This document shows, in pieces, positions 1-64,000 of a stretch of 64,000 bases of DNA (position 1 is the stretch's first letter; every line of letters starts with the position of its first letter). The stretch lies in contig JASBRV010000049.1 of the NCBI GenBank assembly GCA_030149295.1, positions 1 to 64,000 of the forward strand. The letters are read 5' to 3'. The notes beneath the pieces were generated by a model that did no database searches, was not told the origin of the DNA, and saw only the letters and a program-made list of their open reading frames with translations. The translations under genes were made by a program, and so were the position numbers. The DNA comes from Bacteriovoracales bacterium. Lineage in GTDB: Bacteria > Bdellovibrionota > Bacteriovoracia > Bacteriovoracales > Bacteriovoracaceae.

Positions 1-3000
1 GATTGATTATTTCCACAGGCCTCATAGGCAGTTGTGAAATCGTTGAGACGATCGAGACAGGGACCACTTTCGCTGGGGGATAGAGCTTTACAGCGGTTGT
101 ATTCGGCCATGTACTGATTGCGATCGCTTTCAAGATTGGCCTTACACTGGGTATTGTCACCACAGGCCTGATAGTCTGCTACGTATTTTTCGAGTCTTTG
201 TAAACAAGGCCGTACTTCACTTTGTGGAAGTGAATTACAACGATTGACCTCTACCTCATAAGAATCTTTTTGGGCAATTAGATCATCCTTACAGGTTTGA
301 TTGGTACCACAGGCTTCATATATTGTTATAAAACGATCAAGATCCTCAAGACAGGTGTCGCGGCTTGGGCCTTGCTTGGCATGGCACTTATTGAGTTCGT
401 CTTGGTAGAGATTTTTATCGGCCATGAGTTTTTCAACACAAATATCGTCATTCCCACAGGCCTCAACTTTGGCCACAAATTCATTGAGGTCACTAATACA
501 TTGCGACTGCTCATTTTGAGGAAGACCTTCACAACGAGCTAATTCAGCTTGGTAATCATTTTTTTGCGCCATTAGGGCTTCTTTACAAGCTTCATCGTCG
601 CCGCAAGCCTCATACTTTTCAGTAAATTTTGCCAATTGGCTAAGGCAAGAGTCTTTGGCAGGTCCCTTCTTTTCATTACAATTGGCCAAAGCCGCGAGGT
701 ATTCCTCTTTATCTTTTCTCAGTTGATCTTTACAGGCCTCGTCAGTTCCACATGCTTTCATTTCTGCCATGAACTTCTCAAGATCGCCCATGCACTTTTC
801 TTTCTCTTGTGTTGAAGGCTTTGCTTCACAAGCAGCGACTTGAGCCTCGTAATCAGCTTTATCTTTTCTGAGATCAGCCAAGCATTGTTGGTTTGATCCA
901 CACGCTTCGTAAGAAGTTATATAATCACTTAGATTCGTGTGACAGGTTTCTTTCTCGGTACCTTGTAAAGATTCACAGCGGTTATATTCGGCAATGTATT
1001 GGTCTCTATCTTGACGTAGATTCGCTTTGCAAGCTTCATTCGATCCACAGGCTTCATAGCGAGTCACGAAACTTTCTAAGCGACCAAGACAAGCGGTGAC
1101 TTCGGATTGAGGAGATAAACCATTACAGCGAGATTCTTCCGCTAGGTATTCGTCGCGATCACGACGAAGGTTGCTCTTACAAGTGATACTGGCACCACAA
1201 GCCTGATATTGAGAGACAAACTTATTCAATCTATCGAGACAAGCTTTCTGATCATCTCCAGTTTTTTGCATACAAGCAGCTTCTTGTTCTTTGAAGTCGT
1301 CTTTGTCGGCAAGAAGTTGATCTTTACAGGCTTGATCTTGTCCACAGGCTTTAAAACTAGTGATAAATTGATCCAGGTTAGTGAAGCATTGGGTTCTTTC
1401 CTCTCCACTTAATTTTTCACAATTTAAAGTTTCGGCCTGTACTAAGGCGCGGTTTTCTTCAAGCTCGTTTAGACAAGCTTGATTTTTATTACAGGCCTTT
1501 ACTTCCTCAACATAAGCATTGAGTGAATCGTGACATCTCTCTTGTTCGGCCGCAGGTTTGGCGTCACATTTAGCAACCTCTGCTGTGTACTCAGCTCGTT
1601 GCTGATTGAGCTGATCTTTACAGGCTTGATCATTTCCACAAGCTTCATATTCAGCAGTGAATTCGTCAAGGTTGGTTAAACAATTTGTTTTCTCTGTTGA
1701 GGTGAGGGCCTCACAACGAAGTCGTTCAGTATCATAAGCCTCTTTATCCGCCATGAGTTGATCGATACAGGCTTGATTACTTCCACAGGCAATATAGTCA
1801 TTAGTAAACTTATTGAGACGATCCAAGCAGGCCTGTTTTTCTGTCGTGTTTGTTTGACCTTCACAACGCGTTCTTTCAGCAGTGTATTCGCTTTGTCGTT
1901 GGCGAAGGGTATTTTCACATTGAGTATCACCTTCACAGGCCTTAAAAGATGCTAGAAAGGTATCAATATTATTTTGGCAACTTGTTTTATTTTCTCCACT
2001 TAAAGCGGCACAACGTGCTTGTTCTTGAAGGATCAAATTTTTGTCGGCCGTGAGTTGGCTGCGACACGTTTGATCGGTTCCACATTCTTCCATCTTTGCC
2101 GTGAAATAATCTAAGTTACTAAGGCAAGCCGTTTTATCATTACCCGTCATTGAATTACAGCGGCGAAGTTCGTCTTGATAAGCGATTCTATCGGCTTCTA
2201 AATTAGTCTCACAGGTATTATTTCCATTACAGGCTTCTAACTTCGCTACATAATCATCGAGGTTCTTTTGACAGCTCTCTCTTTCTTGGGCGGTGGGCTT
2301 GGCTTGGCAAACAGCTTTTTCTTTATTGTATTCCTCTTTTTGGGCTAAGAGCTCATTTTCACAGGCAATATCTCCCTTACAAGCTTTGTATTTTTCTGTA
2401 AAGCTATCAAGTCTTCCTAAGCAGGCGGCCTGATCATTTGAATTGGAAATTGCCATACAAGCTTCATATTCCTGATTATAGGAATTTCTATTATCGGCAA
2501 GTCTTTGCTTACACTGGTTATCGGTACCACACGCCTCATAGGCTTCGGTGTAATCACTTAAGCGTTGAAGACAGCTTGTCTTTGCAACACCTGCCATGGC
2601 CTCACATTTATTGAGTTCATTATTGTAATCGTCTTTATCAGCAAGTTTTTGGTCTTTACAGGCTTGATCAGTGCCACAAGCAAGGTAGCTATCAAGAAAA
2701 GACTCTAGTCTTTGATGACAAGATTCTTTTTCTGGAGAGCTCTTAGCATCACACTTACTTTTTTCGTTAGCATAAAGTTCTTGATCGGCAAGAAGTTGAT
2801 CTCTACACACTTGAGTAGAGCAGGCGTTAAAAGTATTGGTGAATTCAGTCAGGCGGGACAAACATTGTGACTTTTGAGGCTCAGTCTTAGCCATACAATT
2901 GGCTTCTTCTTGTTGGTAAGCAATTCTTCTGTCTTCAAGCTCTTTTTCACAGGTGGCATTGCCATTACATGCTTCTAAGTCAGCAACATATTTATTTAGG

Positions 3001-3260
3001 TTATTGAGACATTCTTGATTTTTGGGTGAGGCATAGCTTTCACAACGGGTTTGTTCATTTTTGTAAGCAATTCGTTGTTCATCAAGTTCTTGTTCACAAA
3101 CAGTATTACCATTACAAGCCTCAAACTTAGTTACGTATTTTTCTAAGTTTTTAAGGCACTCAGTTTTGAAGGGATCACTCTTCGTTTCACAATTAGCTTT
3201 TTCTGTAGTGTAAAGATTTCTTTGATTCTCTAAATTAGTCTTACAAGCGGTTGTGGTACA
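1..3260 (-). repeat. 147-bp coding tandem repeats (~22 units)
   Basis: The Cys-Gly block of the repeat recurs every 147 bp (for example near plus-strand positions 14, 161 and 308), which is 49 codons. A few units are one codon longer or shorter (48 or 50), always in phase. Units have diverged strongly at DNA level, while the Cys, Leu and aromatic positions are kept, so this is an old, selected protein repeat and not recent slippage. Confidence 0.9.
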
Positions 3261-3614
3261 GGCGAGATAAGAGTCTACATAGGCATCAAGTCTCGTGAGG
3301 CAAAGAGCATCACCACCACAAGCTTTTGCTTCAGTTGTGTACATCAAGAGATTTTGATTGAGCTCATCTTTACATTTATTTCTTTCGACTACTGTGGGAA
3401 TTTTATTACATTCAAGAGATCCCCCTTGAAGCCAAGTTTGTTCTTTTTCTGTGAAACAAAAGTCATAGGAACAGTTCCAATTATTTCCGGAAGCCTGACA
3501 AGAATTAGCCTGAGAAATAAGAGGGTCTCCTGCCGGGTAATTACATGGAGTCGCGAAGGACTCTGCCATGACTAAAAGGAAGATGAATGTGAGAAAGAGT
3601 TTAACCATTTTCAT
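1..3614 (-). CDS. Giant secreted Cys-rich tandem-repeat protein (partial)
   Basis: This is one uninterrupted minus-strand frame of 1,204 codons from an ATG at 3614 to the left edge, so the C-terminus is missing. The first ~22 residues (MKMVKLFLTFIFLLVMAESF) are a signal peptide. A unique Cys-rich region of about 90 residues follows, then about 22 complete repeats of ~49 residues and the start of another. The repeat has four Cys in the pattern C-x5-C-x17-C-x10-C-x13; a typical unit begins CGTDQACKDQL and ends FTAEYEA. The x17 and x13 segments are Lys/Glu/Gln-rich and look helical. I infer a chain of disulphide-clamped helical hairpins outside the cytoplasm: the inner Cys pair would close the turn and the outer pair the open end. 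I recognise no named family. An alternative start is ATG 3608. Function unknown. Confidence 0.9.
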   Translation of the reverse strand, partial: MKMVKLFLTFIFLLVMAESFATPCNYPAGDPLISQANSCQASGNNWNCSYDFCFTEKEQTWLQGGSLECNKIPTVVERNKCKDELNQNLLMYTTEAKACGGDALCLTRLDAYVDSYLACTTTACKTNLENQRNLYTTEKANCETKSDPFKTECLKNLEKYVTKFEACNGNTVCEQELDEQRIAYKNEQTRCESYASPKNQECLNNLNKYVADLEACNGNATCEKELEDRRIAYQQEEANCMAKTEPQKSQCLSRLTEFTNTFNACSTQVCRDQLLADQELYANEKSKCDAKSSPEKESCHQRLESFLDSYLACGTDQACKDQKLADKDDYNNELNKCEAMAGVAKTSCLQRLSDYTEAYEACGTDNQCKQRLADNRNSYNQEYEACMAISNSNDQAACLGRLDSFTEKYKACKGDIACENELLAQKEEYNKEKAVCQAKPTAQERESCQKNLDDYVAKLEACNGNNTCETNLEADRIAYQDELRRCNSMTGNDKTACLSNLDYFTAKMEECGTDQTCRSQLTADKNLILQEQARCAALSGENKTSCQNNIDTFLASFKACEGDTQCENTLRQRQSEYTAERTRCEGQTNTTEKQACLDRLNKFTNDYIACGSNQACIDQLMADKEAYDTERLRCEALTSTEKTNCLTNLDEFTAEYEACGNDQACKDQLNQQRAEYTAEVAKCDAKPAAEQERCHDSLNAYVEEVKACNKNQACLNELEENRALVQAETLNCEKLSGEERTQCFTNLDQFITSFKACGQDQACKDQLLADKDDFKEQEAACMQKTGDDQKACLDRLNKFVSQYQACGASITCKSNLRRDRDEYLAEESRCNGLSPQSEVTACLGRLESFVTRYEACGSNEACKANLRQDRDQYIAEYNRCESLQGTEKETCHTNLSDYITSYEACGSNQQCLADLRKDKADYEAQVAACEAKPSTQEKEKCMGDLEKFMAEMKACGTDEACKDQLRKDKEEYLAALANCNEKKGPAKDSCLSQLAKFTEKYEACGDDEACKEALMAQKNDYQAELARCEGLPQNEQSQCISDLNEFVAKVEACGNDDICVEKLMADKNLYQDELNKCHAKQGPSRDTCLEDLDRFITIYEACGTNQTCKDDLIAQKDSYEVEVNRCNSLPQSEVRPCLQRLEKYVADYQACGDNTQCKANLESDRNQYMAEYNRCKALSPSESGPCLDRLNDFTTAYEACGNNQ

Positions 3615-3626
3615 AACTCTAATTTT

Positions 3627-3685
3627 AAAAGCTCCCGGCCTTCTCAAGAGCTTTTAGTTACCCTTATTCATGTAGTTATAAGGGT
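3627..3685. promoter_or_regulatory. Two inverted repeats upstream of the Cys-rich gene
   Basis: AAAAGCTC (3627-3634) pairs with GAGCTTTT (3648-3655), and ACCCTTAT (3660-3667) pairs with ATAAGGGT (3678-3685). Both lie in the divergent intergenic region (3615-3831) just upstream of the ATG at 3614. They could be 5'-UTR hairpins or operator sites for the Cys-rich gene; nothing in the sequence decides between these. TATAAT at 3765-3770 is a possible -10 for the plus-strand gene, but no clear -35 accompanies it. Confidence 0.35.
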
Positions 3686-3831
3686 TTAAGTCCTTTTGAA
3701 GGTCTGATAATGGCAAAATTGACTGCCAATAAACTGTGACTATGCCCAAAGAGCTTTATTGTTTTATAATGATCTCAAGGACTTATTAAGTCGTTAAACT
3801 TATCGGTATTTGAGCGAAATGGTTTAGTAAT

Positions 3832-4479
3832 ATGTTTTTTCAATTGGCCAAAAAGGCCCCCATTCTTTGGATTTTTGGACTTTTCGTGATCAATGCGGTG
3901 ATAAGTTCATGCGTTTTAGGGCCAGAGGAATACGATGGTGCTCAAGATGATGGTACCTATACGGGTACGATGGTCGTTTATGATGGCCCCGGAACTGATC
4001 CAGACTTTATTGATCGTACCTGTCCAGAAATTAGCGCCACCATGGTGGTGAGTGGGGATAGTGTAGTGCTCACCACAAGCGATGATTATCCCAATTATGA
4101 ATTTTGTGCTCCTGTAGGGGGGCGACGGGTTTATACCTGCGCTGATGCACCGGTTGTCAATCACTCCGCCAGTACGACCAGTTTTGGAAACAATCAGTTT
4201 AAGCTTGAAACCACTTGGGATATCGATAAATCTGACACCCAGCTCTCAGACCTGATGAACCTTGAGGTGTGTGGTGCGACACCGCCCAGCTTACCGGGAG
4301 ACCCCTCTACTGGTGGTCGAGGTCGCCTTATTGAGTTTGCTCTTAGAGTCGATGAGCCGGGATTTGTAGGGGAGTATGGAAATGGAGCTGTTCGTGGATC
4401 TCTTTTTTATGGGGTTAAGTGCACTGGCGATGAATACATTCCCCTTTGCGTTTACTTTATGCAGTTGAGTAAAAATTAA
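3832..4479 (+). CDS. Predicted lipoprotein, unknown function
   Basis: 215 aa. The N-terminus has a hydrophobic stretch followed by the lipobox VISSC, with Cys27 as the likely lipidation site, so the protein should be anchored in the envelope. The mature part is Gly/Asp-rich and holds about seven further Cys, consistent with disulphides in the periplasm. I recognise no family. It is divergent from the Cys-rich repeat gene. Its TAA interlocks with the TAA of the opposing FecR-barrel gene in a TTAA tetranucleotide. Confidence 0.75.
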   Translation: MFFQLAKKAPILWIFGLFVINAVISSCVLGPEEYDGAQDDGTYTGTMVVYDGPGTDPDFIDRTCPEISATMVVSGDSVVLTTSDDYPNYEFCAPVGGRRVYTCADAPVVNHSASTTSFGNNQFKLETTWDIDKSDTQLSDLMNLEVCGATPPSLPGDPSTGGRGRLIEFALRVDEPGFVGEYGNGAVRGSLFYGVKCTGDEYIPLCVYFMQLSKN

Positions 4480-6626
4480 AAGTTTACTAAATACTCAAAA
4501 CTTACATTGTCGTTATTGTCCCATTGACCAAAATTTGATTCTAAGTCTCCAGAATAGAGTTCACTTTTAAGGCGGTACTGGCTGGTTCCTGTGGTGTAAT
4601 TCACTCCAAAGATTTGGGCGCTACCATTGTATTTCAGGTCAAAATGAAAATCGTAGTTAAAAGATAGATTGTCATTCACATTAAAGACCATAGTTCCGAC
4701 CCAACTATTTTGATAAAAGCGGGCATTGATGGAGCTTAAAGCATAGAAGGGTTGGGATTGAGCGCTTCGAAGATTTTCCCTTCCATGCTCAAGGATAAGA
4801 TCCACAGAGTTTAAACCTAGTGCTTTTGGCCAACCATCCATGACATACCGGGTACCAATCATTATGGCAGTGAAGGAGTCATCTTTTCCTTCTTCTGCAT
4901 TTTGATTAAGAATTTCACCATGGAGTTCTAGGCCTGAAAAGGTGGTTGAAAAGCCCGCACTAAAGAAGGTGATAGGAATATGCTCTTGGACCAAGGTAAA
5001 AGTAGGAACATTATTGATGACGGCAATGTCGTTTCTTACCACTGGATTTGTATTAGGCCCATTAAAAAAAGTAAAAAGCCAGTCTGTTCCCCACTTGGTT
5101 CCTTCTAGCTTCAACATGATAGGAGTTGATCTCGTTGAGAATCCAGAGGGGAGATCTTGTCGCAACTCGAAGTTGATATCAGAGTAAAGAGTGGTCCATC
5201 GACTGTTTTGAGTGGGGCTTTTATTAGGAACAACGGCAGGAAGTAAAATCCCAGTTAGGGTCCAATCATCCAAGTAATAATCGAGAGAGATAAAAAAGTT
5301 GCCTAGAAAAAGAGGGGATGTGGGTATGGTCGCATCGGCCGGAGAGAAGGAATCACTGGGAGAGTAAATGATACCTTTTCCTGTTTTGAGAATTTTTTTA
5401 CCAAATTGGATGTCAAAATTTCTCGTTGTGTAAGTATAGTATAGCTCGTTAAGATAGAGGTAGTTTCTTTGGCTTGATTGGAGATCAAAGGTCTCACCTA
5501 GATCATTGTAGACTCCTTTGCGATTACTAATATCTAGCCATCCCGTAAAGGTCATAGATTCCACGTCATTAAATTGATATTTATTACCAAAGTTAAGACG
5601 AAGGTCTTGATGAAAATTTTGCGGGTCCACATTTCCAACATCTTGGCGTGGAGTTGAGCTATAGACTGTTGATTTAAGAAAAAGAGAGAGATCAAGAGGA
5701 TTTTTCTTTTCTTCTTTTTGAAGTTTTCGATTAGCCTTTTCCAAATTATCAAAAGAGAGCTTATTGTCTTTTGTTTCTCTAAGGAGACCAGTGTTGTCAC
5801 TTAGTCTCACAGTAGGCTCTTTTTTAAAACTTTCTTCACCAAAAATATCAGCGGCAACCGCCGTATTATCGATATCACTGCTAAAAAGCTCTGAGGCATC
5901 TTCAACGACGGGGGCCGTCTGTTCGACGATAGAATCCCCAAAAATAGCGGCTGCTTCAGCGACTGCAGATGATGTCGAGATGGTAGATTTCTTATCTTCC
6001 TTTTGCTTTGGATCTTTCTTTTTCGAGGAAGGTTTTTTGATAAAATAGACTGGCTTTTGATTGGGGTCATTTTGGCTTAAGAGTTCGATCTCTTTTTGAC
6101 TAATGGTCAAGTTATTTGCGCTGTCTTTTTTATTTCGAAAAGCGTAACTATAAACCCGACTATTATTACGGGGCTTAAAATAAAAGCGATCACCCCTAGT
6201 GAGAGCATCAAATTCGTAAGCACTATAAGTTTTATCAAGGTTATTTCCTGTGATGAATACCTCAGGACTGCCTCCACCAAAGTATTGACCTCTGATAACT
6301 CCTTTAAAAACTCTAAGGAGGTACTGGCTTTTTCCCTGAGAATAAAAAAGTTGAATCTTACTATTTTCACCTATGATAATTTCACTCCGTAAGCCAAGTT
6401 TAAGCACTGCTTGTGAATTCTCTCTTGTGATAATTATTTGGCGGTCGTAGAGATAATCACCTCTTGTTAAATAAATGAGACTGCGATCGGCACGGCCGAG
6501 GCCAACAAGGCTTCCTTGAACTTTCTTAACATTACCGACTCTGACACGAGGAATTCTTCGAGCAAAGTCTTGGGCTAAACTTTCACCGATGAAAAAAATT
6601 ATGAATAGAGTAAGAAGAGATCGCAC
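4476..6626 (-). CDS. FecR-like domain fused to an outer-membrane beta-barrel
   Basis: 716 aa from a GTG start directly before a signal peptide ending ...GESLAQ. Residues ~30-170 resemble a FecR-type periplasmic domain (ending in a VFKGVIRG-type strand). Residues ~195-310 are a Lys/Ser/Ala/Glu-rich low-complexity linker. From ~320 to the end alternating aromatic strands ending in YLVNF indicate an outer-membrane barrel that closes on a terminal Phe. It is the last gene of a three-gene operon after an RND exporter (7446-10451) and a LolA-like protein (6632-7429), 5 nt after the latter. It therefore probably supplies the outer-membrane step of the same export system. The fusion of FecR-like and barrel parts is unusual; the FecR assignment is by pattern only. 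Confidence 0.7.
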   Translation of the reverse strand: MRSLLTLFIIFFIGESLAQDFARRIPRVRVGNVKKVQGSLVGLGRADRSLIYLTRGDYLYDRQIIITRENSQAVLKLGLRSEIIIGENSKIQLFYSQGKSQYLLRVFKGVIRGQYFGGGSPEVFITGNNLDKTYSAYEFDALTRGDRFYFKPRNNSRVYSYAFRNKKDSANNLTISQKEIELLSQNDPNQKPVYFIKKPSSKKKDPKQKEDKKSTISTSSAVAEAAAIFGDSIVEQTAPVVEDASELFSSDIDNTAVAADIFGEESFKKEPTVRLSDNTGLLRETKDNKLSFDNLEKANRKLQKEEKKNPLDLSLFLKSTVYSSTPRQDVGNVDPQNFHQDLRLNFGNKYQFNDVESMTFTGWLDISNRKGVYNDLGETFDLQSSQRNYLYLNELYYTYTTRNFDIQFGKKILKTGKGIIYSPSDSFSPADATIPTSPLFLGNFFISLDYYLDDWTLTGILLPAVVPNKSPTQNSRWTTLYSDINFELRQDLPSGFSTRSTPIMLKLEGTKWGTDWLFTFFNGPNTNPVVRNDIAVINNVPTFTLVQEHIPITFFSAGFSTTFSGLELHGEILNQNAEEGKDDSFTAIMIGTRYVMDGWPKALGLNSVDLILEHGRENLRSAQSQPFYALSSINARFYQNSWVGTMVFNVNDNLSFNYDFHFDLKYNGSAQIFGVNYTTGTSQYRLKSELYSGDLESNFGQWDNNDNVSFEYLVNF

Positions 6627-6631
6627 CTAAT

Positions 6632-7429
6632 TTACTTTATGTGCATTTCTTTTTCTAAAAATCTTTTCTCAAATTTTAGGTCATCAATGGGCTTATTAAG
6701 CTTTCTTGAATTGATTTTTATAAAAGTCTTTTGAACTCCATGACGGTCCATGATGGCTAAGTTTGGGCGCATAAGATTTGATTCTGTTACCCATTTAGCG
6801 TATTCAGCCGTCTTGAGCTTTTGTCCTTTTAGATCATAGAAAACGATCTTAAGGGTAATGAGGTCCTTTTTATCCACAAGAAGCATTCTTTTAGAGTAGC
6901 CAATATTACGAGACTCGGCTGGGCTAATAGGTTTAGCCTCAATCACATAACATTGGGACTTACCGTTTTGGCATTTAACAATGCTTTGGCAGGTGTAGGA
7001 GTTTTTTTCGAGATTTTCTCCTTCAAGGTCTGCATAAGTAAAGTCTGTTCCCATGAAGTATTCTTTTCTTGAACCACTGGCAATTCTCTGTAGCTTTTTG
7101 ATTTGAGGAAGATAGAGCCATTGATTTTCTTCTCCATCTTCTTTCCAACTTAAAAGACCAGCACCTTTAATAGAGGCAGGGCCTTTAAAGTAAAGAACGG
7201 AGCGAGAATTTTTCCCATCTGGCTTACGACCGAATCTAATGAGGGAGCGACTTTCTTTTTTCTGAGTTCTTTGGTCTAGGATGATGATACTTTGATCTTC
7301 CTCCTCAGTTTGAGCAGAGTTTTTCTCTTCTTGTGCCTTCATTATATCCATCCCTTTTTTGTCACATTTAGCGTGAATAAGAGAAGAGGTGAGAAGGCCT
7401 AGAAATAAAGCAGCAAGCAGGTTAGGCAT
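6632..7429 (-). CDS. LolA-like outer-membrane lipoprotein-sorting protein
   Basis: 265 aa with a signal peptide (MPNLLAALFLGLLTSSLIHA) and a good AGGAG ribosome binding site. The mature part has the features of the LolA_like family that accompanies RND/MMPL exporters: a run of amphipathic strands around RSLIRFGRKPDGKNSRSVLY, then LYLPQIKKLQRI and FMGTDFTYADLE. Such proteins are thought to carry a hydrophobic ligand across the periplasm. It lies between the exporter and an outer-membrane barrel, with 16 and 5 nt gaps, which fits a three-compartment export pathway. The ligand is unknown. Confidence 0.8.
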   Translation of the reverse strand: MPNLLAALFLGLLTSSLIHAKCDKKGMDIMKAQEEKNSAQTEEEDQSIIILDQRTQKKESRSLIRFGRKPDGKNSRSVLYFKGPASIKGAGLLSWKEDGEENQWLYLPQIKKLQRIASGSRKEYFMGTDFTYADLEGENLEKNSYTCQSIVKCQNGKSQCYVIEAKPISPAESRNIGYSKRMLLVDKKDLITLKIVFYDLKGQKLKTAEYAKWVTESNLMRPNLAIMDRHGVQKTFIKINSRKLNKPIDDLKFEKRFLEKEMHIK

Positions 7430-7445
7430 GGTGAACTCCTGAAAA

Positions 7446-10400
7446 TTAACTAAGGTTTGTCATCTTTAAATTATGACAAATTTTCTCAAAAGTTCTAGGG
7501 GAAAGAACTTGAAACTTTTCTTCAGGTAATACCAGATAAACGTGACTACTTGAGTCCTTTAGTGGGACAAAGAGAGTCGAATTTTTTCCTACTTGAGACT
7601 TTCTTGTCGCCACTATTTTCCCACTTTTAAGAAGCTCATTGACTTCATTTAAATCCATATTTTCAAAGACTGCACCTTTTTGAAAGTGATGGGACTGAAT
7701 GAGCATCCACGCCATATGACCTCTACTCTTTTCTTCAGTAAAAAAGAAGTTACTGAGAATGGCAGGACCCAAATAAAGGTCTGAAATGACCGCTAAAATG
7801 AGGACATAGGCGCTAAGGAGACCAAAGTAAATCATAGGAACGAATCTAGCGAAAGCAAAAAAACTAAAAGAAAGGGCTAAAGACAAGCTCGTGGTTAAAA
7901 TGGGAACGACCTCATCACTAATGGTGAGTTGAGAAGTTGTTATAGGGTTGTAGGTCAGTTCTTTATCACGAAAATATCTCGTAAAGAGGTGAATTGTATC
8001 GTCAGCTGCGATTCCAATGGTAATGGTCGCAATGATACAAGTTCCAATGTTAAGAGGAATATTCATAATTCCCATGATTCCAAAAAGACCAAAAATAGGA
8101 AATAGGTTAGGAAGAAGGGAAAGTAGACCAGTTTTAAGAGACTTAAAAAACATCCACATGAGAAGCACAATTACAAGGCCCATACTTAAAAGAGAAGAAG
8201 TTTGAGACTCAACCATGGTATTGGCAGCATAGAGATTGAGGATATTTCGACTCGTAAAATAATATTTGACTGGTTTATCTTTCAACTTTTGATCCAGAAA
8301 ATTTTTTAATCTTTGAACAAAGGCCTCTGTTGCTTTTGAGGAAGAGAGGTCGTGGGTAAATTTGATATTTGCTCGTTGTTTATCTGATGTGATAAGAGGG
8401 TCGAGCTCATCTCGGCTCAAAAGAAGAGAATATTGATCAATAAGGGGCTGTTCATCGGGAATACGGTAATAGCTTTTGTTGCCATCGTGCATTTCTTGAT
8501 TAAGAAGAGAGATAAGCCCCGAAAAACTATCAACATCTTCTACTTCTCTAAATGCTTTTAGTTCTCGATGAATCTCCCATAAGAGTTTTAGGTAACTTGT
8601 TTGGCTAAACTTAGCTCCTTCAGCTTTCTTCTGATCATTAAAGTCAAAAACGATGTGGATATTCTTTGTACCACCGATCTCCTCTTTAAATTTAAGTAGG
8701 TCCTTCTTTACTTGAGTACGGTTGGTAATCATGGCAAAGGTGTCGTTATCTACCTCAACGTTAAGGGCAAAATAAGCATTAACAATAAGAAAGAGAAGGA
8801 TAAATATAGCCGGAACTTTTGAGAAAATGAGGTTGTAATAGATCGCTGAGAAAAAAGCTTTGCTAGACTTGAAAAGGTTTTTGCCTTTGGGGTCTCTTAT
8901 TTTATTGCCAAAAAATTTCAAGTGAAGAGGGAGATAGAGAATCGTCACTGTGAAAGCAAAAACTAATCCCATCGTGGAGACAATGGCAAATTCTTGAAGC
9001 ATTTGTATTTCACTAAGACGAATACTGAGAAAGCCAAGTGAAGTAGTAGAGAAAGTGAGAATTAAGGCCTTTCCTATGTCACGACTCACAAAACGAAGGG
9101 AGTCTGCATCTTTTAAAGAGCGATGAGCTGCCTCTTTTAAAGAGCTACTTATGTGAACGATTTCAGTAGCACTTAAGGTAAGAATAATTCCGGGGACAAT
9201 ATTGACAAGAATTTGCACAGGAATATCAAGATAGGTCATCCATCCAAAGGCCCACAGAGTGCTCACTCCTGTAGTGAATATCGTAATAACAAAGGCTGCA
9301 TTAGAGCCCAAAAAGATAACAAAGCAAACAAGAAGCACCAGAGTGATAAGAGGGAGGAAAATCTTGGGAGTCCAACTCATTTCTTCCTTTTGAAACAGTT
9401 CTAGAGAGGGTTCTCCTGACTGAAAAATAGTATCAAAATCCTTCTTAAGTGTTTTGATGTGAGGCTCAAGTTTTTCTGCAATAGGGATTAGGTTTGTGAT
9501 GTCTTTGGACATCTCTAGTACAATGACAATAGTATTCTTAGGGACATCAATTAGACGTCCATGAAGGTTGGGATCTTCTTGAACGTCCAATAGCTTTTGA
9601 GAAAGCTCTTCAGGACCTATGTCCAATTCTGAAAAAAGGGGCTCGGTATAGAGTGTGTCTTCTTTTTTATTAAAGTGGATGAAAGGGGTAGTAAAGACAC
9701 TACGAACTCTGGAGACATTTTTTACTGTTTGGAGTTCCCACGCTAGATTTTGAATTTTACTTAGTTTCTCTTTACTGAATATGTTTCTATCTTGAAAATA
9801 AATGAGTGCTGTCTTATCACCACCAAAAAGCTTAGTAGAGTCAATATACTGCTTCATTATAGGTGTGCCATGAACCATGACTCTATCAAGAGAGGCATCA
9901 AATTTAAGTTCACGAATATGATAGGCGGGAAATAGACTTAGGATGATTAAGAGAAAAATACTTATCCAAGGTTTATTAAAGAAAAGAAGAAGTACAGACT
10001 CTAGATGGCGTGTGAAGTCTTTGGAGGGGAGGGGAAGTCCCTCTCCTTCATGGTCTATCTTTTCAACTGTATTTATAGCTTCTTGGTTTGATAAGGAAGG
10101 TAGTTCTATTAACCAAGTGGTTAGTTCCTCAGGTGATAGTCCTTTTAGTAAATTGACATAAAATTGGTCTCCCTCAACGAGCGAGAATGTTGAGAATTCA
10201 TGTTCACCATGGCGCTTACTCTCTTTTAAATGAACTTCAACTTCGAGACCGCGATAGGAAATTGTCCCTCTTAAAAATGGTTTTTGAGGACACAAAGCCA
10301 CTAGTTTTAGCGGTGAAGCTTCCACCAGCGTTATGGAAAATGACTCCTGAGAACCAAGGGGTCGGTAAGTCACCGTTACTCGATTTTCAGGAGAAAAAAG

Positions 10401-10451
10401 TATGGGTTTCATATACATCCTATGTATCTGATTTTCGGTAATTTTTAGCAT
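7446..10451 (-). CDS. RND/MMPL-superfamily exporter
   Basis: 1,001 aa with the duplicated RND layout. There is an N-terminal cytoplasmic segment (~1-155), TM1 near 162-182, a large periplasmic loop, and a bundle of TM helices (~375-520). A second TM/loop unit starts near 560, and a last TM bundle (~750-905) contains TITIGIAADDTIHLFTRYFR, with the paired Asp typical of proton-relay helices. The extra N-terminal ~150 and C-terminal ~95 residues are not standard; the N-terminal part could be PilZ-like, but this is uncertain. It is the first gene of the exporter / LolA-like / barrel operon. ATG 10451 has a poor ribosome binding site; ATG 10412, preceded by AGGA, is an alternative. Confidence 0.85.
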   Translation of the reverse strand: MLKITENQIHRMYMKPILFSPENRVTVTYRPLGSQESFSITLVEASPLKLVALCPQKPFLRGTISYRGLEVEVHLKESKRHGEHEFSTFSLVEGDQFYVNLLKGLSPEELTTWLIELPSLSNQEAINTVEKIDHEGEGLPLPSKDFTRHLESVLLLFFNKPWISIFLLIILSLFPAYHIRELKFDASLDRVMVHGTPIMKQYIDSTKLFGGDKTALIYFQDRNIFSKEKLSKIQNLAWELQTVKNVSRVRSVFTTPFIHFNKKEDTLYTEPLFSELDIGPEELSQKLLDVQEDPNLHGRLIDVPKNTIVIVLEMSKDITNLIPIAEKLEPHIKTLKKDFDTIFQSGEPSLELFQKEEMSWTPKIFLPLITLVLLVCFVIFLGSNAAFVITIFTTGVSTLWAFGWMTYLDIPVQILVNIVPGIILTLSATEIVHISSSLKEAAHRSLKDADSLRFVSRDIGKALILTFSTTSLGFLSIRLSEIQMLQEFAIVSTMGLVFAFTVTILYLPLHLKFFGNKIRDPKGKNLFKSSKAFFSAIYYNLIFSKVPAIFILLFLIVNAYFALNVEVDNDTFAMITNRTQVKKDLLKFKEEIGGTKNIHIVFDFNDQKKAEGAKFSQTSYLKLLWEIHRELKAFREVEDVDSFSGLISLLNQEMHDGNKSYYRIPDEQPLIDQYSLLLSRDELDPLITSDKQRANIKFTHDLSSSKATEAFVQRLKNFLDQKLKDKPVKYYFTSRNILNLYAANTMVESQTSSLLSMGLVIVLLMWMFFKSLKTGLLSLLPNLFPIFGLFGIMGIMNIPLNIGTCIIATITIGIAADDTIHLFTRYFRDKELTYNPITTSQLTISDEVVPILTTSLSLALSFSFFAFARFVPMIYFGLLSAYVLILAVISDLYLGPAILSNFFFTEEKSRGHMAWMLIQSHHFQKGAVFENMDLNEVNELLKSGKIVATRKSQVGKNSTLFVPLKDSSSHVYLVLPEEKFQVLSPRTFEKICHNLKMTNLS

Positions 10452-10531
10452 TATCTTGAGATATTCAGGGGAGAAAATTTAGGTCATTCTCAGCTTGAGC
10501 CGAAACGTTACCTAAGAAAAAAGGACAACTA

Positions 10532-10912
10532 ATGGCCAATGAAATCTTTAGACCACCACGTTTACAAGCCCTCGTTCGCGATGAAAACGGAGCTATTGAA
10601 AAAGTCCCAATTACTTCTCTTGGTGTAGGGTGGGCCGTTTTTAATTGGGGATCCTACAAAAAAGGAAATCTGGTAGGTCTCGAAGCCCATGGTAGTAAAA
10701 TTGCTATCGAGCTAGAACTTATTTCTCAAAATGAGGGTGAAGTTAAAGTACAATGGCAAGATATCTCTTTCAATTTCACCATCTTTCACTTATGGCTAAG
10801 AGGTTTAAGTCTTGAGGAAAGGGAAACCTTAATTGCAGATGTTCTTTCCTGGCAAGAGGAAGCCCATATTCGTGCTCTTCAAGAGGACACGCCTCTTAAA
10901 AAAGTTGCCTAA
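10532..10912 (+). CDS. Small soluble protein, possibly PilZ-like
   Basis: 126 aa with no signal peptide and a ribosome binding site (AAGGACA) before the ATG. The strand pattern around ITSLGVGWAVFNWGSYKKGN, followed by LEAHGSKIAIELELI and VKVQW, is reminiscent of a PilZ barrel, but the RxxxR motif that binds c-di-GMP is not evident. It lies divergently from the RND exporter and tail-to-tail with an HD-GYP gene, which makes a link to c-di-GMP attractive but unproven. Its TAA interlocks with the opposing TAG in CTAA. Confidence 0.55.
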   Translation: MANEIFRPPRLQALVRDENGAIEKVPITSLGVGWAVFNWGSYKKGNLVGLEAHGSKIAIELELISQNEGEVKVQWQDISFNFTIFHLWLRGLSLEERETLIADVLSWQEEAHIRALQEDTPLKKVA

Positions 10913-12240
10913 GATTCTTTTTGCAATTGATATTTAGTCACTACAGTTTGCAGGGCGATCATGCATTTCATGAAATTACCTTGAGTGTATTCGCTTAGCA
11001 TATCGTCTAAAATTTCTTGTGGACTTTTCAGGTCGAAATTTTTTTCATAGGCACGGCTGACAAAATCATGGGCGACAATAAAAAGGCAAGATAGAGGAAT
11101 GATTTGGTTGAAGTCTCTTCCGTAGGGAAAGCCTGAGCCATCAGGTCTTTCGTGATGTTGAGCAATGATAGTATCCACTTGTGGATATTCATTGGTAATT
11201 TCTCCCACCAATTCACTTCCTTTAAGGGGATGGTTTTTATACTTCTTTTTTACATCATGAGGAAATTTATCTAGGGCCTTAAGAGAGCGATAGTTAAGTA
11301 CGGCAAGGCGTGGATCGGTAAGACTAACATCGTGAAACAAGCTGGCAAAACCTAGTTTCTCTTTAGAGCGCCTGGTAGTCCACCCAAGTTCATCACACAT
11401 AGCACTTGTTAGGTAGCAAAGGAGGGTGGAATGGTCTGAATTATAGGAGCTACTCTTTTCTAGCAACTCTAAAAGCTTAGAAAGTGTTTTCTTATCTTTT
11501 GCTTCTTGAATGACTTCTTTGACAGACTCATCGGCCGTTTTAACGATATCTGGTGTAATTCCCACTGAAGCGGCCATCTGCTGAATAAATTGAGTTTTTC
11601 TTCGGGATTTTTCTTCGGGAGCTAGGTTTTCATCAATATCATGAAGAGGCTTCTTATAAAGAGAGAGGGCAAATTTATCAAAGTCTTTGGACTCTATATA
11701 AAGATAGTCTTGGCCTTTATCTTGGTATTTCTCTAAAAAGTCCGGTCCATACTCTTCGTCAGGATGGAGCACCTTTACAAATTTTCCGTCACCTAATTTG
11801 AGATAGAGTGAGAAATCGACTTTATGAAAACGCCAAAAGAAAAACATTCTAATGCGGCTAAAGTCTTTGTCTGTAAGGGGAGCTTTAGCAAAAGGTGGAG
11901 TCTTAAAGAGCTGGTGAGAAAATTGTTTGAAGTTGTTTTCTTCATCTTGATGGATGAATGGAAGGCTTTCATGTAGGGTATCTTGCTTTTCACCGGAGTA
12001 GGTAATAAAAGGCACGGTATATCCCTTTTCACGAAAGTGTTGAAAGACTTCCATAAAGGTGCCATTTTTGACATCAAGACTGGCGAGGAATCCTTCAAAA
12101 TAAGGGTCACTTTCAAAAAGCATGATGGCAACTCGCGCACTTGTTACCTCAATAATATCAATTTCCCCCATTCTTTCTTCGAGAATAGCGATCAGAAATT
12201 GCCGGAAGCGGTCATTGTCATCAAGAATCATGAGTTTCAC
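10909..12240 (-). CDS. Receiver-like / HD-GYP domain protein
   Basis: 443 aa if started at the GTG at 12240 (VKLMILDDNDRF). ATG 12258 and TTG 12267 are in frame upstream and cannot be excluded. The N-terminal ~120 residues are receiver-like and keep the acidic DD pair, but the phospho-acceptor strand reads FLASLDVKNG, without an Asp at the usual spacing, so phosphorylation is doubtful. The C-terminal HD-GYP domain keeps the HD of FHDVSL, the HP, and HHERPDGSGFP (GFP instead of GYP). Family members hydrolyse c-di-GMP; the HD is present, so activity is possible. The middle ~180 residues are unassigned. Confidence 0.8.
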   Translation of the reverse strand: MKLMILDDNDRFRQFLIAILEERMGEIDIIEVTSARVAIMLFESDPYFEGFLASLDVKNGTFMEVFQHFREKGYTVPFITYSGEKQDTLHESLPFIHQDEENNFKQFSHQLFKTPPFAKAPLTDKDFSRIRMFFFWRFHKVDFSLYLKLGDGKFVKVLHPDEEYGPDFLEKYQDKGQDYLYIESKDFDKFALSLYKKPLHDIDENLAPEEKSRRKTQFIQQMAASVGITPDIVKTADESVKEVIQEAKDKKTLSKLLELLEKSSSYNSDHSTLLCYLTSAMCDELGWTTRRSKEKLGFASLFHDVSLTDPRLAVLNYRSLKALDKFPHDVKKKYKNHPLKGSELVGEITNEYPQVDTIIAQHHERPDGSGFPYGRDFNQIIPLSCLFIVAHDFVSRAYEKNFDLKSPQEILDDMLSEYTQGNFMKCMIALQTVVTKYQLQKES

Positions 12241-12374
12241 ACTCACTATTGTACACATCTTCAGCAACTTACGGGAGATTTAAGCGTCAATTAGGCCAAC
12301 AGGTGCCTGTAATAGATACACACTCTCTATCTATCGCTCGTGCGATGCGTTAAATTAATCATGGTATTTAATAG

Positions 12375-12403
12375 TTGAGCTTTGTTTAACGAGCTCAAGG
12401 AGG
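12375..12403 (+). promoter_or_regulatory. Hairpin overlapping the carD ribosome binding site
   Basis: TTGAGCT (12375-12381) and AGCTCAA (12392-12398) form a 7-bp inverted repeat with a 10-nt loop. The 3' arm runs into the strong Shine-Dalgarno AAGGAGG that starts at 12397. In the mRNA the stem would take up the first bases of the ribosome binding site, so it could modulate carD translation. It could also be a dyad operator or chance. Confidence 0.4.
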
Positions 12404-12407
12404 AAGA

Positions 12408-12899
12408 ATGTTTGAAATTGGCGACTATGCCGTATGCCCCGGTCACGGTGTTGGACAGGTAGTGGACATCGAAGAACGCGAGATGGGTGGTACGACGACA
12501 AAATTTTATATTGTAAAGGTCATCGCCAATGGCATGAAGGTGATGGTTCCGACGAATTCTGAAGAGGGAATTCGTGCCCTTGTGGACCAAGAAGCCGTTG
12601 ATGGTGTATTTAACGTCCTAAAGGATCATGATGTAGAAGTTGATAATTCAACTTGGAATCGTCGTTACCGTGAGTACATGCTAAAGGTAAAAACTGGTTC
12701 ACTTATTGAGATTGCTGAAGTTTTAAGGGCCCTTTTTCTTCTTAAGAAAAAGAAAAGTCTTAGTTTTGGCGAAAAGAAAATGCTCGATCAGTGTAAAGAC
12801 CTTATTGCTCAGGAAGTTTCTATCTCCGGTGGAATGGAGACGATTAAAATTAAAGAAGACATTGAAAATTGTTTTCCTGAGTCTAACGCTGCTAATTAG
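12408..12899 (+). CDS. carD: CarD-family transcriptional regulator
   Basis: 163 aa with a strong AAGGAGG ribosome binding site. The N-terminal ~60 residues are the RNA-polymerase-interaction (Tudor-like) module: FEIGDYAVCPGHGVGQVVDI, then FYIVKVIANGMKVMVP. The helical C-terminal part (WNRRYREYMLKVKTGSL...) is the DNA-binding half. CarD proteins bind the RNA polymerase beta subunit and stabilise open complexes at promoters. It lies 52 nt upstream of uvrB in the same direction. Confidence 0.93.
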   Translation: MFEIGDYAVCPGHGVGQVVDIEEREMGGTTTKFYIVKVIANGMKVMVPTNSEEGIRALVDQEAVDGVFNVLKDHDVEVDNSTWNRRYREYMLKVKTGSLIEIAEVLRALFLLKKKKSLSFGEKKMLDQCKDLIAQEVSISGGMETIKIKEDIENCFPESNAAN

Positions 12900-12951
12900 G
12901 GAAAACTGAATAATCTTTGGTATGCTTACCCCTAAATCATAGAGGGTAAGC

Positions 12952-14952
12952 ATGTCGAAATCTCATCCATTTAATCTCAAATCAAAATTCGAGCCCACAG
13001 GTGATCAACCTACCGCCATTAAAACCCTTGTTGAGCGCTATGAAAAGGGAGCTAACCGTCAAACCCTTTTGGGAGTGACAGGTTCGGGTAAAACCTTTTC
13101 CATGGCTAATGTCATTCAAAAGCTTGGTAAGAAAACCTTAATATTGGCTCATAACAAAACCCTTGCGGCTCAACTTTATGCAGAATTTAAAGAGTTTTTT
13201 CCCGATAACGCAGTCGAATACTTCGTTTCTTATTACGATTACTACCAGCCTGAAGCTTATGTTCCAGGTACTGATACTTATATCGAAAAAGATGCCTCAG
13301 TTAATGATGAGATCGATAAGTTGCGACACTCAGCCACTCGCTCACTACTAGAGCGCGATGATGTCATTGTGGTGAGTTCTGTTTCCTGCATTTATGGGAT
13401 TGGCTCTCCAGATGAATATGAAAGCCAAAAAGTAACTCTCTTTACTGGAGACAACCTCGATCGCGATGCCTTTTTAAAGAATCTTGTCTCCATTCAATAC
13501 GAACGAAATGATGTGGACTTTTCTCGTGGTTGCTTTCGGGTGCGAGGAGATGTCGTTGAAGTTTTTCCTAGCTATGAAGATAGTAATGTTGTTCGTATTG
13601 AATTCTTTGATGATGAAATCGATGAAATTAGCGTTGTCGATCCTTTAAGGGGAAAAGTTCTCTCGCAACTTAATAAAGTGACGATTTATCCAAAGTCTCA
13701 CTACGTTGTTAGCGAGGATCGCCTCGAGCGGGCTATCGGTACCATAAAAGCTGAGCTTCGTGAAAGGCTTCAGGTTTTAGAAAAAGAAGAGAAGCTAGTA
13801 GAGAGACAAAGGCTTGAGCAACGAACTTTATTAGATCTGGAAATGATGGAGGAGATGGGTTTTTGCCAAGGCATTGAAAACTATTCTCGCCATCTCACTG
13901 GAGCCGAAGAGGGTGAGCCTCCACCAACCCTGATAGATTTCTTTCATAAAGACTTCTTATTAATCGTTGATGAATCTCATATTACTGTTAGCCAAGTAGG
14001 TGGGATGTATCGAGGGGATAGAAGCCGAAAAGAAAACCTGGTGAACTTTGGTTTTCGCCTGCCATCAGCTCTTGATAATAGACCTTTGAAGTTTGATGAG
14101 TTTGAAAATAAACTTGATAAAGTGCTCTATGTTTCTGCCACACCAGGTAATTATGAACTGGAACAAACCTCAGGTGAATATGTTGAACAAATTATTAGAC
14201 CTACTGGACTACTGGATCCCTTGGTTGAAGTTCGAGATGCTAAGTCTCAAGTAGATGACATTCTCATTGAATCTAAAAAGGTTATTAAAAAGGGCTTTAG
14301 AGTTCTCATTACAACACTCACTAAAAAATTAGCGGAAGAACTGACTAGCTACTTTAAAAGTGTTGGAATGCGCATCCGCTATCTTCACAGTGATATTGAT
14401 ACACTTGAAAGGATGGAGATTCTCAGGGATCTTCGTCTTGGTGAGTTTGATATTCTTGTAGGTATTAATCTGCTACGAGAAGGACTGGATCTTCCTGAGG
14501 TCGCCCTGGTTGGAATATTGGATGCAGATAAAGAAGGTTTTCTCAGAAGTGAGCGCTCCCTAATTCAAACAATTGGCCGGGCCGCAAGAAACTCAGAAGG
14601 AAAAGTGATTCTTTATGCCTATAAAATGACTAAATCCATGGAAAAGGCAATTAGTGAAACCAAAAGAAGACGTGCGATTCAAGAGGAGTACAACACAAAA
14701 TATGGGCTCACCCCGCAGACCATTATCAAAGAGGTGAGTGGTGGGGTCATTGAGACTCTAAGGGGCTCACGCGCAGGCAAGAGGGAAAAGGCTAAGGTGC
14801 AAAAAGTTGAACTTTCACCTGCGGCTATCGATGAAAAGATCATTGAACTAAAAAAGGAAATGAAATTATTGGCCAAAGAACTCAAGTTTGAGGAAGCGGC
14901 TAAAATTAGGGATGAAATTAAGTCTCTTACGGAAGCGCGGCTGATTTTTTAG
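12952..14952 (+). CDS. uvrB: Excinuclease ABC subunit B
   Basis: 666 aa, the normal length for UvrB. Walker A GVTGSGKT is at residues 41-48, and the Tyr-rich beta-hairpin ([10 protein letters not shown]) that separates DNA strands is at 94-103. The DESH box lies near residue 340, the helicase C-terminal motif TIGRAARN is present, and a C-terminal UVR domain ([20 protein letters not shown]) contacts UvrC. It acts with UvrA and UvrC in nucleotide-excision repair; neither partner is in this window. The ribosome binding site is GAGGGTAAGC. Confidence 0.98.
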
Positions 14953-14989
14953 GATAGAGCAAAGCACCCGGCCACTATATAATAATCCT

Positions 14990-15352
14990 ATGTCTTTATG
15001 GATAAAGCTTGTCTTTTTTACTCTGTTAATGTCCTCATCAAATGCTTATGAAAAGGCCGATGCCTTTATTGTAAAAATATATGATGAAAGGGTAAGGGTG
15101 TTGAGTCCTGTCAAATACGATCCAAAGCTAAATGTCATCATTGAAAATAAGACTTTGGTTGATATCAGTGGAAAAGTTGAAACAGGCTCTGGTGAAATTT
15201 TAGCCTATGTCACAATCAAACCCGCAAAGGCAGCGAGTGTTAATGTAAAAAAGATAAAAGACGATTCTGTCTTTTTTATCCCTCTTTCGCCTCCCTCTCA
15301 AAAAGTAGAATTAAAGTTAGGAAGTAAGCCCTATGAGATTCCTCCGCGCTAA
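14990..15352 (+). CDS. Small exported protein, unknown
   Basis: 120 aa with a signal peptide (LVFFTLLMSSSNA) and an all-beta-looking mature part (IENKTLVDISGKVETGSGEI). No family recognised. There is no Shine-Dalgarno sequence before the ATG. TATAAT sits at 14978-14983, only 7 nt upstream of the start codon, so a leaderless transcript is possible, although no good -35 is visible. It overlaps the next gene by 20 nt and is probably translated with it. Confidence 0.65.
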   Translation: MSLWIKLVFFTLLMSSSNAYEKADAFIVKIYDERVRVLSPVKYDPKLNVIIENKTLVDISGKVETGSGEILAYVTIKPAKAASVNVKKIKDDSVFFIPLSPPSQKVELKLGSKPYEIPPR

Positions 15353-16460
15353 TAAGGCGAGAAAAACTATTCTTGTGATTTCTGATATCCACTTAGGTGC
15401 GGGTACTTACGTCGGTGGGATAAAGAACTTCCTCGAAGATTTTCACTACGATGAGGAGATGGTTGATTTTCTTAAGTGGTATTCGAGTGGAGATTATGAA
15501 AAACGGGAAGTAGAGTTGATTATTAATGGTGATCTTTTTGATTTACTTGCCGTTCCTTTCGTTGAGTATTTTGATGATGAATTTTGGAGTGAGGATGCTG
15601 CCCTTGATAAGTTGAAAATGATTATTGAAGCTCATCCTGAGGTCATGAAGGCATTCGAGGATTTTCTTTCTAAGAAAAACAAGAAAATTGTCTTTATCAT
15701 TGGCAATCATGATGGGGAGTTGGTTCTACCGCGTTTGCAAGAATATCTTTTGAATCAGTTTTCAGAGGATGTAAGAGAAAACTTTATTATTCGCTCTGAA
15801 GTAAACGGGGAATATGAGCCCCATGAAGGGATTCTGTTAAAGCATGGTCATGAATATGAAATAGCTCATCAATTTGACCCGGTAGCCTCCATTGCCACCG
15901 ATGAAGAGGGTAAGCGCTATTTCATACCACCTTGGGGCTCATACTATGTCACAAGGGTGATTAATAAATTTAAAGAGGAAAGAGGGCATATAAATGCCGT
16001 AAGACCTATCAAAAAGGCCATGATAAACGGTCTTATATACGATACTGTTTTTACTATTCGTTTTCTCTTGGCCAATGGCTTTTACTTTCTGATGGTTCGC
16101 TTTATTTACTTTTTTAAACAAGGTAAATCGGCAAAAGAAGTCTTGAAACATTCCCTAGGGGAGTTGGAGCTTTTTGGGGACTATGAGGAATTGACCAAGG
16201 ATGTTTTCGAGAAACGTGAAGATATTCATTGCCTAATTGTTGGACACACTCATGAGCCCATCCATCGTACTTATGTTGATGGGACGACTTTTATCAACAC
16301 GGGAACGTGGACTGATATGTATCATCTCGACTGGGGTAAGAATAAGCCTGCTCCTCAGCTCACTTATGCTCAATTAAATTTTTATGATAAAGAAGAGCGT
16401 CCAGAGATAGCCTTGCGTGCTTGGCATGGAGTTAATAATCTTCCCTTTTCTGAATACTAG
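15333..16460 (+). CDS. Calcineurin-like metallophosphoesterase
   Basis: 375 aa with the family motifs in order: SDIHLG (DxH), NGDLFDLL (GD), GNHDGEL (GNHD), KHGHEYE and VGHTHEP (GHTH), which bind the dinuclear metal centre. The set resembles UDP-2,3-diacylglucosamine hydrolase (LpxH-like) and related phosphoesterases, but this protein is longer, with a hydrophobic insert (~230-265). The substrate cannot be assigned. Its ribosome binding site AGGAAG lies inside the upstream small gene, which it overlaps. Confidence 0.85.
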   Translation: MRFLRANKARKTILVISDIHLGAGTYVGGIKNFLEDFHYDEEMVDFLKWYSSGDYEKREVELIINGDLFDLLAVPFVEYFDDEFWSEDAALDKLKMIIEAHPEVMKAFEDFLSKKNKKIVFIIGNHDGELVLPRLQEYLLNQFSEDVRENFIIRSEVNGEYEPHEGILLKHGHEYEIAHQFDPVASIATDEEGKRYFIPPWGSYYVTRVINKFKEERGHINAVRPIKKAMINGLIYDTVFTIRFLLANGFYFLMVRFIYFFKQGKSAKEVLKHSLGELELFGDYEELTKDVFEKREDIHCLIVGHTHEPIHRTYVDGTTFINTGTWTDMYHLDWGKNKPAPQLTYAQLNFYDKEERPEIALRAWHGVNNLPFSEY

Positions 16461-16491
16461 GTAGATTTTTTGCAGTGTATATCAAAAGGTA

Positions 16492-16890
16492 TCACGCACC
16501 AAAGATTTTGCCGATTTTTTCCATGAGGGTGTTGGCGGAAAAGGGGCGAACGACAACATTGTTTACACCTGACTTTACAGAAGTCACGATATTTTGCTGA
16601 TCGGCTTCACTGGTGATCATAAGAAATTTTGTTTTAGAAATTTTATCATTGGCCCTGACTTTTTTAAGGAGATCAAGTCCCGTGATTTTTTCAATATCCC
16701 AAGCGGCGACTATAAGCTCAATAGGTTTCTCTTCACCTAAGGCTTCTTCTATTTTCGCCCAAGCCCGTTCACCATCCTGTGCTTCTGAAACATTTTTAAA
16801 ACCAATATCAACGAGCATTTTTTTTACTGCTTGACGGTTTCCTGATTGAGGATCAGCAAGAAGGATTTTCATACTGGATTTAAGTGCCAT
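16492..16890 (-). CDS. Degenerate CheY-like receiver (pseudo-receiver)
   Basis: 132 aa, a single receiver domain with canonical length and fold pattern. The phospho-acceptor strand reads IVAAWDIEKITG; aligned with the CheY pattern DWnMPxMxG, Ala63 replaces the Asp that is phosphorylated. The conserved Lys is Arg115 (VVVRPF), while Asp13 and Thr93 remain. A phosphorylation-independent adaptor is therefore likely. It is 20 nt downstream of an HD-GYP-like gene, in one operon with a 934-aa protein. Confidence 0.85.
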   Translation of the reverse strand: MALKSSMKILLADPQSGNRQAVKKMLVDIGFKNVSEAQDGERAWAKIEEALGEEKPIELIVAAWDIEKITGLDLLKKVRANDKISKTKFLMITSEADQQNIVTSVKSGVNNVVVRPFSANTLMEKIGKIFGA

Positions 16891-16910
16891 GAACGTTTCT
16901 CCAAAAAAAC

Positions 16911-17960
16911 TTAGGCGGCATTGGCCGAGTCATTATTTGTATCTAGTAAGTATATCAAACTTTCATAAATTGTATCCCCAAACTCTATTTCTAAACCGGG
17001 AGAAAGGGTTTTTTCTTTCATGTTTTTAAGTACGACGCTCATGGCAACAGGACTACCTGTGATTTTTCCTGAGGAATACTCAAGAACATGAGCTGCAGCT
17101 CCTAAAACTAAGGCAAGGGGCTCTATAAATTGCCCTTGTTTGTATTCAGGGTAACCACTTCCATCAGCACGCTCATGATGTTGATAAAGAATTTTATTAC
17201 ATCGCTCACTTATAATGAGTCCTGATTTACGAATAAGGTGTTGAGAAAGTCCGGGGTGTTTTTTGTATTCTCTGCGCTGGCCAGTGGAGAGCTCAAGAAA
17301 AGCTTTTTGTGAATAGAAAATCTCCATTTGAGTATGTCCTAGGTGGGCAAGGAAGGCAGCACAAATTAAATCACCTAAGGCCAGAGGATCCTTCATACCA
17401 CAACCAATCGCAAGATGGGCACTCAAGGCTACCATTCGATTGATATAGGTATCCTGAGTCAGGAGTTTTTCAGACAAATAACTGGCAAGGCTTACTGTGT
17501 GGGAAATAGTAAAAGGAAAGGTCATGGCCTCTTCACGTATTTCTAAAATGAGAGGAAGATAATTATCGCTTTCGACTGCCTTTCCAAGCTCGTCTTTGAA
17601 GTGAAATTTTTTCGTTTCTGCCTTTTTCTCTCTCTTTGCTGCTCGCTCTTTCTGACGAGTAATGAATTCATGTTCGGGAATCTCATTGAGGTCAGGTATA
17701 TCTTCTCTCTTTAATTGATTGGCATGAAGGAAGGTCATTTCTTGCGTTCTACTAACGGCAATTTCTCCACCTTTAGAGACAATAAATTGAAGGAAGTCTA
17801 ATTTCTGACTAGTAAGAGGGGAGTTCGCATGAAGATAGGTAGCGTAGACCTTACTCATAGGATTAAATACATAAAGATGAAAGGGAAAGGTCTTATTGGC
17901 TTTCGCTTTAAGATGCTCAAAATCAATAAAGAAATAGAGGTCAGGGTTCTGTTCAATCAT
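16911..17960 (-). CDS. HD-GYP-like protein lacking the HD pair
   Basis: 349 aa. The N-terminal ~120 residues are unassigned, and an HD-GYP domain covers ~145-335. It keeps His154, HP (235-236), HHERADGSGYP (261-271) and the GYP motif. The catalytic HD of LLHDIGK is replaced by Ala205-His206 (FLAHLGH), so metal binding and c-di-GMP hydrolysis should be altered or lost. Its ATG overlaps the stop of the 934-aa gene (TAATG) and is preceded by AAGGGGG, so the two are translationally coupled. Confidence 0.85.
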   Translation of the reverse strand: MIEQNPDLYFFIDFEHLKAKANKTFPFHLYVFNPMSKVYATYLHANSPLTSQKLDFLQFIVSKGGEIAVSRTQEMTFLHANQLKREDIPDLNEIPEHEFITRQKERAAKREKKAETKKFHFKDELGKAVESDNYLPLILEIREEAMTFPFTISHTVSLASYLSEKLLTQDTYINRMVALSAHLAIGCGMKDPLALGDLICAAFLAHLGHTQMEIFYSQKAFLELSTGQRREYKKHPGLSQHLIRKSGLIISERCNKILYQHHERADGSGYPEYKQGQFIEPLALVLGAAAHVLEYSSGKITGSPVAMSVVLKNMKEKTLSPGLEIEFGDTIYESLIYLLDTNNDSANAA

Positions 17961-20764
17961 TACGCCCCCTTCTTAAATATTTTACTGAAGAAACCACCTT
18001 TCTTTTCCTCTTTAGGTTTGGGTTTTTCACTTGCTTTTCTTTGTTGGGTCGTGCCAACCGTTTGATGGTATTCACTCAAATAAATTCCTCTTGCTACCTC
18101 AAAAAGGGCTTCGAGAGAATCTGCTTTTTCAGGATTAAAGCTGGCACCCGGAATGAATATGGCTAAGCCTAGCAGAGTGACACCTTCATAAAAGGGAAAA
18201 ACAAACTCATTTTCTTTTTGTTGAAAGGTGTGATCAAGCCAGGCCGGCGTTGATTTTTCTAGCCACTGGCCATAGCGAGTCGCTGGGCCTAACTCCCAGG
18301 CTTTTTTAAAGGCATCAACTTCTTTTTCATAAGAGCTAAGATCTTGTTTATAGTCATCTTCAAACTCTTTTCTTTCGGATCTCGTGAGGGCATCTAGCTC
18401 TTCTTGTTTCGGTTTTTCCGGCGGCTTACCAGCACCATTGGCGATAAATCCGTTATAGAGTATTTCTAATTCCTTACCTGGTTTCGTAGTATAAAAGACT
18501 GTGGCACCATCAAATTGAAGCTTTACCTTGTCATTAATAAATTCACAAAGACTTTGAGGCTCGGATTTATCATCGAAATAGAAGTTTAAGACCTCGATGG
18601 CATACTCCATCCCTAAAGAAAGAGGTTCGAAAACCTTTTCTGTTTCCTGTTCTTCTTCTGTCGCTTGAATCTCCTCAAACTCCATATCTTCGAGGTTACC
18701 CTCAGGATTGATCACCTTTTTAGTATAGGTCTTTATCTTGGCGACATTATCAAAGGCGCCATACTGTTTCTTTTTATTGGGAATACCATCTATGTTAATC
18801 CCTTCAAATTCTTTTTTGAGTTGACCGTAGTCGATAGTCTGTTCACCTAGGTCTTGGTTCTCTATAATGAGCTCTTTTTCTTGTCTCGACTCGCTAGGGA
18901 AGTCTTCTTGTGCTTTTTCAGGTTTCTCCCATCCATCACCCCAATCATTATTGTCATGACGTAAACTCTCACGACTGGAATAGTGGGTTTTTATATGATC
19001 GGCCTTTGCATTAGAACGATTGTGCCCACGCTTCTCTTCCTTGTCTTTGGCATTTAACGTCTTCTTTTGTAATTCATCCTCTTCGACTTTAAGTCCACTT
19101 TGCTTTTTTCCAAATTCAGACTCTTCTTCCTGGATACCTTTTTCTCTATTACGATCAAAGTCTTCATCGATGACATTAAGGGAAGCTTTCTTCCTTCTCT
19201 CCCCATAGTCTTCTTCATAGACATTTTCATCTAATAGGGGATCTTTCTCTATATCATCTTCTAGGGCAAGTGCGGCCTTCTTTTTTCTCTTTTCTTCATT
19301 AAGGAGTTCTTGAGCTTCATCCTTATAAATATCTTCATCATCTTCTAGGTCAATTGATTTCTTGGCAGCACCACCACGCAGATAGCCATCAATTTGATCG
19401 GCCTTAGCCTCTCTTTTCTTATCTTCTTTTTCAAAGATTTCTTCATCCTGATGACGATCTCTCTTAGCCTCCTCATGCTCTGCCTCTATGTCGAGCTTGA
19501 TGCCATCCTTTCTTTCATCACTATTAACTTCTTTCTCTTCTGTTTTATCTAAAAAGTCAGATTCTCCATCATCAACGAGTTCAAGTTTTTTCTTCTTTTT
19601 CTTGGCTTCAACTTCTTCGATCTCTTCTTTATCTACATAGCCCTTGTCTTCTTCCTCATCATCTAAGAGTTTAAGTTTCTTTTTTCGCTCTTTTTCAACA
19701 AGGTCTTCTTCCTCTCTTTCAGCTCTTTCTCTATACTCAGCTTCATCTTCAATCTGGAGACCTTTTTTGACATCACCTTTGTAGTGTCCCCCTAGGTCCT
19801 CAGCCTTTTCACCTTTTTGTCTTTCCTCAATTTCTGTGTCCTCGACAATGGGAGCTTGTTTCTTTTTCTTTGCCGCAACCTCTTCTTCAAAAGCGAGCGT
19901 TTTTTTTCTGTCTTGTTTAGCGACATCGACGATAGCCTCTTCATTTATTTGCCTTTTGATTTCATCTAGATCTTCTTCAAGATCAAAAGCGACAGGCCTT
20001 TTCTTTGTCTCTTCTTCCTCTTCTTCGAGTTCTTGTTTTTCTAAAGCGCCTTTGTAGTGACCATCGATCTCTTCTTCACGATAGCCTTTGTTTTTATTTT
20101 CCTCTTCTCCTAAGTCAAGATCTTCTTCTCTTTTTTTAGTTTTATTTTTATAAAAACCAGAGATGGCCTCTTCTTTGTATTTATTCTTTTTTGGCTTTGA
20201 GTAATCATCAAGAACATTCTCTTCTACTTCTTTTTTTGTTTTCTTTTCAGTTGAAGCTTCTTCCTCGTCAAGAATGACACCTTTTTCAGCACGAAGCTTT
20301 TGTTGGCCATCACTTTCTTGTTCATTGTCACCCTGACCAAACTTGGTGTTCATCTCCTGGTCTTCATCTTTTTTCGTAGAAATTGATCTAAGCTGGAGGC
20401 GAACTTTGTAGAGAAGAGTTTTTGGATTAACTGGTTCAACCACACATTCAGTAAGGCCTACTTTCATAAATTTATCTAGGGTCTTTCGAGGAATGTTTTT
20501 GGGTGATAAAAGAATCGTTTTTGATTGAAGTTTTTTAATAGTTCTTTTGTTTTGCTGAAGCATCATCGCGCATTTTTTAGGACTAGAGGTTAAAATGAGA
20601 CCTTGTCCAATAGTTGGGATCAGCTGTTGGGCTTCCTCAAGAGCATCGATTTCGAAAACTTCGATTCCTTCGGCTTCAGCATTTTCCTCTACCACTTCCT
20701 TTAGCTTTTTAAGGGTTTCTGATAGGGGTTCGAGAAATATTAGCGGTTTTGTTCCTAGACTCAT
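17960..20764 (-). CDS. 934-aa charged repeat protein with receiver-like and GAF-like ends
   Basis: Residues ~1-130 follow a receiver fold, ending VGLTECVVEPVNPKTLLYKV where a receiver has its KPf motif, but without the acidic and phospho-acceptor Asp. Residues ~135-640 are a very Glu/Lys/Asp-rich disordered or coiled region. In it a short motif recurs about five times: AISGFYKN, EIDGHYKG, DLGGHYKG, QIDGYLRG, HIKTHYSS. Residues ~735-905 look like a GAF-type sensor domain (FVFPFYEGVTLLGLAIFIPG), assigned by pattern only. There are no TM segments. It heads an operon with a degenerate HD-GYP protein and a pseudo-receiver. Function unknown; a cytoplasmic scaffold is my inference. Confidence 0.7.
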   Translation of the reverse strand: MSLGTKPLIFLEPLSETLKKLKEVVEENAEAEGIEVFEIDALEEAQQLIPTIGQGLILTSSPKKCAMMLQQNKRTIKKLQSKTILLSPKNIPRKTLDKFMKVGLTECVVEPVNPKTLLYKVRLQLRSISTKKDEDQEMNTKFGQGDNEQESDGQQKLRAEKGVILDEEEASTEKKTKKEVEENVLDDYSKPKKNKYKEEAISGFYKNKTKKREEDLDLGEEENKNKGYREEEIDGHYKGALEKQELEEEEEETKKRPVAFDLEEDLDEIKRQINEEAIVDVAKQDRKKTLAFEEEVAAKKKKQAPIVEDTEIEERQKGEKAEDLGGHYKGDVKKGLQIEDEAEYRERAEREEEDLVEKERKKKLKLLDDEEEDKGYVDKEEIEEVEAKKKKKKLELVDDGESDFLDKTEEKEVNSDERKDGIKLDIEAEHEEAKRDRHQDEEIFEKEDKKREAKADQIDGYLRGGAAKKSIDLEDDEDIYKDEAQELLNEEKRKKKAALALEDDIEKDPLLDENVYEEDYGERRKKASLNVIDEDFDRNREKGIQEEESEFGKKQSGLKVEEDELQKKTLNAKDKEEKRGHNRSNAKADHIKTHYSSRESLRHDNNDWGDGWEKPEKAQEDFPSESRQEKELIIENQDLGEQTIDYGQLKKEFEGINIDGIPNKKKQYGAFDNVAKIKTYTKKVINPEGNLEDMEFEEIQATEEEQETEKVFEPLSLGMEYAIEVLNFYFDDKSEPQSLCEFINDKVKLQFDGATVFYTTKPGKELEILYNGFIANGAGKPPEKPKQEELDALTRSERKEFEDDYKQDLSSYEKEVDAFKKAWELGPATRYGQWLEKSTPAWLDHTFQQKENEFVFPFYEGVTLLGLAIFIPGASFNPEKADSLEALFEVARGIYLSEYHQTVGTTQQRKASEKPKPKEEKKGGFFSKIFKKGA

Positions 20765-20901
20765 AACTTCATTATTTATCGGTATTTCTCTTCTATTTTT
20801 TGAAAAAAATTACGTAAAAAAAGAAAGCAATAATAAAGAGGGAATCTTGAGCCCGAGTGAACTGGTCGGTTAAAAAAGTGAAAATCGCGGAAAATTTTTC
20901 T

Positions 20902-20928
20902 AAAGGTATTTTTTCAGGCTCCGAAATT
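20902..20928 (+). promoter_or_regulatory. Sigma-28-like flagellin promoter
   Basis: TAAA (20902-20905), a 15-nt spacer, then TCCGAAAT (20921-20928). The FliA consensus is TAAA-N15-GCCGATAA; five of the eight -10 bases match, including the CCGA core. It lies ~128 nt upstream of the flagellin start on the correct strand. Confidence 0.5.
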
Positions 20929-21055
20929 AGACATGACTGCCTTGTGGTAGTCGGAAATTTTTAAACCATAGTTTCAGAGAGCAGTATGCTCATTTTTCCT
21001 CACGGTTAGGGATCAAGCACCAAGGATGCGGCGCCAAGAAGACAAGGAGGATCTA

Positions 21056-21889
21056 ATGGGTTTACGTATTAACACCAACACGACGTCTCTCGCCGCCCAG
21101 CGAACTCTAGGCGTTAACAATGAAGCACAAGCTAAAACACTCGGTAAGTTGTCATCAGGGACACGTATCGTGCGTTCAGCTGACGATGCTGCAGGTCTAG
21201 CGATCAGTGAAAAATTGAAAGCAACGATCCGTGGACAGTCGCAAGCTGAAAGAAACGCGAACGATGGTATCTCTATGATTCAAACGGCTGAAGGTGGTCT
21301 TAGCGAAATCGGCAACATTCTTATCCGTATGAGAGAACTCTCAGTTCAAGCTGCCTCGGACACTGTAGGGGACTCTGAGAGATCATTTACTGATCTTGAG
21401 TATCAAAACCTCAAACAGGAAATTGAGCGTATCTCTCAGGTAACTGAATTCAACGGTAAGAAACTTCTTAACGGTTCTGGGGAGACATATGATTTCCAGA
21501 TCGGTATTAACAATGACGATTTTCAAGACCGTATTAAATTTAACGCATCAATGCTTAACAGCTCTCTTGAGAATCTTGGAGTTGGTGAGCTTGCGGTCAC
21601 TTCAAAAGAAGAGTCGCAAAATGCTCTTGCAGCACTTGATTCTGCTATTCAGCAAGTTTCAGGACAAAGAGCCGAGCTAGGAGCGAAGCAAAATAGACTT
21701 CAGTCCACAGTTCAAAACCTGCAAGTAAGTAATGAGAACTTGAGTGCTGCGAATTCACGAATTCGTGACACTGACTACGCTGCTGAAACAGCTAAGAATG
21801 CTAAACTTAACATTCTTAATGCCGCTGGTACTTCAGTTCTTGCGCAGTCAAATGCTCAAGGTCAAAATGCTCTTCAGCTCATTGGTTAA
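21056..21889 (+). CDS. fliC: Flagellin
   Basis: 277 aa starting MGLRINTNTTSLAAQRTLG, with a perfect ribosome binding site (AAGGAGG) just upstream; an in-frame ATG at 21026 is too early. The conserved D0/D1 N-terminus includes LSSGTRIVRSADDAAGLAIS. The C-terminus includes SRIRDTDYAAETAK and ends NALQLIG. The variable D2/D3 region is nearly absent, as in other short flagellins. It is monocistronic, with a sigma-28-like promoter upstream and a strong terminator downstream. It forms the flagellar filament after export by the type III apparatus. Confidence 0.97.
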   Translation: MGLRINTNTTSLAAQRTLGVNNEAQAKTLGKLSSGTRIVRSADDAAGLAISEKLKATIRGQSQAERNANDGISMIQTAEGGLSEIGNILIRMRELSVQAASDTVGDSERSFTDLEYQNLKQEIERISQVTEFNGKKLLNGSGETYDFQIGINNDDFQDRIKFNASMLNSSLENLGVGELAVTSKEESQNALAALDSAIQQVSGQRAELGAKQNRLQSTVQNLQVSNENLSAANSRIRDTDYAAETAKNAKLNILNAAGTSVLAQSNAQGQNALQLIG

Positions 21890-21915
21890 TCCAACGATTT
21901 AAAAGCATAAAAAGG

Positions 21916-21945
21916 AAAGCCCCCAGAATTGGGGGTTTCTTCTTT
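21916..21945 (+). terminator. Rho-independent terminator after flagellin
   Basis: CCCCC (21920-21924) and GGGGG (21931-21935) with a 6-nt loop, followed by a T-rich tract (TTTCTTCTTTTT). It is 26 nt after the flagellin stop. Confidence 0.85.
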
Positions 21946-21970
21946 TTAGAGCTGCTGAATAGGAGCTATT

Positions 21971-23410
21971 TTGAGTAAAGTGTTCTCAATGGATTTAAGA
22001 TCCTTAGCCCTGATGCGTATTAGCTTGGGGTTAATGAGTTTTGCTTTTTTTCTGGTAAAATTTCCCTTTGCTCATTCTTTCTATTCGTCTCAAGGTCTTC
22101 TCGATCAAACGGCAATTTCGACTTTTTTTCATGGGATTCATTCTTTTAACCTTTTACTTTTCTACAGTGAACCTTGGTTTGTTTACAGTTTATTTATTTT
22201 GGGTTTCTTTCTCTCTCTTTGCTTTTCTTTGGGAGTAAAAACGAGAATTTGTGGCTGGCTTCTGTGGTTTATCACCTTAACTCTTCAAGGCCGTTTCACT
22301 TTGAGTCTCAATGGTGGAGACATTTTGTTGCCTTTGCTCTTCCTATGGTCAAACTTTTTACCCGTGACCAGGGTATTTTCTTTTGATTCTTTTTTAAAAG
22401 ATAAAAATCAAAGCTCTTTTTATAGATTTCATTATTTTGGATGGGGGAATTTTGCCTGGTTTCTTCAAGTGATCCTCATTTATTTTATGAGTGGTCTCTA
22501 TAAAGATCACCCTTATTGGCATAGTTCAGGCCAAGCCTTATGGCTGGCCCTTAATCTTGATACTTTTACCACTTCTATAGGAAGCTTTTTAAAAGGATGG
22601 GTTGCTCTTCTTCCGTGGCTCAGTAAGGCGACTTATTTTCTTGAACTTTTAGGGCCATTTCTTTTATTGATCCCCATAGCGTTGGTGAGATTATTTTTGG
22701 TGCTTGTTTTCGTGAGCTTTCATACAGGAATTTTCTTGACCTTTGATATTGGTATTTTTCCCTTCATCTGTATGGTGATGTGGCTGCCTTTTATTCCTTC
22801 TTTTTTTTGGGAAAAATTGGCGAAATACAAATTTTCTTTTCAGCTAAAGGGAAAAAAATTTGAGAAATTAACTTTCCTATCAAGTGCGCCTTATAAAGAC
22901 TCTCTTGGAAAAAGAACACTTATTTTTTTCTTTTGCTTTTTGAGTCTTTGGTACAACTTAGGAGATTATTCACATTTGAGAAAGTGGCAGATGCAAGGGC
23001 ACCTAAGAGACGCTTCATTTCTACTCGGCCTCGATCAGCGTTGGGATATGTTTGGTCCGTTTCCGGCAACCAGAGAGGGCTGGCCAATTATGGTGGCTTC
23101 TTTAAAAAATGGATCCAAAGTGGATCCTTGGAATCAAGGCGCAATAAAATTTGATAAACCAAAAAATCCTAAGTATCGCAGTATATTTTGGAGAAAGACC
23201 TGGGAGCGTTTGTCACTTTTTCGTTATCAATCCTATCGACCTCATTTGGTTCGTTTTATGTGTGAGCGATGGAATCGGCATCATGGCTTAACGCAAAAGC
23301 AAATGGAAAGTATTCATCTTTATTACCTGATAGAGCACAGCCCAATCTCCCCGCAAGAAAAGCCTCATTTAAAAAGGGATGATTTGGGTAGTTTTAGCTG
23401 TGTAAGATAG
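21971..23410 (+). CDS. HTTM-domain membrane protein
   Basis: 479 aa from a TTG start preceded by AGGAG at 5 nt spacing; ATG 21989 is an in-frame alternative. The first ~310 residues have several TM helices with the horizontally-transferred-transmembrane (HTTM) pattern related to vitamin-K-dependent gamma-carboxylase: ALMRISLGL near the start, FTLSLNGGDILLPLLFLW, YFMSGLYKDHPYW. The C-terminal ~150 residues are soluble and contain the LDQRWDMFGPFP motif common in this family. Bacterial members are mostly uncharacterised; the substrate is unknown. Confidence 0.8.
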   Translation: MSKVFSMDLRSLALMRISLGLMSFAFFLVKFPFAHSFYSSQGLLDQTAISTFFHGIHSFNLLLFYSEPWFVYSLFILGFFLSLCFSLGVKTRICGWLLWFITLTLQGRFTLSLNGGDILLPLLFLWSNFLPVTRVFSFDSFLKDKNQSSFYRFHYFGWGNFAWFLQVILIYFMSGLYKDHPYWHSSGQALWLALNLDTFTTSIGSFLKGWVALLPWLSKATYFLELLGPFLLLIPIALVRLFLVLVFVSFHTGIFLTFDIGIFPFICMVMWLPFIPSFFWEKLAKYKFSFQLKGKKFEKLTFLSSAPYKDSLGKRTLIFFFCFLSLWYNLGDYSHLRKWQMQGHLRDASFLLGLDQRWDMFGPFPATREGWPIMVASLKNGSKVDPWNQGAIKFDKPKNPKYRSIFWRKTWERLSLFRYQSYRPHLVRFMCERWNRHHGLTQKQMESIHLYYLIEHSPISPQEKPHLKRDDLGSFSCVR

Positions 23411-23510
23411 AAATTTTAATAAACTTGGGCGGTTAACGCTTGGCTGCAAGAATAGTGAACTAACACACTTCTTACTTTTTCATACTTTCCTTCAGATTCT
23501 ATTGAGTTTC

Positions 23511-23530
23511 GTTGACATTAGATGGTCAAC
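23511..23530. promoter_or_regulatory. Inverted repeat upstream of the envelope-motor operon
   Basis: GTTGAC (23511-23516) and GTCAAC (23525-23530) are perfect 6-bp arms with an 8-nt spacer, 64 nt before the ExbB-type gene. The left arm contains TTGACA, a possible -35, but the matching -10 (TAAGAC, spacer 16) is poor. It could be an operator dyad. The rest of the 183-nt gap shows nothing else clear. Confidence 0.35.
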
Positions 23531-23593
23531 TCATAAGACTATTTTTGTCTTATATTTTTGCATTTACAGGAATGATCTTAAGGAGGAGAGTTC

Positions 23594-24298
23594 ATGAGCT
23601 TAGTAGAACAATTTCAGGCCGGTGGTTTCTTTATGTATTTCATCTTGGCCTTCGGTCTTTTAACGATTGCTTTCATTGTAGAGCGAACCATTGCCCTTTA
23701 TTTTCTTCATAAAGAAGCACCTAAGGATTTTAGAAAAAACATTCTTGGCTTTATTGCCCAAGGTGATTTCAAGTCGGCCCAAGACTATATTGATATGGGG
23801 GCAGGACAAACGAGCTTAGGTAAGATCACTTCTATCGCTTGTAAAATGAGAAGCGTTGGCTCAGGTGATGAAGCACTTCAAGCAAGAATGGATGAGCAAC
23901 TCTCAAAAGAGATTTCAAGTTACGATCAAAGAACAGGTTTTCTTGCTATGTTTGGTAACGTTTCAACTCTCTTTGGTCTCCTTGGTACCGTTACGGGTCT
24001 TATTAGTTCATTTGCTGGGGTTGCAGCCGCATCTCCAGTGGAAAGGGCTAACCTTTTGTCACAGGGGATTTCTGAGGCACTTAACTCTACGGCATTTGGT
24101 CTCGTTGCCGCTATTCCGGCCCTTGTTGCTTATGCAATTTTCCAAAATAGGACGGAAAAGATCATTAGTTCTCTAACAGAGCAGGCGAGTGAAATTTATC
24201 ACGATTTTCTTTTCTACACTGAAAGCCACATAAATGAAGAGGAAAGTGCTCCTTTAAAAGCTTCGCAGGGGGCTTCAGAGACTGTGACAAGAAACTAA
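23594..24298 (+). CDS. ExbB/TolQ/MotA-type proton channel (AglR-like)
   Basis: 234 aa with an AAGGAGGAG ribosome binding site. Three TM helices are visible (~12-36, ~120-142, ~160-185) with the family core LFGLLGTVTGLISSFAGVA and the conserved ISEALNSTAFGLVAAIPALV helix. Together with an ExbD partner it forms an inner-membrane proton-driven motor. The downstream genes (two ExbD, TPR, AgmX-type TonB-like protein, OM barrel) match Agl/Glt-type machines of Myxococcus and its relatives better than a TonB or Tol system. Confidence 0.9.
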   Translation: MSLVEQFQAGGFFMYFILAFGLLTIAFIVERTIALYFLHKEAPKDFRKNILGFIAQGDFKSAQDYIDMGAGQTSLGKITSIACKMRSVGSGDEALQARMDEQLSKEISSYDQRTGFLAMFGNVSTLFGLLGTVTGLISSFAGVAAASPVERANLLSQGISEALNSTAFGLVAAIPALVAYAIFQNRTEKIISSLTEQASEIYHDFLFYTESHINEEESAPLKASQGASETVTRN

Positions 24299-24355
24299 AG
24301 TTTCACTTTTTTTAACTATTGAGATTAAAACAAACACCTAGGGATTGGGGACGTT

Positions 24356-24838
24356 ATGAGAAAGAAGACGGGTTTAGGACAAAAGAAAGAGCTTGATGCT
24401 CAATTGAATCTTACTCCTTTTATTGATCTTTTATCGACTTGTGTCTGTTTTCTTTTGATCACCGCAGTTTGGATTGAAATTGGCACTGTTGAAGTTAAAC
24501 AAAGCCATGGAACGGCCGCTCAAGAAGAGAAAAAAGAAACTTACGACCTAGACCTTGTTTTTAAAGACCCTACCCAAATGGCCGTAAATCTCAAGAAAAA
24601 TGGTAAACGTGTTCAAGCACTTAAGGTCAAAGGTGAGGATTTTAACTCGATGATGGTCAATCTCAATGAGACCATCATTTCTAAAGTTCTTACCTACAAG
24701 AAAAAGAGTATTGAGATAGCCACAGCAACAGTTACTCCGCGAAGTACTGTTGATTATGGTGGTTTAATTTCGACTCTTGATGTTCTGAGAAAGAACAAAA
24801 TTGTGAATATTGGTGTTCTCACCGCAAATGGGAATTAA
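24356..24838 (+). CDS. ExbD/TolR-type stator subunit, first copy
   Basis: 160 aa: a short cytoplasmic N-terminus, one TM helix (~21-42) with the conserved proton-carrying Asp24 in LTPFIDLL, and a periplasmic ExbD/TolR domain. It follows the ExbB-type gene and is 2 nt from a second ExbD-like gene. A motor with two different ExbD subunits is the arrangement known for AglR-AglS-AglQ/V systems. Confidence 0.88.
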   Translation: MRKKTGLGQKKELDAQLNLTPFIDLLSTCVCFLLITAVWIEIGTVEVKQSHGTAAQEEKKETYDLDLVFKDPTQMAVNLKKNGKRVQALKVKGEDFNSMMVNLNETIISKVLTYKKKSIEIATATVTPRSTVDYGGLISTLDVLRKNKIVNIGVLTANGN

Positions 24839-24840
24839 TT

Positions 24841-25356
24841 ATGATTTTAAATCAAAGCATGGTTGCTGCTGATGCTTTTGAAAAGCATCTCGTCAATAGA
24901 AAAAGAAAGAAGCACTGGGGAATAAAAGCAGCAGGCTTCACGCTTATGCTCACCTCTATGGTTGATATGTTTAGCATGCTCGTGGTCTTTCTCCTTCAAA
25001 CTTTCTCTAGTTCTCCTGAAATTTTGGTTACCAAGGGGGTAGAGCTACCGAATTCCATCACTCCTTCTCAGGTACGAGAAGCCCCCGTACTAGCGATTTC
25101 AAGTGATGGAAATCTTTATCTCGATCAAGACATTGTTGGAAAAACAGAAGACATCGCTAAGAAGCCTAATGGTCTTCTTAAAAAGTTAAATGTCATTAAA
25201 AAGAACTGGGCCAAATCCCATACTTCTCCTTTCACTGGTGAAATTAACCTCCAAGCGGACAAGGAAATTAAATCTACTGTGGTTGCCCAGATTATGGGAA
25301 TTTTGACTAATAGTCAGTTCCAGTCCATTGAATTAGCTGTGGTGGGGCATCGTTGA
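24841..25356 (+). CDS. ExbD/TolR-type stator subunit, second copy
   Basis: 171 aa: one TM helix (~34-54) with the essential Asp42 in LTSMVDMFSMLVVF, then a periplasmic domain ending LAVVGHR. It differs considerably from the preceding ExbD, so this is not a recent duplication. Its TGA overlaps the ATG of the next gene (TGATG), so the two are translationally coupled. Confidence 0.88.
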   Translation: MILNQSMVAADAFEKHLVNRKRKKHWGIKAAGFTLMLTSMVDMFSMLVVFLLQTFSSSPEILVTKGVELPNSITPSQVREAPVLAISSDGNLYLDQDIVGKTEDIAKKPNGLLKKLNVIKKNWAKSHTSPFTGEINLQADKEIKSTVVAQIMGILTNSQFQSIELAVVGHR

Positions 25357-28286
25357 TGAGAACCTTTACCCTTTTTACTTTCTCTTTCCTTTTTCTTTTG
25401 GGTCTGAACTTTCAAACCCATGCCAAGGATATTCACTACCTCATTCAAGAAATGGAAAGCTTGAGGGACTCTCTTGAATTAGATGATCCTGCACGGGTGG
25501 ACCTCACCCTTCGCTTAGCAGATCTTTATTTCGATGTCTCTATTAAGGAAGGTGGGGAAGGTGATCACCAAAAACTTAAAGAAAACCGAATGAAGGCCCT
25601 CAGCCTTTACCGTCATAGCCTAGAGGGATCTGATGGAGTTAAAAAGGCAGAAGGTCTAACGAGGTTAAAAATTCAATTTCAAATGGCGCGGCTTTTAAGT
25701 CGCCTTGATGAGTTTGAAAAAGCTGAACCTTATTATTTTAAGGTCCAAGCTCACCCGAAAGTACCTAAGAAAATGAAAGAACAGGCGTCTTTAGCCCTTG
25801 CTGAATGGTTTGAGCAAGATGCCCGTTACCCCAAAGCGAAGAAATTCTACGATCAGGCCATTGATCTTTGTGAGGTTAAGGCTAGTTGTAATTATGCTCA
25901 CTATCGCAAAGCTTGGCTTTATTTTAAAGACACAAAATTGGATGAAGCTATCGCAGAAATGAAGGCTTCTTTATGGACTGAAGGCGGTGTCGTGAGAGAG
26001 TCATCGTTGCAAGATTTGATTCTATTTATGTCTAATGCCAATAGTGATGGTCTCAAGGAGTATGAATACACGAGGGATTTAGCAGAAAAAACTGGTAGAG
26101 AGGAGTTGGTGCAAAAACTGGTGGAAGCTTTCTACGTGGCCGGTAACAGAAGGGCGGGAGCAAACCTCCTTTCCATTATAAATGAAAAAACTCCAAGCCT
26201 ATACTTTGAAACGCGTTTACTTGAAGAATTTTATGGCTTTAGAAACTGGGAAAAGGTCGACAGCCTTCTTAGTTCTATGAGTTCAAGAAATGCTACAGAT
26301 ATTCCTACCAAGAAAGATCATGCCAAAGAAGTTCAAAAAATCTTTCGCCGCTACCTTGTTCAAGTAGATAGTGAGGCAGAAGTGGCACCTGAGTTAAACC
26401 ATTATCTTAAGCGTTCTATTGATGTTTATTTGGGGATTTATCCCAATGATGACCTAAGAAAGAAACTGCAGCAAGGTTGGCTCAAGGCGGAGGACGATAA
26501 GCAAAATAAAATCATCCGTCTTGGGGAGTGGATTAAAGAAGATATTGAATTTGGTTTTGAAAATTCAGAGATTAGAAAACTTAGGCAAACACGACTTGCT
26601 TTAAGTCAAAAGTTAAAAGCTCAAGTTTCTAAAGAAAAGGAAATATCAACTGAGCTAAACCTCAGTGATATTATTATCAAGGAGTCACTGGCGCTTGCTG
26701 ATATGCTAAAACCATCTGAGGAATCAGAGGAGTTTAAGTATGTTGCTGCTCGTGAATATTATGAATTAAACAAGCATGATAAGGCGCTTCCACTTTTTAA
26801 GGAGTTGGTGAACGTGGCGCTGGAGCGTAAAGCAAAAGGCAATGAACTCGGTAAATGGGCCCTTCTTTCTCAAAACTTGATTCTCGATATTTATAACTCC
26901 AAAGATAGTTACAAGGATATTATTGCCCAAGTCGCTCTATGGAGAGAGGGGACCAAAGAGAGTCAAAGAAAAGACATCATTGCTGAAAATAAGGCAATGG
27001 ATAAACTTAAGGTTGATGCCCGCTTCGCCTTAGCTGCAAAAATGACTGACTCACCAGATAGCTTAGAAGAATTCTACCAGTTTTGTTTCAATGGGATTTA
27101 TCCTGAAAAGTCATGTAAGAACGCCAAGGTTTTAGCTGTAAAATTTGAAGATCAAAATAAGCTAGTAAAACTTCTTGAGAAAGAAGGAGATGAGCAAGCT
27201 CTTATGAATGAGTACGAGCTTATGGGGCGCTTTAGTGAAGCCGCGAAACTTCAAGAGAAGCTTGTGCTGAAAAAAGAGGGGTTGAAGTCCCCTTATGAGC
27301 TTTTCTTAAAAATTGCTCTTCTTTACGAACTAGACAAAAACGCCAAAGAAAGAAATAGAATCCTAAAGAAGATGACTCTGAAAATGAAAAGAGAAAAAGA
27401 AATTCCCTCCGAATTAGAAGGAGTTCTTTTTCTCACTCTTGATGAAGCAGGACTAATCAATTCAAAGTCGTTGTTTCTTCCTTGGAGTTTAGAGAGAAAG
27501 TTAAGCCTTGCAAGGAGATTGGAGTTGGAAAAACCAAGCTCTGCTAACCGCAAGCTGATTATGGCCCAAAGTACTTCTCAAGGTCCTATCTGGTCTCGCT
27601 TAGTTCTTAAAAAGTTTGTTAAGCCTATGAAAAAGGCCATGAATTACAAGTTTTATGGTCGTTATTCTCAATACAGATTTAAGAAGAGAACAAAAAGGAT
27701 TGAAAATTTTATAAAACTTGCAAAAAGTTACCTCGAAGGAGCCGACTACGAAACGAGGGCTTATATCCTTCATATGGTAACTCGAGTCTATGGCAAAATG
27801 GTTGAAGATATCCTTAATACGCCTGTGCCTAAGGATCTTGATGAAGCCACGTTAGCTCAAGTTCAAATGCAACTGGGCCAGATGACTGTTCCTTTTGAAG
27901 AAGCCAGGGCTGATTATCAGCGTCTTCTCGATGAGCAATTAACCGCCATGGCCAAAGAAGGACAAAAATCCGAAGAAGAAGTTCTTCAAAATCTTTCTCG
28001 TGTGAAAAAGAACCTGGAGTTAAGCCCTGCTGATTATAGTGAGCTGATTCCCATGGAGGAAAAACGTCCTTCTCGTTATGTGGCTTTAGAAGAGTTAAGC
28101 CCGGCGATGGATTTAAAAGCAAAGCTTTTAAGAGATCCAGATAATAGGGCTGTCTTATCTGACCTGATGAGTTTCTATGAGGAAAAAGAAGTTGCAAGAC
28201 TTGCAGCTTATTATCGTGGACGTTTAGAGATGCTTGGTCCCATTAAAAAAGAACCCATCACTAAGGAAGGTGATAACCGTGAATAA
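25356..28286 (+). CDS. Large periplasmic TPR-type helical repeat protein
   Basis: 976 aa from ATG 25356; a TTG one codon earlier is also in frame. A signal peptide (FTFSFLFLLGLNFQTHA) is followed by almost entirely helical sequence with TPR-like pairs, for example LEEFEKAEPYYFKVQ-type units (residues ~115-200) and KHDKALPLFKELVNVAL (~470-490). In Agl/Glt-type operons such proteins sit in the periplasm and link the motor to outer-membrane parts; that role here is inferred from position. Confidence 0.75.
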   Translation: MRTFTLFTFSFLFLLGLNFQTHAKDIHYLIQEMESLRDSLELDDPARVDLTLRLADLYFDVSIKEGGEGDHQKLKENRMKALSLYRHSLEGSDGVKKAEGLTRLKIQFQMARLLSRLDEFEKAEPYYFKVQAHPKVPKKMKEQASLALAEWFEQDARYPKAKKFYDQAIDLCEVKASCNYAHYRKAWLYFKDTKLDEAIAEMKASLWTEGGVVRESSLQDLILFMSNANSDGLKEYEYTRDLAEKTGREELVQKLVEAFYVAGNRRAGANLLSIINEKTPSLYFETRLLEEFYGFRNWEKVDSLLSSMSSRNATDIPTKKDHAKEVQKIFRRYLVQVDSEAEVAPELNHYLKRSIDVYLGIYPNDDLRKKLQQGWLKAEDDKQNKIIRLGEWIKEDIEFGFENSEIRKLRQTRLALSQKLKAQVSKEKEISTELNLSDIIIKESLALADMLKPSEESEEFKYVAAREYYELNKHDKALPLFKELVNVALERKAKGNELGKWALLSQNLILDIYNSKDSYKDIIAQVALWREGTKESQRKDIIAENKAMDKLKVDARFALAAKMTDSPDSLEEFYQFCFNGIYPEKSCKNAKVLAVKFEDQNKLVKLLEKEGDEQALMNEYELMGRFSEAAKLQEKLVLKKEGLKSPYELFLKIALLYELDKNAKERNRILKKMTLKMKREKEIPSELEGVLFLTLDEAGLINSKSLFLPWSLERKLSLARRLELEKPSSANRKLIMAQSTSQGPIWSRLVLKKFVKPMKKAMNYKFYGRYSQYRFKKRTKRIENFIKLAKSYLEGADYETRAYILHMVTRVYGKMVEDILNTPVPKDLDEATLAQVQMQLGQMTVPFEEARADYQRLLDEQLTAMAKEGQKSEEEVLQNLSRVKKNLELSPADYSELIPMEEKRPSRYVALEELSPAMDLKAKLLRDPDNRAVLSDLMSFYEEKEVARLAAYYRGRLEMLGPIKKEPITKEGDNRE

Positions 28287-28545
28287 AATAGTGATTCTTT
28301 TCGCTCTTTTTTCTAGCATAACTCAAGTTACTTTTGCTGAAGAAGAGAAAAAAACTGCTCCTAAAGTTAGGTACAAGTCCTCAGGAAGTGTGGATTTTGA
28401 ATCTCTTCTCATTGAAGGAGAGAGAAAGAAGCCTGAAATGGCAGTTGTCACGGGGAATGTTGGTGAAAAAGACTCGGGACTTTTAAAGTTTCGTGAAGAT
28501 TTTTTAGACGTCATGGCAGACGATTTCGGGGAGGCAGTTGAATGA
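28279..28545 (+). CDS. Small exported protein of the envelope-motor operon
   Basis: 88 aa from a GTG start (VNKIVILFALFSS) with AAGGAAGG upstream; the longer frame from 28234 lies inside the TPR gene and lacks a ribosome binding site. It has a signal peptide ending QVTFA, then a short charged mature part (~68 aa) without a recognised domain. It overlaps the TPR stop by 8 nt and the next start by 4 nt (ATGA). The position suggests a small structural component of the complex. Confidence 0.7.
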   Translation: MNKIVILFALFSSITQVTFAEEEKKTAPKVRYKSSGSVDFESLLIEGERKKPEMAVVTGNVGEKDSGLLKFREDFLDVMADDFGEAVE

Positions 28546-29759
28546 TTGCTATTGAAACTGAGCAGGGAGAGCTCATTAAGGTATTGAAGAATGTGGTCCA
28601 AGGTGACTTTGGACTTCATGATCAATTTGGCTTCATTAGTGAATCAAGAGCTAATGAGAGAGTTTCGACTCGTAAAAGGCAAGGTTTTGATTTTACTCGT
28701 GATTCTTGGGCGTGTCGCTTTGATCTTAAAGAAGATAGTAAAGAAAAGACGGGCTTTCTTATTCACAACACTGAAAATTGTGAAGCCTCACAGACCAAAG
28801 AGGGCTGGTTTCTCAATACGCCAAATGGCAAATTTAAGTTGGTTAACACTCGTGCTGATTATGTAAACGAAATCCTCGTTGATCATGAGGACAAGGCTAG
28901 TTGGATGAGTCGAGTTCTTGAACTCACCTTCTTACTGACCTTTCTGCTTATTCCCATCATTTACTTTATGCAGGAAACCCCAATTGAAGAAGAAGAGGAA
29001 GTCGTAAAAGAAATTGAACCCGTTAAGGTTCAAATTATTAAAAAAGTTAAAACTGTTAATGTTCAACGTGAAGTGAATCCAAATATTAAAGTAAAGCCGT
29101 TAACCAAAGCAGAGATTTCAAAAAGAGCAGTAAAAAGAAATCTTGGTTTTTTAGGGATGGTAGGATCAAAAACAGTGAAAGATGTTGTCGGTGGTGTTCC
29201 TCAAGAATTAAAACAGGCAACAGCTGGTGCAGGGCCTGGCGGAGACGCTGGCAGTGGTGGTGAGGTACTCACAAATCTTGGCAAAGGCCTTAAGAAAACA
29301 ACCGTTGGAAATACAGGAGTTGCAGGTCTTGGTGGAAAGCTTGTTACCAAAGGCACCTCTGGTGGCGGTAAAGGTGGCTACGGTAATACGATGGTTGCTA
29401 GTGGTAGTGGTTCAGGAATTTCAGCTATCGCGGTGAGTAGTTCTGATATGGTTTTAGAAGGGGGGATTAGTCGCTATGCTATTAACGCAACTATCGCCAA
29501 ATATTTAAGCCAAGTTCGTCGCTGTTACGAAGAACAGCTTAAAGTAAAGCCAGGTATTCAAGGTCTAGTTCAAACTAACTTTGAGATTAATCCCGCTGGG
29601 CGCCTAAATTATGCCAAGGTGACTGGTTCTACTCTAAAGGATCAAAAAGTTCTTAATTGTATTCAAAAGAAAATGATGAATTGGCAGTTTCCAAAACCTA
29701 AGGGTGGGGTGAAAGTGCCTGTTAAATATCCTTTTATGTTAAGACCCATGGGCTCTTAA
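28542..29759 (+). CDS. AgmX/PglI (TonB-like) C-terminal domain protein
   Basis: 405 aa. A cytoplasmic N-terminal domain (~1-125, unassigned) and one TM helix (~132-150, LTFLLTFLLIPIIYF) come first. An acidic then Lys/Val-rich periplasmic stretch and a Gly-rich linker (~225-300) lead to the AgmX/PglI C-terminal domain. That domain holds IAKYLSQVRRCYEEQL, GLVQTNFEINPAGRLNYAKV and LNCIQKKMMNWQFPKPKGG, with two Cys that may pair. In Myxococcus, AgmX/GltJ links cytoplasmic regulators to the periplasmic motor. A strong GGGGAGG ribosome binding site precedes the start. Confidence 0.85.
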   Translation: MIAIETEQGELIKVLKNVVQGDFGLHDQFGFISESRANERVSTRKRQGFDFTRDSWACRFDLKEDSKEKTGFLIHNTENCEASQTKEGWFLNTPNGKFKLVNTRADYVNEILVDHEDKASWMSRVLELTFLLTFLLIPIIYFMQETPIEEEEEVVKEIEPVKVQIIKKVKTVNVQREVNPNIKVKPLTKAEISKRAVKRNLGFLGMVGSKTVKDVVGGVPQELKQATAGAGPGGDAGSGGEVLTNLGKGLKKTTVGNTGVAGLGGKLVTKGTSGGGKGGYGNTMVASGSGSGISAIAVSSSDMVLEGGISRYAINATIAKYLSQVRRCYEEQLKVKPGIQGLVQTNFEINPAGRLNYAKVTGSTLKDQKVLNCIQKKMMNWQFPKPKGGVKVPVKYPFMLRPMGS

Positions 29760-29777
29760 GTAAGGACTGAGGAAAGC

Positions 29778-31835
29778 ATGATGAAGAAAGTAAGTATTTC
29801 TCTTTTATCTCTTCTTATTTTAACACTGGTGGGGTGTGATCAGGATCCCTATCCCGTTGAGCAAGAAATTAGAAGAACTCCTAGGAGTACTCCACAAGAC
29901 ACTTTACCTCCACTGGCCATAGAGCCTATTGAGGATATTAAGTTTCGTGAAGGTCTCCTTTCTGAATTTAAAATTCGCGTGGCCGTGGAAGAGCCAGGTG
30001 AGCCTATTTTAAAGGCAGAGGGCTTACCTGAAGGGGCTACTTTCGACGAGAATACTTTTACGATTTCTTGGAAGCCTGGCTATTTTGATGCTAACGATCC
30101 CAATAATCCAACTGTTAAAAGAAGAACTTATCCTGTCACTCTTAGGCTCTTTAGTACGGCAATGGATTTAAACAATGATGGGGTTTCACGTGAGGTAAAG
30201 CTAGTCGTTGAAGATTCTCCTCGCCCTATTACTTTGGATACAAGGAGTGTTACTCCTGAAGTAGATGAAAATGAGGAGTTTTCTCGTATCATTCGTTTTA
30301 AAAATGAAGATTTTCCTAATGGACCTTTTAAGGTAGCAACGGAAAACTTGCCTTCCTCTCTTGAAATAGAGGAAGTCGATGGAACTACCTTTCGTTTAAA
30401 ATTTCGTCCCGATTATTTTCATGTCAATAGAGACACTGTGGGAAGAAATTATATCCGTTATGAAGGAAAGATTGTTGCTTCTAATCCGAGGAATGAAACC
30501 CGCGAATTTAAGTATCGCATCCAAGTCAATGATGTGCGCCAGGGCGTAAAGTTAGTTGCTCCAGAAGAGATTGAACAAGGCCTAGATGCTGGCTTTCAAG
30601 TAGCTGCCTATGATCTCAATCGAGAGATTGCACCGAATATTTCTTTGAGTGTGAAAAGGCCTGCTTTCGGGAAATTTATTACTTCAATTAAAGAGAACCC
30701 TAAAACTTTTTCTAGTGTTCTAAGCATTTTGTGGAAAGATATTCCTCCTCGTTACAATAAAACCACTCAAAAAGTGACTTATGAGGCTTGTGTGTTGGAC
30801 TCAAGAGGGCAAAAGACAGATTGCCAGGAACAAAGCACTAAAATTAAAATTGAGCTTAAAGATAGAACTCCGCCTATTATCAGCCGAAAGGATTGGCCAG
30901 TGGGAGAGCTCGTTTATCTTAATTTTAATAAGACTTTATCACGTGACCTACCTGTGAGAGATGCCGAAGATAGCCAACTGACTCCTAAGGTCGAGATTTT
31001 TCCCGAGGAAATGAGAGAGTTTGTTCGCTTTAAAAGAGGCAATGGACGTTGGGACTCTTCTGATCGCTTAGAAATGAAGTTTAATAAGCCGGGGACATTT
31101 CAATTCAATGTCGTGGCGACCAGTGACTATAACGTCAGTTCTGCTGAGTCCTTTCTTGTTGAAGTCTTTCCTGAAAATAGGAATAAGGTTCTTATTTTTG
31201 CTGATTCCACGAGAGACAAAGAAGTTCTCTTTTACAAAGAGCAGTTTAAACAAGAAATGGATCTTATGAATCCTGCGATTCAGGTGGTTAATCAAAGAAA
31301 TATTTCAGGCAGAGAAACAGTTATATTAACAACTAGTACTCTTCTTGATGATAGTAATAAAAATGAGATTTTTAATGCGATTGAAGAAATTGATCATGTC
31401 GTGATTGCTTCTGCTCTCTATGAAAGGCTTCCCGAGAAGTTTTTAACGAGACTACAAGAAGACTATGACCTACGCGCTATTGGTCGCTATAGTCAGCTTC
31501 CGAATCTTCCTCCACTTGAAAAAATGAGGTTTCAAACGACAGGACAATTTCAAGCATCTATCAATGATATCGGCTTAAAAGGAAGTACAACTACCGAGTC
31601 TGCTGATCCTCTTATCTTTAATGGTGGGCTTGATGAACCAGATAAGGTCTGTAAGGGTGTACTTGGGTTAACAGAAACGGGCAATAACCCGCTTCGAATT
31701 GGCGTAAATTGTCGTCGTAAAAATGGTGGTAGGATCTCCATCTTGGGAACTGAGTGGGCTGACCTCAAAGTGACTGAGGAGGACTCCGGTATTGTTGAGT
31801 CTTGGTTTAATACTCTTCTCAACGCGAAATTTTAA
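29778..31835 (+). CDS. Large lipoprotein with Ig/cadherin-like repeats
   Basis: 685 aa with the lipobox LTLVGC (Cys20). The mature part starts with a Pro-rich tether. It continues with at least two beta-sandwich-like units, each ending in an Asp/Asn-x-Asp-type turn (PGYFDANDP, PDYFHVNRD), a pattern of putative-Ig/cadherin-like domains. The last ~200 residues form an alpha/beta domain (NKVLIFADSTRDKEVLFYK). It is in the motor operon, 18 nt after the AgmX gene. An envelope-anchored structural or adhesive part is inferred. Confidence 0.7.
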   Translation: MMKKVSISLLSLLILTLVGCDQDPYPVEQEIRRTPRSTPQDTLPPLAIEPIEDIKFREGLLSEFKIRVAVEEPGEPILKAEGLPEGATFDENTFTISWKPGYFDANDPNNPTVKRRTYPVTLRLFSTAMDLNNDGVSREVKLVVEDSPRPITLDTRSVTPEVDENEEFSRIIRFKNEDFPNGPFKVATENLPSSLEIEEVDGTTFRLKFRPDYFHVNRDTVGRNYIRYEGKIVASNPRNETREFKYRIQVNDVRQGVKLVAPEEIEQGLDAGFQVAAYDLNREIAPNISLSVKRPAFGKFITSIKENPKTFSSVLSILWKDIPPRYNKTTQKVTYEACVLDSRGQKTDCQEQSTKIKIELKDRTPPIISRKDWPVGELVYLNFNKTLSRDLPVRDAEDSQLTPKVEIFPEEMREFVRFKRGNGRWDSSDRLEMKFNKPGTFQFNVVATSDYNVSSAESFLVEVFPENRNKVLIFADSTRDKEVLFYKEQFKQEMDLMNPAIQVVNQRNISGRETVILTTSTLLDDSNKNEIFNAIEEIDHVVIASALYERLPEKFLTRLQEDYDLRAIGRYSQLPNLPPLEKMRFQTTGQFQASINDIGLKGSTTTESADPLIFNGGLDEPDKVCKGVLGLTETGNNPLRIGVNCRRKNGGRISILGTEWADLKVTEEDSGIVESWFNTLLNAKF

Positions 31836-31843
31836 GGATGAAT

Positions 31844-32551
31844 ATGAAAACGTTAAGTCTTATTTTACTTTTATGTTCTCTTGGTTTTTCTTCGGTAAGT
31901 GCTGAAGAAAAGGTTTCTAAGAAGGCCTTGGACGAAAAGCTTGATGATCTGCTTTTACCAGATGATAAGGTGACCCCAGTTCTTTCTCAGGATAAGTTCT
32001 ATATTATTAATCAACGCTACTCGAGTTTGATCAATAGACATGAAGTGACTTTACAGGGGGCGCATAACTTTACTGCAGATTCTCATCTGGATGTGAAACA
32101 ATCGGCGTTAACTTACCGCTATCACCTCAATAGTCGTTGGTCTTTTGGTCTTCGTTATAACTACTATACCAATAAACTAACAACTACTGGGGAGAAGTTG
32201 CTACAAGATCGCCAAATAGTGCCTGATCAAGACTTTGCTTATAACTCACAAGAAATCTTTGCCACTTTTAATACTATTTATGGCAAACTTCGTTGGTCTT
32301 CGGACACGGTTGTGTATTTTGATCAGTACATTTCACTTGGTGGGGGACAGATTGAATTAGCTAGTGGAAAAACTAATCATGGGCTTCTTGATCTTGGACT
32401 CGCCTTTTGGGTTGGCCAAAACTTTTCTTTAAGAACTGGCTTAAAAAATGAGTTCTATAATCAAAATCAACTTAATGGCACTCAATTTATGCATAACGCT
32501 ATGGGATATATGGAAATTGGCTACCTGTTTGGTCAAGGGGATAGAGGTTAA
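31844..32551 (+). CDS. Outer-membrane beta-barrel of the envelope-motor operon
   Basis: 235 aa from ATG 31844 (AAGGA at 5 nt spacing; the ATG at 31838 is too close to it). A signal peptide (MKTLSLILLLCSLGFSSVSA) is followed by a short linker and an eight-strand-like barrel rich in alternating aromatics (YRYHLNSRWSFGLRYNYYTN). This resembles the small myxobacterial-type OM barrels encoded next to AgmX proteins. It would be the outer-membrane element of the machine. Confidence 0.75.
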   Translation: MKTLSLILLLCSLGFSSVSAEEKVSKKALDEKLDDLLLPDDKVTPVLSQDKFYIINQRYSSLINRHEVTLQGAHNFTADSHLDVKQSALTYRYHLNSRWSFGLRYNYYTNKLTTTGEKLLQDRQIVPDQDFAYNSQEIFATFNTIYGKLRWSSDTVVYFDQYISLGGGQIELASGKTNHGLLDLGLAFWVGQNFSLRTGLKNEFYNQNQLNGTQFMHNAMGYMEIGYLFGQGDRG

Positions 32552-32552
32552 G

Positions 32553-34091
32553 ATGATCTCAAGGCATTCATTATTCTTATGGCTTTCTTTCTTTGGGTAT
32601 TGTGCTTTTGCTAGTACTGATATTTTATTGGATGAGTCTGGTTCAGAATTAGACTTTTCTCGTCAACTGAGTGTTCAAAAAGACCTCATGCTGGATGATC
32701 CCTTTCGCATTCAGCTCTTTAGTCAATGGAAGGCGAAGGGGAGTGTTAGTCCTGCTGGCAACAAGGTCATGGATGCATTCTTTTCAAAAAAGTATGAAGC
32801 TGTTTTAAAATCACTTCCGCGCTTGAAAGATCAAAAACTCTCTGCGCTTAAAAAGCCAATGGAGCTTTATCTTCTTCACAGACTTGGTCTACACCAAAGT
32901 TTTTTTAGCGAGTGGATTGATTACACTTCTCAAGGAAGTTTCCTAAAAAGTGAAATTGGTCTTAGCCTTGATCAAGTCATCAGAAAAGACGCCAGCAGAC
33001 TTCTTATTGAAGAAGGTTTCGTTTTAACCGAGGATATGAAGACGAAGCTTCAAAAGACAGAGTCCTTTCTTGATAGCGGAGTGAACCTAAGCCTTCAAGC
33101 TTTGAAAGCCTTAAGGACTGGTGAAAACGCTGTAAAGTGGATTGGAAAACTTGCTTTGGACGATGAGTTTCGAGTTCATCTAGCCCACACTTCTCTTTTA
33201 GCTTATGGAAAAAAAGGAAAACTTGGAGCTTCTGGTAAGTTTATTAAAAAAGTTGTTGAGCCATGGATGGAAAAGAGTGAAAAGCCCGAGGAGATTTCTC
33301 TTTATTATCTTACTTTAGGTCGTCTTCTCTATCAGGCGCGTGCTTATGAAGCTGCCAGCAGTTATTTTCGTCGTATTCCAGAGAGCTCTCATTTCTTTCT
33401 TGAGGCCAGAACTGAAAATCTTTGGTCACTCCTTCAAAGAAGAGATTTCAGTAAGGCCATGGGAGAGCTGGTTACGCTTAAACTGAAAGTCTTTGAGGAT
33501 CAGTTCTATCCTGAGGTTCATCTTGCTTCTGCCATTGGACATACTATGCTTTGCCAATTTGTTGATGCTAAAAAATCTATTCACGAGTTTGTCAGTGTCA
33601 ATAAAAAATGGGCGAAACTTATTCTAGAGAATAAAAAAACAAAGAATCCTCCACTAGCTGAGGATAACTTTTATTCACTTTTGATGAAAAAACAAATGGC
33701 ATCACTTAAAGAAGAGAAAGAGAAGCTTACGAAGTGGGAAATTACTCGTTTTGATTCTCAATTGAAGGAGCTAGAAGACAACTCTCAAAGAAGTATTGTC
33801 CTTGAGGCGAAGAGGCAGTGGGAAAATAGAGAAAAGATTTTGGAATCTGCCCTTTATAAAATGAAATTTGTTCGTATTGAACTTCTCAGTCGTATGCATG
33901 CTGTCGCCCAAGGTCTTAAAGACCAGCTTCCGACGCAAGATATGGTAAAGCGCTATGAGTCCGCGCCTGCGAGAAGTCTGCGCAACGAGATTGCCTTTCC
34001 TCATGATGGAATGTTTTGGAGCGATGAACTCTTTAATTTAAGTGCAGAAGTTTCTAACCAATGCATGCAAGGTAAGTTCTATGAAAAATAA
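32553..34091 (+). CDS. Exported helical repeat (TPR-like) protein
   Basis: 512 aa from ATG 32553, next to the barrel stop; the longer in-frame start at 32448 lies inside the barrel gene. A signal peptide (LFLWLSFFGYCAFA) is followed by an all-helical mature chain with TPR-like pairs, such as RAYEAASSYFRRIPE, and a long Lys/Glu coiled-coil stretch (~395-455). It is in the motor operon and overlaps the next gene by 11 nt. The precise role is unknown. Confidence 0.7.
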   Translation: MISRHSLFLWLSFFGYCAFASTDILLDESGSELDFSRQLSVQKDLMLDDPFRIQLFSQWKAKGSVSPAGNKVMDAFFSKKYEAVLKSLPRLKDQKLSALKKPMELYLLHRLGLHQSFFSEWIDYTSQGSFLKSEIGLSLDQVIRKDASRLLIEEGFVLTEDMKTKLQKTESFLDSGVNLSLQALKALRTGENAVKWIGKLALDDEFRVHLAHTSLLAYGKKGKLGASGKFIKKVVEPWMEKSEKPEEISLYYLTLGRLLYQARAYEAASSYFRRIPESSHFFLEARTENLWSLLQRRDFSKAMGELVTLKLKVFEDQFYPEVHLASAIGHTMLCQFVDAKKSIHEFVSVNKKWAKLILENKKTKNPPLAEDNFYSLLMKKQMASLKEEKEKLTKWEITRFDSQLKELEDNSQRSIVLEAKRQWENREKILESALYKMKFVRIELLSRMHAVAQGLKDQLPTQDMVKRYESAPARSLRNEIAFPHDGMFWSDELFNLSAEVSNQCMQGKFYEK

Positions 34092-35175
34092 ATTAATATT
34101 GGCTTCACTTTGCCTTTTCTTTACTCTCGGTTGTAAAAAGGACCCGTCCTATCTCTATGTTTCAGATCCTCTTCCTATTCAACAAAAGGATGAGAGGGTT
34201 TATCCCATGGATCTTTTAAAGCTTGATACCGTTGATGTTGTGATGATTATCGACAACTCTGGTTCGATGGGAACCATCCAAGATAATATTGTTGCTAACG
34301 CTAGCCTCTTTTTTAAGGAATTTGCCAAGCAAGATTACTTGGAATGGAAACTCGGACTCTTATCAACTGACCAATTTGATGACCCCTATTTGGGTTTCGA
34401 GACACCTTTTAGCTCTGATTTGATCAAGGACTATGATCCTTCTAGCTTTAATCAGGCGGTTGCTCAATTTCAACGAGCGGTAGAGGGGCTAGGCACTAAT
34501 GGTGCAATTGATGAATACACTTTCTATAATATCGAAAGGGCGCTCAATGACTACAGTGGTAACAGAGGTCAAACCCCATTTGTTCGCGCGACCTCTCATC
34601 TTTTCTTTATTATGGTGACGGATGAGCCTGAGCAATCGGAAGATGGATTTGGCGTTAATTATGAGCCCATTACTTTTTTGAATCGCATTAGGGCTTTTGC
34701 GGGTAGTAACAAAAGGGTTCGTTTCTATGGAGCCTTTGATCATCAGGTCTTTACTAATTGCCGAGGCTCTTCATGGAGAAGGCAAGAGTGGCTAGATAAT
34801 CCATTTGATCGCCTTATTAAGGCTTCTGAGGGATTTGCAATCTCTGCTTGTATCGATGATTTTGGCTCACAACTTTCAAGAATTGCTGAGGACATTGTCT
34901 CCCTTGTTAGTCTTCCGAGCTTGCTATTGAAAAGACGTCCAAAATCAGAGACAGTGGAAGTTTTTTATCAAGAGGCAGTTGTTGGTCAAAATGGTATTAG
35001 TTACTTAGATCCTGTGAAACTAAAAAGTGGTTTAAGAGAAAATGGTGGTAAGTGGTATTATGATGCAACAACTAACACTATAAACTTCTACAGTGTCGAC
35101 TTTGTCAAAGATATTGAAAATGATCGCTTTGTGATCGACTTCGATGTGGCCGATGGTCTTAATAGGGACGAGTAG
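34081..35175 (+). CDS. VWA-domain lipoprotein
   Basis: 364 aa from ATG 34081, with the lipobox FTLGC (Cys18). A von Willebrand A domain starts near residue 50 and has a perfect metal-ion-dependent adhesion motif DNSGS (58-62). The VWA fold continues to ~300, followed by a short beta-rich tail. VWA domains bind partner proteins or surface ligands through the metal. It is the last gene of the motor operon and ends 3 nt from the opposing response-regulator gene. Adhesion or complex assembly is inferred. Confidence 0.85.
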   Translation: MKNKLILASLCLFFTLGCKKDPSYLYVSDPLPIQQKDERVYPMDLLKLDTVDVVMIIDNSGSMGTIQDNIVANASLFFKEFAKQDYLEWKLGLLSTDQFDDPYLGFETPFSSDLIKDYDPSSFNQAVAQFQRAVEGLGTNGAIDEYTFYNIERALNDYSGNRGQTPFVRATSHLFFIMVTDEPEQSEDGFGVNYEPITFLNRIRAFAGSNKRVRFYGAFDHQVFTNCRGSSWRRQEWLDNPFDRLIKASEGFAISACIDDFGSQLSRIAEDIVSLVSLPSLLLKRRPKSETVEVFYQEAVVGQNGISYLDPVKLKSGLRENGGKWYYDATTNTINFYSVDFVKDIENDRFVIDFDVADGLNRDE

Positions 35176-35178
35176 GTT

Positions 35179-35544
35179 CTATTTTTTTTCAATTTGCTCT
35201 TTTATGAATTGAATAAGTTCATCATAATCAATGGGCTTATTGAGAACATGGTCTAATCCTAGCTCTTCTAATTTAGACACCTCGTAGTCTCCAGCATAGC
35301 CTGTAATTAAAACTGTTTTCGGTGGATCAGCAAGAGCTTTTAAGTTTTTTGCCAGTTCAAGACCATCCATCTTAGGCATTTTACCATCAGTAAAAAGGAG
35401 ATCGACCTTATTTTCTTTACAATAGTTTATGGCGTCTAGTCCATTTGAGAAGGTAAATATTTCCTGAGAAGGAAAAAAGTACTCTACCTCTGATTTATAT
35501 AATTCAAGTAGTGTGGGTTCATCATCACAAAAGGCAATTTTCAT
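35179..35544 (-). CDS. Single-domain response regulator
   Basis: 121 aa, a complete receiver with the acidic pair in AFCDDEP, phospho-acceptor Asp in [13 protein letters not shown], Thr in VLITGYA, and Lys in LNKPID. It has no output domain. It starts 3 nt after the stop of the ethylene-receptor-like kinase and is presumably its phosphorylation partner. All catalytic residues are intact, unlike the receiver at 16492-16890. Confidence 0.93.
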
Positions 35545-35547
35545 AAG

Positions 35548-37071
35548 TTATCCTCTCTTTGGAAGTGTTAATCTAAAACGGGTTCTATCATCTTGGGTCA
35601 AATCTATAGTGGCACCCATAGCATCTGCCAACCTTTTGCATAGGCTAAGGCCAAGACCAGTACCAACTCCGGTTGGTTTGGTAGTAAAAAATGGGTTGAA
35701 GATATTCTTTTCTACTTCCTCGCTCATTCCCTTGCCATTGTCATTGATCTCAAGGACAAAATTTTCGTCATCGATGTAAGTTTTGATTTCTATAATTTTT
35801 TCTTTCTGGTTGAGATCACTTAGTTCATCGATAGAGTTGTTGAGGAGGTTGATAACAATTTGAGAAAGAGCGACTTCATTGGAATAGATAGTAAAGTCTT
35901 CTTGATCTTTATAAGTTTTTTGGAATTGAATTTCCGCATCTAAGACTCTTTGTTGAGAGATATCACAAATGCCATCTAAAAACTCAATGATAGAAAAAGA
36001 GTGATACTCTTCAATATTGCCATGAGAGAGTCTCTTTAGGTTTTTCACAATTTTACTGACTCTTTTTACTGTATTGTCGATAAGATTAAGGGAATCGTCA
36101 CAATTAGAGGTATCCAATTGTCGTTTAAGCTTTCTTGAAGCTCCTAATATTATCTGAAGTGGAGTGTTGATTTCATGGGCTACCCCGCCTGCTAATTCCC
36201 CGAGAGCACTCAATCGAGAAGCTGATATGGCCTGTAATTTGAGTTCTTCACGTTCTGTTACATTGGAAGCAGTGAGAAGAACACTATCGTCTCTATGGTT
36301 TTTGGTATAGGTTCCTTTAAAGAGCCTATTATTTAATTGAATATCACTAGGATCAAAAACAAAGGTTTTTCCACTGGTATAAACTTCTTTTAAAAGCTCG
36401 AATCGACCTGAGTTCATCAATTGAGCCTGATCTGTTAGTACGCTTTCAGTGTTCACTTCATATTGAGATAATCCTAGTTCTTGTTCAACTTTGTCATTAA
36501 TACAGTGACAACTGAAATCAATAATTTCGCCTTCTTCATTTCTGATGGGTTTGTATTCAATTAAGGCATCATTGATGACTTCAATGATGGATTCAAGGTA
36601 ATTTTTTTGCGACTCTATTTCTCTTGTTTGTTCAGCGACCTTTTCCTCAAGTGTATGATTAAGTTCTTGAAGTTTCTTTAAACTTTCCCTGTATTGAGCA
36701 GGAGAGGGCAATAAAAGAATTCTCTTTAAGTTTTTTAAAATAACATATGCTGTGAGACAGGAGACGATCGCTGTGAAGATCTTTAGGATAACTTCAATAT
36801 GGTATTCAGCATGCCAATAATTATAAGCACTGATGAGATGAGTAAGGCCGCATAGTTGAATAAAGAGAACGAAGAGAATGAGAAGTTTGGTAAAACCAGG
36901 AGAGATGTCTGTGCGTTTCTTATAGAAAACATAGAGACCAAAGGGGATGGCGCTATAAGAAGCGAAGATGAGAAGATCACTTCCTACCATTGGCCAAAGT
37001 ATTTCCTCACGCCATAAAACACAATGCCCATGGGGCATAAACTCTGAGCTATCTAAACCAAATAAATTCAA
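35548..37071 (-). CDS. Ethylene-receptor-like sensor histidine kinase
   Basis: 507 aa from a TTG start with GAGG upstream. The N-terminal three TM helices (~28-118) match the ETR1-type ethylene-binding domain: HGHC motif, [13 protein letters not shown] with Asp32, and LCGLTHLI with Cys74 and His78, the copper-ligand pair (Cys65/His69 of ETR1). Then follow a coiled coil (~127-160), a PAS-like domain (~160-275), HisKA with His299 in [10 protein letters not shown], and an HATPase with [16 protein letters not shown] and [14 protein letters not shown]. It autophosphorylates and should pass phosphate to the adjacent receiver. Ethylene sensing is inferred; the family may bind other ligands. Confidence 0.88.
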
Positions 37072-37145
37072 AAAAACCTCTAATTTTATCTAAGAGGTTA
37101 TTATAGATTAAATAAAATTTGCATTAAATGTGGACAAAATTGCTC

Positions 37146-38309
37146 TTAATTTTTCTTAAGGATTTTACTTGAGTAGTTCCTAGGGGGAACCTTTTCCATG
37201 GCAAAGAGGGGAAGGATACTGGTGATAATAGTATAGATAAAAAGGCCTGATACTAAATCACTACTGAGGCCAAATCGGTTTTTTAAAATCGAGGCGATAA
37301 CCAGACCAAAGATGAGAGTAGGCATCATACTAATGCCCACTTTCCAGGGCTTCTCTACCTTTTCTTTAATAAAATTCTTTTGTGAGTAGTAAATTGCACT
37401 GTAGCGAATGGGGATAATAATGGCAGAGAATCCAAATCCAAGTAAAATTCCCTCCTTACTAAAAATATTACCTGAAAGGCTTAGTCCTGCTTTAAAAAAG
37501 TAAAAGGGAATAAAAATACCAAAGAAGACAGAGAGGTTGGTAAAAATGTCTACTCCCTCAACCTTGCCAGAGAAATGTTTAAAACGTCTAGCGATAATTC
37601 CCACTATAAAAGCTCCTACGAGATAGTAGGTGCCAATTTTTTTTGTGACCACACCACAGATGAGGGCCAGAAGAACCAGGAAGGCCACCTCTGACTTTGG
37701 GGCATAGGGGGCAACAAAACGCACAAAGCCTTTAAAAATGAGGGGTAGAGCAATTAATAAAACAATAAGAACGACTAAAGAAATTCCTAGTTGTTCAAAG
37801 TCGTCGGATTGAAGAGCGAAGAAGAGAACCATAACGGCGAGGATTTCTTCTGAAATGGATTTTGAGCTGATCCAATATCGCTGTCCTTCACTAATCTTAA
37901 AATCTTTTATCGATTCCAAGATAAATCCTGTACTAGGAGTTAAAAGACCTAGAGCGAGGATAAAACCAATTTGCCAGGAAAGATGAAAGAAATAGGAACA
38001 AAAGGCACCAATAAAAACGATGATAAGAAGATCAACACTAAGATGTTTCCGTAGCGATGGGCCATGCCTTTTGAGTTCTTCTATATCGACTTCCATACCC
38101 GCAAAGAGAAAGAGGGAGGTAATTCCGAGGCGAGATAGAAGCAGCAGTAGCTGGTCCTCCTGGAAGTCATTCCAAAAATAAGAAGAAAGAAAGCCTAAAA
38201 TAATACAGGTAATACCACTAGGAAGGCGAAATCTTCTCATTAACTTAGGGAGGAACAGTACTGCACTAAAGAGAATGAGGTAGGTTATTTCCTGATTAAA
38301 ATTGGGCAT
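37146..38309 (-). CDS. Cation:proton antiporter (CPA2 family)
   Basis: 387 aa with about 12 TM helices and the sodium/hydrogen exchanger fold: LRLPSGITCIILGFLSSYF-type first helices, LFLFAGMEVDIEELKRHG, and the membrane-embedded segment KKIGTYYLVGAFIVGIIARR. No C-terminal TrkA domains are present, so it is shorter than KefB/KefC. It probably exchanges Na+ or K+ for H+ at the inner membrane. It stands alone between the kinase gene and a small ORF. Confidence 0.85.
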   Translation of the reverse strand: MPNFNQEITYLILFSAVLFLPKLMRRFRLPSGITCIILGFLSSYFWNDFQEDQLLLLLSRLGITSLFLFAGMEVDIEELKRHGPSLRKHLSVDLLIIVFIGAFCSYFFHLSWQIGFILALGLLTPSTGFILESIKDFKISEGQRYWISSKSISEEILAVMVLFFALQSDDFEQLGISLVVLIVLLIALPLIFKGFVRFVAPYAPKSEVAFLVLLALICGVVTKKIGTYYLVGAFIVGIIARRFKHFSGKVEGVDIFTNLSVFFGIFIPFYFFKAGLSLSGNIFSKEGILLGFGFSAIIIPIRYSAIYYSQKNFIKEKVEKPWKVGISMMPTLIFGLVIASILKNRFGLSSDLVSGLFIYTIITSILPLFAMEKVPPRNYSSKILKKN

Positions 38310-38365
38310 ATTTCATTGTAACCAGAAAATAAGAGTATAAGTCTAACTATTTGTTAACTCTAGTT

Positions 38366-38530
38366 TTATGAAGCAAGCCCTTTTAAAAACTGATGGATAA
38401 ACTCAGTTTCACTTGCGTCATCATCTTTTTCCAGTAAAGGTATTTCCTCATTTTCTTCTTCTAGGTAAAAGGCTTCATGAAGAAGTCGAGTAAGCAGTCC
38501 TTTGAAGGGTTTTAGTTCTGTGTCATTCAT
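38366..38530 (-). CDS. 54-aa acidic small protein
   Basis: An ATG at 38530 is preceded by AAGGAG at 7 nt spacing and opens a 54-codon frame ending at TAA 38366-38368. The protein is acidic, without TM or Cys: MNDTELKPFKGLLTRLLHEA, then EEE/DDD runs and a hydrophobic C-terminus (FIHQFLKGLAS). It occupies an otherwise empty 315-nt gap between the antiporter and DUF501 genes. Function unknown; coding status rests on the ribosome binding site and plausible composition. Confidence 0.6.
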   Translation of the reverse strand: MNDTELKPFKGLLTRLLHEAFYLEEENEEIPLLEKDDDASETEFIHQFLKGLAS

Positions 38531-38624
38531 GTGTGCTCCTTGGGATTGGTGTCTGTTAATACCATATTAACTTACGTATAACTTGCGCACAATCCGCACT
38601 GAATCACAGGAGTTTTGCTCAGAC

Positions 38625-39164
38625 TTAATAGAACCTATTAAAGTTAAATTTCTCATCAAGTACCTGTCCCACTCGGTTTTCTCGCGCCAAATGGTGGGCA
38701 TAGTGGAGATGAAAGCACTTTATGTGGTCAAAATCTGCAATACCACCGATACCTGATTCCTGAAGGATAGAGGCCATTGGGCTCGGGATCAATTCCCAGT
38801 CTCCGCCAGTCTTTAAGAAGAGCTCTTGTCTTTCTTTGGCATAGGCCAGGTGGTCTTTCTTTAATTGGGCGAGATCATCACTGTCTGGGGTGAAGACTTC
38901 CTTTTCCAGTTTTTCAATCCAACCATCTTTTTCAATATGAGAAATCTCCTTTTTTAGAATCGGGCAAGTTAACCAAAAGAGGGTGGGAAAGGGGGCTTCA
39001 TTCACATAAGGGAGGACTTGGATGACCATTGGGTGCTTTTTAGTTGGGTGATACTTTTCAACTTTATAAAGACCACGAGGAGACCTTCCTAAAAGTTCTG
39101 CTACCATGTTGTAGTCTTCTTCATTATAAAGTTTTTTCTCTACTTTAAGTTCTAATTTTGCCAT
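38625..39164 (-). CDS. DUF501 protein
   Basis: 179 aa with the DUF501 signature positions: LGRSPRGLYKVEKYH near the N-terminus, PFPTLFWLTCPIL, the GIGG motif, then IKCFHLHYAHHLA and NRVGQVLD near the C-terminus. The conserved His and Cys suggest metal binding, but the family has no established function. It follows a DUF523 gene after 3 nt and is probably co-transcribed with it. Confidence 0.85.
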   Translation of the reverse strand: MAKLELKVEKKLYNEEDYNMVAELLGRSPRGLYKVEKYHPTKKHPMVIQVLPYVNEAPFPTLFWLTCPILKKEISHIEKDGWIEKLEKEVFTPDSDDLAQLKKDHLAYAKERQELFLKTGGDWELIPSPMASILQESGIGGIADFDHIKCFHLHYAHHLARENRVGQVLDEKFNFNRFY

Positions 39165-39167
39165 TTT

Positions 39168-39575
39168 CTAATCTCTTTCCTCTACAGTGATATCGGCGTT
39201 CCTCAATATTTCTGTGAACATTCCATCACCTTCTTTTAGGGAGCCATTGAAACTTCCATCGTAAATCCTCCCTACACCACACATGGGAGAACAGCTTTTT
39301 AAAATAGCGTGATTGGCCCCAGCGGATTGGGCCTTTTCGAGGGCTAAATGAGCTCCTTTAAAAAATTGAGCAGTGACATCATCTCCTCCAATGGTAAAAA
39401 CCTTATCCCCAATTCGTTCACTTGGAGGTCGTGGTGTACCTAATCCCCCTAACTCCTCGGGACAAAGAGCAATAGCTTCACCCTTTTCCACCATTTCTAT
39501 AAGGTCGAGACGTGGTTTTGCTTTGGCGTCGTAGCGACAAGGAATTCCAGCGAGACATGCACTTACAATTTTCAT
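39168..39575 (-). CDS. DUF523 (YbbK-like) protein
   Basis: 135 aa from ATG 39575 (MKIVSACLAGIPCRYDAKAK); an ATG four codons upstream is also in frame. Family hallmarks are the N-terminal SACLxGxxCRYD, CPEELGGLGTPRPPSE, and LKSCSPMCGVGRIYDG, with conserved Cys suggesting an Fe-S or redox role. The biochemical function is not established. It lies between a BASS-type transporter and DUF501. Confidence 0.88.
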   Translation of the reverse strand: MKIVSACLAGIPCRYDAKAKPRLDLIEMVEKGEAIALCPEELGGLGTPRPPSERIGDKVFTIGGDDVTAQFFKGAHLALEKAQSAGANHAILKSCSPMCGVGRIYDGSFNGSLKEGDGMFTEILRNADITVEERD

Positions 39576-39608
39576 GTGTAGTGTCATAACATGAAAAAGA
39601 GGTCGGGG

Positions 39609-40484
39609 CTAGGAGGTGTTTTTATTAAGAAAGCGTAAAAGAAGTAAGTAAAGACCGCCAGTTGCGAACATCAGGAGGGAGTAGACTCCACCGGGAAGCA
39701 TCATCGTCTCATTTTTTAAAAAGGTCGCAGCAATCATAATGGCCAGGGTTCCATTTTGAAGGCCACATTCGAGGGTGATCGCAATCCTTTGCCTTTCGGC
39801 CAGGCCCGTTACCTTGGCCACAAACCAGGCAAAGCCCATTGTGGCAATATTGAGAGCGAGAGTGACTAGTCCTACCGAAGCAAAGTTTTCAACTAGAAGG
39901 TCCCATTTTTTAAAGACGGCAACCCCTACGATAAGACCAAAGAAGAAGGTCGCCATTTTGCGAGCGAGTGGTTCAAAATTGTCAGCGAAAGATTCTTTCT
40001 TGGCCTTGATAAACATTCCTATGGCCACGGGAACTGTTGTGATAAAAAAGATGCCCAAAATGGTGCTTAATATGGGAAGGGGTGAATTATGATCATCTCC
40101 CATAAAGCTGTAGTAGCCAAAGTTAATAATGATAGGGATGGTAACAACACTGAGGACACTGATAACTGCCGTAAGGGATATGGAAAGGGCCGTGTCTCCT
40201 TTTCCAAGATGTGTCATGAGGTTCGAGGTCACTCCCCCTGGGCAAGCCGCTAAAATGATCATACCGACGGCAAGAGCGGGATCAACACCTCCACCTGACA
40301 CCCAAGCTTTGGTTATGAGAAAGGCTAGAATAGGAAGGCTAAAAATTTGTAAAAAGGCACCGATCAGAAATGCCTTAGGAAGAGAGAGGACTCTTTTAAA
40401 GTCATCTATGACTAGGCTTAGACCCATAGAAAACATGATAAAAGCTAAAATCAGGGGAAGAATGACTTGAGTGACGATATCCAT
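39609..40484 (-). CDS. Bile-acid:sodium symporter (BASS) family transporter
   Basis: 291 aa with about nine or ten TM helices. Family motifs are MFSMGLSLVIDDFKRVL near the N-terminus, the crossover segment ACPGGVTSNLMTHLGKGD, and LECGLQNGTLAIMIA. Relatives carry organic anions (bile acids, pyruvate, pantoate) with Na+; the substrate here cannot be deduced. Confidence 0.88.
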   Translation of the reverse strand: MDIVTQVILPLILAFIMFSMGLSLVIDDFKRVLSLPKAFLIGAFLQIFSLPILAFLITKAWVSGGGVDPALAVGMIILAACPGGVTSNLMTHLGKGDTALSISLTAVISVLSVVTIPIIINFGYYSFMGDDHNSPLPILSTILGIFFITTVPVAIGMFIKAKKESFADNFEPLARKMATFFFGLIVGVAVFKKWDLLVENFASVGLVTLALNIATMGFAWFVAKVTGLAERQRIAITLECGLQNGTLAIMIAATFLKNETMMLPGGVYSLLMFATGGLYLLLLRFLNKNTS

Positions 40485-40552
40485 ATACCTATTGTTTATG
40501 GAAATGCTTTAAAACGCAATTATTAGTGGTATAATGTGAGAAAGGTGAAATT

Positions 40553-40666
40553 ATGAAAATTGTAAATCTTTGCTTAAAATTTGTTGCTTTCATTTTGGTC
40601 GGTCTTGGGATCGTTCTCCCTCTATCTCTGGGTATCCTTGTTCCTTATGGGCTTATTGTCGGCTAA
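40553..40666 (+). CDS. 37-aa hydrophobic small membrane protein (candidate)
   Basis: ATG 40553 with AAAGGTG upstream encodes a single-TM peptide (MKIVNLCLKFVAFILVGLGI...PYGLIVG), stopping at TAA 40664-40666. Its end overlaps the start of the exported 99-aa gene by 20 nt, suggesting translational coupling or a leader peptide. The hydrophobicity could be chance in an AT-rich region, but it has the better ribosome binding site of the two. Confidence 0.45.
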   Translation: MKIVNLCLKFVAFILVGLGIVLPLSLGILVPYGLIVG

Positions 40667-40946
40667 CACGCTTTTTCTCCTCTTAAGTTTAAATTCCTTC
40701 GCTTCAGTACCTGAGTGCAAGAATATTGATTTCTCTTATGGACCCAAAGGAGATCACCTCCATTTGGAATGTTCCGGTCAAAAGCCTCGTATGGTTCATT
40801 TTGAAAAAGAAAAGAAAGTCCTTAGGGATGATTTAGGTCCCCTTTCACAAGAGATTCAAATGGCTTACCAAAAATGGAGCAAAGAAAAAGAGGAAATGAT
40901 GAAGGGACTTCGAGAGCAAAAAGATGTCTTTAAATGCTCTCATTAA
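40647..40946 (+). CDS. Small exported protein, unknown
   Basis: 99 aa from ATG 40647, where a clean signal peptide begins (MGLLSANTLFLLLSLNSFAS); the longer TTG-started frame from 40581 is less likely. The mature part is short and charged, with three Cys (PECKN, LECSG, FKCSH). Its 3' end overlaps the opposing glyoxalase-like gene by 17 nt. No family recognised. Confidence 0.6.
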   Translation: MGLLSANTLFLLLSLNSFASVPECKNIDFSYGPKGDHLHLECSGQKPRMVHFEKEKKVLRDDLGPLSQEIQMAYQKWSKEKEEMMKGLREQKDVFKCSH

Positions 40947-41625
40947 CAAACTCTATTGTGGTTTCTCCCACTTTAAAGGAAGAGGGCACTGACCTTAACT
41001 TCGACTTTAAAATGATTTTTTCGACAAAGGCATTTCCCGTAGACATTAAACCAGAGAAATCAAGCCGACTTTGAGTGGCTTTTGACTTGTTGATAATCTT
41101 CGCCCACTTTTGGGGATCTCCTTGGGGGCGAAGAGTGACTTTTGCTATACCAAAGGTTTCATTGGGATGATGAAAGAGCTCATCAATAAATTGAGGGGCT
41201 TTTTTCCACTTCAAAAATGAGAGGGGAGCATAGGGGCTTTCTGTTTTAAAACTAAGCCAAGAGTATTGAGCATGCTCTTCAAGTCTTACGCTAGGGATGT
41301 CTTGCTGTTGATTTAAAGATTTTTCAAGCTTTTTAGGTGAGTTCGTATGCATAATGATCTGATAGCCACCTCCACCATTCTTTATGACATCTTTTACGTA
41401 TTGGGTGAGTTTTCCCTTTTTTTTATCTTTATCCTTTTTAGGGCTTACTAGCTGCAAAGAAGTGCCATCTCTAAGGAGGACACTTTGAGTGGTGAGTCCT
41501 TCCTGCAGTCCTGATTTATAGTGATGGGGTTTCTTTAGTGTAAATCCCTTTTGAGAAAAAAGTTTTGCGGCTTCGTTAATGTCTGAAACCGCAATAGCAA
41601 TATAGAGGAGAGTTGTCTTTAGCAC
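40930..41625 (-). CDS. Glyoxalase-like (VOC) domain protein
   Basis: 231 aa from a GTG at 41625 that overlaps the thiolase stop (GTGCTAA), giving LLYIAIAVSDINEAAKLFSQ, a typical first VOC strand and helix. Later segments such as GGGGYQIIMHTNSPKKLEKS and the C-terminal hydrophobic strand fit a glyoxalase-like domain. The metal-binding residues are not obvious. It is the last gene of the paaH-paaJ operon, so a role with CoA or aldehyde intermediates is possible, but this is inference. Confidence 0.65.
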   Translation of the reverse strand: MLKTTLLYIAIAVSDINEAAKLFSQKGFTLKKPHHYKSGLQEGLTTQSVLLRDGTSLQLVSPKKDKDKKKGKLTQYVKDVIKNGGGGYQIIMHTNSPKKLEKSLNQQQDIPSVRLEEHAQYSWLSFKTESPYAPLSFLKWKKAPQFIDELFHHPNETFGIAKVTLRPQGDPQKWAKIINKSKATQSRLDFSGLMSTGNAFVEKIILKSKLRSVPSSFKVGETTIEFVNESI

Positions 41626-42815
41626 TTTTCCAAAGAAAGAGCGACACCCTGGCCAACCCCAATACACATAGTCGCAAGTCCCTTCTTCATGGAGCTATTC
41701 TTTTTCATGACACCAAGAAGTGTAGTAAGAATTCTCGCCCCTGAACATCCGAGGGGATGTCCGATGGCAATGGCACCACCATGAAGGTTTACCTTTTTAG
41801 GATCCAATTCTAGATCTTTTATACAGGCAAGTGCCTGAACGGCAAAGGCTTCATTGAGTTCAACAGCATCAAAGTCACTGACTTTATGATTGAATTTCTC
41901 ACAAAGCTTTTTGGTGGCAGCAATAGGGCCTAGCCCCATAACATCAGGGTGAACTCCGGCTACGCCAAGTCCTGTGATACGAGCGATGGGGGTGAGGTTA
42001 TGGCGTTTTAAAAAGTCCTCGGAAACCACGGCAACCATCGCCGCACCATCATTCATACTCGAACTATTTCCGGCGGTAACGGTCCCCCCTTCACGAAAGA
42101 CAGGGCGAAGTTTGGAGAGCTTTTCAAGATTAGTGTCTGCCCTTGGGCCTTCGTCTTTTTCCACGCTGTATTCCTTTTTTCGAAGTTTCACGTGTATGGG
42201 AAGGATTTCTTCGTCAAAGGCTCCAGATTCTTGGGCAGCGATAGCTTTTTGATGGGAAGATAGGGCAAATTGGTCTTGCTCCTCTCTGCTAATATCATAG
42301 CGCTCTCTTACATTTTCAGCGGTTTCTCCCATACCATAAAGAGGAAACATTTCTTTCATTTTTGGATTGGGAAAGCGCCAACCAAAAGTGGTGTCATACA
42401 TTTGGGAATCACGGCCATAGGGTGTTGATCCTTTAGAAATGACCAGAGGCCCTCGAGTCATACTTTCTGCTCCACCGACTAAAATACAATCGGCCATTCC
42501 TGTAGAGATTCTTCCACAAGCACCTATTACGGCATCAAGGGAGCTACCACATAAACGATTCAGTGTGGTCCCTGGAACACTGTAGGGAAGGCCGGCCAAA
42601 AGGAGGCTCATGCGGGCGAGATTTCTATTGTCCTCACCAGCTTGATTGGCGCAACCAACAAGAACGTCATCTATTTCTACGGGGTCAAATTTGACTTCTT
42701 CTTTATAGTTTTTAAAGAGCTCGGCCATGAGATCATCGACTCTCACGGGAGAGAGCAATCCTCCAATTTTACCAATGGGAGTTCTTTTAGCATGAACAAT
42801 AAAACAATCTTTCAT
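41619..42815 (-). CDS. paaJ: 3-oxoadipyl-CoA / acyl-CoA thiolase
   Basis: 398 aa thiolase with nucleophile Cys89 (NRLCGSSLDAV), NEAFAVQAL, GHPLGCSGARI and the C-terminal catalytic Cys in CIGVGQGVALSLE. The segments CANQAGEDNRNLARM and YDTTFGWRFPNP closely follow the PaaJ/PcaF subfamily, which cleaves 3-oxoadipyl-CoA to succinyl-CoA and acetyl-CoA. It is in one operon with the split PaaH genes upstream. The ribosome binding site is AAAGGAAT. A general fatty-acid thiolase is the alternative. Confidence 0.88.
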   Translation of the reverse strand: MKDCFIVHAKRTPIGKIGGLLSPVRVDDLMAELFKNYKEEVKFDPVEIDDVLVGCANQAGEDNRNLARMSLLLAGLPYSVPGTTLNRLCGSSLDAVIGACGRISTGMADCILVGGAESMTRGPLVISKGSTPYGRDSQMYDTTFGWRFPNPKMKEMFPLYGMGETAENVRERYDISREEQDQFALSSHQKAIAAQESGAFDEEILPIHVKLRKKEYSVEKDEGPRADTNLEKLSKLRPVFREGGTVTAGNSSSMNDGAAMVAVVSEDFLKRHNLTPIARITGLGVAGVHPDVMGLGPIAATKKLCEKFNHKVSDFDAVELNEAFAVQALACIKDLELDPKKVNLHGGAIAIGHPLGCSGARILTTLLGVMKKNSSMKKGLATMCIGVGQGVALSLEKC

Positions 42816-42832
42816 AGGTATTCCTTTGTGCC

Positions 42833-43519
42833 TTAAGATTCGGCCTTTAGCAGCGCCTTCTTTCTAAGCAAAACACTGGGACGATAGCGCATTTGCTTAG
42901 TTTTATCATAGAGATCATCAAGTAAATCGACGATATGGCTAGGTCCAATTTTTTCACTCCAATCAAGCAGACCAAGTGGATAATTCACACCATACCTCAT
43001 GGCGGTGTCAAGATCATTTGGACTGGCCAGTTCATCCTCGAGTGCCAGATAGGCCTCATTAATCAAAAGAGAAATTGTTCTCGGATAGGTAAAACCATGG
43101 CCTGGGTTAGTCACAAAATGAGGCTCTAGCGAAGTTGATTTTAAAATTTGACGTATGTGATTAGTAATTTCTTCATCTAGGGCATAGGCCTCAATTTTAT
43201 CTTTGGGGGACCAAAATGCCCCCGCAATAGCTCCCTTAATTTGAGGAAACTTTTCAATGAAATATTCGCCCCAAGTGCTACTAAAATCACTGATAATAGG
43301 GGCCTTGTATTGGAGACAAAGAGTTTTGAGTAGTCTTTCCTTTTTTTCATGCTTTAAAATCGTAAAATCGAAAACCGCATGAGGTTTGGCATAGCGAAAG
43401 TCTTTGGCGTCCATAGGATCAAATTTCTTAAGATCATAAAAGGGATGTGGCCCCTCTTTAAAAAGATCATAGAAAGGATGGTCTGGAGTAGAAAGGACAA
43501 TGTACTCACTCGTAGTCAT
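42833..43519 (-). CDS. C-terminal half of a PaaH-type 3-hydroxyacyl-CoA dehydrogenase
   Basis: 228 aa from ATG 43519, which has AAAGGAGG at 5 nt spacing; the longer frame from 43546 starts inside the upstream gene. It corresponds to the second half of full-length (~475-510 aa) PaaH: a degenerate Rossmann-like part, then a 3HCDH C-terminal domain with GHGFTYPRTISLLINEAYLA and RYGVNYPLGLLDW. It overlaps the dehydrogenase gene by 14 nt in another frame. Both halves have their own start, so a stable split or coupled pair is more likely than a sequencing frameshift. Confidence 0.8.
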   Translation of the reverse strand: MTTSEYIVLSTPDHPFYDLFKEGPHPFYDLKKFDPMDAKDFRYAKPHAVFDFTILKHEKKERLLKTLCLQYKAPIISDFSSTWGEYFIEKFPQIKGAIAGAFWSPKDKIEAYALDEEITNHIRQILKSTSLEPHFVTNPGHGFTYPRTISLLINEAYLALEDELASPNDLDTAMRYGVNYPLGLLDWSEKIGPSHIVDLLDDLYDKTKQMRYRPSVLLRKKALLKAES

Positions 43520-44372
43520 AAAAGCCTCCTTTCGTTTTTTTTCCAAGTCTTCCTGAGGTCACCATTTTTCTTTGGAGCGGATGGGGAGCAAAGCGGTCAT
43601 CGTAGTAAAATGATTTCCAAACAGACTCAGAGACTGAGTAGTTGATATCTATTCCAATCAGGTCCATAAGCTCAAATGGTCCCATTGGAAAACCACCAAC
43701 TTCTTTGAGAGCATGATCAATTTGGTGAAATTTTTCTTGGTCTTCAGTCTTAGCCAAGCGTAAGGCTTCTCCATAGAAGTTTCGCGCCAAACGATTCACA
43801 ATAAAACCGGGACCATCTTGGCAGATAGCCGGCTCTTTTCCTTTTCCTTTAAACCAAGTAAAGAGTTCATCACCAAGCTCTTTATCACTCCAATGACCGC
43901 ATACGATTTCCACCAATTTCATAATGGGGGCGGGGTTAAAAAAGTGTAAGCCAAAAAAACGTTTTTGACGTTCTTTGGGAAGTTCTCTTGCCATGGCATC
44001 GAGGGGAATTGAGCTTGTATTAGTGGCAAGAATCGTCTTATCTTCAAAGTGATGGGAAAGCTTTTGAAAAACCTCTGTTTTAATTTTTTGGTTTTCAATG
44101 ATCGCTTCAATCATAAGATCACAGTCTTTACTAAAATTTCCTTCAGGTGAAATAAGGGACAAGCGCTTTTTAAAGTCGCTGACTTGCTCCTTTGTAAATT
44201 TTCCTTTAGCAAGGAGTTTATCCCAACTAGCATGAAGATTTTGAAGGGCGCGCTCTCCTTGCTCAAGTCCTGCATCTTGAAGTTCTACGACACATCCATT
44301 TTGGCAAAACCATTGGGCTATTCCAGCTCCCATCGTACCTGCGCCTAAAATGGCAACTTTTTCACATTTCAT
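43506..44372 (-). CDS. paaH: 3-hydroxyacyl-CoA dehydrogenase (PaaH N-terminal half)
   Basis: 288 aa. NAD-binding GAGTMGAG is at 10-17, and the 3HCDH_N domain extends to ~185, with catalytic His in GLHFFNPAPIMKLVEIV. Next come DGPGFIVNR and a C-terminal domain with EVGGFPMGPFELMDLIG, ending GRLGKKTKGGFYDYE. By length it equals a 3-hydroxybutyryl-CoA dehydrogenase. The following ORF carries the extra half found in PaaH, so I assign it to oxidation of 3-hydroxyadipyl-CoA. It heads the operon with paaJ. Confidence 0.88.
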   Translation of the reverse strand: MKCEKVAILGAGTMGAGIAQWFCQNGCVVELQDAGLEQGERALQNLHASWDKLLAKGKFTKEQVSDFKKRLSLISPEGNFSKDCDLMIEAIIENQKIKTEVFQKLSHHFEDKTILATNTSSIPLDAMARELPKERQKRFFGLHFFNPAPIMKLVEIVCGHWSDKELGDELFTWFKGKGKEPAICQDGPGFIVNRLARNFYGEALRLAKTEDQEKFHQIDHALKEVGGFPMGPFELMDLIGIDINYSVSESVWKSFYYDDRFAPHPLQRKMVTSGRLGKKTKGGFYDYE

Positions 44373-44567
44373 TTTCTATACTCTTTGTTTCACTTTTTGG
44401 TGCTTTATATTCTCAAAAGGGAAGGGAGTTGAGCAACTTTGCGACGAGTCATAGGGTTTTCCTAAAGAGGCTCCAGTTGACAAGAAATTGACAGAGAGTT
44501 GATGGCCCGACCATGTGGGCTTGTTAGGGTTGAAGGGTTAGAAGCACCGCAATCCAAGGAGGAAAGT

Positions 44568-45212
44568 TTGATTCATTTAGATCTAAAAACAAGAAATCCC
44601 CATAGTGATGGGCTTAATGCTATGCGAGATGCTGGTTTAATTCCAGGCCATCTCAGTATGACAGAGGATCGTGACCAAGAAATCTTCAACGACCCCAATG
44701 GCGTGATGATTAAACTCGATCATCGCCAAGTAAAAAAAATGATCACCCATAAAAATGACCCTATGACCATTGTTTTAGATGGAAAGAAGGTGGGCCATGC
44801 TGTTCTTCAAGACTGGCAAAGAGATCCCGTTACTCATAAGCCTGTTCATTTTAACCTCAAGCATATGAATAAGTCTCAACTTTCAAATGAAACGATGACA
44901 CGTGCAGTTCCCATTATTCTTGGAGAGAGGCCAGAGCATATTAAGCAAAATGAGATGGTCCAGCCTCAGGTAAAAGAAGTGGTTCTTGAAGGACCTATTT
45001 CAAAACTCCCAAACCATCTTGAGATTTCTTTAGATCACTTAAAGATGGATACACCAATACATGGTAAGGATCTAAAACTTCCTAAGGGAGTTGCCCTTCA
45101 TGAAGAGGAAATGGATAAGGTTATGGTTGTTTTAGGTACTACGATTAAGGCAGAAGAGTTGGAGTCAGATACTACTACAGGCGAGATTAAGGAAGAAGTT
45201 CTCTCAAATTAA
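44568..45212 (+). CDS. rplY: Ribosomal protein bL25 (Ctc/TL5 type)
   Basis: 214 aa from a TTG start with AAGGAGG at 6 nt spacing; the in-frame ATGs at 44499/44502 have no ribosome binding site and would add a meaningless extension. Residues ~1-95 are the 5S-rRNA-binding bL25 domain, with LQDWQRDPVTHKPVHFNLKH at the usual position. Residues ~95-190 are the Ctc/TL5 C-terminal beta domain (VPIILGERPEHIK, PNHLEISLDHLKM). It acts in the central protuberance of the 50S subunit. Confidence 0.85.
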   Translation: MIHLDLKTRNPHSDGLNAMRDAGLIPGHLSMTEDRDQEIFNDPNGVMIKLDHRQVKKMITHKNDPMTIVLDGKKVGHAVLQDWQRDPVTHKPVHFNLKHMNKSQLSNETMTRAVPIILGERPEHIKQNEMVQPQVKEVVLEGPISKLPNHLEISLDHLKMDTPIHGKDLKLPKGVALHEEEMDKVMVVLGTTIKAEELESDTTTGEIKEEVLSN

Positions 45213-45248
45213 AAGCATTTAATTGACCATAAATTGATCCTAGAACAG

Positions 45249-45283
45249 AAAAAGCTTAAGCTAGCTATCGAGCTTTTCTTTCT
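45249..45283 (+). terminator. Terminator after rplY
   Basis: AAAAGCT (45250-45256) pairs with AGCTTTT (45271-45277), followed by a T-rich tract. It lies ~37 nt after the rplY stop and 13 nt before the next gene. The stem is AT-rich, so strength is uncertain. Confidence 0.5.
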
Positions 45284-45295
45284 AGGATTATTTTT

Positions 45296-46480
45296 ATGCG
45301 CTTGTTTCTGGTCATTTTCTTTTTCATCCCTATGGTTATTTTTGCAGACACCTTGGGCATAAGAGTTAAGCACAAGGGTGAGTTTCGCCTACGAAATCAA
45401 AATCGTGAGCACTCTTTTTCCAATGCAGATCGAAGAAACCTCATTCAATTGCGGGCACGTGCTCAGGTTGAAATTAAGTTGCCTGAAAACTTAAATTTTA
45501 CCATGGTTCCCCAAGGTACTAAAACCTATGGTGAGGTCATTGCCACTTCTAATGATGAAAATAATACGAGTCGCTTAAGTAGTGGAGATAAGTTTCATAC
45601 AGGCATCGACCTTTTTGAGGCCTATGTCGAATCAAAAGGTAATATTTTTTCTTATAAACTTGGGCGCCAAAAACTAGGGTATGGTGATTATGTCATTTTG
45701 GGCACTAGAAACTGGACTAACGGCGGATTAAGCTTTGATGCGGCCAAGGGAACTCTTCGTTTGGGTTCAGGTGAGCTTGATATTGTTTATTCAAAAATCT
45801 CAGAAGGAACAGATAATACAAATACCACTGATGATACCGACCTAGCCTTTCTTTATTATAAAATCATTAAAAAAAAGGCGTTGAAACTTGATGCTTACTT
45901 CATAAGAAATAACGAAAGAGAGAGATTTAAAACCGATTCTTTCGGAGTACGCTATAAAGGATTTGAAAATAAATTTCATTATAGGCTTGAAAGTATTATT
46001 CAATTGAATGAACAACTAGATGAAAGAGAACATACCTTTGATTTAGAACTTGGCTACCAGCTAAATAAGTTTAAGCCCTATCTTGGTTTCTCTCAGACCT
46101 CAGCGAATTACGACCATCTCTATACTAACCGCCACAAGTTTAATGGCATCATAGATGTGTTAGGACGGCGAAACCTTGAAACCCTTTTCTTAGGGGTGAA
46201 CTATGATCCTATGGATAGTTTGGGGATTAGGTTTAAGTACCTGAACTTTTCTCAAAAAGACTTGGGGCAAGGGGTTTATGACCTTGGAGCGCGCAATCCC
46301 GTGAGTGGTGATGCCAATCAAAAGAGTATTGGCCAAGAGCTTGACCTAACAGTGCGCTATGAAAAAAGCGATTACGAAAATATCATTTTAGGTTTTTATC
46401 ACTTTATCCATGGAGATTACTTTTCTACGAGTCCCAGTAATTCAACTTTCTTTTATCTCGAATATCTTCTTCGGCTATAA
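45296..46480 (+). CDS. Alginate-export-family outer-membrane porin
   Basis: 394 aa with a signal peptide (LFLVIFFFIPMVIFA) and a large barrel. The pattern fits the alginate_exp family: HKGEFRLRNQNREHSF near the N-terminus, YKLGRQKLGYGDYVILGTRNW, LDAYFIRNNERERF, and C-terminal strands ending FYLEYLLRL. Relatives are AlgE-like anion or polysaccharide channels; the substrate is unknown. It lies between aromatic-degradation operons on the opposite strand and ends in a strong shared terminator. Confidence 0.8.
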   Translation: MRLFLVIFFFIPMVIFADTLGIRVKHKGEFRLRNQNREHSFSNADRRNLIQLRARAQVEIKLPENLNFTMVPQGTKTYGEVIATSNDENNTSRLSSGDKFHTGIDLFEAYVESKGNIFSYKLGRQKLGYGDYVILGTRNWTNGGLSFDAAKGTLRLGSGELDIVYSKISEGTDNTNTTDDTDLAFLYYKIIKKKALKLDAYFIRNNERERFKTDSFGVRYKGFENKFHYRLESIIQLNEQLDEREHTFDLELGYQLNKFKPYLGFSQTSANYDHLYTNRHKFNGIIDVLGRRNLETLFLGVNYDPMDSLGIRFKYLNFSQKDLGQGVYDLGARNPVSGDANQKSIGQELDLTVRYEKSDYENIILGFYHFIHGDYFSTSPSNSTFFYLEYLLRL

Positions 46481-46512
46481 AAAAAGCCCTTCTTTTATGA
46501 AGGGCTTTTTGA
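46481..46512. terminator. Bidirectional rho-independent terminator
   Basis: AAAAAGCCCTTC (46481-46492) and GAAGGGCTTTTT (46499-46510) form a perfect 12-bp stem with a 6-nt loop. A-runs and T-runs on both sides let it serve both the plus-strand porin and the minus-strand PaaA-like gene that converge here. Confidence 0.92.
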
Positions 46513-46534
46513 TCACAATTATTTTTTTTCTTTT

Positions 46535-47362
46535 CTAGTGAGTTTTAATAGCGAGGTTCTCCTCTTCACTCCAATCTGGCACAGTTAAACCCATCTCTGC
46601 ACAAAGTCCTTTGATCTCTTCAACGAAAACGTCACGAACTTCTTTATTCGTTCTTTTCTTAAGACCTAGTCTGACATAGATATCATTGGCTCCACCAATA
46701 GTCTTACCAAAGACATTCATCACACGTGGCCACCATAGGTTGAGTCTTTCTTGAACAAACTTTCTTCTTTCTGGATCTTTACAAAGCTTCTTCATGTTGG
46801 TGTCACCATGAGTGACGTGAAAAACTTCTTCTTTGTAAATTCCTTCAATTCCTTTTTTCCAAGGGAGGTAAGAGGAATGCAGAGTATCTTCTAGCTGGTG
46901 ACCGGCAGCGCGATCCATTAGGAAGTTAAAAAGAATGAAGTCTTCCCAATATTTAATTTGGTAATAGAAGATATTAACGCGATAATCATCCTTTAGGCGT
47001 TGAAAGCCAATATTGATATCGTCCTCAGGCAGTTTCCAGCCCATGTCCGTCTTCTCAATATGCTCCTCTGGGTTTTCACCAAGATCACGCAACATTTTGT
47101 ATATCACTTGTGAGTGGCGCATTTCATCTTTAGTGATTTGGGCCACAAGCACTTTTTCCTTAACATCAGGAGCCTTTTCAATCCAAGGCATGTAGCCGAG
47201 TGCTCCAGAGTATTCTGAGTCACCTTGCATCCAAAGCAGGTTCATAAGGTGTTTTCTGTAGAGGGGAGGGAGGTCTTCACCTTTTTCGAAAGTGCGTCCA
47301 TTAGCAATTTCTTCAAAAAGCTTTTCTTCTTCCGGTGAATACTGACCAACATTTGCTGTCAT
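46535..47362 (-). CDS. PaaA-like diiron phenylacetyl-CoA epoxidase subunit
   Basis: 275 aa with an AAGGAG ribosome binding site. The ferritin-like diiron core is visible: ExxH in KDEMRHSQVIYKML and in KEEVFHVTHGDTN, plus NLWWPRVMNVFG and AEMGLTVPDW, which parallel the WWPALMMFG and LGMTVPD segments of PaaA. The family adds oxygen to phenylacetyl-CoA to give the ring epoxide. No PaaB, PaaC, PaaD or PaaE is encoded here, although PaaA normally needs PaaC. It lies after paaG, the isomerase for that epoxide. It could also be a stand-alone diiron oxygenase on a related CoA ester. Confidence 0.75.
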   Translation of the reverse strand: MTANVGQYSPEEEKLFEEIANGRTFEKGEDLPPLYRKHLMNLLWMQGDSEYSGALGYMPWIEKAPDVKEKVLVAQITKDEMRHSQVIYKMLRDLGENPEEHIEKTDMGWKLPEDDINIGFQRLKDDYRVNIFYYQIKYWEDFILFNFLMDRAAGHQLEDTLHSSYLPWKKGIEGIYKEEVFHVTHGDTNMKKLCKDPERRKFVQERLNLWWPRVMNVFGKTIGGANDIYVRLGLKKRTNKEVRDVFVEEIKGLCAEMGLTVPDWSEEENLAIKTH

Positions 47363-47504
47363 TATGATCTCCTTAGTCTTTTTAATTACTTTTAAATATT
47401 GTCCGTCTTTATTATTTCTTTATTTATACTAGTATTTTATCAGGAAAACCGTCACCTTGAGAAATCTCATACTTTAGACCATGGACTCTTTGCAGGGTCT
47501 TTGT

Positions 47505-48305
47505 CTAACTACCTGAAAACTCTGGCTTCCTCTTGTCAAAAAAGGCCGATAGCCCTTCTTGATAGTCGTTACTTGCGCCTAAAAAGCGCTGAGTGGCCGT
47601 TTCTCTTGCCATAGAGCTGGCGAAGTCTTTTTCACCTGCTTCCTGGAGGTTTTTCTTTATAAGCTCCAAAGAAAGGGGCGCCATGGTATTGATTTTATCG
47701 GACATTTGCAAGGCGGCCTCAACGGGCTTTTCTTCAATACGGTTAATCATACCTGCTTTTAAGAGGTCCTCACTAAAGAGGGCTTCGTTAAAGAGGAAGA
47801 ACTCGAGAGTTTTGTTGTAACCCAAACCCTTAACAAAGGTGAAGGAACTGCCAGCATCGGGAGCCAGTCCTAATTGGCTAAAGCCAGAGACAAATTTTAC
47901 TTTGGGAGCGGCGACGATGAGGTCACAGGCCATGGCCACACTAAGGCCAGCTCCTGCTGCGACACCATTGATAGCACCTATAACGAGCTTCTTGGAATCG
48001 CGAATAGCATTGATTAGGGGGTTCCATTCTGTTTCTAATGTTTCTCCAAGGTCGACTTTGTTGCCTTCACTTCCCTGAACATTGCGATCATTTAAATCTT
48101 GGCCAGAACAAAAGGCCTTACCTTCGGCAGTAAGAATAAGAGAGCGAATGCTCTCGTCTTTATTGCCCATACGAATGGCCTTAACAATTTCATTCTTAGC
48201 TTGTTTATTGAGGGCATTGTAGACTTCGGGTCGATTGATGGTCATAATCAGGGTTTCACCCTGTTGAGTACATTTAATAAAATCAAAAGAGTTCCAGTCA
48301 CTCAT
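47505..48305 (-). CDS. paaG: Enoyl-CoA hydratase/isomerase, PaaG-type
   Basis: 266 aa crotonase. The oxyanion-hole segments are GKAFCSGQDLNDRN and INGVAAGAGLSVAMACDLIV. The catalytic region reads SQLGLAPDAGSSF, where PaaG has an Asp (PDAG) in place of the hydratase Glu; the C-terminus is YQEGLSAFFDKRKPEF. PaaG isomerises the ring epoxide of phenylacetyl-CoA to the oxepin. It is 23 nt downstream of a second crotonase gene, in the hppD operon. Confidence 0.85.
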   Translation of the reverse strand: MSDWNSFDFIKCTQQGETLIMTINRPEVYNALNKQAKNEIVKAIRMGNKDESIRSLILTAEGKAFCSGQDLNDRNVQGSEGNKVDLGETLETEWNPLINAIRDSKKLVIGAINGVAAGAGLSVAMACDLIVAAPKVKFVSGFSQLGLAPDAGSSFTFVKGLGYNKTLEFFLFNEALFSEDLLKAGMINRIEEKPVEAALQMSDKINTMAPLSLELIKKNLQEAGEKDFASSMARETATQRFLGASNDYQEGLSAFFDKRKPEFSGS

Positions 48306-48328
48306 AATAATTCCTTATACTTTCTAAT

Positions 48329-49129
48329 TTAGTGGCCCTTGTATTGGGGTTTTCTTTTTTCTAAGAAGGCTTGCATCCCTTCTTTTTGATCGTCCATAGA
48401 AAAAGTTAGGTAAAAGTTTCGCCTTTCAAGTCTTAAACCCTCGTCAAGGGTGGTATTAAAGGCAGCGATAATACTTTCTTTGATGAGCCTAAGTGCCATC
48501 GGTGACTTTACGGCCATTTTCTTGGCGATTTCACGAGCTTCTTTTAGAGTTGTCCGCGTGGGAACGACCTTGGACACCAAACCCATTTCAAAAGCCTGTT
48601 CAGCGGAGAACATTTCTCCCGTGAGAGCGTAGTAGCTGGCCTTAGCCTTACCAATTGTTCTGGTAAAACGTTGGGTACCACCAGCACCTGGAGTAATCCC
48701 TAGATTAATTTCAGGTTGACCAAATTTTGAGTTGTCTCCAGCAATAATAGTGTCACATGCCATGGCAAGCTCATGACCGCCACCAAGGCAAAAGCCATTC
48801 ACGGCAGCGACGATAGGAAGGGGAAATTGATTAAAGCGACGCCATAGAGATTCTCGTTCATCTTTGATTTGATCAGAGGGTTCTGATGCAAGCATTTGAG
48901 CAATATCAGCACCCGCAGCAAAAGCCTTGTCATTTCCTGTGAGAATAACCACTCTTGTGGCGTTATTTCTCTCTAGTTCTTCTAAAGTGAGAACGATTTC
49001 TTTTAAGGTTTGGGTGTTAAGGGCATTGAGGACCTTGGGACGATTGAGAGTGATGGTCACGATACCTTCACTCTCTAAGGCCTTTGAGTCAACGAGTATA
49101 TTTTCAAAGTCCCAGTTCATACTACTCAA
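48329..49129 (-). CDS. paaF: Enoyl-CoA hydratase, PaaF-type
   Basis: 266 aa from TTG 49129 (AAGGGG upstream), with ATG 49120 as an alternative. It has the full hydratase active site: AFAAGADIAQM and NGFCLGGGHELAMACD for the oxyanion hole, then Glu residues in GQPEINLGITPGAGGTQR. It would hydrate 2,3-dehydroadipyl-CoA (PaaF) in phenylacetate degradation, or crotonyl-CoA in fatty-acid oxidation; the PaaG neighbour favours the first. It overlaps hppD by 8 nt. Confidence 0.82.
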   Translation of the reverse strand: MSSMNWDFENILVDSKALESEGIVTITLNRPKVLNALNTQTLKEIVLTLEELERNNATRVVILTGNDKAFAAGADIAQMLASEPSDQIKDERESLWRRFNQFPLPIVAAVNGFCLGGGHELAMACDTIIAGDNSKFGQPEINLGITPGAGGTQRFTRTIGKAKASYYALTGEMFSAEQAFEMGLVSKVVPTRTTLKEAREIAKKMAVKSPMALRLIKESIIAAFNTTLDEGLRLERRNFYLTFSMDDQKEGMQAFLEKRKPQYKGH

Positions 49130-50183
49130 GGTAGCCCCTTTTCATTTGATCTCTTTCAATGGCATCAAAAAGAGCTTGAAAATTTCCCTCACCAAAACCC
49201 CAGTGATTTTTTCTTTGAATATATTCAAAGAAGAGGGGACCGACATAGGTTTCAGAAAAGTTTTGAATTAAATAACCTTCTGGATCACCATCAACAAGAA
49301 GCTGCCTCTGCTCTAATACTCCCAGGTCTTCTTCTACTGTAAAATCTCTATCGGGAATGGCCTCATAATAGGTGCTTGGAATGTCGAGAAATTTAATTTC
49401 ACGCTCTCTTAGCTCGCCGACGGTCTCGATGATATCAGCGGTCATTAAGGCAATATGTTGAACTCCGGCACCATTGTGAAGATCGAGAAATTCTTGGATT
49501 TGAGATTTACCACCTTCGGCTTCTGGTTCATTGATAGGAATGATCACGCTATTATTAGGAAGCTGTACGACTTCTGATTGGAGGCCTGTCTTTACTCCCT
49601 TGATATCAAAGTAGCGAGTCACTTTCATACCAAAAATGTCTTGGTAGTATTTGACCCATTTCTTCATTTCACCTTTAGGTACATTATTTGTGAGGTGATC
49701 GATGCGGCTGACTCTTTGCTTAAGAGGTTTCGCTTGGGGATCCTCGACCTTTTCAAAGCCGGGGCGAAAGTCTGCCATAGGTCTTTCAATAAATTCGTTA
49801 TGAACATCACCAAAACCTTTGATAATCGCCGTTTTATAAACTCCTTCTGAACCTTCTTGGCCTTGAAGTTCTTGAACAACATCAGCGCCACGCTTTTTGG
49901 CTTCATTTATCGCGTGTTCACAATCTTCAACAAGGAAAGACAGAGTAGAGACACCTTCACCATGTTTTTTATAGTAGTCTCGGGCGTGTCCTGTAGGGGC
50001 GGCCCTCAAAAGAAAGCGAACTTGACCTTGAGAAAAGAGCTCTTGGTTTTCAGGACCTTTGGCCGTCATGGCAAAGCCGAGAGTGTGAAAGAGCTTTCGG
50101 GTGGGAGTCTCCAAAGTGTCACAGGTAAACTCAAGATGATCGATGGCCTTAATGCCAAGAGGGTTGTCAGCACTGATTGTCAT
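49122..50183 (-). CDS. hppD: 4-hydroxyphenylpyruvate dioxygenase
   Basis: 353 aa with a strong AAGGAG ribosome binding site. Two VOC-type halves carry the Fe(II) ligands in the C-terminal half: His163 (RIDHLTNN), His243 (GVQHIALMT) and Glu320 (PLFFEYIQRK). Other family blocks are ILEQRQ-type (VLEQRQLLVDGDPEGYLIQ) and NHWGFGEGNFQALFDAIERD. It converts 4-hydroxyphenylpyruvate to homogentisate in tyrosine breakdown. It leads an operon with the two crotonases, so tyrosine and phenylalanine catabolism appear to be co-expressed. Confidence 0.95.
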   Translation of the reverse strand: MTISADNPLGIKAIDHLEFTCDTLETPTRKLFHTLGFAMTAKGPENQELFSQGQVRFLLRAAPTGHARDYYKKHGEGVSTLSFLVEDCEHAINEAKKRGADVVQELQGQEGSEGVYKTAIIKGFGDVHNEFIERPMADFRPGFEKVEDPQAKPLKQRVSRIDHLTNNVPKGEMKKWVKYYQDIFGMKVTRYFDIKGVKTGLQSEVVQLPNNSVIIPINEPEAEGGKSQIQEFLDLHNGAGVQHIALMTADIIETVGELREREIKFLDIPSTYYEAIPDRDFTVEEDLGVLEQRQLLVDGDPEGYLIQNFSETYVGPLFFEYIQRKNHWGFGEGNFQALFDAIERDQMKRGYLE

Positions 50184-50261
50184 TGTGCGCTCCTTAGAAA
50201 TTTAATGATAAATCGCGCCCTATTCTTTCAACCCTTACCTAGGGTTTCAAGCTGTTATTAG

Positions 50262-51401
50262 TCATTTCTTAGGGGCAAAACGATGGAAAATCTTATCTAC
50301 TGGGAGAATATTCGCTTTATAGGGAGCGAGCTGATTGATGAGGCTTTGAAAGCCTTCTGTGGGGTAATTGAGCTCTCCTTTTTTAGAGTCTCCAAGATAA
50401 TGAAACATAAGAATGGCCCAGTCTCCTTGCATGATGGCTTTTTGACACATTGCAAATAGTTCTGCCGGAGTTGTGGTGTCGGTTACATTTATAGTCTTAA
50501 GGCGACTTGGATCGGTCAGGGGCAGTGTTTCGTATCCGCCACCGGCGAGTCTAATAGAGGAAAAGTGTTTTTTAAGCATTGCTAAGGATGAGCTATTGTA
50601 TTTACCTAGGGGAAGGGCAAAATGATTGGCCATAGGAGGACTTCCTAAAGAACCTATTGTTTTTTTGGCTAAAGCTATTGTTTTCTCAAGGTTTTTAATT
50701 TCAGTGACTGGGGTTTTTAGATGAGTCGATAATGACCAGCCCCAACTCCTCATTTTTGCGACCTCTTCTTCGCTTAAATAACCCTTTTTTCCAAGAGTCT
50801 CTGGAATTAGATAAGCTGTTCCAGGGAGACTCCTTTCTTTCATGACTTTTGCAGCGATAAAATTGGATTGATAGCCATCATCAAAAGTAATACTCACAAA
50901 ACCTTTTTTAGGTTTGGGGATAGTTTTAAAATCGAGAATTTCAATCTCCAATGGAGATGCTGCTCCTTTGTGGCTTAGGTAAAGAGTCATGCCATTAAAA
51001 GGGCCGAGCTCATCAGTCGTCTCTTTTTTTAGAGAGGAGCTTGCAATAGAAAGCCAGGTATCCAGTCCTTGTTGAAAAATATTGTATTGAGGGTCGGTGT
51101 AGAGAGGAAGAGTATAGCTCGCTTGGACTTTTCCTCTTTTTAGAAAAGATAGTTTATAGCCCCCAAGAGACTCTGGGTTGTTAATCTTCATGCGAATAGC
51201 AAAACTTTCAGTCCTGGGATTCCAATTAACCCCTTGGATAAGTACACTACTGGGCTCATTGGTTTTTTCTTTTTGAATCAGGCAACTGTTTTTAGATACA
51301 CTTGCAGGCCCCCATTGATGGTGACAGCTTACTTTAGCCTCTATCCCTGATAGTAAACAGAGAGCAACGATTAAAGTTGAAATAATTTTGTACTTGGGCA
51401 T
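50262..51401 (-). CDS. Polysaccharide deacetylase family protein (second copy)
   Basis: 379 aa with a signal peptide. The N-terminal ~160 residues are a beta-rich, carbohydrate-binding-like domain; the NodB/CE4-type domain covers ~165-375. Its motifs are FVSITFDDGY (metal and catalytic Asp), LSTHLKTPV, FALPLGKYN, AGGGYETLP and ILMFHYLGD. The second His of the usual HxxxH is replaced by Pro (HLKTP), so metal binding differs. It is a homologue of the gene at 52555-53715 and overlaps the transglycosylase-like gene by 31 nt. It should remove N-acetyl groups from a polysaccharide or peptidoglycan outside the inner membrane. Confidence 0.85.
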   Translation of the reverse strand: MPKYKIISTLIVALCLLSGIEAKVSCHHQWGPASVSKNSCLIQKEKTNEPSSVLIQGVNWNPRTESFAIRMKINNPESLGGYKLSFLKRGKVQASYTLPLYTDPQYNIFQQGLDTWLSIASSSLKKETTDELGPFNGMTLYLSHKGAASPLEIEILDFKTIPKPKKGFVSITFDDGYQSNFIAAKVMKERSLPGTAYLIPETLGKKGYLSEEEVAKMRSWGWSLSTHLKTPVTEIKNLEKTIALAKKTIGSLGSPPMANHFALPLGKYNSSSLAMLKKHFSSIRLAGGGYETLPLTDPSRLKTINVTDTTTPAELFAMCQKAIMQGDWAILMFHYLGDSKKGELNYPTEGFQSLINQLAPYKANILPVDKIFHRFAPKK

Positions 51402-52558
51402 TGATTCTCTTTATCAAATTGAGAGAGGTATTTCACTCTTCTATGCAGAATTTTTAAATAATGGGAGCGATTTGTTTTTGTAAGAAAAAGACCAAAACTA
51501 TAGGGAGAGTTATCACCGTAAAAGCGTTGTGGTTCTCTCAACCACTTGATCGTCCATTCCTGTTTTTCAAGAGCAGCTTTGGCCTTTTCTTTTACCTCAA
51601 AAAGAGATGCTCTTTTATTTTGATCGCTTTCCTTCCTCAATTGAAAATTTATCAGGGCAAGTTCTTTTGAAAGTTTTCTCTTCTCTTTATGAAATTTTTC
51701 AAGGTGGCCCATTTGCTCTTTTAAGTAATCATCAAAAGCAAGTGTCATACCAATATGACCAAGGTTATAAGAAAGCATTAATAAGATTGATTTAATCTCC
51801 TCAAAGCGATCGAGGGTAAAATTCTCTCCTAGAAGAATTTCCACTCTCTTTTGAAGATTTGTCTCTTTAATATGATCCTCAAGATAACCACTAATGATTT
51901 TAAAGTGAAGGCCGGAATAAAGAGCATTTAAAAGAGGGTTTTTAGGTGCCTTAGTGAGATTACAGCGGTAATCGTCTTCTACAGGGGTAATGTCCTCATT
52001 TTTGATGAAGCTTAAAATATTCTTACAGCTTTTTTTATTACTACTGCCCATCTTTTGGAGGTAAGTGTACCAAGAGGCGTTGACATCGATAATGGCCGGA
52101 TGAGTGACCTGACCAAAACCAAAATCTAGTTCTTTATAGGAAATAGAGTTGTGATAAAAGCCAGACTCAGTGGCGACAATAGGATAGAAATAATCACTTT
52201 TAATTCCGAGGCAATCAACCACAGTATTATAAACATTTGTGGTTACATTCATATAGGTTTGACTCTGGCATTGGGGAAGGGGAGATTTTTTTATTTCTTC
52301 TTCTGAGCAAAATATGAAAAGGCCTTCATTTTTACTTTCATCATGACCTAGTGATTGCGCCCATCCACGAAAAGCATTCATGCTTTTTTGGATGCATGTC
52401 TTTGGAAGCTTAAGAGGGGTGCGCGCCTCTTCTTTCATCCAAACGGGCATGTTTTCCAACTGGTCATCAATGGTGTTTTGACACAATTGTGCAGCCTCTA
52501 AGGATGTGATCAAAATAAAGAAAATAGGGAGGATGAGCCTAGACTTCTGCATATTCAT
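51371..52558 (-). CDS. Lytic-transglycosylase-like (SLT) exported protein
   Basis: 395 aa with a signal peptide (LILPIFFILITSLEA). Residues ~125-170 hold a lysozyme/SLT-like core: YPIVATESGFYHNSISYKEL, with Glu as the likely catalytic acid, followed by DFGFGQVTHPAI. The rest is helical, including a Lys/Glu coiled coil (~300-345), and has several Cys. It lies between two deacetylase genes, joined to the upstream one by ATGA overlap. It may cleave peptidoglycan or deacetylated glycan for export or remodelling. The family match is by motif only. Confidence 0.65.
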   Translation of the reverse strand: MNMQKSRLILPIFFILITSLEAAQLCQNTIDDQLENMPVWMKEEARTPLKLPKTCIQKSMNAFRGWAQSLGHDESKNEGLFIFCSEEEIKKSPLPQCQSQTYMNVTTNVYNTVVDCLGIKSDYFYPIVATESGFYHNSISYKELDFGFGQVTHPAIIDVNASWYTYLQKMGSSNKKSCKNILSFIKNEDITPVEDDYRCNLTKAPKNPLLNALYSGLHFKIISGYLEDHIKETNLQKRVEILLGENFTLDRFEEIKSILLMLSYNLGHIGMTLAFDDYLKEQMGHLEKFHKEKRKLSKELALINFQLRKESDQNKRASLFEVKEKAKAALEKQEWTIKWLREPQRFYGDNSPYSFGLFLTKTNRSHYLKILHRRVKYLSQFDKENQCPSTKLFQL

Positions 52559-53715
52559 TGGTGAAACTCGCGATAAACGTCGTTTACAGTCATGATGTCG
52601 AGTCCCTCTTCTTCAAAGAGGCGGCAAAGCTCTTCAAAATCCTCAACATTGTAAGCTAAAGGGTTCTCTGGGTTTTTTTCTGGTGTTAAGTAATGAAACA
52701 TTAGGATGAGCCATTCACCTTGATCTCTCGCGAGCTTAGCTCGCTCAAGAATTTCTTTTGGAGAATTGTGAGGCATAACATTAAATGTTCTCAGCATATG
52801 CCAATCTGCTGGGGGAAGAGTTTCAGCACCACCTCCTGCGATTCTCGCACTATTAAAGGTTCTTCGCACTAAAGGAAGAGTGAGCTTTCGATCTTGTTTC
52901 CCTAGCGGATAAGCAAAGTGAAAAGCATCATCTGTAGAGCCTATCGCATTAAGGTAGCCAAGGGTGTAATTAAATTCGTTATCAAGTTCATGATAGTCAA
53001 AATAAGTAATAGGAGTTTTATGGTGAGAGGAAATATCCCAAGCCAGATCCTCTTTCATGATCCTCAATTGACTTGTGGTGAGATAGTTTTCTTGGTTGAT
53101 CTCTCTTGGCATAATATAAGCAGTGCCTCTCATATTGTATTTGGCCATGATTTCCGCGGCTATGAAGTGATCGTCGTAGCTGTCATCAAAAGTGAAGGTG
53201 ACCATAGAGTGAGGAAAAGACTCCTCAATTGAAAGTTCTCTCAATTCAATATCTAGTTTTTCTCCACCTAAATAAAAGCCAAGGCGGTGGATGTTATGGA
53301 GGTTGGGCTCGCCTTGTGCTATGGCTTCACCCATAGGAAAAGTGTAAGTAATCCAGGATTCACTTTGAATGATGTTAAAAGCTTTGTCTGTAAAAAGAGG
53401 AATTGAAACTTTAAAGAAGTTTTCATAACCACTCTCATCACTGCTAAGGCGCAACTCGATACCACTTAAACGCTCTAGGTTTGAAACTTTAAATTTGAGT
53501 CTTACAAATTTTCTATCAAATGAGCGGGCGGCGGAAAATTTCTTCTCTATATAACTTGGCTCCTGATGAGAACTGATACGGGCCAGGTAATCTTTACCAT
53601 CGCTAGGGCCATAGCTTCCACTCCACATATTTTTCAGTTCACTAAGGTCTATAACCTCAGCTCTAAGGGTAAGGCTAAAAACAAGCAGTAATATTGGCCA
53701 TGAAAGTATTTTCAT
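52555..53715 (-). CDS. Polysaccharide deacetylase family protein (first copy)
   Basis: 386 aa with a signal peptide (ILLLVFSLTLRA). It has an N-terminal beta-sandwich (~25-165) and a CE4-like catalytic part (~168-385): VTFTFDDSYDDHF, DISSHHKTPI, FHFAYPLGKQ, IAGGGAETLPP, LILMFHYLTPE. As in its homologue at 50262-51401, Pro stands at the second His of HxxxH. It is first in a three-gene operon and divergent from a PgaC-like synthase, so it may play the PgaB/IcaB role of partly deacetylating poly-GlcNAc. Peptidoglycan is the alternative substrate. Confidence 0.85.
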   Translation of the reverse strand: MKILSWPILLLVFSLTLRAEVIDLSELKNMWSGSYGPSDGKDYLARISSHQEPSYIEKKFSAARSFDRKFVRLKFKVSNLERLSGIELRLSSDESGYENFFKVSIPLFTDKAFNIIQSESWITYTFPMGEAIAQGEPNLHNIHRLGFYLGGEKLDIELRELSIEESFPHSMVTFTFDDSYDDHFIAAEIMAKYNMRGTAYIMPREINQENYLTTSQLRIMKEDLAWDISSHHKTPITYFDYHELDNEFNYTLGYLNAIGSTDDAFHFAYPLGKQDRKLTLPLVRRTFNSARIAGGGAETLPPADWHMLRTFNVMPHNSPKEILERAKLARDQGEWLILMFHYLTPEKNPENPLAYNVEDFEELCRLFEEEGLDIMTVNDVYREFHQ

Positions 53716-53918
53716 AAAGGGATTCCATGATGATTTTATTTATTCTTCGATTTATACCACGTCGTAGTAGTAGTTTGAATGCCCTGCGTAATAGTGTGTA
53801 ATTTTAACCCTGTAGGCAAGCTCCTCTTGAATAGATAACGCAAGGCGTGTAGAGATAAGAAACAATTTTTTACAGGACCCCCGAAAAAGAAAAGCCTACT
53901 GAGGTTTAGAGGACAAAC

Positions 53919-55280
53919 TTGAATTCGCAAGCCTTTTCCAGTTTATATACTTCTCAAACAAGGAAATCTGTTAATTCCTTCTTTATTATTGTGACCTTGC
54001 TTCTTCTTGTTGCAGGGGGATTTCTTTCCTACTTACTTGTGACCATGGATCGAAATGAGTTGCAACTCTTAATGATGCTTCTTTCAAGTTATAGTGGCTT
54101 GTCTTTATTGAGAATGGTTTTTTATATTTACGGTAGCTATAAGTACCAAGCGGAGTCGAAAAAAATTAAAGATTTAGATGAAGCTGATCTTCCTTTTATC
54201 TCGGTTTTGGTTCCCGCCTATAACGAGGCAGAGGTGATTGCAGAAGTCATCAAAAACTATGAAATTATAGATTATCCTTGTTTTGAAATCATTATCGTTG
54301 ATGATGGCAGTAAAGATAACGGCTATGAAATAGCACTGAAAGAATCTTTCAACTCACCTGTGGACATCAAAGTTTATAAAAAAGAAAATGGGGGAAAGGC
54401 TTCAGCCCTTAACTTTGCCCTTGAGAAGGCACAGGGAGAGTTTGTTTTGTGTATGGATGCTGACTCTAAACTATCTCCAAGAACCCTAAGGGCCGGAGTA
54501 CGCCACTTTAGAGAGAATTCTAATCTGGCAGCTGTTGCTGGAATGGTGAAAGTAGAAAATAAAGATAACTTCGTGGGAGGAATGCAATATCTTGATTACC
54601 TCTACGGACATTTTCAAAAGAAAATGCTCTCTGTCTATAAGTCTGTAACCATTGTGCCTGGACCTATAGGTCTTTTTAGAACTTCTGACCTTTTGGCGAT
54701 CGGTGGCTATGAGAAAGAGGACACTACCTACGCTGAAGATACAGAGCTGACCTTAAAGCTCTTATCTGTTGGAAAAGATATTATTTTAGAAGAGGAAATG
54801 ATTTCTTATACCGAGGCTCCGGCAAACTACAGAGATCTCTATCGTCAGCGCTATCGTTGGACTCGAGGCATTTTTCAAGCCGTTCTTAAAAATGCTCATA
54901 ATTTTTTAAACGCCAGTGATAAGAAATACCAATTAATTTTTATCTATCTCCTTTGGGAGCAAGTTATATTTCCCTTAATCGATTTCACCTTATTGATTGT
55001 TTTTCTAGGTTGTTTTTTCTTTTCTCCCCTAAGTGATGAGGTTTCTTTCTTACTTCTTTATATTTATGGACTTGATATTGTGACGACAATGATGGCAACA
55101 AAGGGAGAAAAAAATCGTTTTTACTGGGCGTTTCAATCGGTATTAGCTCGTTTCTTCTATACAAATATTTTAGTAACTTGGAAGATATCGGCATTTCTTG
55201 ACGAATGGGTTGCAAGGGGTATGAGTTGGGACAAGCTAGAGAGAATGGGTTTTTCTTTAGTTAAGGGAGAGGCAAAATAA
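53919..55280 (+). CDS. Processive glycosyltransferase 2, PgaC/IcaA-like
   Basis: 453 aa from a TTG start with AGAGGA upstream. TM helices lie at ~20-44 and ~50-72, then a GT-A domain with VPAYNEAEV, IVDDGSKD, MDADSKL (DxD), GPIGLFRTSDLLAIGGY and YAEDTELTL (catalytic ED). The processivity motif is QRYRW (QxxRW), and C-terminal TM helices follow. This set defines hyaluronan/cellulose/PNAG-type synthases; the small partner gene and nearby deacetylases favour PgaC. It polymerises sugar from UDP-GlcNAc (or related) and passes the chain across the inner membrane. Confidence 0.85.
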   Translation: MNSQAFSSLYTSQTRKSVNSFFIIVTLLLLVAGGFLSYLLVTMDRNELQLLMMLLSSYSGLSLLRMVFYIYGSYKYQAESKKIKDLDEADLPFISVLVPAYNEAEVIAEVIKNYEIIDYPCFEIIIVDDGSKDNGYEIALKESFNSPVDIKVYKKENGGKASALNFALEKAQGEFVLCMDADSKLSPRTLRAGVRHFRENSNLAAVAGMVKVENKDNFVGGMQYLDYLYGHFQKKMLSVYKSVTIVPGPIGLFRTSDLLAIGGYEKEDTTYAEDTELTLKLLSVGKDIILEEEMISYTEAPANYRDLYRQRYRWTRGIFQAVLKNAHNFLNASDKKYQLIFIYLLWEQVIFPLIDFTLLIVFLGCFFFSPLSDEVSFLLLYIYGLDIVTTMMATKGEKNRFYWAFQSVLARFFYTNILVTWKISAFLDEWVARGMSWDKLERMGFSLVKGEAK

Positions 55281-55567
55281 TGGTCGGTTTCATCTTTTCC
55301 CAAATTATTGGATTGTGTCTTTTTCTTACCCTTAATTATGGAATCCTTAGTTACGTCAATTACCGTAAAAATCAGGCAGAGGGTAAAGTTGAAAAAAGAA
55401 CGGAGCGTTTTATCTTGCAACAAGTTCGCATTGCGGTCTCTCTCTTTATTGTCATAGGTATTGCCTATAGAATTAGTGTCATTAATGAATACTTTAAAAT
55501 TGATTATGGCCTTATCTTTTTCAAGGCGATTTTTCCTGAAGCTCCCATAGACATTTATCTGCTTTAA
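55280..55567 (+). CDS. PgaD-like small membrane partner of the synthase
   Basis: 95 aa with two TM helices (~3-24 and ~50-72) joined by a charged loop (YRKNQAEGKVEKRTERF). It starts on the synthase stop (TAATG), so the two are translationally coupled. PgaD and IcaD have this size and layout and help the synthase. Sequence similarity is not evident to me, so the assignment rests on layout and position. The 3' TAA interlocks with the opposing hydrolase gene in TTAA. Confidence 0.6.
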   Translation: MVGFIFSQIIGLCLFLTLNYGILSYVNYRKNQAEGKVEKRTERFILQQVRIAVSLFIVIGIAYRISVINEYFKIDYGLIFFKAIFPEAPIDIYLL

Positions 55568-56550
55568 GGCCTTTTTTTTAGGGTGCTTAAGTAACTCTGA
55601 TCAATGATATATCCCAGAGGGTGGAGTTCTTCTTCCTTAGGTAGGTAGCGCCACAAATGGACTTCTTTAATACTGGCATGATGGACTTCTTTAAGAAAAA
55701 GACCAAGAGACAAATCTCTCAGTTGGGACGAGGCCATATCATTTGCCTGGTAACGCCATTCATAAGGGGTGTAAATACCCTTTTTTGCGAGAGGAAAACC
55801 AACCTCTGATAAGATGAGCTCTTTTTTTAAATTTTTTGAGAAAGAGACAAGCTTTTTGATTTCTTTTTTATGATGGGCTTTGAGGGTTTTCTCATTAATT
55901 TCTCCTTTAAAACTAGGGTAATAATTAATGGCCACCTTATCCACTAAGCCCCATAGGCTATTCCAAGTGTATTCAGGTTTTTTTGTGCCATTAGGATTTC
56001 CATTCGCTGCATACAGAACTTTGCCCTTGAAATGCTTGCGAATCTTCTTGATAATTTCCTTCCAAGACTCTTGATACTCACGCGAAACTAATCCTTCATA
56101 TTCGGAGCCTATAAAAATTTGGTCAGCATTTACTTGTGAAGCGAGCTTTGAAAACCTTACGAGCTCTCTTTCTATATGAGAAAAGGCTTTTTTCGTATTT
56201 TTTGGTTTCCAATAAGCACGCCATTTTTGATTTTTTAAATCAATGTAATGCCTAAGACTTAAATAAAAGCCCTCTTTTTTAAGGTCTTTGGCAATGGCCT
56301 TAAAGACACTTCTTCTAGGTGAGCTAAAAGAATCGCAGTCAACTGTATGGCTTTGAGTATCAGCAGTGTAGCAAGTGTAGAGAAGGTCTGCGTGCTTAAG
56401 GTCACCCTTTTTGAGGATCTTAATGTATTGGTTTAGGCTCTTTTGGGTGTAGGCTTTTGAGCCATAATCCGTAAATACTAGGCTGTGGCCAGAGGAGGCA
56501 CAACTGGTGCTTAAAATAAGCAGCGTTAGGAGAGAGAAGAGCTTTTTCAT
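55564..56550 (-). CDS. TIM-barrel glycoside hydrolase lipoprotein
   Basis: 328 aa from ATG 56550; the longer frame from 56667 begins inside the upstream gene. The lipobox is LSTSC (Cys17). A clan GH-A-like TIM barrel follows, with one Glu after strand 4 (DQIFIGSEYEGL) and a second after strand 7 (ELILSEVGFPL), the positions of acid/base and nucleophile. PNAG loci often include a hydrolase (the PgaB C-terminal domain or DspB); here it would be a separate lipoprotein. It starts 1 nt after the barrel gene stop. The substrate is inferred. Confidence 0.75.
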   Translation of the reverse strand: MKKLFSLLTLLILSTSCASSGHSLVFTDYGSKAYTQKSLNQYIKILKKGDLKHADLLYTCYTADTQSHTVDCDSFSSPRRSVFKAIAKDLKKEGFYLSLRHYIDLKNQKWRAYWKPKNTKKAFSHIERELVRFSKLASQVNADQIFIGSEYEGLVSREYQESWKEIIKKIRKHFKGKVLYAANGNPNGTKKPEYTWNSLWGLVDKVAINYYPSFKGEINEKTLKAHHKKEIKKLVSFSKNLKKELILSEVGFPLAKKGIYTPYEWRYQANDMASSQLRDLSLGLFLKEVHHASIKEVHLWRYLPKEEELHPLGYIIDQSYLSTLKKRP

Positions 56551-56551
56551 A

Positions 56552-57562
56552 TTAAAAGAAGTAGTTTCCAGCAAGAATGACAGATTTACCAATCCAGCTA
56601 TTATTATTTTGAATCGACTCGTTTCTCTCATAGGCCAGGTCGACCATGAAGTCTTCCCGGATACCATATTTGATTCCTGTTCTCATGTAATAGCCATCAC
56701 CTGAAAACGTTTCATTTTCCTCAAACCAACTATAATTGCCCCCAAAGTAAAGTTGAACAACCTCCCGAAAGAGGAAGCTCAAATCAATACGAGGACCGAA
56801 AGAATAAAAATCTAATGGTGACCAATAGCTATTAGAGTTTTTGTTATAATCGAGGGTATGGTAACCAAATCCAATTCTTATCCAATGGGGATATTTCATA
56901 AGGGCCGCCATAATTTCACCATCAAAAAAGGTTTGCTCCACACCTTCTCTTAGGTGATGTCTTCGCACATCCACTCTGAGTGCAACTTTCTCTTTAAATA
57001 ATTGCTTGGTGAGCACGGCTGCCGCTTTGGTGGATTCTATGTTTTGAAAACCAACCCCTGTCAAAAAGATCTCATTTATTGCCGGTCCTCTTCCCAATTT
57101 GAATACCCCCGTTATGTTATAGGGGAGCAAAGCCTCTAGTTGGCCTTCAAGGCGTATATTTGCGCTAGATTTTCCTGGTTTTCGCTCATCGAAATGATAG
57201 AGGCCTGTCGTGAGGCTCAGGCGGTATTTATCCTTAAAGGTTTGAGCGTAGGCGAACTTCACTTCATTGTATTTAAACTTAAAGGAGGGTCCTTTTTGAT
57301 AACGGTGGTGATAAGTGAAATCAAAGGAGTGCTTATTGGCACTTTGATTGAGATAAGGCCAAAAAAGATTTTTTTTATTGAGATCTCCCGAAATAATGAG
57401 GTCTCTGAAATTGATTTTATCGGTGGTGTCACCCAGTGAGTATTGGGTTTGGTAGAGATCAGCTGCGAAAAGTGTAAACTGGGCGCAAAATAGGGGAAGT
57501 AGTAGGAAAAATTTTATTAAAAATCGACGAAAACTGGTTTTTCTTTTCAAAATCGCACCCAT
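56552..57562 (-). CDS. Outer-membrane beta-barrel, possible polysaccharide porin
   Basis: 336 aa if started at ATG 57562 (MGAILKRKTSFRRFLIKFFL); an upstream ATG at 57601 also exists and neither has a good ribosome binding site. A signal peptide ending ...LFA precedes a barrel of ~16 strands, ending SVILAGNYFF with a terminal Phe. It is co-transcribed with the hydrolase lipoprotein. In a PNAG-type locus this would fill the PgaA role, but the TPR part of PgaA is missing. Confidence 0.65.
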   Translation of the reverse strand: MGAILKRKTSFRRFLIKFFLLLPLFCAQFTLFAADLYQTQYSLGDTTDKINFRDLIISGDLNKKNLFWPYLNQSANKHSFDFTYHHRYQKGPSFKFKYNEVKFAYAQTFKDKYRLSLTTGLYHFDERKPGKSSANIRLEGQLEALLPYNITGVFKLGRGPAINEIFLTGVGFQNIESTKAAAVLTKQLFKEKVALRVDVRRHHLREGVEQTFFDGEIMAALMKYPHWIRIGFGYHTLDYNKNSNSYWSPLDFYSFGPRIDLSFLFREVVQLYFGGNYSWFEENETFSGDGYYMRTGIKYGIREDFMVDLAYERNESIQNNNSWIGKSVILAGNYFF

Positions 57563-57659
57563 GGATAAGTTATAAATATTACAACAGATATATCTATCCA
57601 TGACAAATTATGCAATAAGTCACTCTTGAATCAATTAAATGCTCTTTAGAGGTAAAAAA

Positions 57660-58676
57660 ATGAAAAAATCGATCCTTTTATTGGCGGCGACGTCAATTCT
57701 TACGACCCCTATTCAGGCACTAGAGCTGAATGAAATTTTAGGTGATGACTTCGCTGTTAGCTACTATGGTGAAGCTAATGGAAATGCTGTCATCCACGAC
57801 ACTTATAATTACAATTATACTTATGGCTGGTTGAGTTTAAGTGTTGAGTGGAAAAATAAGGTTCGCGCTGTTCTTGGAACTAGCTTAACGGCAGTGCTTG
57901 AAGACAATGATATAAAACTTGAAGATGACTTCGATATTGAAGAATTCATTACAGAAGCGTATATCGAAATTAAAGAAGTTGGCGGTCAGCCCGTCGCTTT
58001 TATTGTTGGTAAACGCTCTATACCTTTTGCAAACTCAGTAGAAGCGATGCCTATCTTTGGCAACAATCCTATGTCAGAGATGTATGACAAAGATGAAGTT
58101 TTTGGTTTTTCTATTCGTCTTGACCGTGGGCTTTTTGGTCTTTTCGATTCTGCTGAATTGAGTGCCTTTGAGACTGAGGGCGGAGACCTTTCTGTGGGAA
58201 CCATTAACGGAGCCTCAATCAAACTGACAAAGCAACTTACCGAAGCTATTGCCATGAATGCTGGATACGCCCAATTTGATAATGGAGTTGGTGGTGTCGA
58301 GAAGAAAGCAAGTGTTGGTCTCATTGGTAAAACAATGGGGGGAGATCTTGTTGGTTGGGTTAACGGTATGGCCTTTAGTGACAATGCTGAATACCCTGGC
58401 TCAGACTTTGCCATCACTGGTGGTGTAAAGTATCAAGTCACAAGAACTGCCGATGTTGTTGTAGAGATGACCTATGTAGAAAAAGAGCTTATGCAATATT
58501 CTCTCGGTCTTAATATTGCTCTTACTAGAAGAATTACTCTAGGGGCAGAAGTTCGTTACAATGACTACGAGGATGCTAGAGAGGATGAAGTCGTTTTTGG
58601 ACTCAATGCTCGTTATACCTTTGGAGTTAATGACTACGGGCCAAATGAAGAAAATCTTTTCGACGGCGACTTCTAG
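57660..58676 (+). CDS. Outer-membrane porin-like protein
   Basis: 338 aa from ATG 57660 with AGAGGT upstream. A signal peptide (SILLLAATSILTTPIQA) is followed by a barrel of alternating strands (FAVSYYGEANGNAVI, YQVTRTADVVVEMTYVEKEL). It is Asp/Glu-rich and ends ...ENLFDGDF. The segment VAFIVGKRSIPFANSVEAMP resembles LbtU/phosphate-porin-like proteins. It is divergent from the barrel/hydrolase operon and probably monocistronic. Confidence 0.75.
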   Translation: MKKSILLLAATSILTTPIQALELNEILGDDFAVSYYGEANGNAVIHDTYNYNYTYGWLSLSVEWKNKVRAVLGTSLTAVLEDNDIKLEDDFDIEEFITEAYIEIKEVGGQPVAFIVGKRSIPFANSVEAMPIFGNNPMSEMYDKDEVFGFSIRLDRGLFGLFDSAELSAFETEGGDLSVGTINGASIKLTKQLTEAIAMNAGYAQFDNGVGGVEKKASVGLIGKTMGGDLVGWVNGMAFSDNAEYPGSDFAITGGVKYQVTRTADVVVEMTYVEKELMQYSLGLNIALTRRITLGAEVRYNDYEDAREDEVVFGLNARYTFGVNDYGPNEENLFDGDF

Positions 58677-58698
58677 TTTAGCTGTTTAGTTTTTTGAC

Positions 58699-58731
58699 AG
58701 GGGCTGAAATTGTTACTTTTTAGCCCCTTTA
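58699..58731 (+). terminator. Likely terminator after the porin-like gene
   Basis: AGGGGCT (58699-58705) pairs with AGCCCCT (58722-58728), followed by TTTA. The loop is 16 nt and the T-run is short, so strength is uncertain. Confidence 0.5.
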
Positions 58732-58758
58732 GCCCCAGAAATTCGCTATTTTGGGGTT

Positions 58759-59802
58759 ATGAAAGTATGGATCGGAATATGCCTCTTATGGTTTGTGGGA
58801 AGAATGGCCTTTGCGGCTGGTTTTTCTCAGGATCATCTCCACGAGGTCTCAAGTGTTAATAGTGTCAATTTTGAAGCCATTTCCAGCGCTTTAATCGAGG
58901 CGAGAAATGCAGAGGTTCAAAGGCGCCTCTCTGATGGTGATAAAACATCTTCTATCCTCAAAATGATCAATAGCTACCATTCTCCAGAAGAGCTCATCAG
59001 AGGGCCTCTTTCGAGAGAAGTTCTACCTATACCAGCTCCTTCTCTTTATTTAGGTAAATTTGAAATGTTAATCTACACCACTTTAGTTCAGAGAGAATAT
59101 TATCCTGAAGTGCGAGTGATTTATGATATTGCTGAGGATATGAGGGCTGCCGTGTCTCAAAGTGGATTTGTCATTAGTCACAAAGAAAGAAAAGAAGCTC
59201 AAAAGGCTTGTTTTTCAAAATCTGACTTTTCTCGCACCTGTTTGATCGAAAACTCCCTTAGGGAAGCTCTTTCTTATGAAGTAGAAGTTTCATTAAAGGA
59301 AAATCAAATTGCTGCCAATGCCCAACCTATTATTAATGCCCTTATAGAACTTCTTTCTCGCGAAGCGCAAGGGAGTGTTTTTCATCGCGATAATTTTCAT
59401 TCAGATGGTGCAGAATTTTGGTTGGCAAAAAAGAGTCCTCAGGAACTCCTATCCCTATGTATTAGTCAGGGAGGAGAATTTGAAGTTGATGATCTAGCGG
59501 ATGGCAGTCGTTGTAAAAAAATAATCTCACAAAAGTTGCTCGATAAAGAAAATATGAGTCCTTTTATGAAAGAGAGCGTTCTTCGCCATGTACTGGGACC
59601 ATTTTCCATTTTTAAAGAGTTGATAAACTCCTTTTTAGAGGGACCTTTAGAAGATAAGCCCTATTGCTTTCCTGGCCGGTATCACTTTTCTTGTATGCAG
59701 AGAAAAATTGCGGAAAATTTAAGAGAATGGAAGCCATTTTCTGACTTTTCCGCGAAAGAAAAAAATCAATTGATTAATGGGCTAGCAAAAAATTGGGACT
59801 AA
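58759..59802 (+). CDS. Exported protein, unknown function
   Basis: 347 aa with a signal peptide (IGICLLWFVGRMAFA). The mature chain is mostly helical, with six or so Cys in the second half (KACFSKSDFSRTCL, LCISQGG, RCKK, PYCFPGRYHFSCMQ) that could form disulphides. I recognise no domain. Its TAA interlocks with the TAG of the opposing 102-aa gene in CTAA. Confidence 0.7.
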   Translation: MKVWIGICLLWFVGRMAFAAGFSQDHLHEVSSVNSVNFEAISSALIEARNAEVQRRLSDGDKTSSILKMINSYHSPEELIRGPLSREVLPIPAPSLYLGKFEMLIYTTLVQREYYPEVRVIYDIAEDMRAAVSQSGFVISHKERKEAQKACFSKSDFSRTCLIENSLREALSYEVEVSLKENQIAANAQPIINALIELLSREAQGSVFHRDNFHSDGAEFWLAKKSPQELLSLCISQGGEFEVDDLADGSRCKKIISQKLLDKENMSPFMKESVLRHVLGPFSIFKELINSFLEGPLEDKPYCFPGRYHFSCMQRKIAENLREWKPFSDFSAKEKNQLINGLAKNWD

Positions 59803-60107
59803 AAGCGAAAGCGATAATTAAGGCGACGCCACCAATTGGTCATCACTCTCATGCTTCTTTTTAAACTGCTTTCTTTTTCCTTGGGAAAGAGATCCAAAAC
59901 GCTGGGGCAAAGTTCTAATTCCCTTTGCATTTCTTTGAGTTGTTCATAGGTAAGACCATGCTGTATGAATTGGTCGATATGATTGTGAAGGTGACGGGTG
60001 ATATGCTTTTTGACTTGTTCCCTGACAGCATAATCGAGTTGATGGAAGACTTTGGGTTGGCCTAGGCTTTCAATGGGTTGCCATAAATCGTTTTTCACAG
60101 GTTCCAC
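59799..60107 (-). CDS. Small basic helical protein, unknown
   Basis: 102 aa from a GTG start with GAGGAGG ~11 nt upstream. It is rich in His, Arg and Lys (VKKHITRHLHNHIDQFIQHG), helical, with no signal peptide or TM segment, and ends WWRRLNYRFRF. No family recognised. It is convergent with the preceding gene. Confidence 0.6.
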   Translation of the reverse strand: MEPVKNDLWQPIESLGQPKVFHQLDYAVREQVKKHITRHLHNHIDQFIQHGLTYEQLKEMQRELELCPSVLDLFPKEKESSLKRSMRVMTNWWRRLNYRFRF

Positions 60108-60203
60108 TTAACTTTGCCTCCTCACAAAAAATCGTTCGGTTGAAAACCTACAGATCTCTTCGGTACCTGAGTGAATTACTTTAGTAAAAATGGGTAAGAA
60201 GCC

Positions 60204-61004
60204 TTATAAATCGGAGATTCGTTCTACCAGCTGAGGAAAGTCAATGAAGGGATTTCTATTACCTTGGCTATCCTCAATAGCATCATTTCGAGCAATCTCT
60301 GCAGAGTCTACAGGATCTTCTTTGTGCCATTTTCTGAGGTAATATTCTTCTAAGTCAGAGATGCGATAGCCATAGCGAGCTGATACATAGAACATGGCCC
60401 TGGCCACATTTCCTCGGTGGTTCTTAGGCGGTTGAAAGCCGGTTGTGCGAGTGGGTTCACCAGTTGTGGGATTCACAATGTCACCCCTCATAGAGGCGTC
60501 ACAGCTATCAGTGGCCATTTCGCCCTTAACTTCACCAAAGGGATGGTTTCCACGGGCCGAGTTGGCAGGAGAGTCAGTGGGGAAGAGGTGATGCAGGTCA
60601 CCGCGGGCAGGTTCTCTTTTAGAGCCCTTAGATTGAGGCCAGGTGTGCTCGGTATTCATTTGGTTATTGGCAGGAATTCTCCATGGGCCCGTTCTTCTTC
60701 TGACTACTTTTTCACAATAAACATCAATGACAAAAGTGCTAGTTGAGTCTTCTCTTAGATCGACTTTACCAAAGAGGTGCTTTTTTGCTGTTTTATAGCC
60801 AAGTCCACGAAAGTTGCGGCCAGAAGCTTTTTTGATAAGATCTTTTAGCTCACCGTCACGAAAACCCTTAGGGTTGGTGAATTGTTTTTCAGTTTGTGAG
60901 TCATAATAGTTAGCACTCACGCTTGAAATACAAAGCGTTAAAGAGGTCAAGATGAATGCAACAAACCTTGTCGCGCCTCTGGTCATTCCGTTGGTCTTGT
61001 CCAT
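60204..61004 (-). CDS. Secreted endonuclease I family nuclease
   Basis: 266 aa with an AGGAG ribosome binding site and a signal peptide (FVAFILTSLTLCISSVSA). Endonuclease I motifs are MNTEHTWPQSKG (catalytic His in the beta-beta-alpha-metal fold), ARGDLHHLFPTD, and QGNRNPFIDFPQLVE at the C-terminus. It resembles EndA, Dns and Vvn, which cut DNA non-specifically in the periplasm or outside the cell. In a predator this fits degradation of prey DNA, which is inference. Confidence 0.92.
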   Translation of the reverse strand: MDKTNGMTRGATRFVAFILTSLTLCISSVSANYYDSQTEKQFTNPKGFRDGELKDLIKKASGRNFRGLGYKTAKKHLFGKVDLREDSTSTFVIDVYCEKVVRRRTGPWRIPANNQMNTEHTWPQSKGSKREPARGDLHHLFPTDSPANSARGNHPFGEVKGEMATDSCDASMRGDIVNPTTGEPTRTTGFQPPKNHRGNVARAMFYVSARYGYRISDLEEYYLRKWHKEDPVDSAEIARNDAIEDSQGNRNPFIDFPQLVERISDL

Positions 61005-61189
61005 GCCCTAAGTCTCCTGTCGGATTTTTCCTGCCCAAATACATTAGCGAAGACTAATAGGTGAGTAAAGGGGAACCTTTATTTGAGTTTTGTCAGACTT
61101 TTCTTAGAATTGACGCCTTGTTTAAGGGCTGAAGTAGACCGGATTAATTGGTTTTGCTAATGTTTCTAGGTATTTAAATCGAGGAATAT

Positions 61190-64000
61190 ATGGCTAAGAC
61201 GAATGATCAATCGACTTATGAGATTATGGGCGGAAATGAGCTCATCATCCAAGGGGGACTTGAAGCGGGTTTCTCTTTATATACCGGTTATCCGGGCTCT
61301 CCCTTGGCGGACTATTTTAATATTCTCCACGCCAAGAAAAAAGAAATGAGTGAAAGAGGCATTAAAGTTGTTATCGCTAATTCTGAAGCAAATGCAGCGG
61401 CAATGGCCTCTGGAGCGAAACAGGCGGGACGAGACTGTTTGGTGGCGATGAAGTCCATGGGACTTCATGTGGCCAGTGATGCTTTAAGTGTCGGCAACTT
61501 TGCCAATCCTGGAGATAGCACTGTAGATAAGGAAACCGGGGAAACGCTTTATCCTGGTGTAGTGATCGCTGTTGGAGATGATCCTTGGTCAATCTCTACC
61601 TCCACTCCGGCCGATAGCCGCTATCTTTTTAAACATCTTCATATCCCTTTTTTAGAACCATCAAATCCCCAGGAGCTAAAAGATTGGATGGCTCACGCTT
61701 TGAGCCTTTCGAAAAAGACCTCAGTGTATCAAGGCCTTCTTTTGACCACTTTTATGGCCGAAGGGGGTGGGCGTGTTCAAAAAGGGGTAGAAAAGCCAGT
61801 GAATAAAGAGGCGGTCACTCTTGATCCTGCTAAGTTTGACCTCTCTAAGAATGTTATGGTCCCACCGAACTCTCTGCTTGCTGATCAGGCCATGATTAAT
61901 GAGCGCTTTCCTAGAGTAGAGAAGGCCTTAGAACAACTGAGCCTCGATGAAACTCTCGGAGCAGACAGCTCCATTGGCTTTCTTTCAAGTGGCGTTATTT
62001 ACGAAACATTAAAACAAGTGCTCGAAGAGGGAGACTATCTCGATAGATATTCTCTTTATAAATTGGCCTCAAGTTATCCCTTAGTTAAAAATCTTCTTCT
62101 TCCTTGGTTAAAAACAAAAACTACCGTTATCGTAGTTGAAGAAAAGAGAGGCTTTCTCGAGGCCGAGTTGAAAGAATTCTGCCAAGAAAACGGGTTAAAG
62201 ATAAAAGTCTTTGGTAAAAAATTCTTAGAAAAAGATGGCCGTGAGGTTGAGGGTTTTGTTGCCCATGGTGGTCTTACTTATGAGATGGTGCGAGATCAAG
62301 TGAAGAAGGCCGTCGAATTGTGTGGAGAAGTTGCCTGTGATGGACTTAATTTCGATTACAAGTCTTGGAATGAAGCCCTTCCAAAAAGGCTTCCGACCTT
62401 TTGTCCCGGTTGTCCCCATCGTGAAACGCTCAGTCTACTGAAAGATCTAAGAAAGACTCTTAAAGGCGAGGGGATAGACCTTATCACTCATGGGGATGTG
62501 GGCTGTTATTCCTTGTCTTTTTTGCCGCCCTTCAAGGAAATGCACAATCTCTCGGCCATGGGCCAAGGGGGTGCCTTAGGAGCAGGACTTGATATGTTTA
62601 CCGATAATCCTTCCGTCGTTTTGATGGGGGATTCAACTTTCTTTCACTCCGGTATTACAGATATTTCAAACTCCGTTCAGGCCGGTCACAATATTACTTA
62701 CATTCTTCTTGATAACGATAATACTGCTATGACGGGTCATCAGATGACACCTGCTTCAGGACAAAATGTTCAAGGAAAGATGAGACCACGCCAAGATATG
62801 CTTAGTAGTGTTTATGCTTTGGGTGTAGACTTCGCAAAGGAAGTGAACCCAAGCGATCGCTACTTTTATAAGAACCTTCTCCAAGATGTCATAAGAAAGG
62901 ATGGGGTAAAGGTTATCGTTTCTAATAAAGAATGTGCTCTAACCTTTCATGGTCGAAAGAAAAGAGAGGAGCGGAAGCTTTTCTCTCAAAATAAAACGAT
63001 TAGTGAGGCCATTTTTTACCAAGTGAATACGGATTCTTGTGAGGACTGTCGCGCCTGTGTTGATGGGACTGGATGTCCGGGACTTGGGCAAATTCATGAT
63101 GCCTATGGAACCAAAGTGACAATCGATCCACAGATTTGCGTTAGTGATAGTTATTGCACTCGCATTAAAGCTTGTCCAAGCTTTGAAGAGGTCATTGTAA
63201 AAGACTATCATCCGACTCTTTATAAAAGTGGTCAAAACCAAGCCTTGATGGAAACAAAAGAACTTCCGCTGCCCAAAGCTGATAAAAGTTTTGAAGATAT
63301 TGCCAATGGGCATGATTGGCGGGTGGTGGTGACTGGTGTCGGCGGCTCAGGGGTGACGACGATCTCTCGAGTGTTGGCGGAAGCCGCTAAAGAGATGGGA
63401 GGGCGTGATGACCTCGATTTTAAGTTTGTCGATCAAAAAGGACTGGCACAAAGAAATGGAAACGTTACAGGCCACCTGGCTATTTATAAAAAGGGAAAGT
63501 CCTACGGAGCTGTCACGCCTAAGGGAACGGCAGATCTTATGGTGAGTCCTGATCTTTTAGATGGCTCTCAACATATTCACTTTTTAGGAGAACAAGGTCT
63601 TTGCCTCCTTGATAACAAGTTTCAAATTCCTTTGAGTTTAATGCTTGATGATGGCGTCGAAAAAGAGCCTCTTACAGAAAAGGAGCTTCGAAGAAAATTA
63701 GAAAACCTTTTAGGGGAAAGAGTCAAAATGTTCTCCCTTAAAGATATATCCCATAGGGGCTTAGGCAAGAGCGTCTACGCTTCGGCCATGATTTTAGGAG
63801 TGGCCTTTCAAGCGGGGAAATTGCCCTTTGCTCTTGATGATCTACGTGGAGCTTTTGAAAGAACCATGCCGAGGGCAGAACTCGAAAATAATTGGCAAGC
63901 CTTTTTGTGGGGGAGAGAGGTCTTTCTTGAGGGAGATAAGGATCTTCTCAGTCGTCTCGTGAAAAAAGATAGAAGTAAGCTTTCAAGCCTTCTTAAGAAA
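61190..64000 (+). CDS. Indolepyruvate:ferredoxin oxidoreductase, fused alpha/beta (partial)
   Basis: This is an open frame of 937 codons from ATG 61190 (GAGGAAT upstream) to the right edge; fused family members are ~1,150 aa, so ~200 residues are missing. The order is: pyrimidine-binding part (YTGYPGSPLADYF), TPP-binding part with CPGCPHRETL, GDVGCYSLSFLPPF and GDSTFFHSGITDISN, and an Fe-S part with CEDCRACVDGTGCPG and CVSDSYCTRIKACPSF. A gamma domain follows (VVVTGVGGSGVTTISRVLAE). It decarboxylates aryl-pyruvates (indolepyruvate, phenylpyruvate) to aryl-acetyl-CoA and reduces ferredoxin. It could feed phenylacetyl-CoA to the paa genes here. Confidence 0.92.
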   Translation, partial: MAKTNDQSTYEIMGGNELIIQGGLEAGFSLYTGYPGSPLADYFNILHAKKKEMSERGIKVVIANSEANAAAMASGAKQAGRDCLVAMKSMGLHVASDALSVGNFANPGDSTVDKETGETLYPGVVIAVGDDPWSISTSTPADSRYLFKHLHIPFLEPSNPQELKDWMAHALSLSKKTSVYQGLLLTTFMAEGGGRVQKGVEKPVNKEAVTLDPAKFDLSKNVMVPPNSLLADQAMINERFPRVEKALEQLSLDETLGADSSIGFLSSGVIYETLKQVLEEGDYLDRYSLYKLASSYPLVKNLLLPWLKTKTTVIVVEEKRGFLEAELKEFCQENGLKIKVFGKKFLEKDGREVEGFVAHGGLTYEMVRDQVKKAVELCGEVACDGLNFDYKSWNEALPKRLPTFCPGCPHRETLSLLKDLRKTLKGEGIDLITHGDVGCYSLSFLPPFKEMHNLSAMGQGGALGAGLDMFTDNPSVVLMGDSTFFHSGITDISNSVQAGHNITYILLDNDNTAMTGHQMTPASGQNVQGKMRPRQDMLSSVYALGVDFAKEVNPSDRYFYKNLLQDVIRKDGVKVIVSNKECALTFHGRKKREERKLFSQNKTISEAIFYQVNTDSCEDCRACVDGTGCPGLGQIHDAYGTKVTIDPQICVSDSYCTRIKACPSFEEVIVKDYHPTLYKSGQNQALMETKELPLPKADKSFEDIANGHDWRVVVTGVGGSGVTTISRVLAEAAKEMGGRDDLDFKFVDQKGLAQRNGNVTGHLAIYKKGKSYGAVTPKGTADLMVSPDLLDGSQHIHFLGEQGLCLLDNKFQIPLSLMLDDGVEKEPLTEKELRRKLENLLGERVKMFSLKDISHRGLGKSVYASAMILGVAFQAGKLPFALDDLRGAFERTMPRAELENNWQAFLWGREVFLEGDKDLLSRLVKKDRSKLSSLLKK

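Follow-up and report, generated by a model that had tools for sequence, protein, structure and literature searches.

A giant exported protein with a fixed number of four-cysteine helical units in Bacteriovoracaceae: a candidate envelope strut with a lipoprotein and a barrel-like companion

CagY is a very large protein of the Cag type IV secretion system of Helicobacter pylori, a periplasm-spanning machine, and it contains many alpha-helical repeats in tandem, with cysteines at regular positions (PMC2581425, PMC6520456). Its motif A repeats are 38-39 residues long and vary by recombination with function retained, and its C-terminus has a VirB10-type fold (PMC2581425, PMC6520456). The Sel1-like Helicobacter cysteine-rich proteins HcpB and HcpC are likewise built from disulfide-bridged alpha/alpha hairpin repeats (PMC2581425). 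A different kind of envelope set is represented by TOL_3187/3188 of Thalassolituus, in which genes for MMPL and LolA-like domains adjoin one for a presumed outer-membrane porin, with a link to hydrophobic substrates, here alkanes (PMC6304351). How does the locus described here, at the left end of a 64,000-nucleotide stretch of Bacteriovoracales contig JASBRV010000049.1 (the window), compare with these systems?

The giant protein encoded there resembles CagY in its size, as an envelope protein and in having a tandem alpha-helical array with regular cysteines, and by analogy CagY may be its closest functional counterpart. The sequence families do not match, however: neither the CagY-repeat nor the VirB10 (TrbI) Pfam model is found in the window protein (E ≤ 10) or in seven full-length orthologues (E ≤ 0.1), and the giant differs from CagY in its 49-residue four-cysteine units, its frozen unit number and the lack of recognised type IV genes alongside. 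Sel1-like and TPR repeats are alpha/alpha units of 34-38 residues (36 in HcpB/HcpC), whereas the giant has a period of 48-50 residues, four cysteines per unit and many more repeats than HcpB/HcpC, and the window protein has no match to the Sel1-like or TPR Pfam models. The preliminary description had compared the units with CHCH proteins, in which a helix-turn-helix is held by cysteine pairs. That likeness goes no further than analogy, as a Pfam match is absent and the spacing differs: instead of twin CX9C or CX3C motifs the giant has x17 and x13 within its helices and x10/11 and x4/5 in its turns, and it is bacterial and tandem with turn stapling favoured. The neighbouring genes do carry the MMPL and LolA_like Pfam domains of an MMPL-LolA export set, but neither a giant stem nor a partner lipoprotein has been reported for such clusters. 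In agreement with the earlier view that no named family fits, Pfam, NCBIfam and PDB sequence searches of the giant returned only sub-threshold matches to unrelated families, and the open-licence literature searched holds no description of this family.

The window gene (3..3614, minus strand) comprises 1204 codons counted from its likely ATG and specifies ~60% of the giant, starting at the N-terminus. The frame itself is open over 3..3647 (1215 residues, 97 cysteines), and the methionine at 3614 begins a good predicted signal peptide (3552..3614, minus) that is shared by the orthologues, with cleavage placed by eye after ...ESFA (AESFA before the cut, TPC after it). It is followed by module A, a six-cysteine head (3372..3551, minus; C-x14-C-x8-C-x4-C-x15-C-x11-C), by a short-turn transition unit (3246..3371, minus; C-x17-C-x5-C-x13-C) and by the tandem array (3..3245, minus), which holds units 1-22 of an expected 26. 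The signal peptide and the open left end had both been noted before, and they stand: base 1 of the window coincides with the first base of contig C99, and the assembly thus truncates the gene. A single-sequence search of the genome contigs with the window protein found nothing; an alignment of the C-terminal region did find relatives, and a profile of this region located the missing C-terminus, which the preliminary description had proposed to look for, on another contig of the same genome (G000:C128:2-1873). This 623-residue open frame begins within the last array unit and ends in a pair of hydrophobic hairpins followed by a CxC tail. Since the orthologues of the same genus have 26 regular units, ~4 units of the window giant would lie in the assembly gap. 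We rejected the possibility that the array is an assembly artefact, as the same array occurs in seven other assemblies.

Full-length orthologues of 1998-2055 residues are encoded as single open frames in four Bacteriovoracaceae genera, namely the window's own (G003, G005, G006) and three others (G013, G058, G116, G040, G050). They share one architecture: a signal peptide, module A, the short-turn unit, 26 or 27 regular four-cysteine units and module B, then a first hydrophobic hairpin, a helical stretch of ~70 residues, a second hydrophobic hairpin, and a linker with a C-x-C tail before a C-terminal S-x-RY motif. The profile of module B matches module A (E 0.0016 in the window protein, 12-35 bits in the orthologues), and the array is therefore capped by homologous modules. 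The preliminary description had counted at least 22 in-phase repeats of ~49 residues, and the count holds: after the head and the single short-turn unit, the window contains 22 units of the form C-x17-C-x10/11-C-x13-C-x4/5 (~49 residues each, period 48-50), into which every window cysteine beyond the head falls. Mean identity among these units is 37% for amino acids and 44% for DNA, the latter too low for a recent expansion of a DNA repeat, which we rejected; to judge from the sequences, the four-cysteine pattern is neither chance nor the product of recent duplication.

The number of units is frozen as well. Regular units, defined by C-x17-C-x9-12-C, number 26 in the window's genus (g1) and 27 in g8, g35 and g45 (seven full-length orthologues), giving arrays of 1279-1284 and 1327-1332 residues, respectively, with one unit gained or lost between the two classes. 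When units were scored one by one for all species pairs, the best register showed no offset (0) for pairs of the same class and a shift of +1 for pairs of different classes, and this positional match persists down to ~35% identity, the per-unit signal in mid-array being weak for the most distant pairs. The constant register indicates that the units are positional orthologues and that the array has been without turnover even at this divergence.

How such a long stem would hold together is suggested by its composition. Its hydrophobicity is very low, only 19% of its residues being I, L, M, F, V, W or Y, so that stability probably rests on disulfides. All mature cysteines can be aligned, and every full-length protein has an even number of them, 126 or 130; extra cysteines in three proteins fall in or before the signal peptide, and in G058 the cysteine of the second hairpin is displaced by one alignment column. 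Between the window protein and its nearest orthologue (G005), 97 of 97 cysteines are kept at 64% overall identity while 23 of the 97 cysteine codons differ synonymously, a pattern that bears out the earlier proposal that selection maintains these residues. Across 62 members of the wider family, Cys52, the third cysteine of the end module, and its upstream partner Cys38 are both present in 29/29 and both absent in 33/33, a count in which three nearby cysteines sit inside signal peptides; being gained and lost jointly, the two behave as a disulfide would. The window genome encodes DsbA proteins and a DsbA-VKOR frame, the kind of oxidation system whose presence had been proposed as a check, so that the even cysteine number, the paired gain and loss and the oxidation machinery expected of a disulfide-bonded exported protein are all found. 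The frame in question (G000:C66:50516-51577, L106; 394 residues) matches VKOR and DSBA and is likely a fused disulfide-forming enzyme.

Which cysteines would pair? In compact family members the four remaining module cysteines are invariant and would pair most simply as 44-57 and 73-85. In module A, the pair equivalent to 73-85 would use the first cysteine of the array, and parity would then make all later pairs neighbours. The likelier scheme is thus a staple at every turn, with C2-C3 closing one turn and C4-C1' the next. The preliminary description had favoured a clamp in which C2-C3 closes the turn and C1-C4 the open end of each unit; we set the C1-C4 pairing aside as less likely on grounds of end-module homology and parity, because it leaves an odd cysteine at each end.

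A model of five window units, computed with AlphaFold2 from these and 84 aligned in-phase segments, was obtained with high confidence (pLDDT 92.4, pTM 0.75) and predicts ten helices arranged as five hairpins, in line with the two helices per unit originally proposed. In a PDB fold search the best matches to the stem model were designed helical repeats (top Z 8.7, rmsd 10.2 Å over 208 residues), and fold searches overall gave no significant Foldseek match and nothing beyond helical repeats and four-helix bundles of a generic kind, from which it does not follow that the fold is new. The model of the C-terminal region has lower confidence (72.7, falling below 50 at residues 273-319) and finishes in four long predicted helices that resemble generic four-helix bundles. 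Estimated from helical packing, 26-27 units would measure ~26-28 nm as a stacked two-layer solenoid and ~50 nm if placed side by side, and both lengths would reach across a typical periplasm.

The neighbourhood of the giant gene is as distinctive as the protein. Head-to-head with it lies a lipoprotein gene (3832..4479, plus; lipobox ...ISSC), an arrangement seen at every four-cysteine locus that has this flank. Next come a gene for a 716-residue protein (4476..6626, minus) with a FecR-like N-terminal domain and a presumed outer-membrane beta-barrel, one for a LolA-like outer membrane lipoprotein-sorting family protein (6632..7429, minus; PF17131, E 1.4e-43) and one for an MMPL/RND transporter (7446..10451, minus; PF03176, E 1.8e-11; nearest NCBIfam model HAE3, below cut-off). 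The 716-residue protein had no match in a Pfam search, and its barrel is presumed from a sequence pattern and a C-terminal aromatic residue. LolA-like and MMPL/RND genes also adjoin the barrel-like gene in G001, G004 and G040.

Among 129 genomes of the bacterial family, with G164 set aside, the lipoprotein occurs in 11/11 genomes with a four-cysteine giant and 0/117 others, and the full-length FecR-barrel-like protein (E < 1e-150) in exactly 15 genomes, those of the 11 four-cysteine giants and of four giants with a module-type stem (15/15 with a giant cysteine-rich stem of either kind, 0/113 others); these counts are strong but non-independent, since the giants form one clade (SH-aLRT 90), may have a single origin and may owe their co-occurrences to few evolutionary events. 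Beyond these, matches are confined to the FecR-like part, except for a weaker second copy in G004 and one partial match in G031. The sole genome of the window's genus that lacks the giant, G002 (84% complete), also lacks the barrel-like protein and the lipoprotein. In G040 the barrel-like protein and the giant are both present on different contigs (C50 and C40), with the lipoprotein still adjoining the giant and the RND-LolA-barrel operon elsewhere. At the same syntenic locus in g3, whose flanks on both sides are conserved with g34 and g28, there is a compact anchor protein with a FecR-only protein, and neither a barrel nor a LolA-like gene; the barrel-less FecR-like proteins lie near the compact anchor at L087:4810-5328 (minus) and L151:6823-7251 (minus). 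A giant fragment with a lipoprotein is also carried by contig C140 (L056) of G164, a g10 bin. This fragment is 100% identical to the g8 genome G116, and we rejected it as an independent case and took it as bin contamination.

The C-terminal hairpins belong to a much wider family of anchor proteins. Of the 129 genomes of this bacterial family, 127 have members, against a single weak match among the 240 remaining genomes of the phylum; named records with such a protein are from Bacteriovoracaceae, Halobacteriovoraceae and Halobacteriovorax. The majority of members are compact (~580-900 residues), often with several copies per genome. In a quick tree of the anchor region, the four-cysteine giants form one clade (SH-aLRT 100) that joins giants with stems of tandem six-cysteine modules (SH-aLRT 90). 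The same anchor also occurs with other architectures: the g34 giants (L090:8683-15108, minus; L091:1-4335) have tandem six-cysteine modules of ~70 residues, with 138 cysteines in a protein of 2141 residues; a g28 protein of 1745 residues (L043:7779-13016, minus) has ~700 residues of decapeptide-like repeats of the xELKAAGFTA type and then six-cysteine modules; and a g7 protein of 1797 residues (L094:4794-10187, minus) has a proline-rich, coiled-coil-like insert of ~1000 residues within the second hairpin loop, in a genome where no full-length barrel was found. A second anchor clade adjoins a gene for a VanY-type D-alanyl-D-alanine carboxypeptidase (L089:7397-8107, L096:11439-12128, L097:6656-7336).

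The hairpins are rich in Gly and Ala with borderline hydropathy (Kyte-Doolittle peak 1.4-1.9), and together with the low AlphaFold2 confidence this leaves their transmembrane status not secured. A cysteine is conserved at both hairpin tips, in 59/62 and 57/62 members (for example L032:11471-11935, plus). If the hairpins spanned the inner membrane while the remaining protein lay in the periplasm, these tip cysteines would be cytoplasmic and therefore reduced. Either the tip cysteines are unbonded or the hairpins do something other than simply span the inner membrane, and the conservation of these residues would fit such a simple topology poorly.

What, then, would the giant do? The preliminary description had offered an extracellular or periplasmic stalk, spacer or adhesin, of which a stalk or spacer is plausible and an adhesin is without support so far; export is likewise predicted, and the conserved end module, the two hydrophobic hairpins and the CxC tail speak against a protein that simply floats free. 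Based on the frozen length, the capping modules, the likely disulfides, the anchor and the companionship of lipoprotein and barrel, we propose, at a probability of roughly 0.45, a disulfide-stapled, membrane-anchored envelope strut of fixed length that works with the lipoprotein and the barrel and perhaps with the RND-LolA export genes. The stem would consist of antiparallel helices arranged as a ladder, almost every turn being closed by a disulfide. Selection would keep its length at 26 or 27 regular units, flanked by the two homologous six-cysteine modules, and the C-terminal hairpins would hold it in a membrane, of which the inner is the simplest choice. It would cross the periplasm and bring the N-terminal head into contact with the adjacent lipoprotein of the outer membrane and the barrel protein. 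The three may hold or bridge a conduit that the RND (MMPL) pump and the LolA-like carrier supply and through which a lipid or another amphiphile would reach the outer membrane. The RND and LolA-like genes nearby suggest export of such cargo, on the analogy of other MMPL-LolA sets (PMC6304351).

The same parts could be arranged otherwise. The stem might project outward as an extracellular stalk or prey-contact fibre, fixed by the hairpins or by the lipoprotein and barrel, with module A held off the cell; Bacteriovoracaceae and Halobacteriovoraceae include many predators, numerous disulfides and acidic, hydrophilic helices are features well suited to an exposed protein, and the barrel and lipoprotein could form an outer-membrane base. 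In surface adhesins, however, the number of repeats and the sequence of the tip usually vary, whereas the giant is frozen in unit number and order and conserved in module A, and Pfam recognised no adhesin family, which makes an outward fibre a doubtful reading, though one to be taken seriously. We regard as unlikely that the giant is a molecular ruler or scaffold for some other, CagY-like envelope assembly with the RND and LolA genes as mere neighbours: its constant length, giant size and cysteine-bearing helical repeats recall CagY (PMC2581425, PMC6520456), and the G040 giant keeps the adjacent lipoprotein and not the RND-LolA-barrel operon, but no VirB10-type or other secretion gene was recognised among the neighbours scanned and the barrel-like protein co-occurs in all 15 cases. 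It is very improbable that the double hairpin inserts into the membrane of another (prey) cell with the stem as a tether. Gly/Ala-rich hairpins with tip cysteines would fit an oxidising environment on both sides, but compact anchors are present in nearly every family member, often in several copies, and no secretion route is evident.

Bacterial proteins with 126-130 cysteines that all need correct pairing are rare, and a copy number without drift over such divergence suggests that length itself is selected, as for a ruler in the cell envelope. We tentatively hypothesize that these loci encode a new class of envelope machine of Bacteriovoracaceae, in which a ruler of 26-27 stapled hairpins of selected length sits on an anchor linked to a dedicated lipoprotein and barrel, and in which at least two kinds of cysteine-rich stem on the same anchor would serve the same barrel. 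Almost ubiquitous in one bacterial family that contains predators, the anchor family is confined to it within the phylum sample searched and has no model in the protein-family libraries searched, which makes it a good candidate for lineage-specific envelope biology.

Follow-up and report, generated by a model that had tools for sequence, protein, structure and literature searches.

The closest described counterparts of the locus analysed here belong to two kinds of protein, pseudo-receivers and inactive HD-GYP proteins, and the operon is a variant of these. Among HD-GYP proteins, PmGH of Persephonella marina (PDB 4MCW) is active; alanine at H189, H221, D222 or K225 essentially abolished this activity, and c-di-GMP was bound to a subunit in which only the G-site iron was occupied (PMC4159591). 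Bd1817 of Bdellovibrio bacteriovorus (PDB 3TM8) is an unconventional, catalytically inactive HD-GYP protein that keeps the HD dyad and a di-iron site and has lost the Tyr of the GYP motif (PMC4159591). FrzS of Myxococcus combines a receiver fold without the Asp with a role in motility (PMC12632262, PMC1974792), and the control of bacterial pseudo-receivers is an acknowledged open question (PMC12632262). Chemotaxis CheY/CheX output modules provide a further point of comparison.

The operon lies in the window, i.e. the whole stretch of 64,000 nucleotides that was analysed, and encodes a large protein termed Big, an HD-GYP-like protein termed the HD protein and a CheY-like protein (operon CheY). 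No paper describing it was found in the open-access literature searched. The features are as follows.

16492-20764, minus strand: operon of Big, HD protein and CheY-like protein (ORF list)
17960-20764, minus strand: Big, 934 aa, with N-terminal predicted pseudo-receiver, long Glu/Lys-rich linker, GEQTIDY motif and C-terminal alpha/beta domain (ORF, orthologues, structure)
20375-20755, minus strand: predicted pseudo-receiver domain of Big, aa 4-130, without phospho-Asp and with E110 for the Lys (predicted fold, KdpE receiver match)
18827-18847, minus strand: GEQTIDY motif, aa 640-646, conserved inside an otherwise variable linker (orthologue comparison)
18050-18637, minus strand: C-terminal alpha/beta domain of Big, ~aa 710-905 (predicted structure)
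16911-17960, minus strand: HD protein, 349 aa, predicted pseudo-HD-GYP with a Bd1817-like N-terminal domain (Pfam, profile and fold matches)
17343-17348, minus strand: Ala205-His206 codons replacing the HD dyad (DNA, alignment)
17148-17180, minus strand: retained HHERxDGSGYP segment, aa 261-271, in the window HHERADGSGYP (alignment)
16492-16890, minus strand: degenerate CheY paralogue, 132 aa, with P14, A63 and R115 (ORF, NCBIfam, alignment, tree)
16702-16704, minus strand: Ala63 codon replacing the phospho-Asp (DNA, alignment)
16546-16548, minus strand: Arg115 codon replacing the Lys (DNA, alignment)
20776-20783, minus strand: ACCGATAA, a -10 element of FliA (sigma-28) type, 11 nt upstream of the start codon of Big (promoter scan)
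21026-21889, plus strand: divergent flagellin gene, conserved neighbour of Big (ORF, relatives' regions)

The three minus-strand frames are intact, as described in the initial annotation, which had also assigned TAATG coupling and good ribosome binding sites to the operon. The coupling is present at the Big/HD junction only, the HD and CheY frames being separated by 20 nt; a GGAG lies in this gap, and no obvious Shine-Dalgarno sequence precedes Big. Unlike FrzS and pseudo-receivers generally, two predicted pseudo-receivers and a predicted pseudo-HD-GYP protein are united here in one operon, and one of them, operon CheY, derives from a canonical chemotaxis CheY. The ancestral order CheY-Hpt-CheX directly after the HD gene is shared with CheY/CheX output modules, whereas the operon of the window's lineage lacks Hpt and CheX and its CheY lacks the phospho-Asp (Ala63 in the window).

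The Big and HD proteins

Big as a whole matched no Pfam family. Its residues 4-130 are predicted to adopt a (beta-alpha)5 receiver fold (pLDDT ~90) that resembles solved receivers at Z ~14 (VIA, Z 14.6), and the best Foldseek match is the KdpE receiver (E=3e-4); sequence-profile comparison alone gives weak support for receiver identity. No Asp is aligned at the acceptor place, and a conserved E110 stands where receivers have Lys, so the model bears out a receiver-like domain without phospho-acceptor, as first proposed for the 934-aa protein. The matches listed in the structure search with Big all fell on this domain. The C-terminal domain is GAF-like by secondary-structure order only and found no family match in Pfam or PDB sequence searches. 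If a pseudo-receiver is defined as a receiver fold without the phosphotransfer residues, the modelled N-terminus of Big and, judged by its sequence, operon CheY would both qualify.

The HD protein matches Pfam HD_5 (1e-11), and its predicted structure (pLDDT 90.5) is closest to c-di-GMP-bound DvhD (9rbz, Z 16.2), followed by Bd1817 (Z 15.4) and PmGH (Z 14.1). With Bd1817 it shares the two-domain arrangement: the sequences match over profile positions 4-286 (E=3e-12) and the folds over residues 8-341 (239 residues), with an rmsd of 20.8, so that domain placement differs. Like Bd1817, the HD protein is predicted to be inactive, yet the residues lost are the reverse, since here HD is lost and GYP kept. 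Fold, GYP motif and three His metal ligands are common to it and PmGH; in contrast to PmGH, five of the eight metal ligands and Lys225 are missing. Residues were mapped on PmGH by profile alignment. Lost positions are H189 (Y172 in the window), H221 (A205), D222 (H206), K225 (H209), D305 (A290) and D308 (L293), and the E185 position is not conserved; H250 (H235), H276 (H261), H277 (H262), Y285 (Y270) and I294 (I279) are kept. R314 corresponds to K299, which remains basic, and the guanine-contact K317 to G302. The Ala205-His206 replacement reported initially was thus confirmed in the DNA, and the losses at H189, K225 and D305 go beyond it.

Among 56 family orthologues, from which an HD frame at L087 7677-8810 was excluded for the residue counts, none carries the HD dyad; the positions read SH (13), AH (12), KD (8), HH (5), CH (4), YH (4) and others. 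Close to the end of its contig, the excluded frame continues as ABC-transporter-like sequence and is probably an assembly artefact. The equivalents of H250, H276 and H277 are kept in 53-54/56 orthologues, G and P of the GYP pocket in all 56 and Y or F in 53, the I294 equivalent in 48 and a basic residue at position 299 in 44. Hence, fold and GYP motif of an HD-GYP phosphodiesterase are present, and the HD dyad and the full set of eight ligands are not. These patterns indicate that the HD protein is a conserved pseudo-enzyme; hydrolysis by it is improbable, as the initial annotation had supposed. The dyad is intact in paralogous HD proteins encoded by the same genome, and the loss is therefore not a genome-wide habit. 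An intact control is found at 10909-12267 (minus strand), where a 452-aa protein has a receiver-like N-terminus and an HD-GYP domain with HD kept (LFHDVSL) and HHERPDGSGFP.

Full-length orthologues of the HD protein are confined to the window's family in a 240-genome phylum sample, and weaker matches to the Big N-terminus profile occur in other families. In five genomes (G187, G190, G220, G244 and G267), an HD-GYP gene has a Big-like gene as its neighbour or no more than ~3 kb away, in G187 in the order Big-HD as in the window and with a 4-nt overlap; a sixth deep HD-GYP gene (G212) is located at a contig end, where any Big would be out of view. All six deep proteins keep HD (HDIG[LMV]), with Lys225 replaced. 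The comparison of orthologues proposed at the outset therefore upholds dyad loss within the family and not in these deeper homologues. Since the latter, mostly near a Big-like gene, keep HD, the Big-HD pair probably predates the family, the dyad having disappeared in the line leading to it. A 465-487 aa protein of unknown kind adjoins the pair elsewhere (L213 8741-10204, L214 11498-12895, L215 2799-4199, L216 7796-9241); it matched none of the genes in the regions fetched from the window's family.

The idea put forward initially, binding of c-di-GMP without hydrolysis, is a special case of the preferred reading given below, and such binding is possible. In its full form, the HD protein would be a receptor for c-di-GMP (or cGAMP) with a retained GYP pocket and perhaps a single metal, signalling to the flagellum via Big; we consider this a plausible, still tentative proposal. 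Retention of the GYP segment, of the I294 equivalent and of a basic residue where PmGH has R314 is in line with it, as are the three conserved His ligands, the binding of c-di-GMP by PmGH with one iron (PMC4159591), the c-di-GMP-bound state of the closest fold and the two GGDEF proteins encoded in the window's genome. Against this, the K317 equivalent is Gly, the Tyr285 equivalent is Phe in 19/56 orthologues, the metal ligands H189, H221, D222 and D305 are lost, and in Bd1817, the closest relative solved over its full length, the site is closed and activity is absent (PMC4159591).

Operon CheY and its second copy

Operon CheY matches Response_reg in Pfam (8e-16), and the NCBIfam CheY profile is its best match at 94 bits, below the 189-bit cut-off; it shows 51% identity to a canonical operon CheY. 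Homology to chemotaxis CheY is accompanied by absence of the acidic pair, the phospho-Asp and the Lys. Ala63 and Arg115, both named in the initial annotation, were verified in the DNA, and the second acidic residue, which had escaped notice, is also lost (D13-P14). A sequencing error at A63 was ruled out, as the same-genus genome G035 shares it; also rejected was the notion that all orthologous CheYs lack the Asp, most being canonical. Phosphorylation independence, initially suggested for the complex, may accordingly be claimed for the window's lineage and not for the operon in general, where most CheYs keep the phospho-Asp.

A canonical CheY with 64-72% identity is encoded elsewhere in the window's genome and in G001, G030, G031, G033, G034, G035, G053, G056 and G073, while no second CheY above 60% identity was found in the 24/24 canonical-operon genomes searched or in G042 and G046. 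CheX lies near the second copy in 6/7 regions read, G056 having an Hpt gene instead, and CheA, CheW, MCP, CheB and CheR follow it in the window's genome, G001 and G053. The acceptor of the degenerate operon CheY is Ala in G000 and G035 and Glu in G001, G034, G053, G112 and G113; G030, G031, G056 and G073 keep the Asp and show other losses. A long branch with support of 100/99 sets the degenerate copies apart from canonical CheYs; G056 is placed adjacent to this branch. Because acceptor states are scattered on the HD-protein tree, the acceptor was probably lost more than once after duplication. By sequence, dyad loss in the HD protein is old and the CheY loss lineage-specific, neither of which the initial annotation had recognised.

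That operon CheY is a decaying duplicate without a role, so that only Big and the HD protein matter, seems unlikely. It has evolved faster than the che-cluster copy (80% versus 97% identity between G000 and G035), its phospho-Asp position varies between A, D and E, and several other genera have no such gene at the operon. However, the frame is intact in 11/11 loci of the degenerate lineage, these proteins have substitutions in common (loss of the second acidic residue, Val/Ile for the K-3 aromatic), and dN/dS is ~0.08-0.18; for G000 versus G035, dN is 0.146 and dS 1.9, near saturation, making the ratio of 0.076 a rough one. These values point to continuing purifying selection and support a CheY that would be functional though not phosphorylated.

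Neighbourhood and promoters

The HD protein was found over most of its length in ~55/129 genomes in a search of the window's family. Big and HD genes stand side by side in most of 57 fetched regions plus the window, and Big-HD(-CheY) synteny extends over ~50 genomes of the family. This synteny, together with the dN/dS of operon CheY, rules out random decay of the operon, judged unlikely from the start. In the same regions, a flagellin gene is present in 37 and a metallophosphatase gene in 38. In ~30 relatives, the operon has a canonical CheY and, after it, genes for an Hpt protein (PF01627) and for CheX (PF13690). Some genomes (G040, G037, G038, G047, G077) keep Big-HD without a neighbouring CheY, and the partnership is therefore not obligatory; likewise, operon CheY is lost or degraded in g13, g14 and further genera, not all of which possess a close second copy, so that Big-HD does not need it.

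FliA homologues are encoded in the window's genome. In Bdellovibrio, attack-phase genes other than those for flagella are also under FliA control (PMC9140294). Upstream regions were scanned for the FliA (sigma-28) pattern TAAAGTTT-N10-12-GCCGATAA. FliA-like elements precede Big in many relatives, e.g. TAAACTTT-N11-GACGATAA; a score of at least 12/16 was reached before 41% of Big genes (4.5% of shuffles), although the window's own -35 is poor, and before 32% of flagellin genes (3% of shuffles). Six of seven other gene groups scored 0-10%; the M48 peptidase group scored 23%, and the scan is hence not perfectly specific. M48-peptidase-like genes near the operon (cluster 6, e.g. L035 10843-11364) have CGATAA close upstream in 11/31 loci and are possibly further FliA-type genes. 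The sigma-28-like -10 ends ~6-11 nt before the Big start in many relatives (window 20764-20783, minus strand), so near that the Big mRNA may be leaderless. FliM occurs in 117/129 genomes; complete genomes without it (G064, G065, G067, G068) also lack the HD protein, which is absent from some flagellated ones too. The flagellar link suggested initially is backed by the divergent flagellin gene, the CheX/Hpt neighbours and the FliA-like promoters.

A candidate motility module

We favour, with a probability of roughly 0.6, a reading in which the operon serves Bacteriovoracaceae-type bacteria as a flagellar/chemotaxis output module built on a non-hydrolysing Big-HD core. Here, Big would act as a scaffold in which a long charged linker connects a terminal pseudo-receiver to a small domain at the opposite end. 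The HD protein, which has kept the HD-GYP fold and GYP pocket but whose catalytic metal centre cannot form, would serve as a ligand sensor or protein-binding partner rather than an enzyme. The ancestral operon would also have held the main CheY of the cell together with an Hpt protein and CheX, the phosphatase for CheY-P, and joint action of Big-HD and CheY on flagellar output is therefore probable. In the window's lineage, canonical CheY and CheX are encoded in the main chemotaxis cluster, and the copy left behind would have become a pseudo-receiver that selection maintains as a partner independent of phosphorylation. The second CheY, the gene order, the residue losses, the conservation and the promoter-like elements are observed, whereas complex formation, ligand binding and action on the flagellum are the steps envisaged. 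The weakest alternative, a re-tooled HD protein that would exert another activity at a new metal site rich in His (His206, His235, His261, His262 and perhaps His291), is improbable: His at 206 (42/56) and 291 (43/56) exceeds neutral-decay expectation, but 14 divergent members that retain the pair have Asp, Arg or Asn at 206, and 291 is adjacent to the D305 ligand position instead of coinciding with it (D290-H291 in divergent members).

A broader and more speculative picture would place in Bdellovibrionota a conserved motility pair of pseudo-receiver scaffold and HD-GYP protein that, as part of the FliA regulon, links the state of second messengers to flagellar output under CheY control. In several families its HD dyad is intact; in Bacteriovoracaceae the HD-GYP protein would be a pseudo-enzyme that senses a ligand. 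The operon offers a natural series, from canonical CheY to Glu, Asp or Ala pseudo-CheY and, in the HD protein, from a complete dyad to a fixed pseudo-enzyme state, whose real intermediates make the steps and order of pseudo-receiver evolution testable. It is also a candidate link of second messengers to flagellar output in predatory bacteria. The Bacteriovoracaceae-like host is a relative of such bacteria, and the loss of active-site residues from proteins that related genomes nevertheless conserve, encoded beside the flagellin gene, suggests a motility module that works by binding, not by enzyme chemistry.
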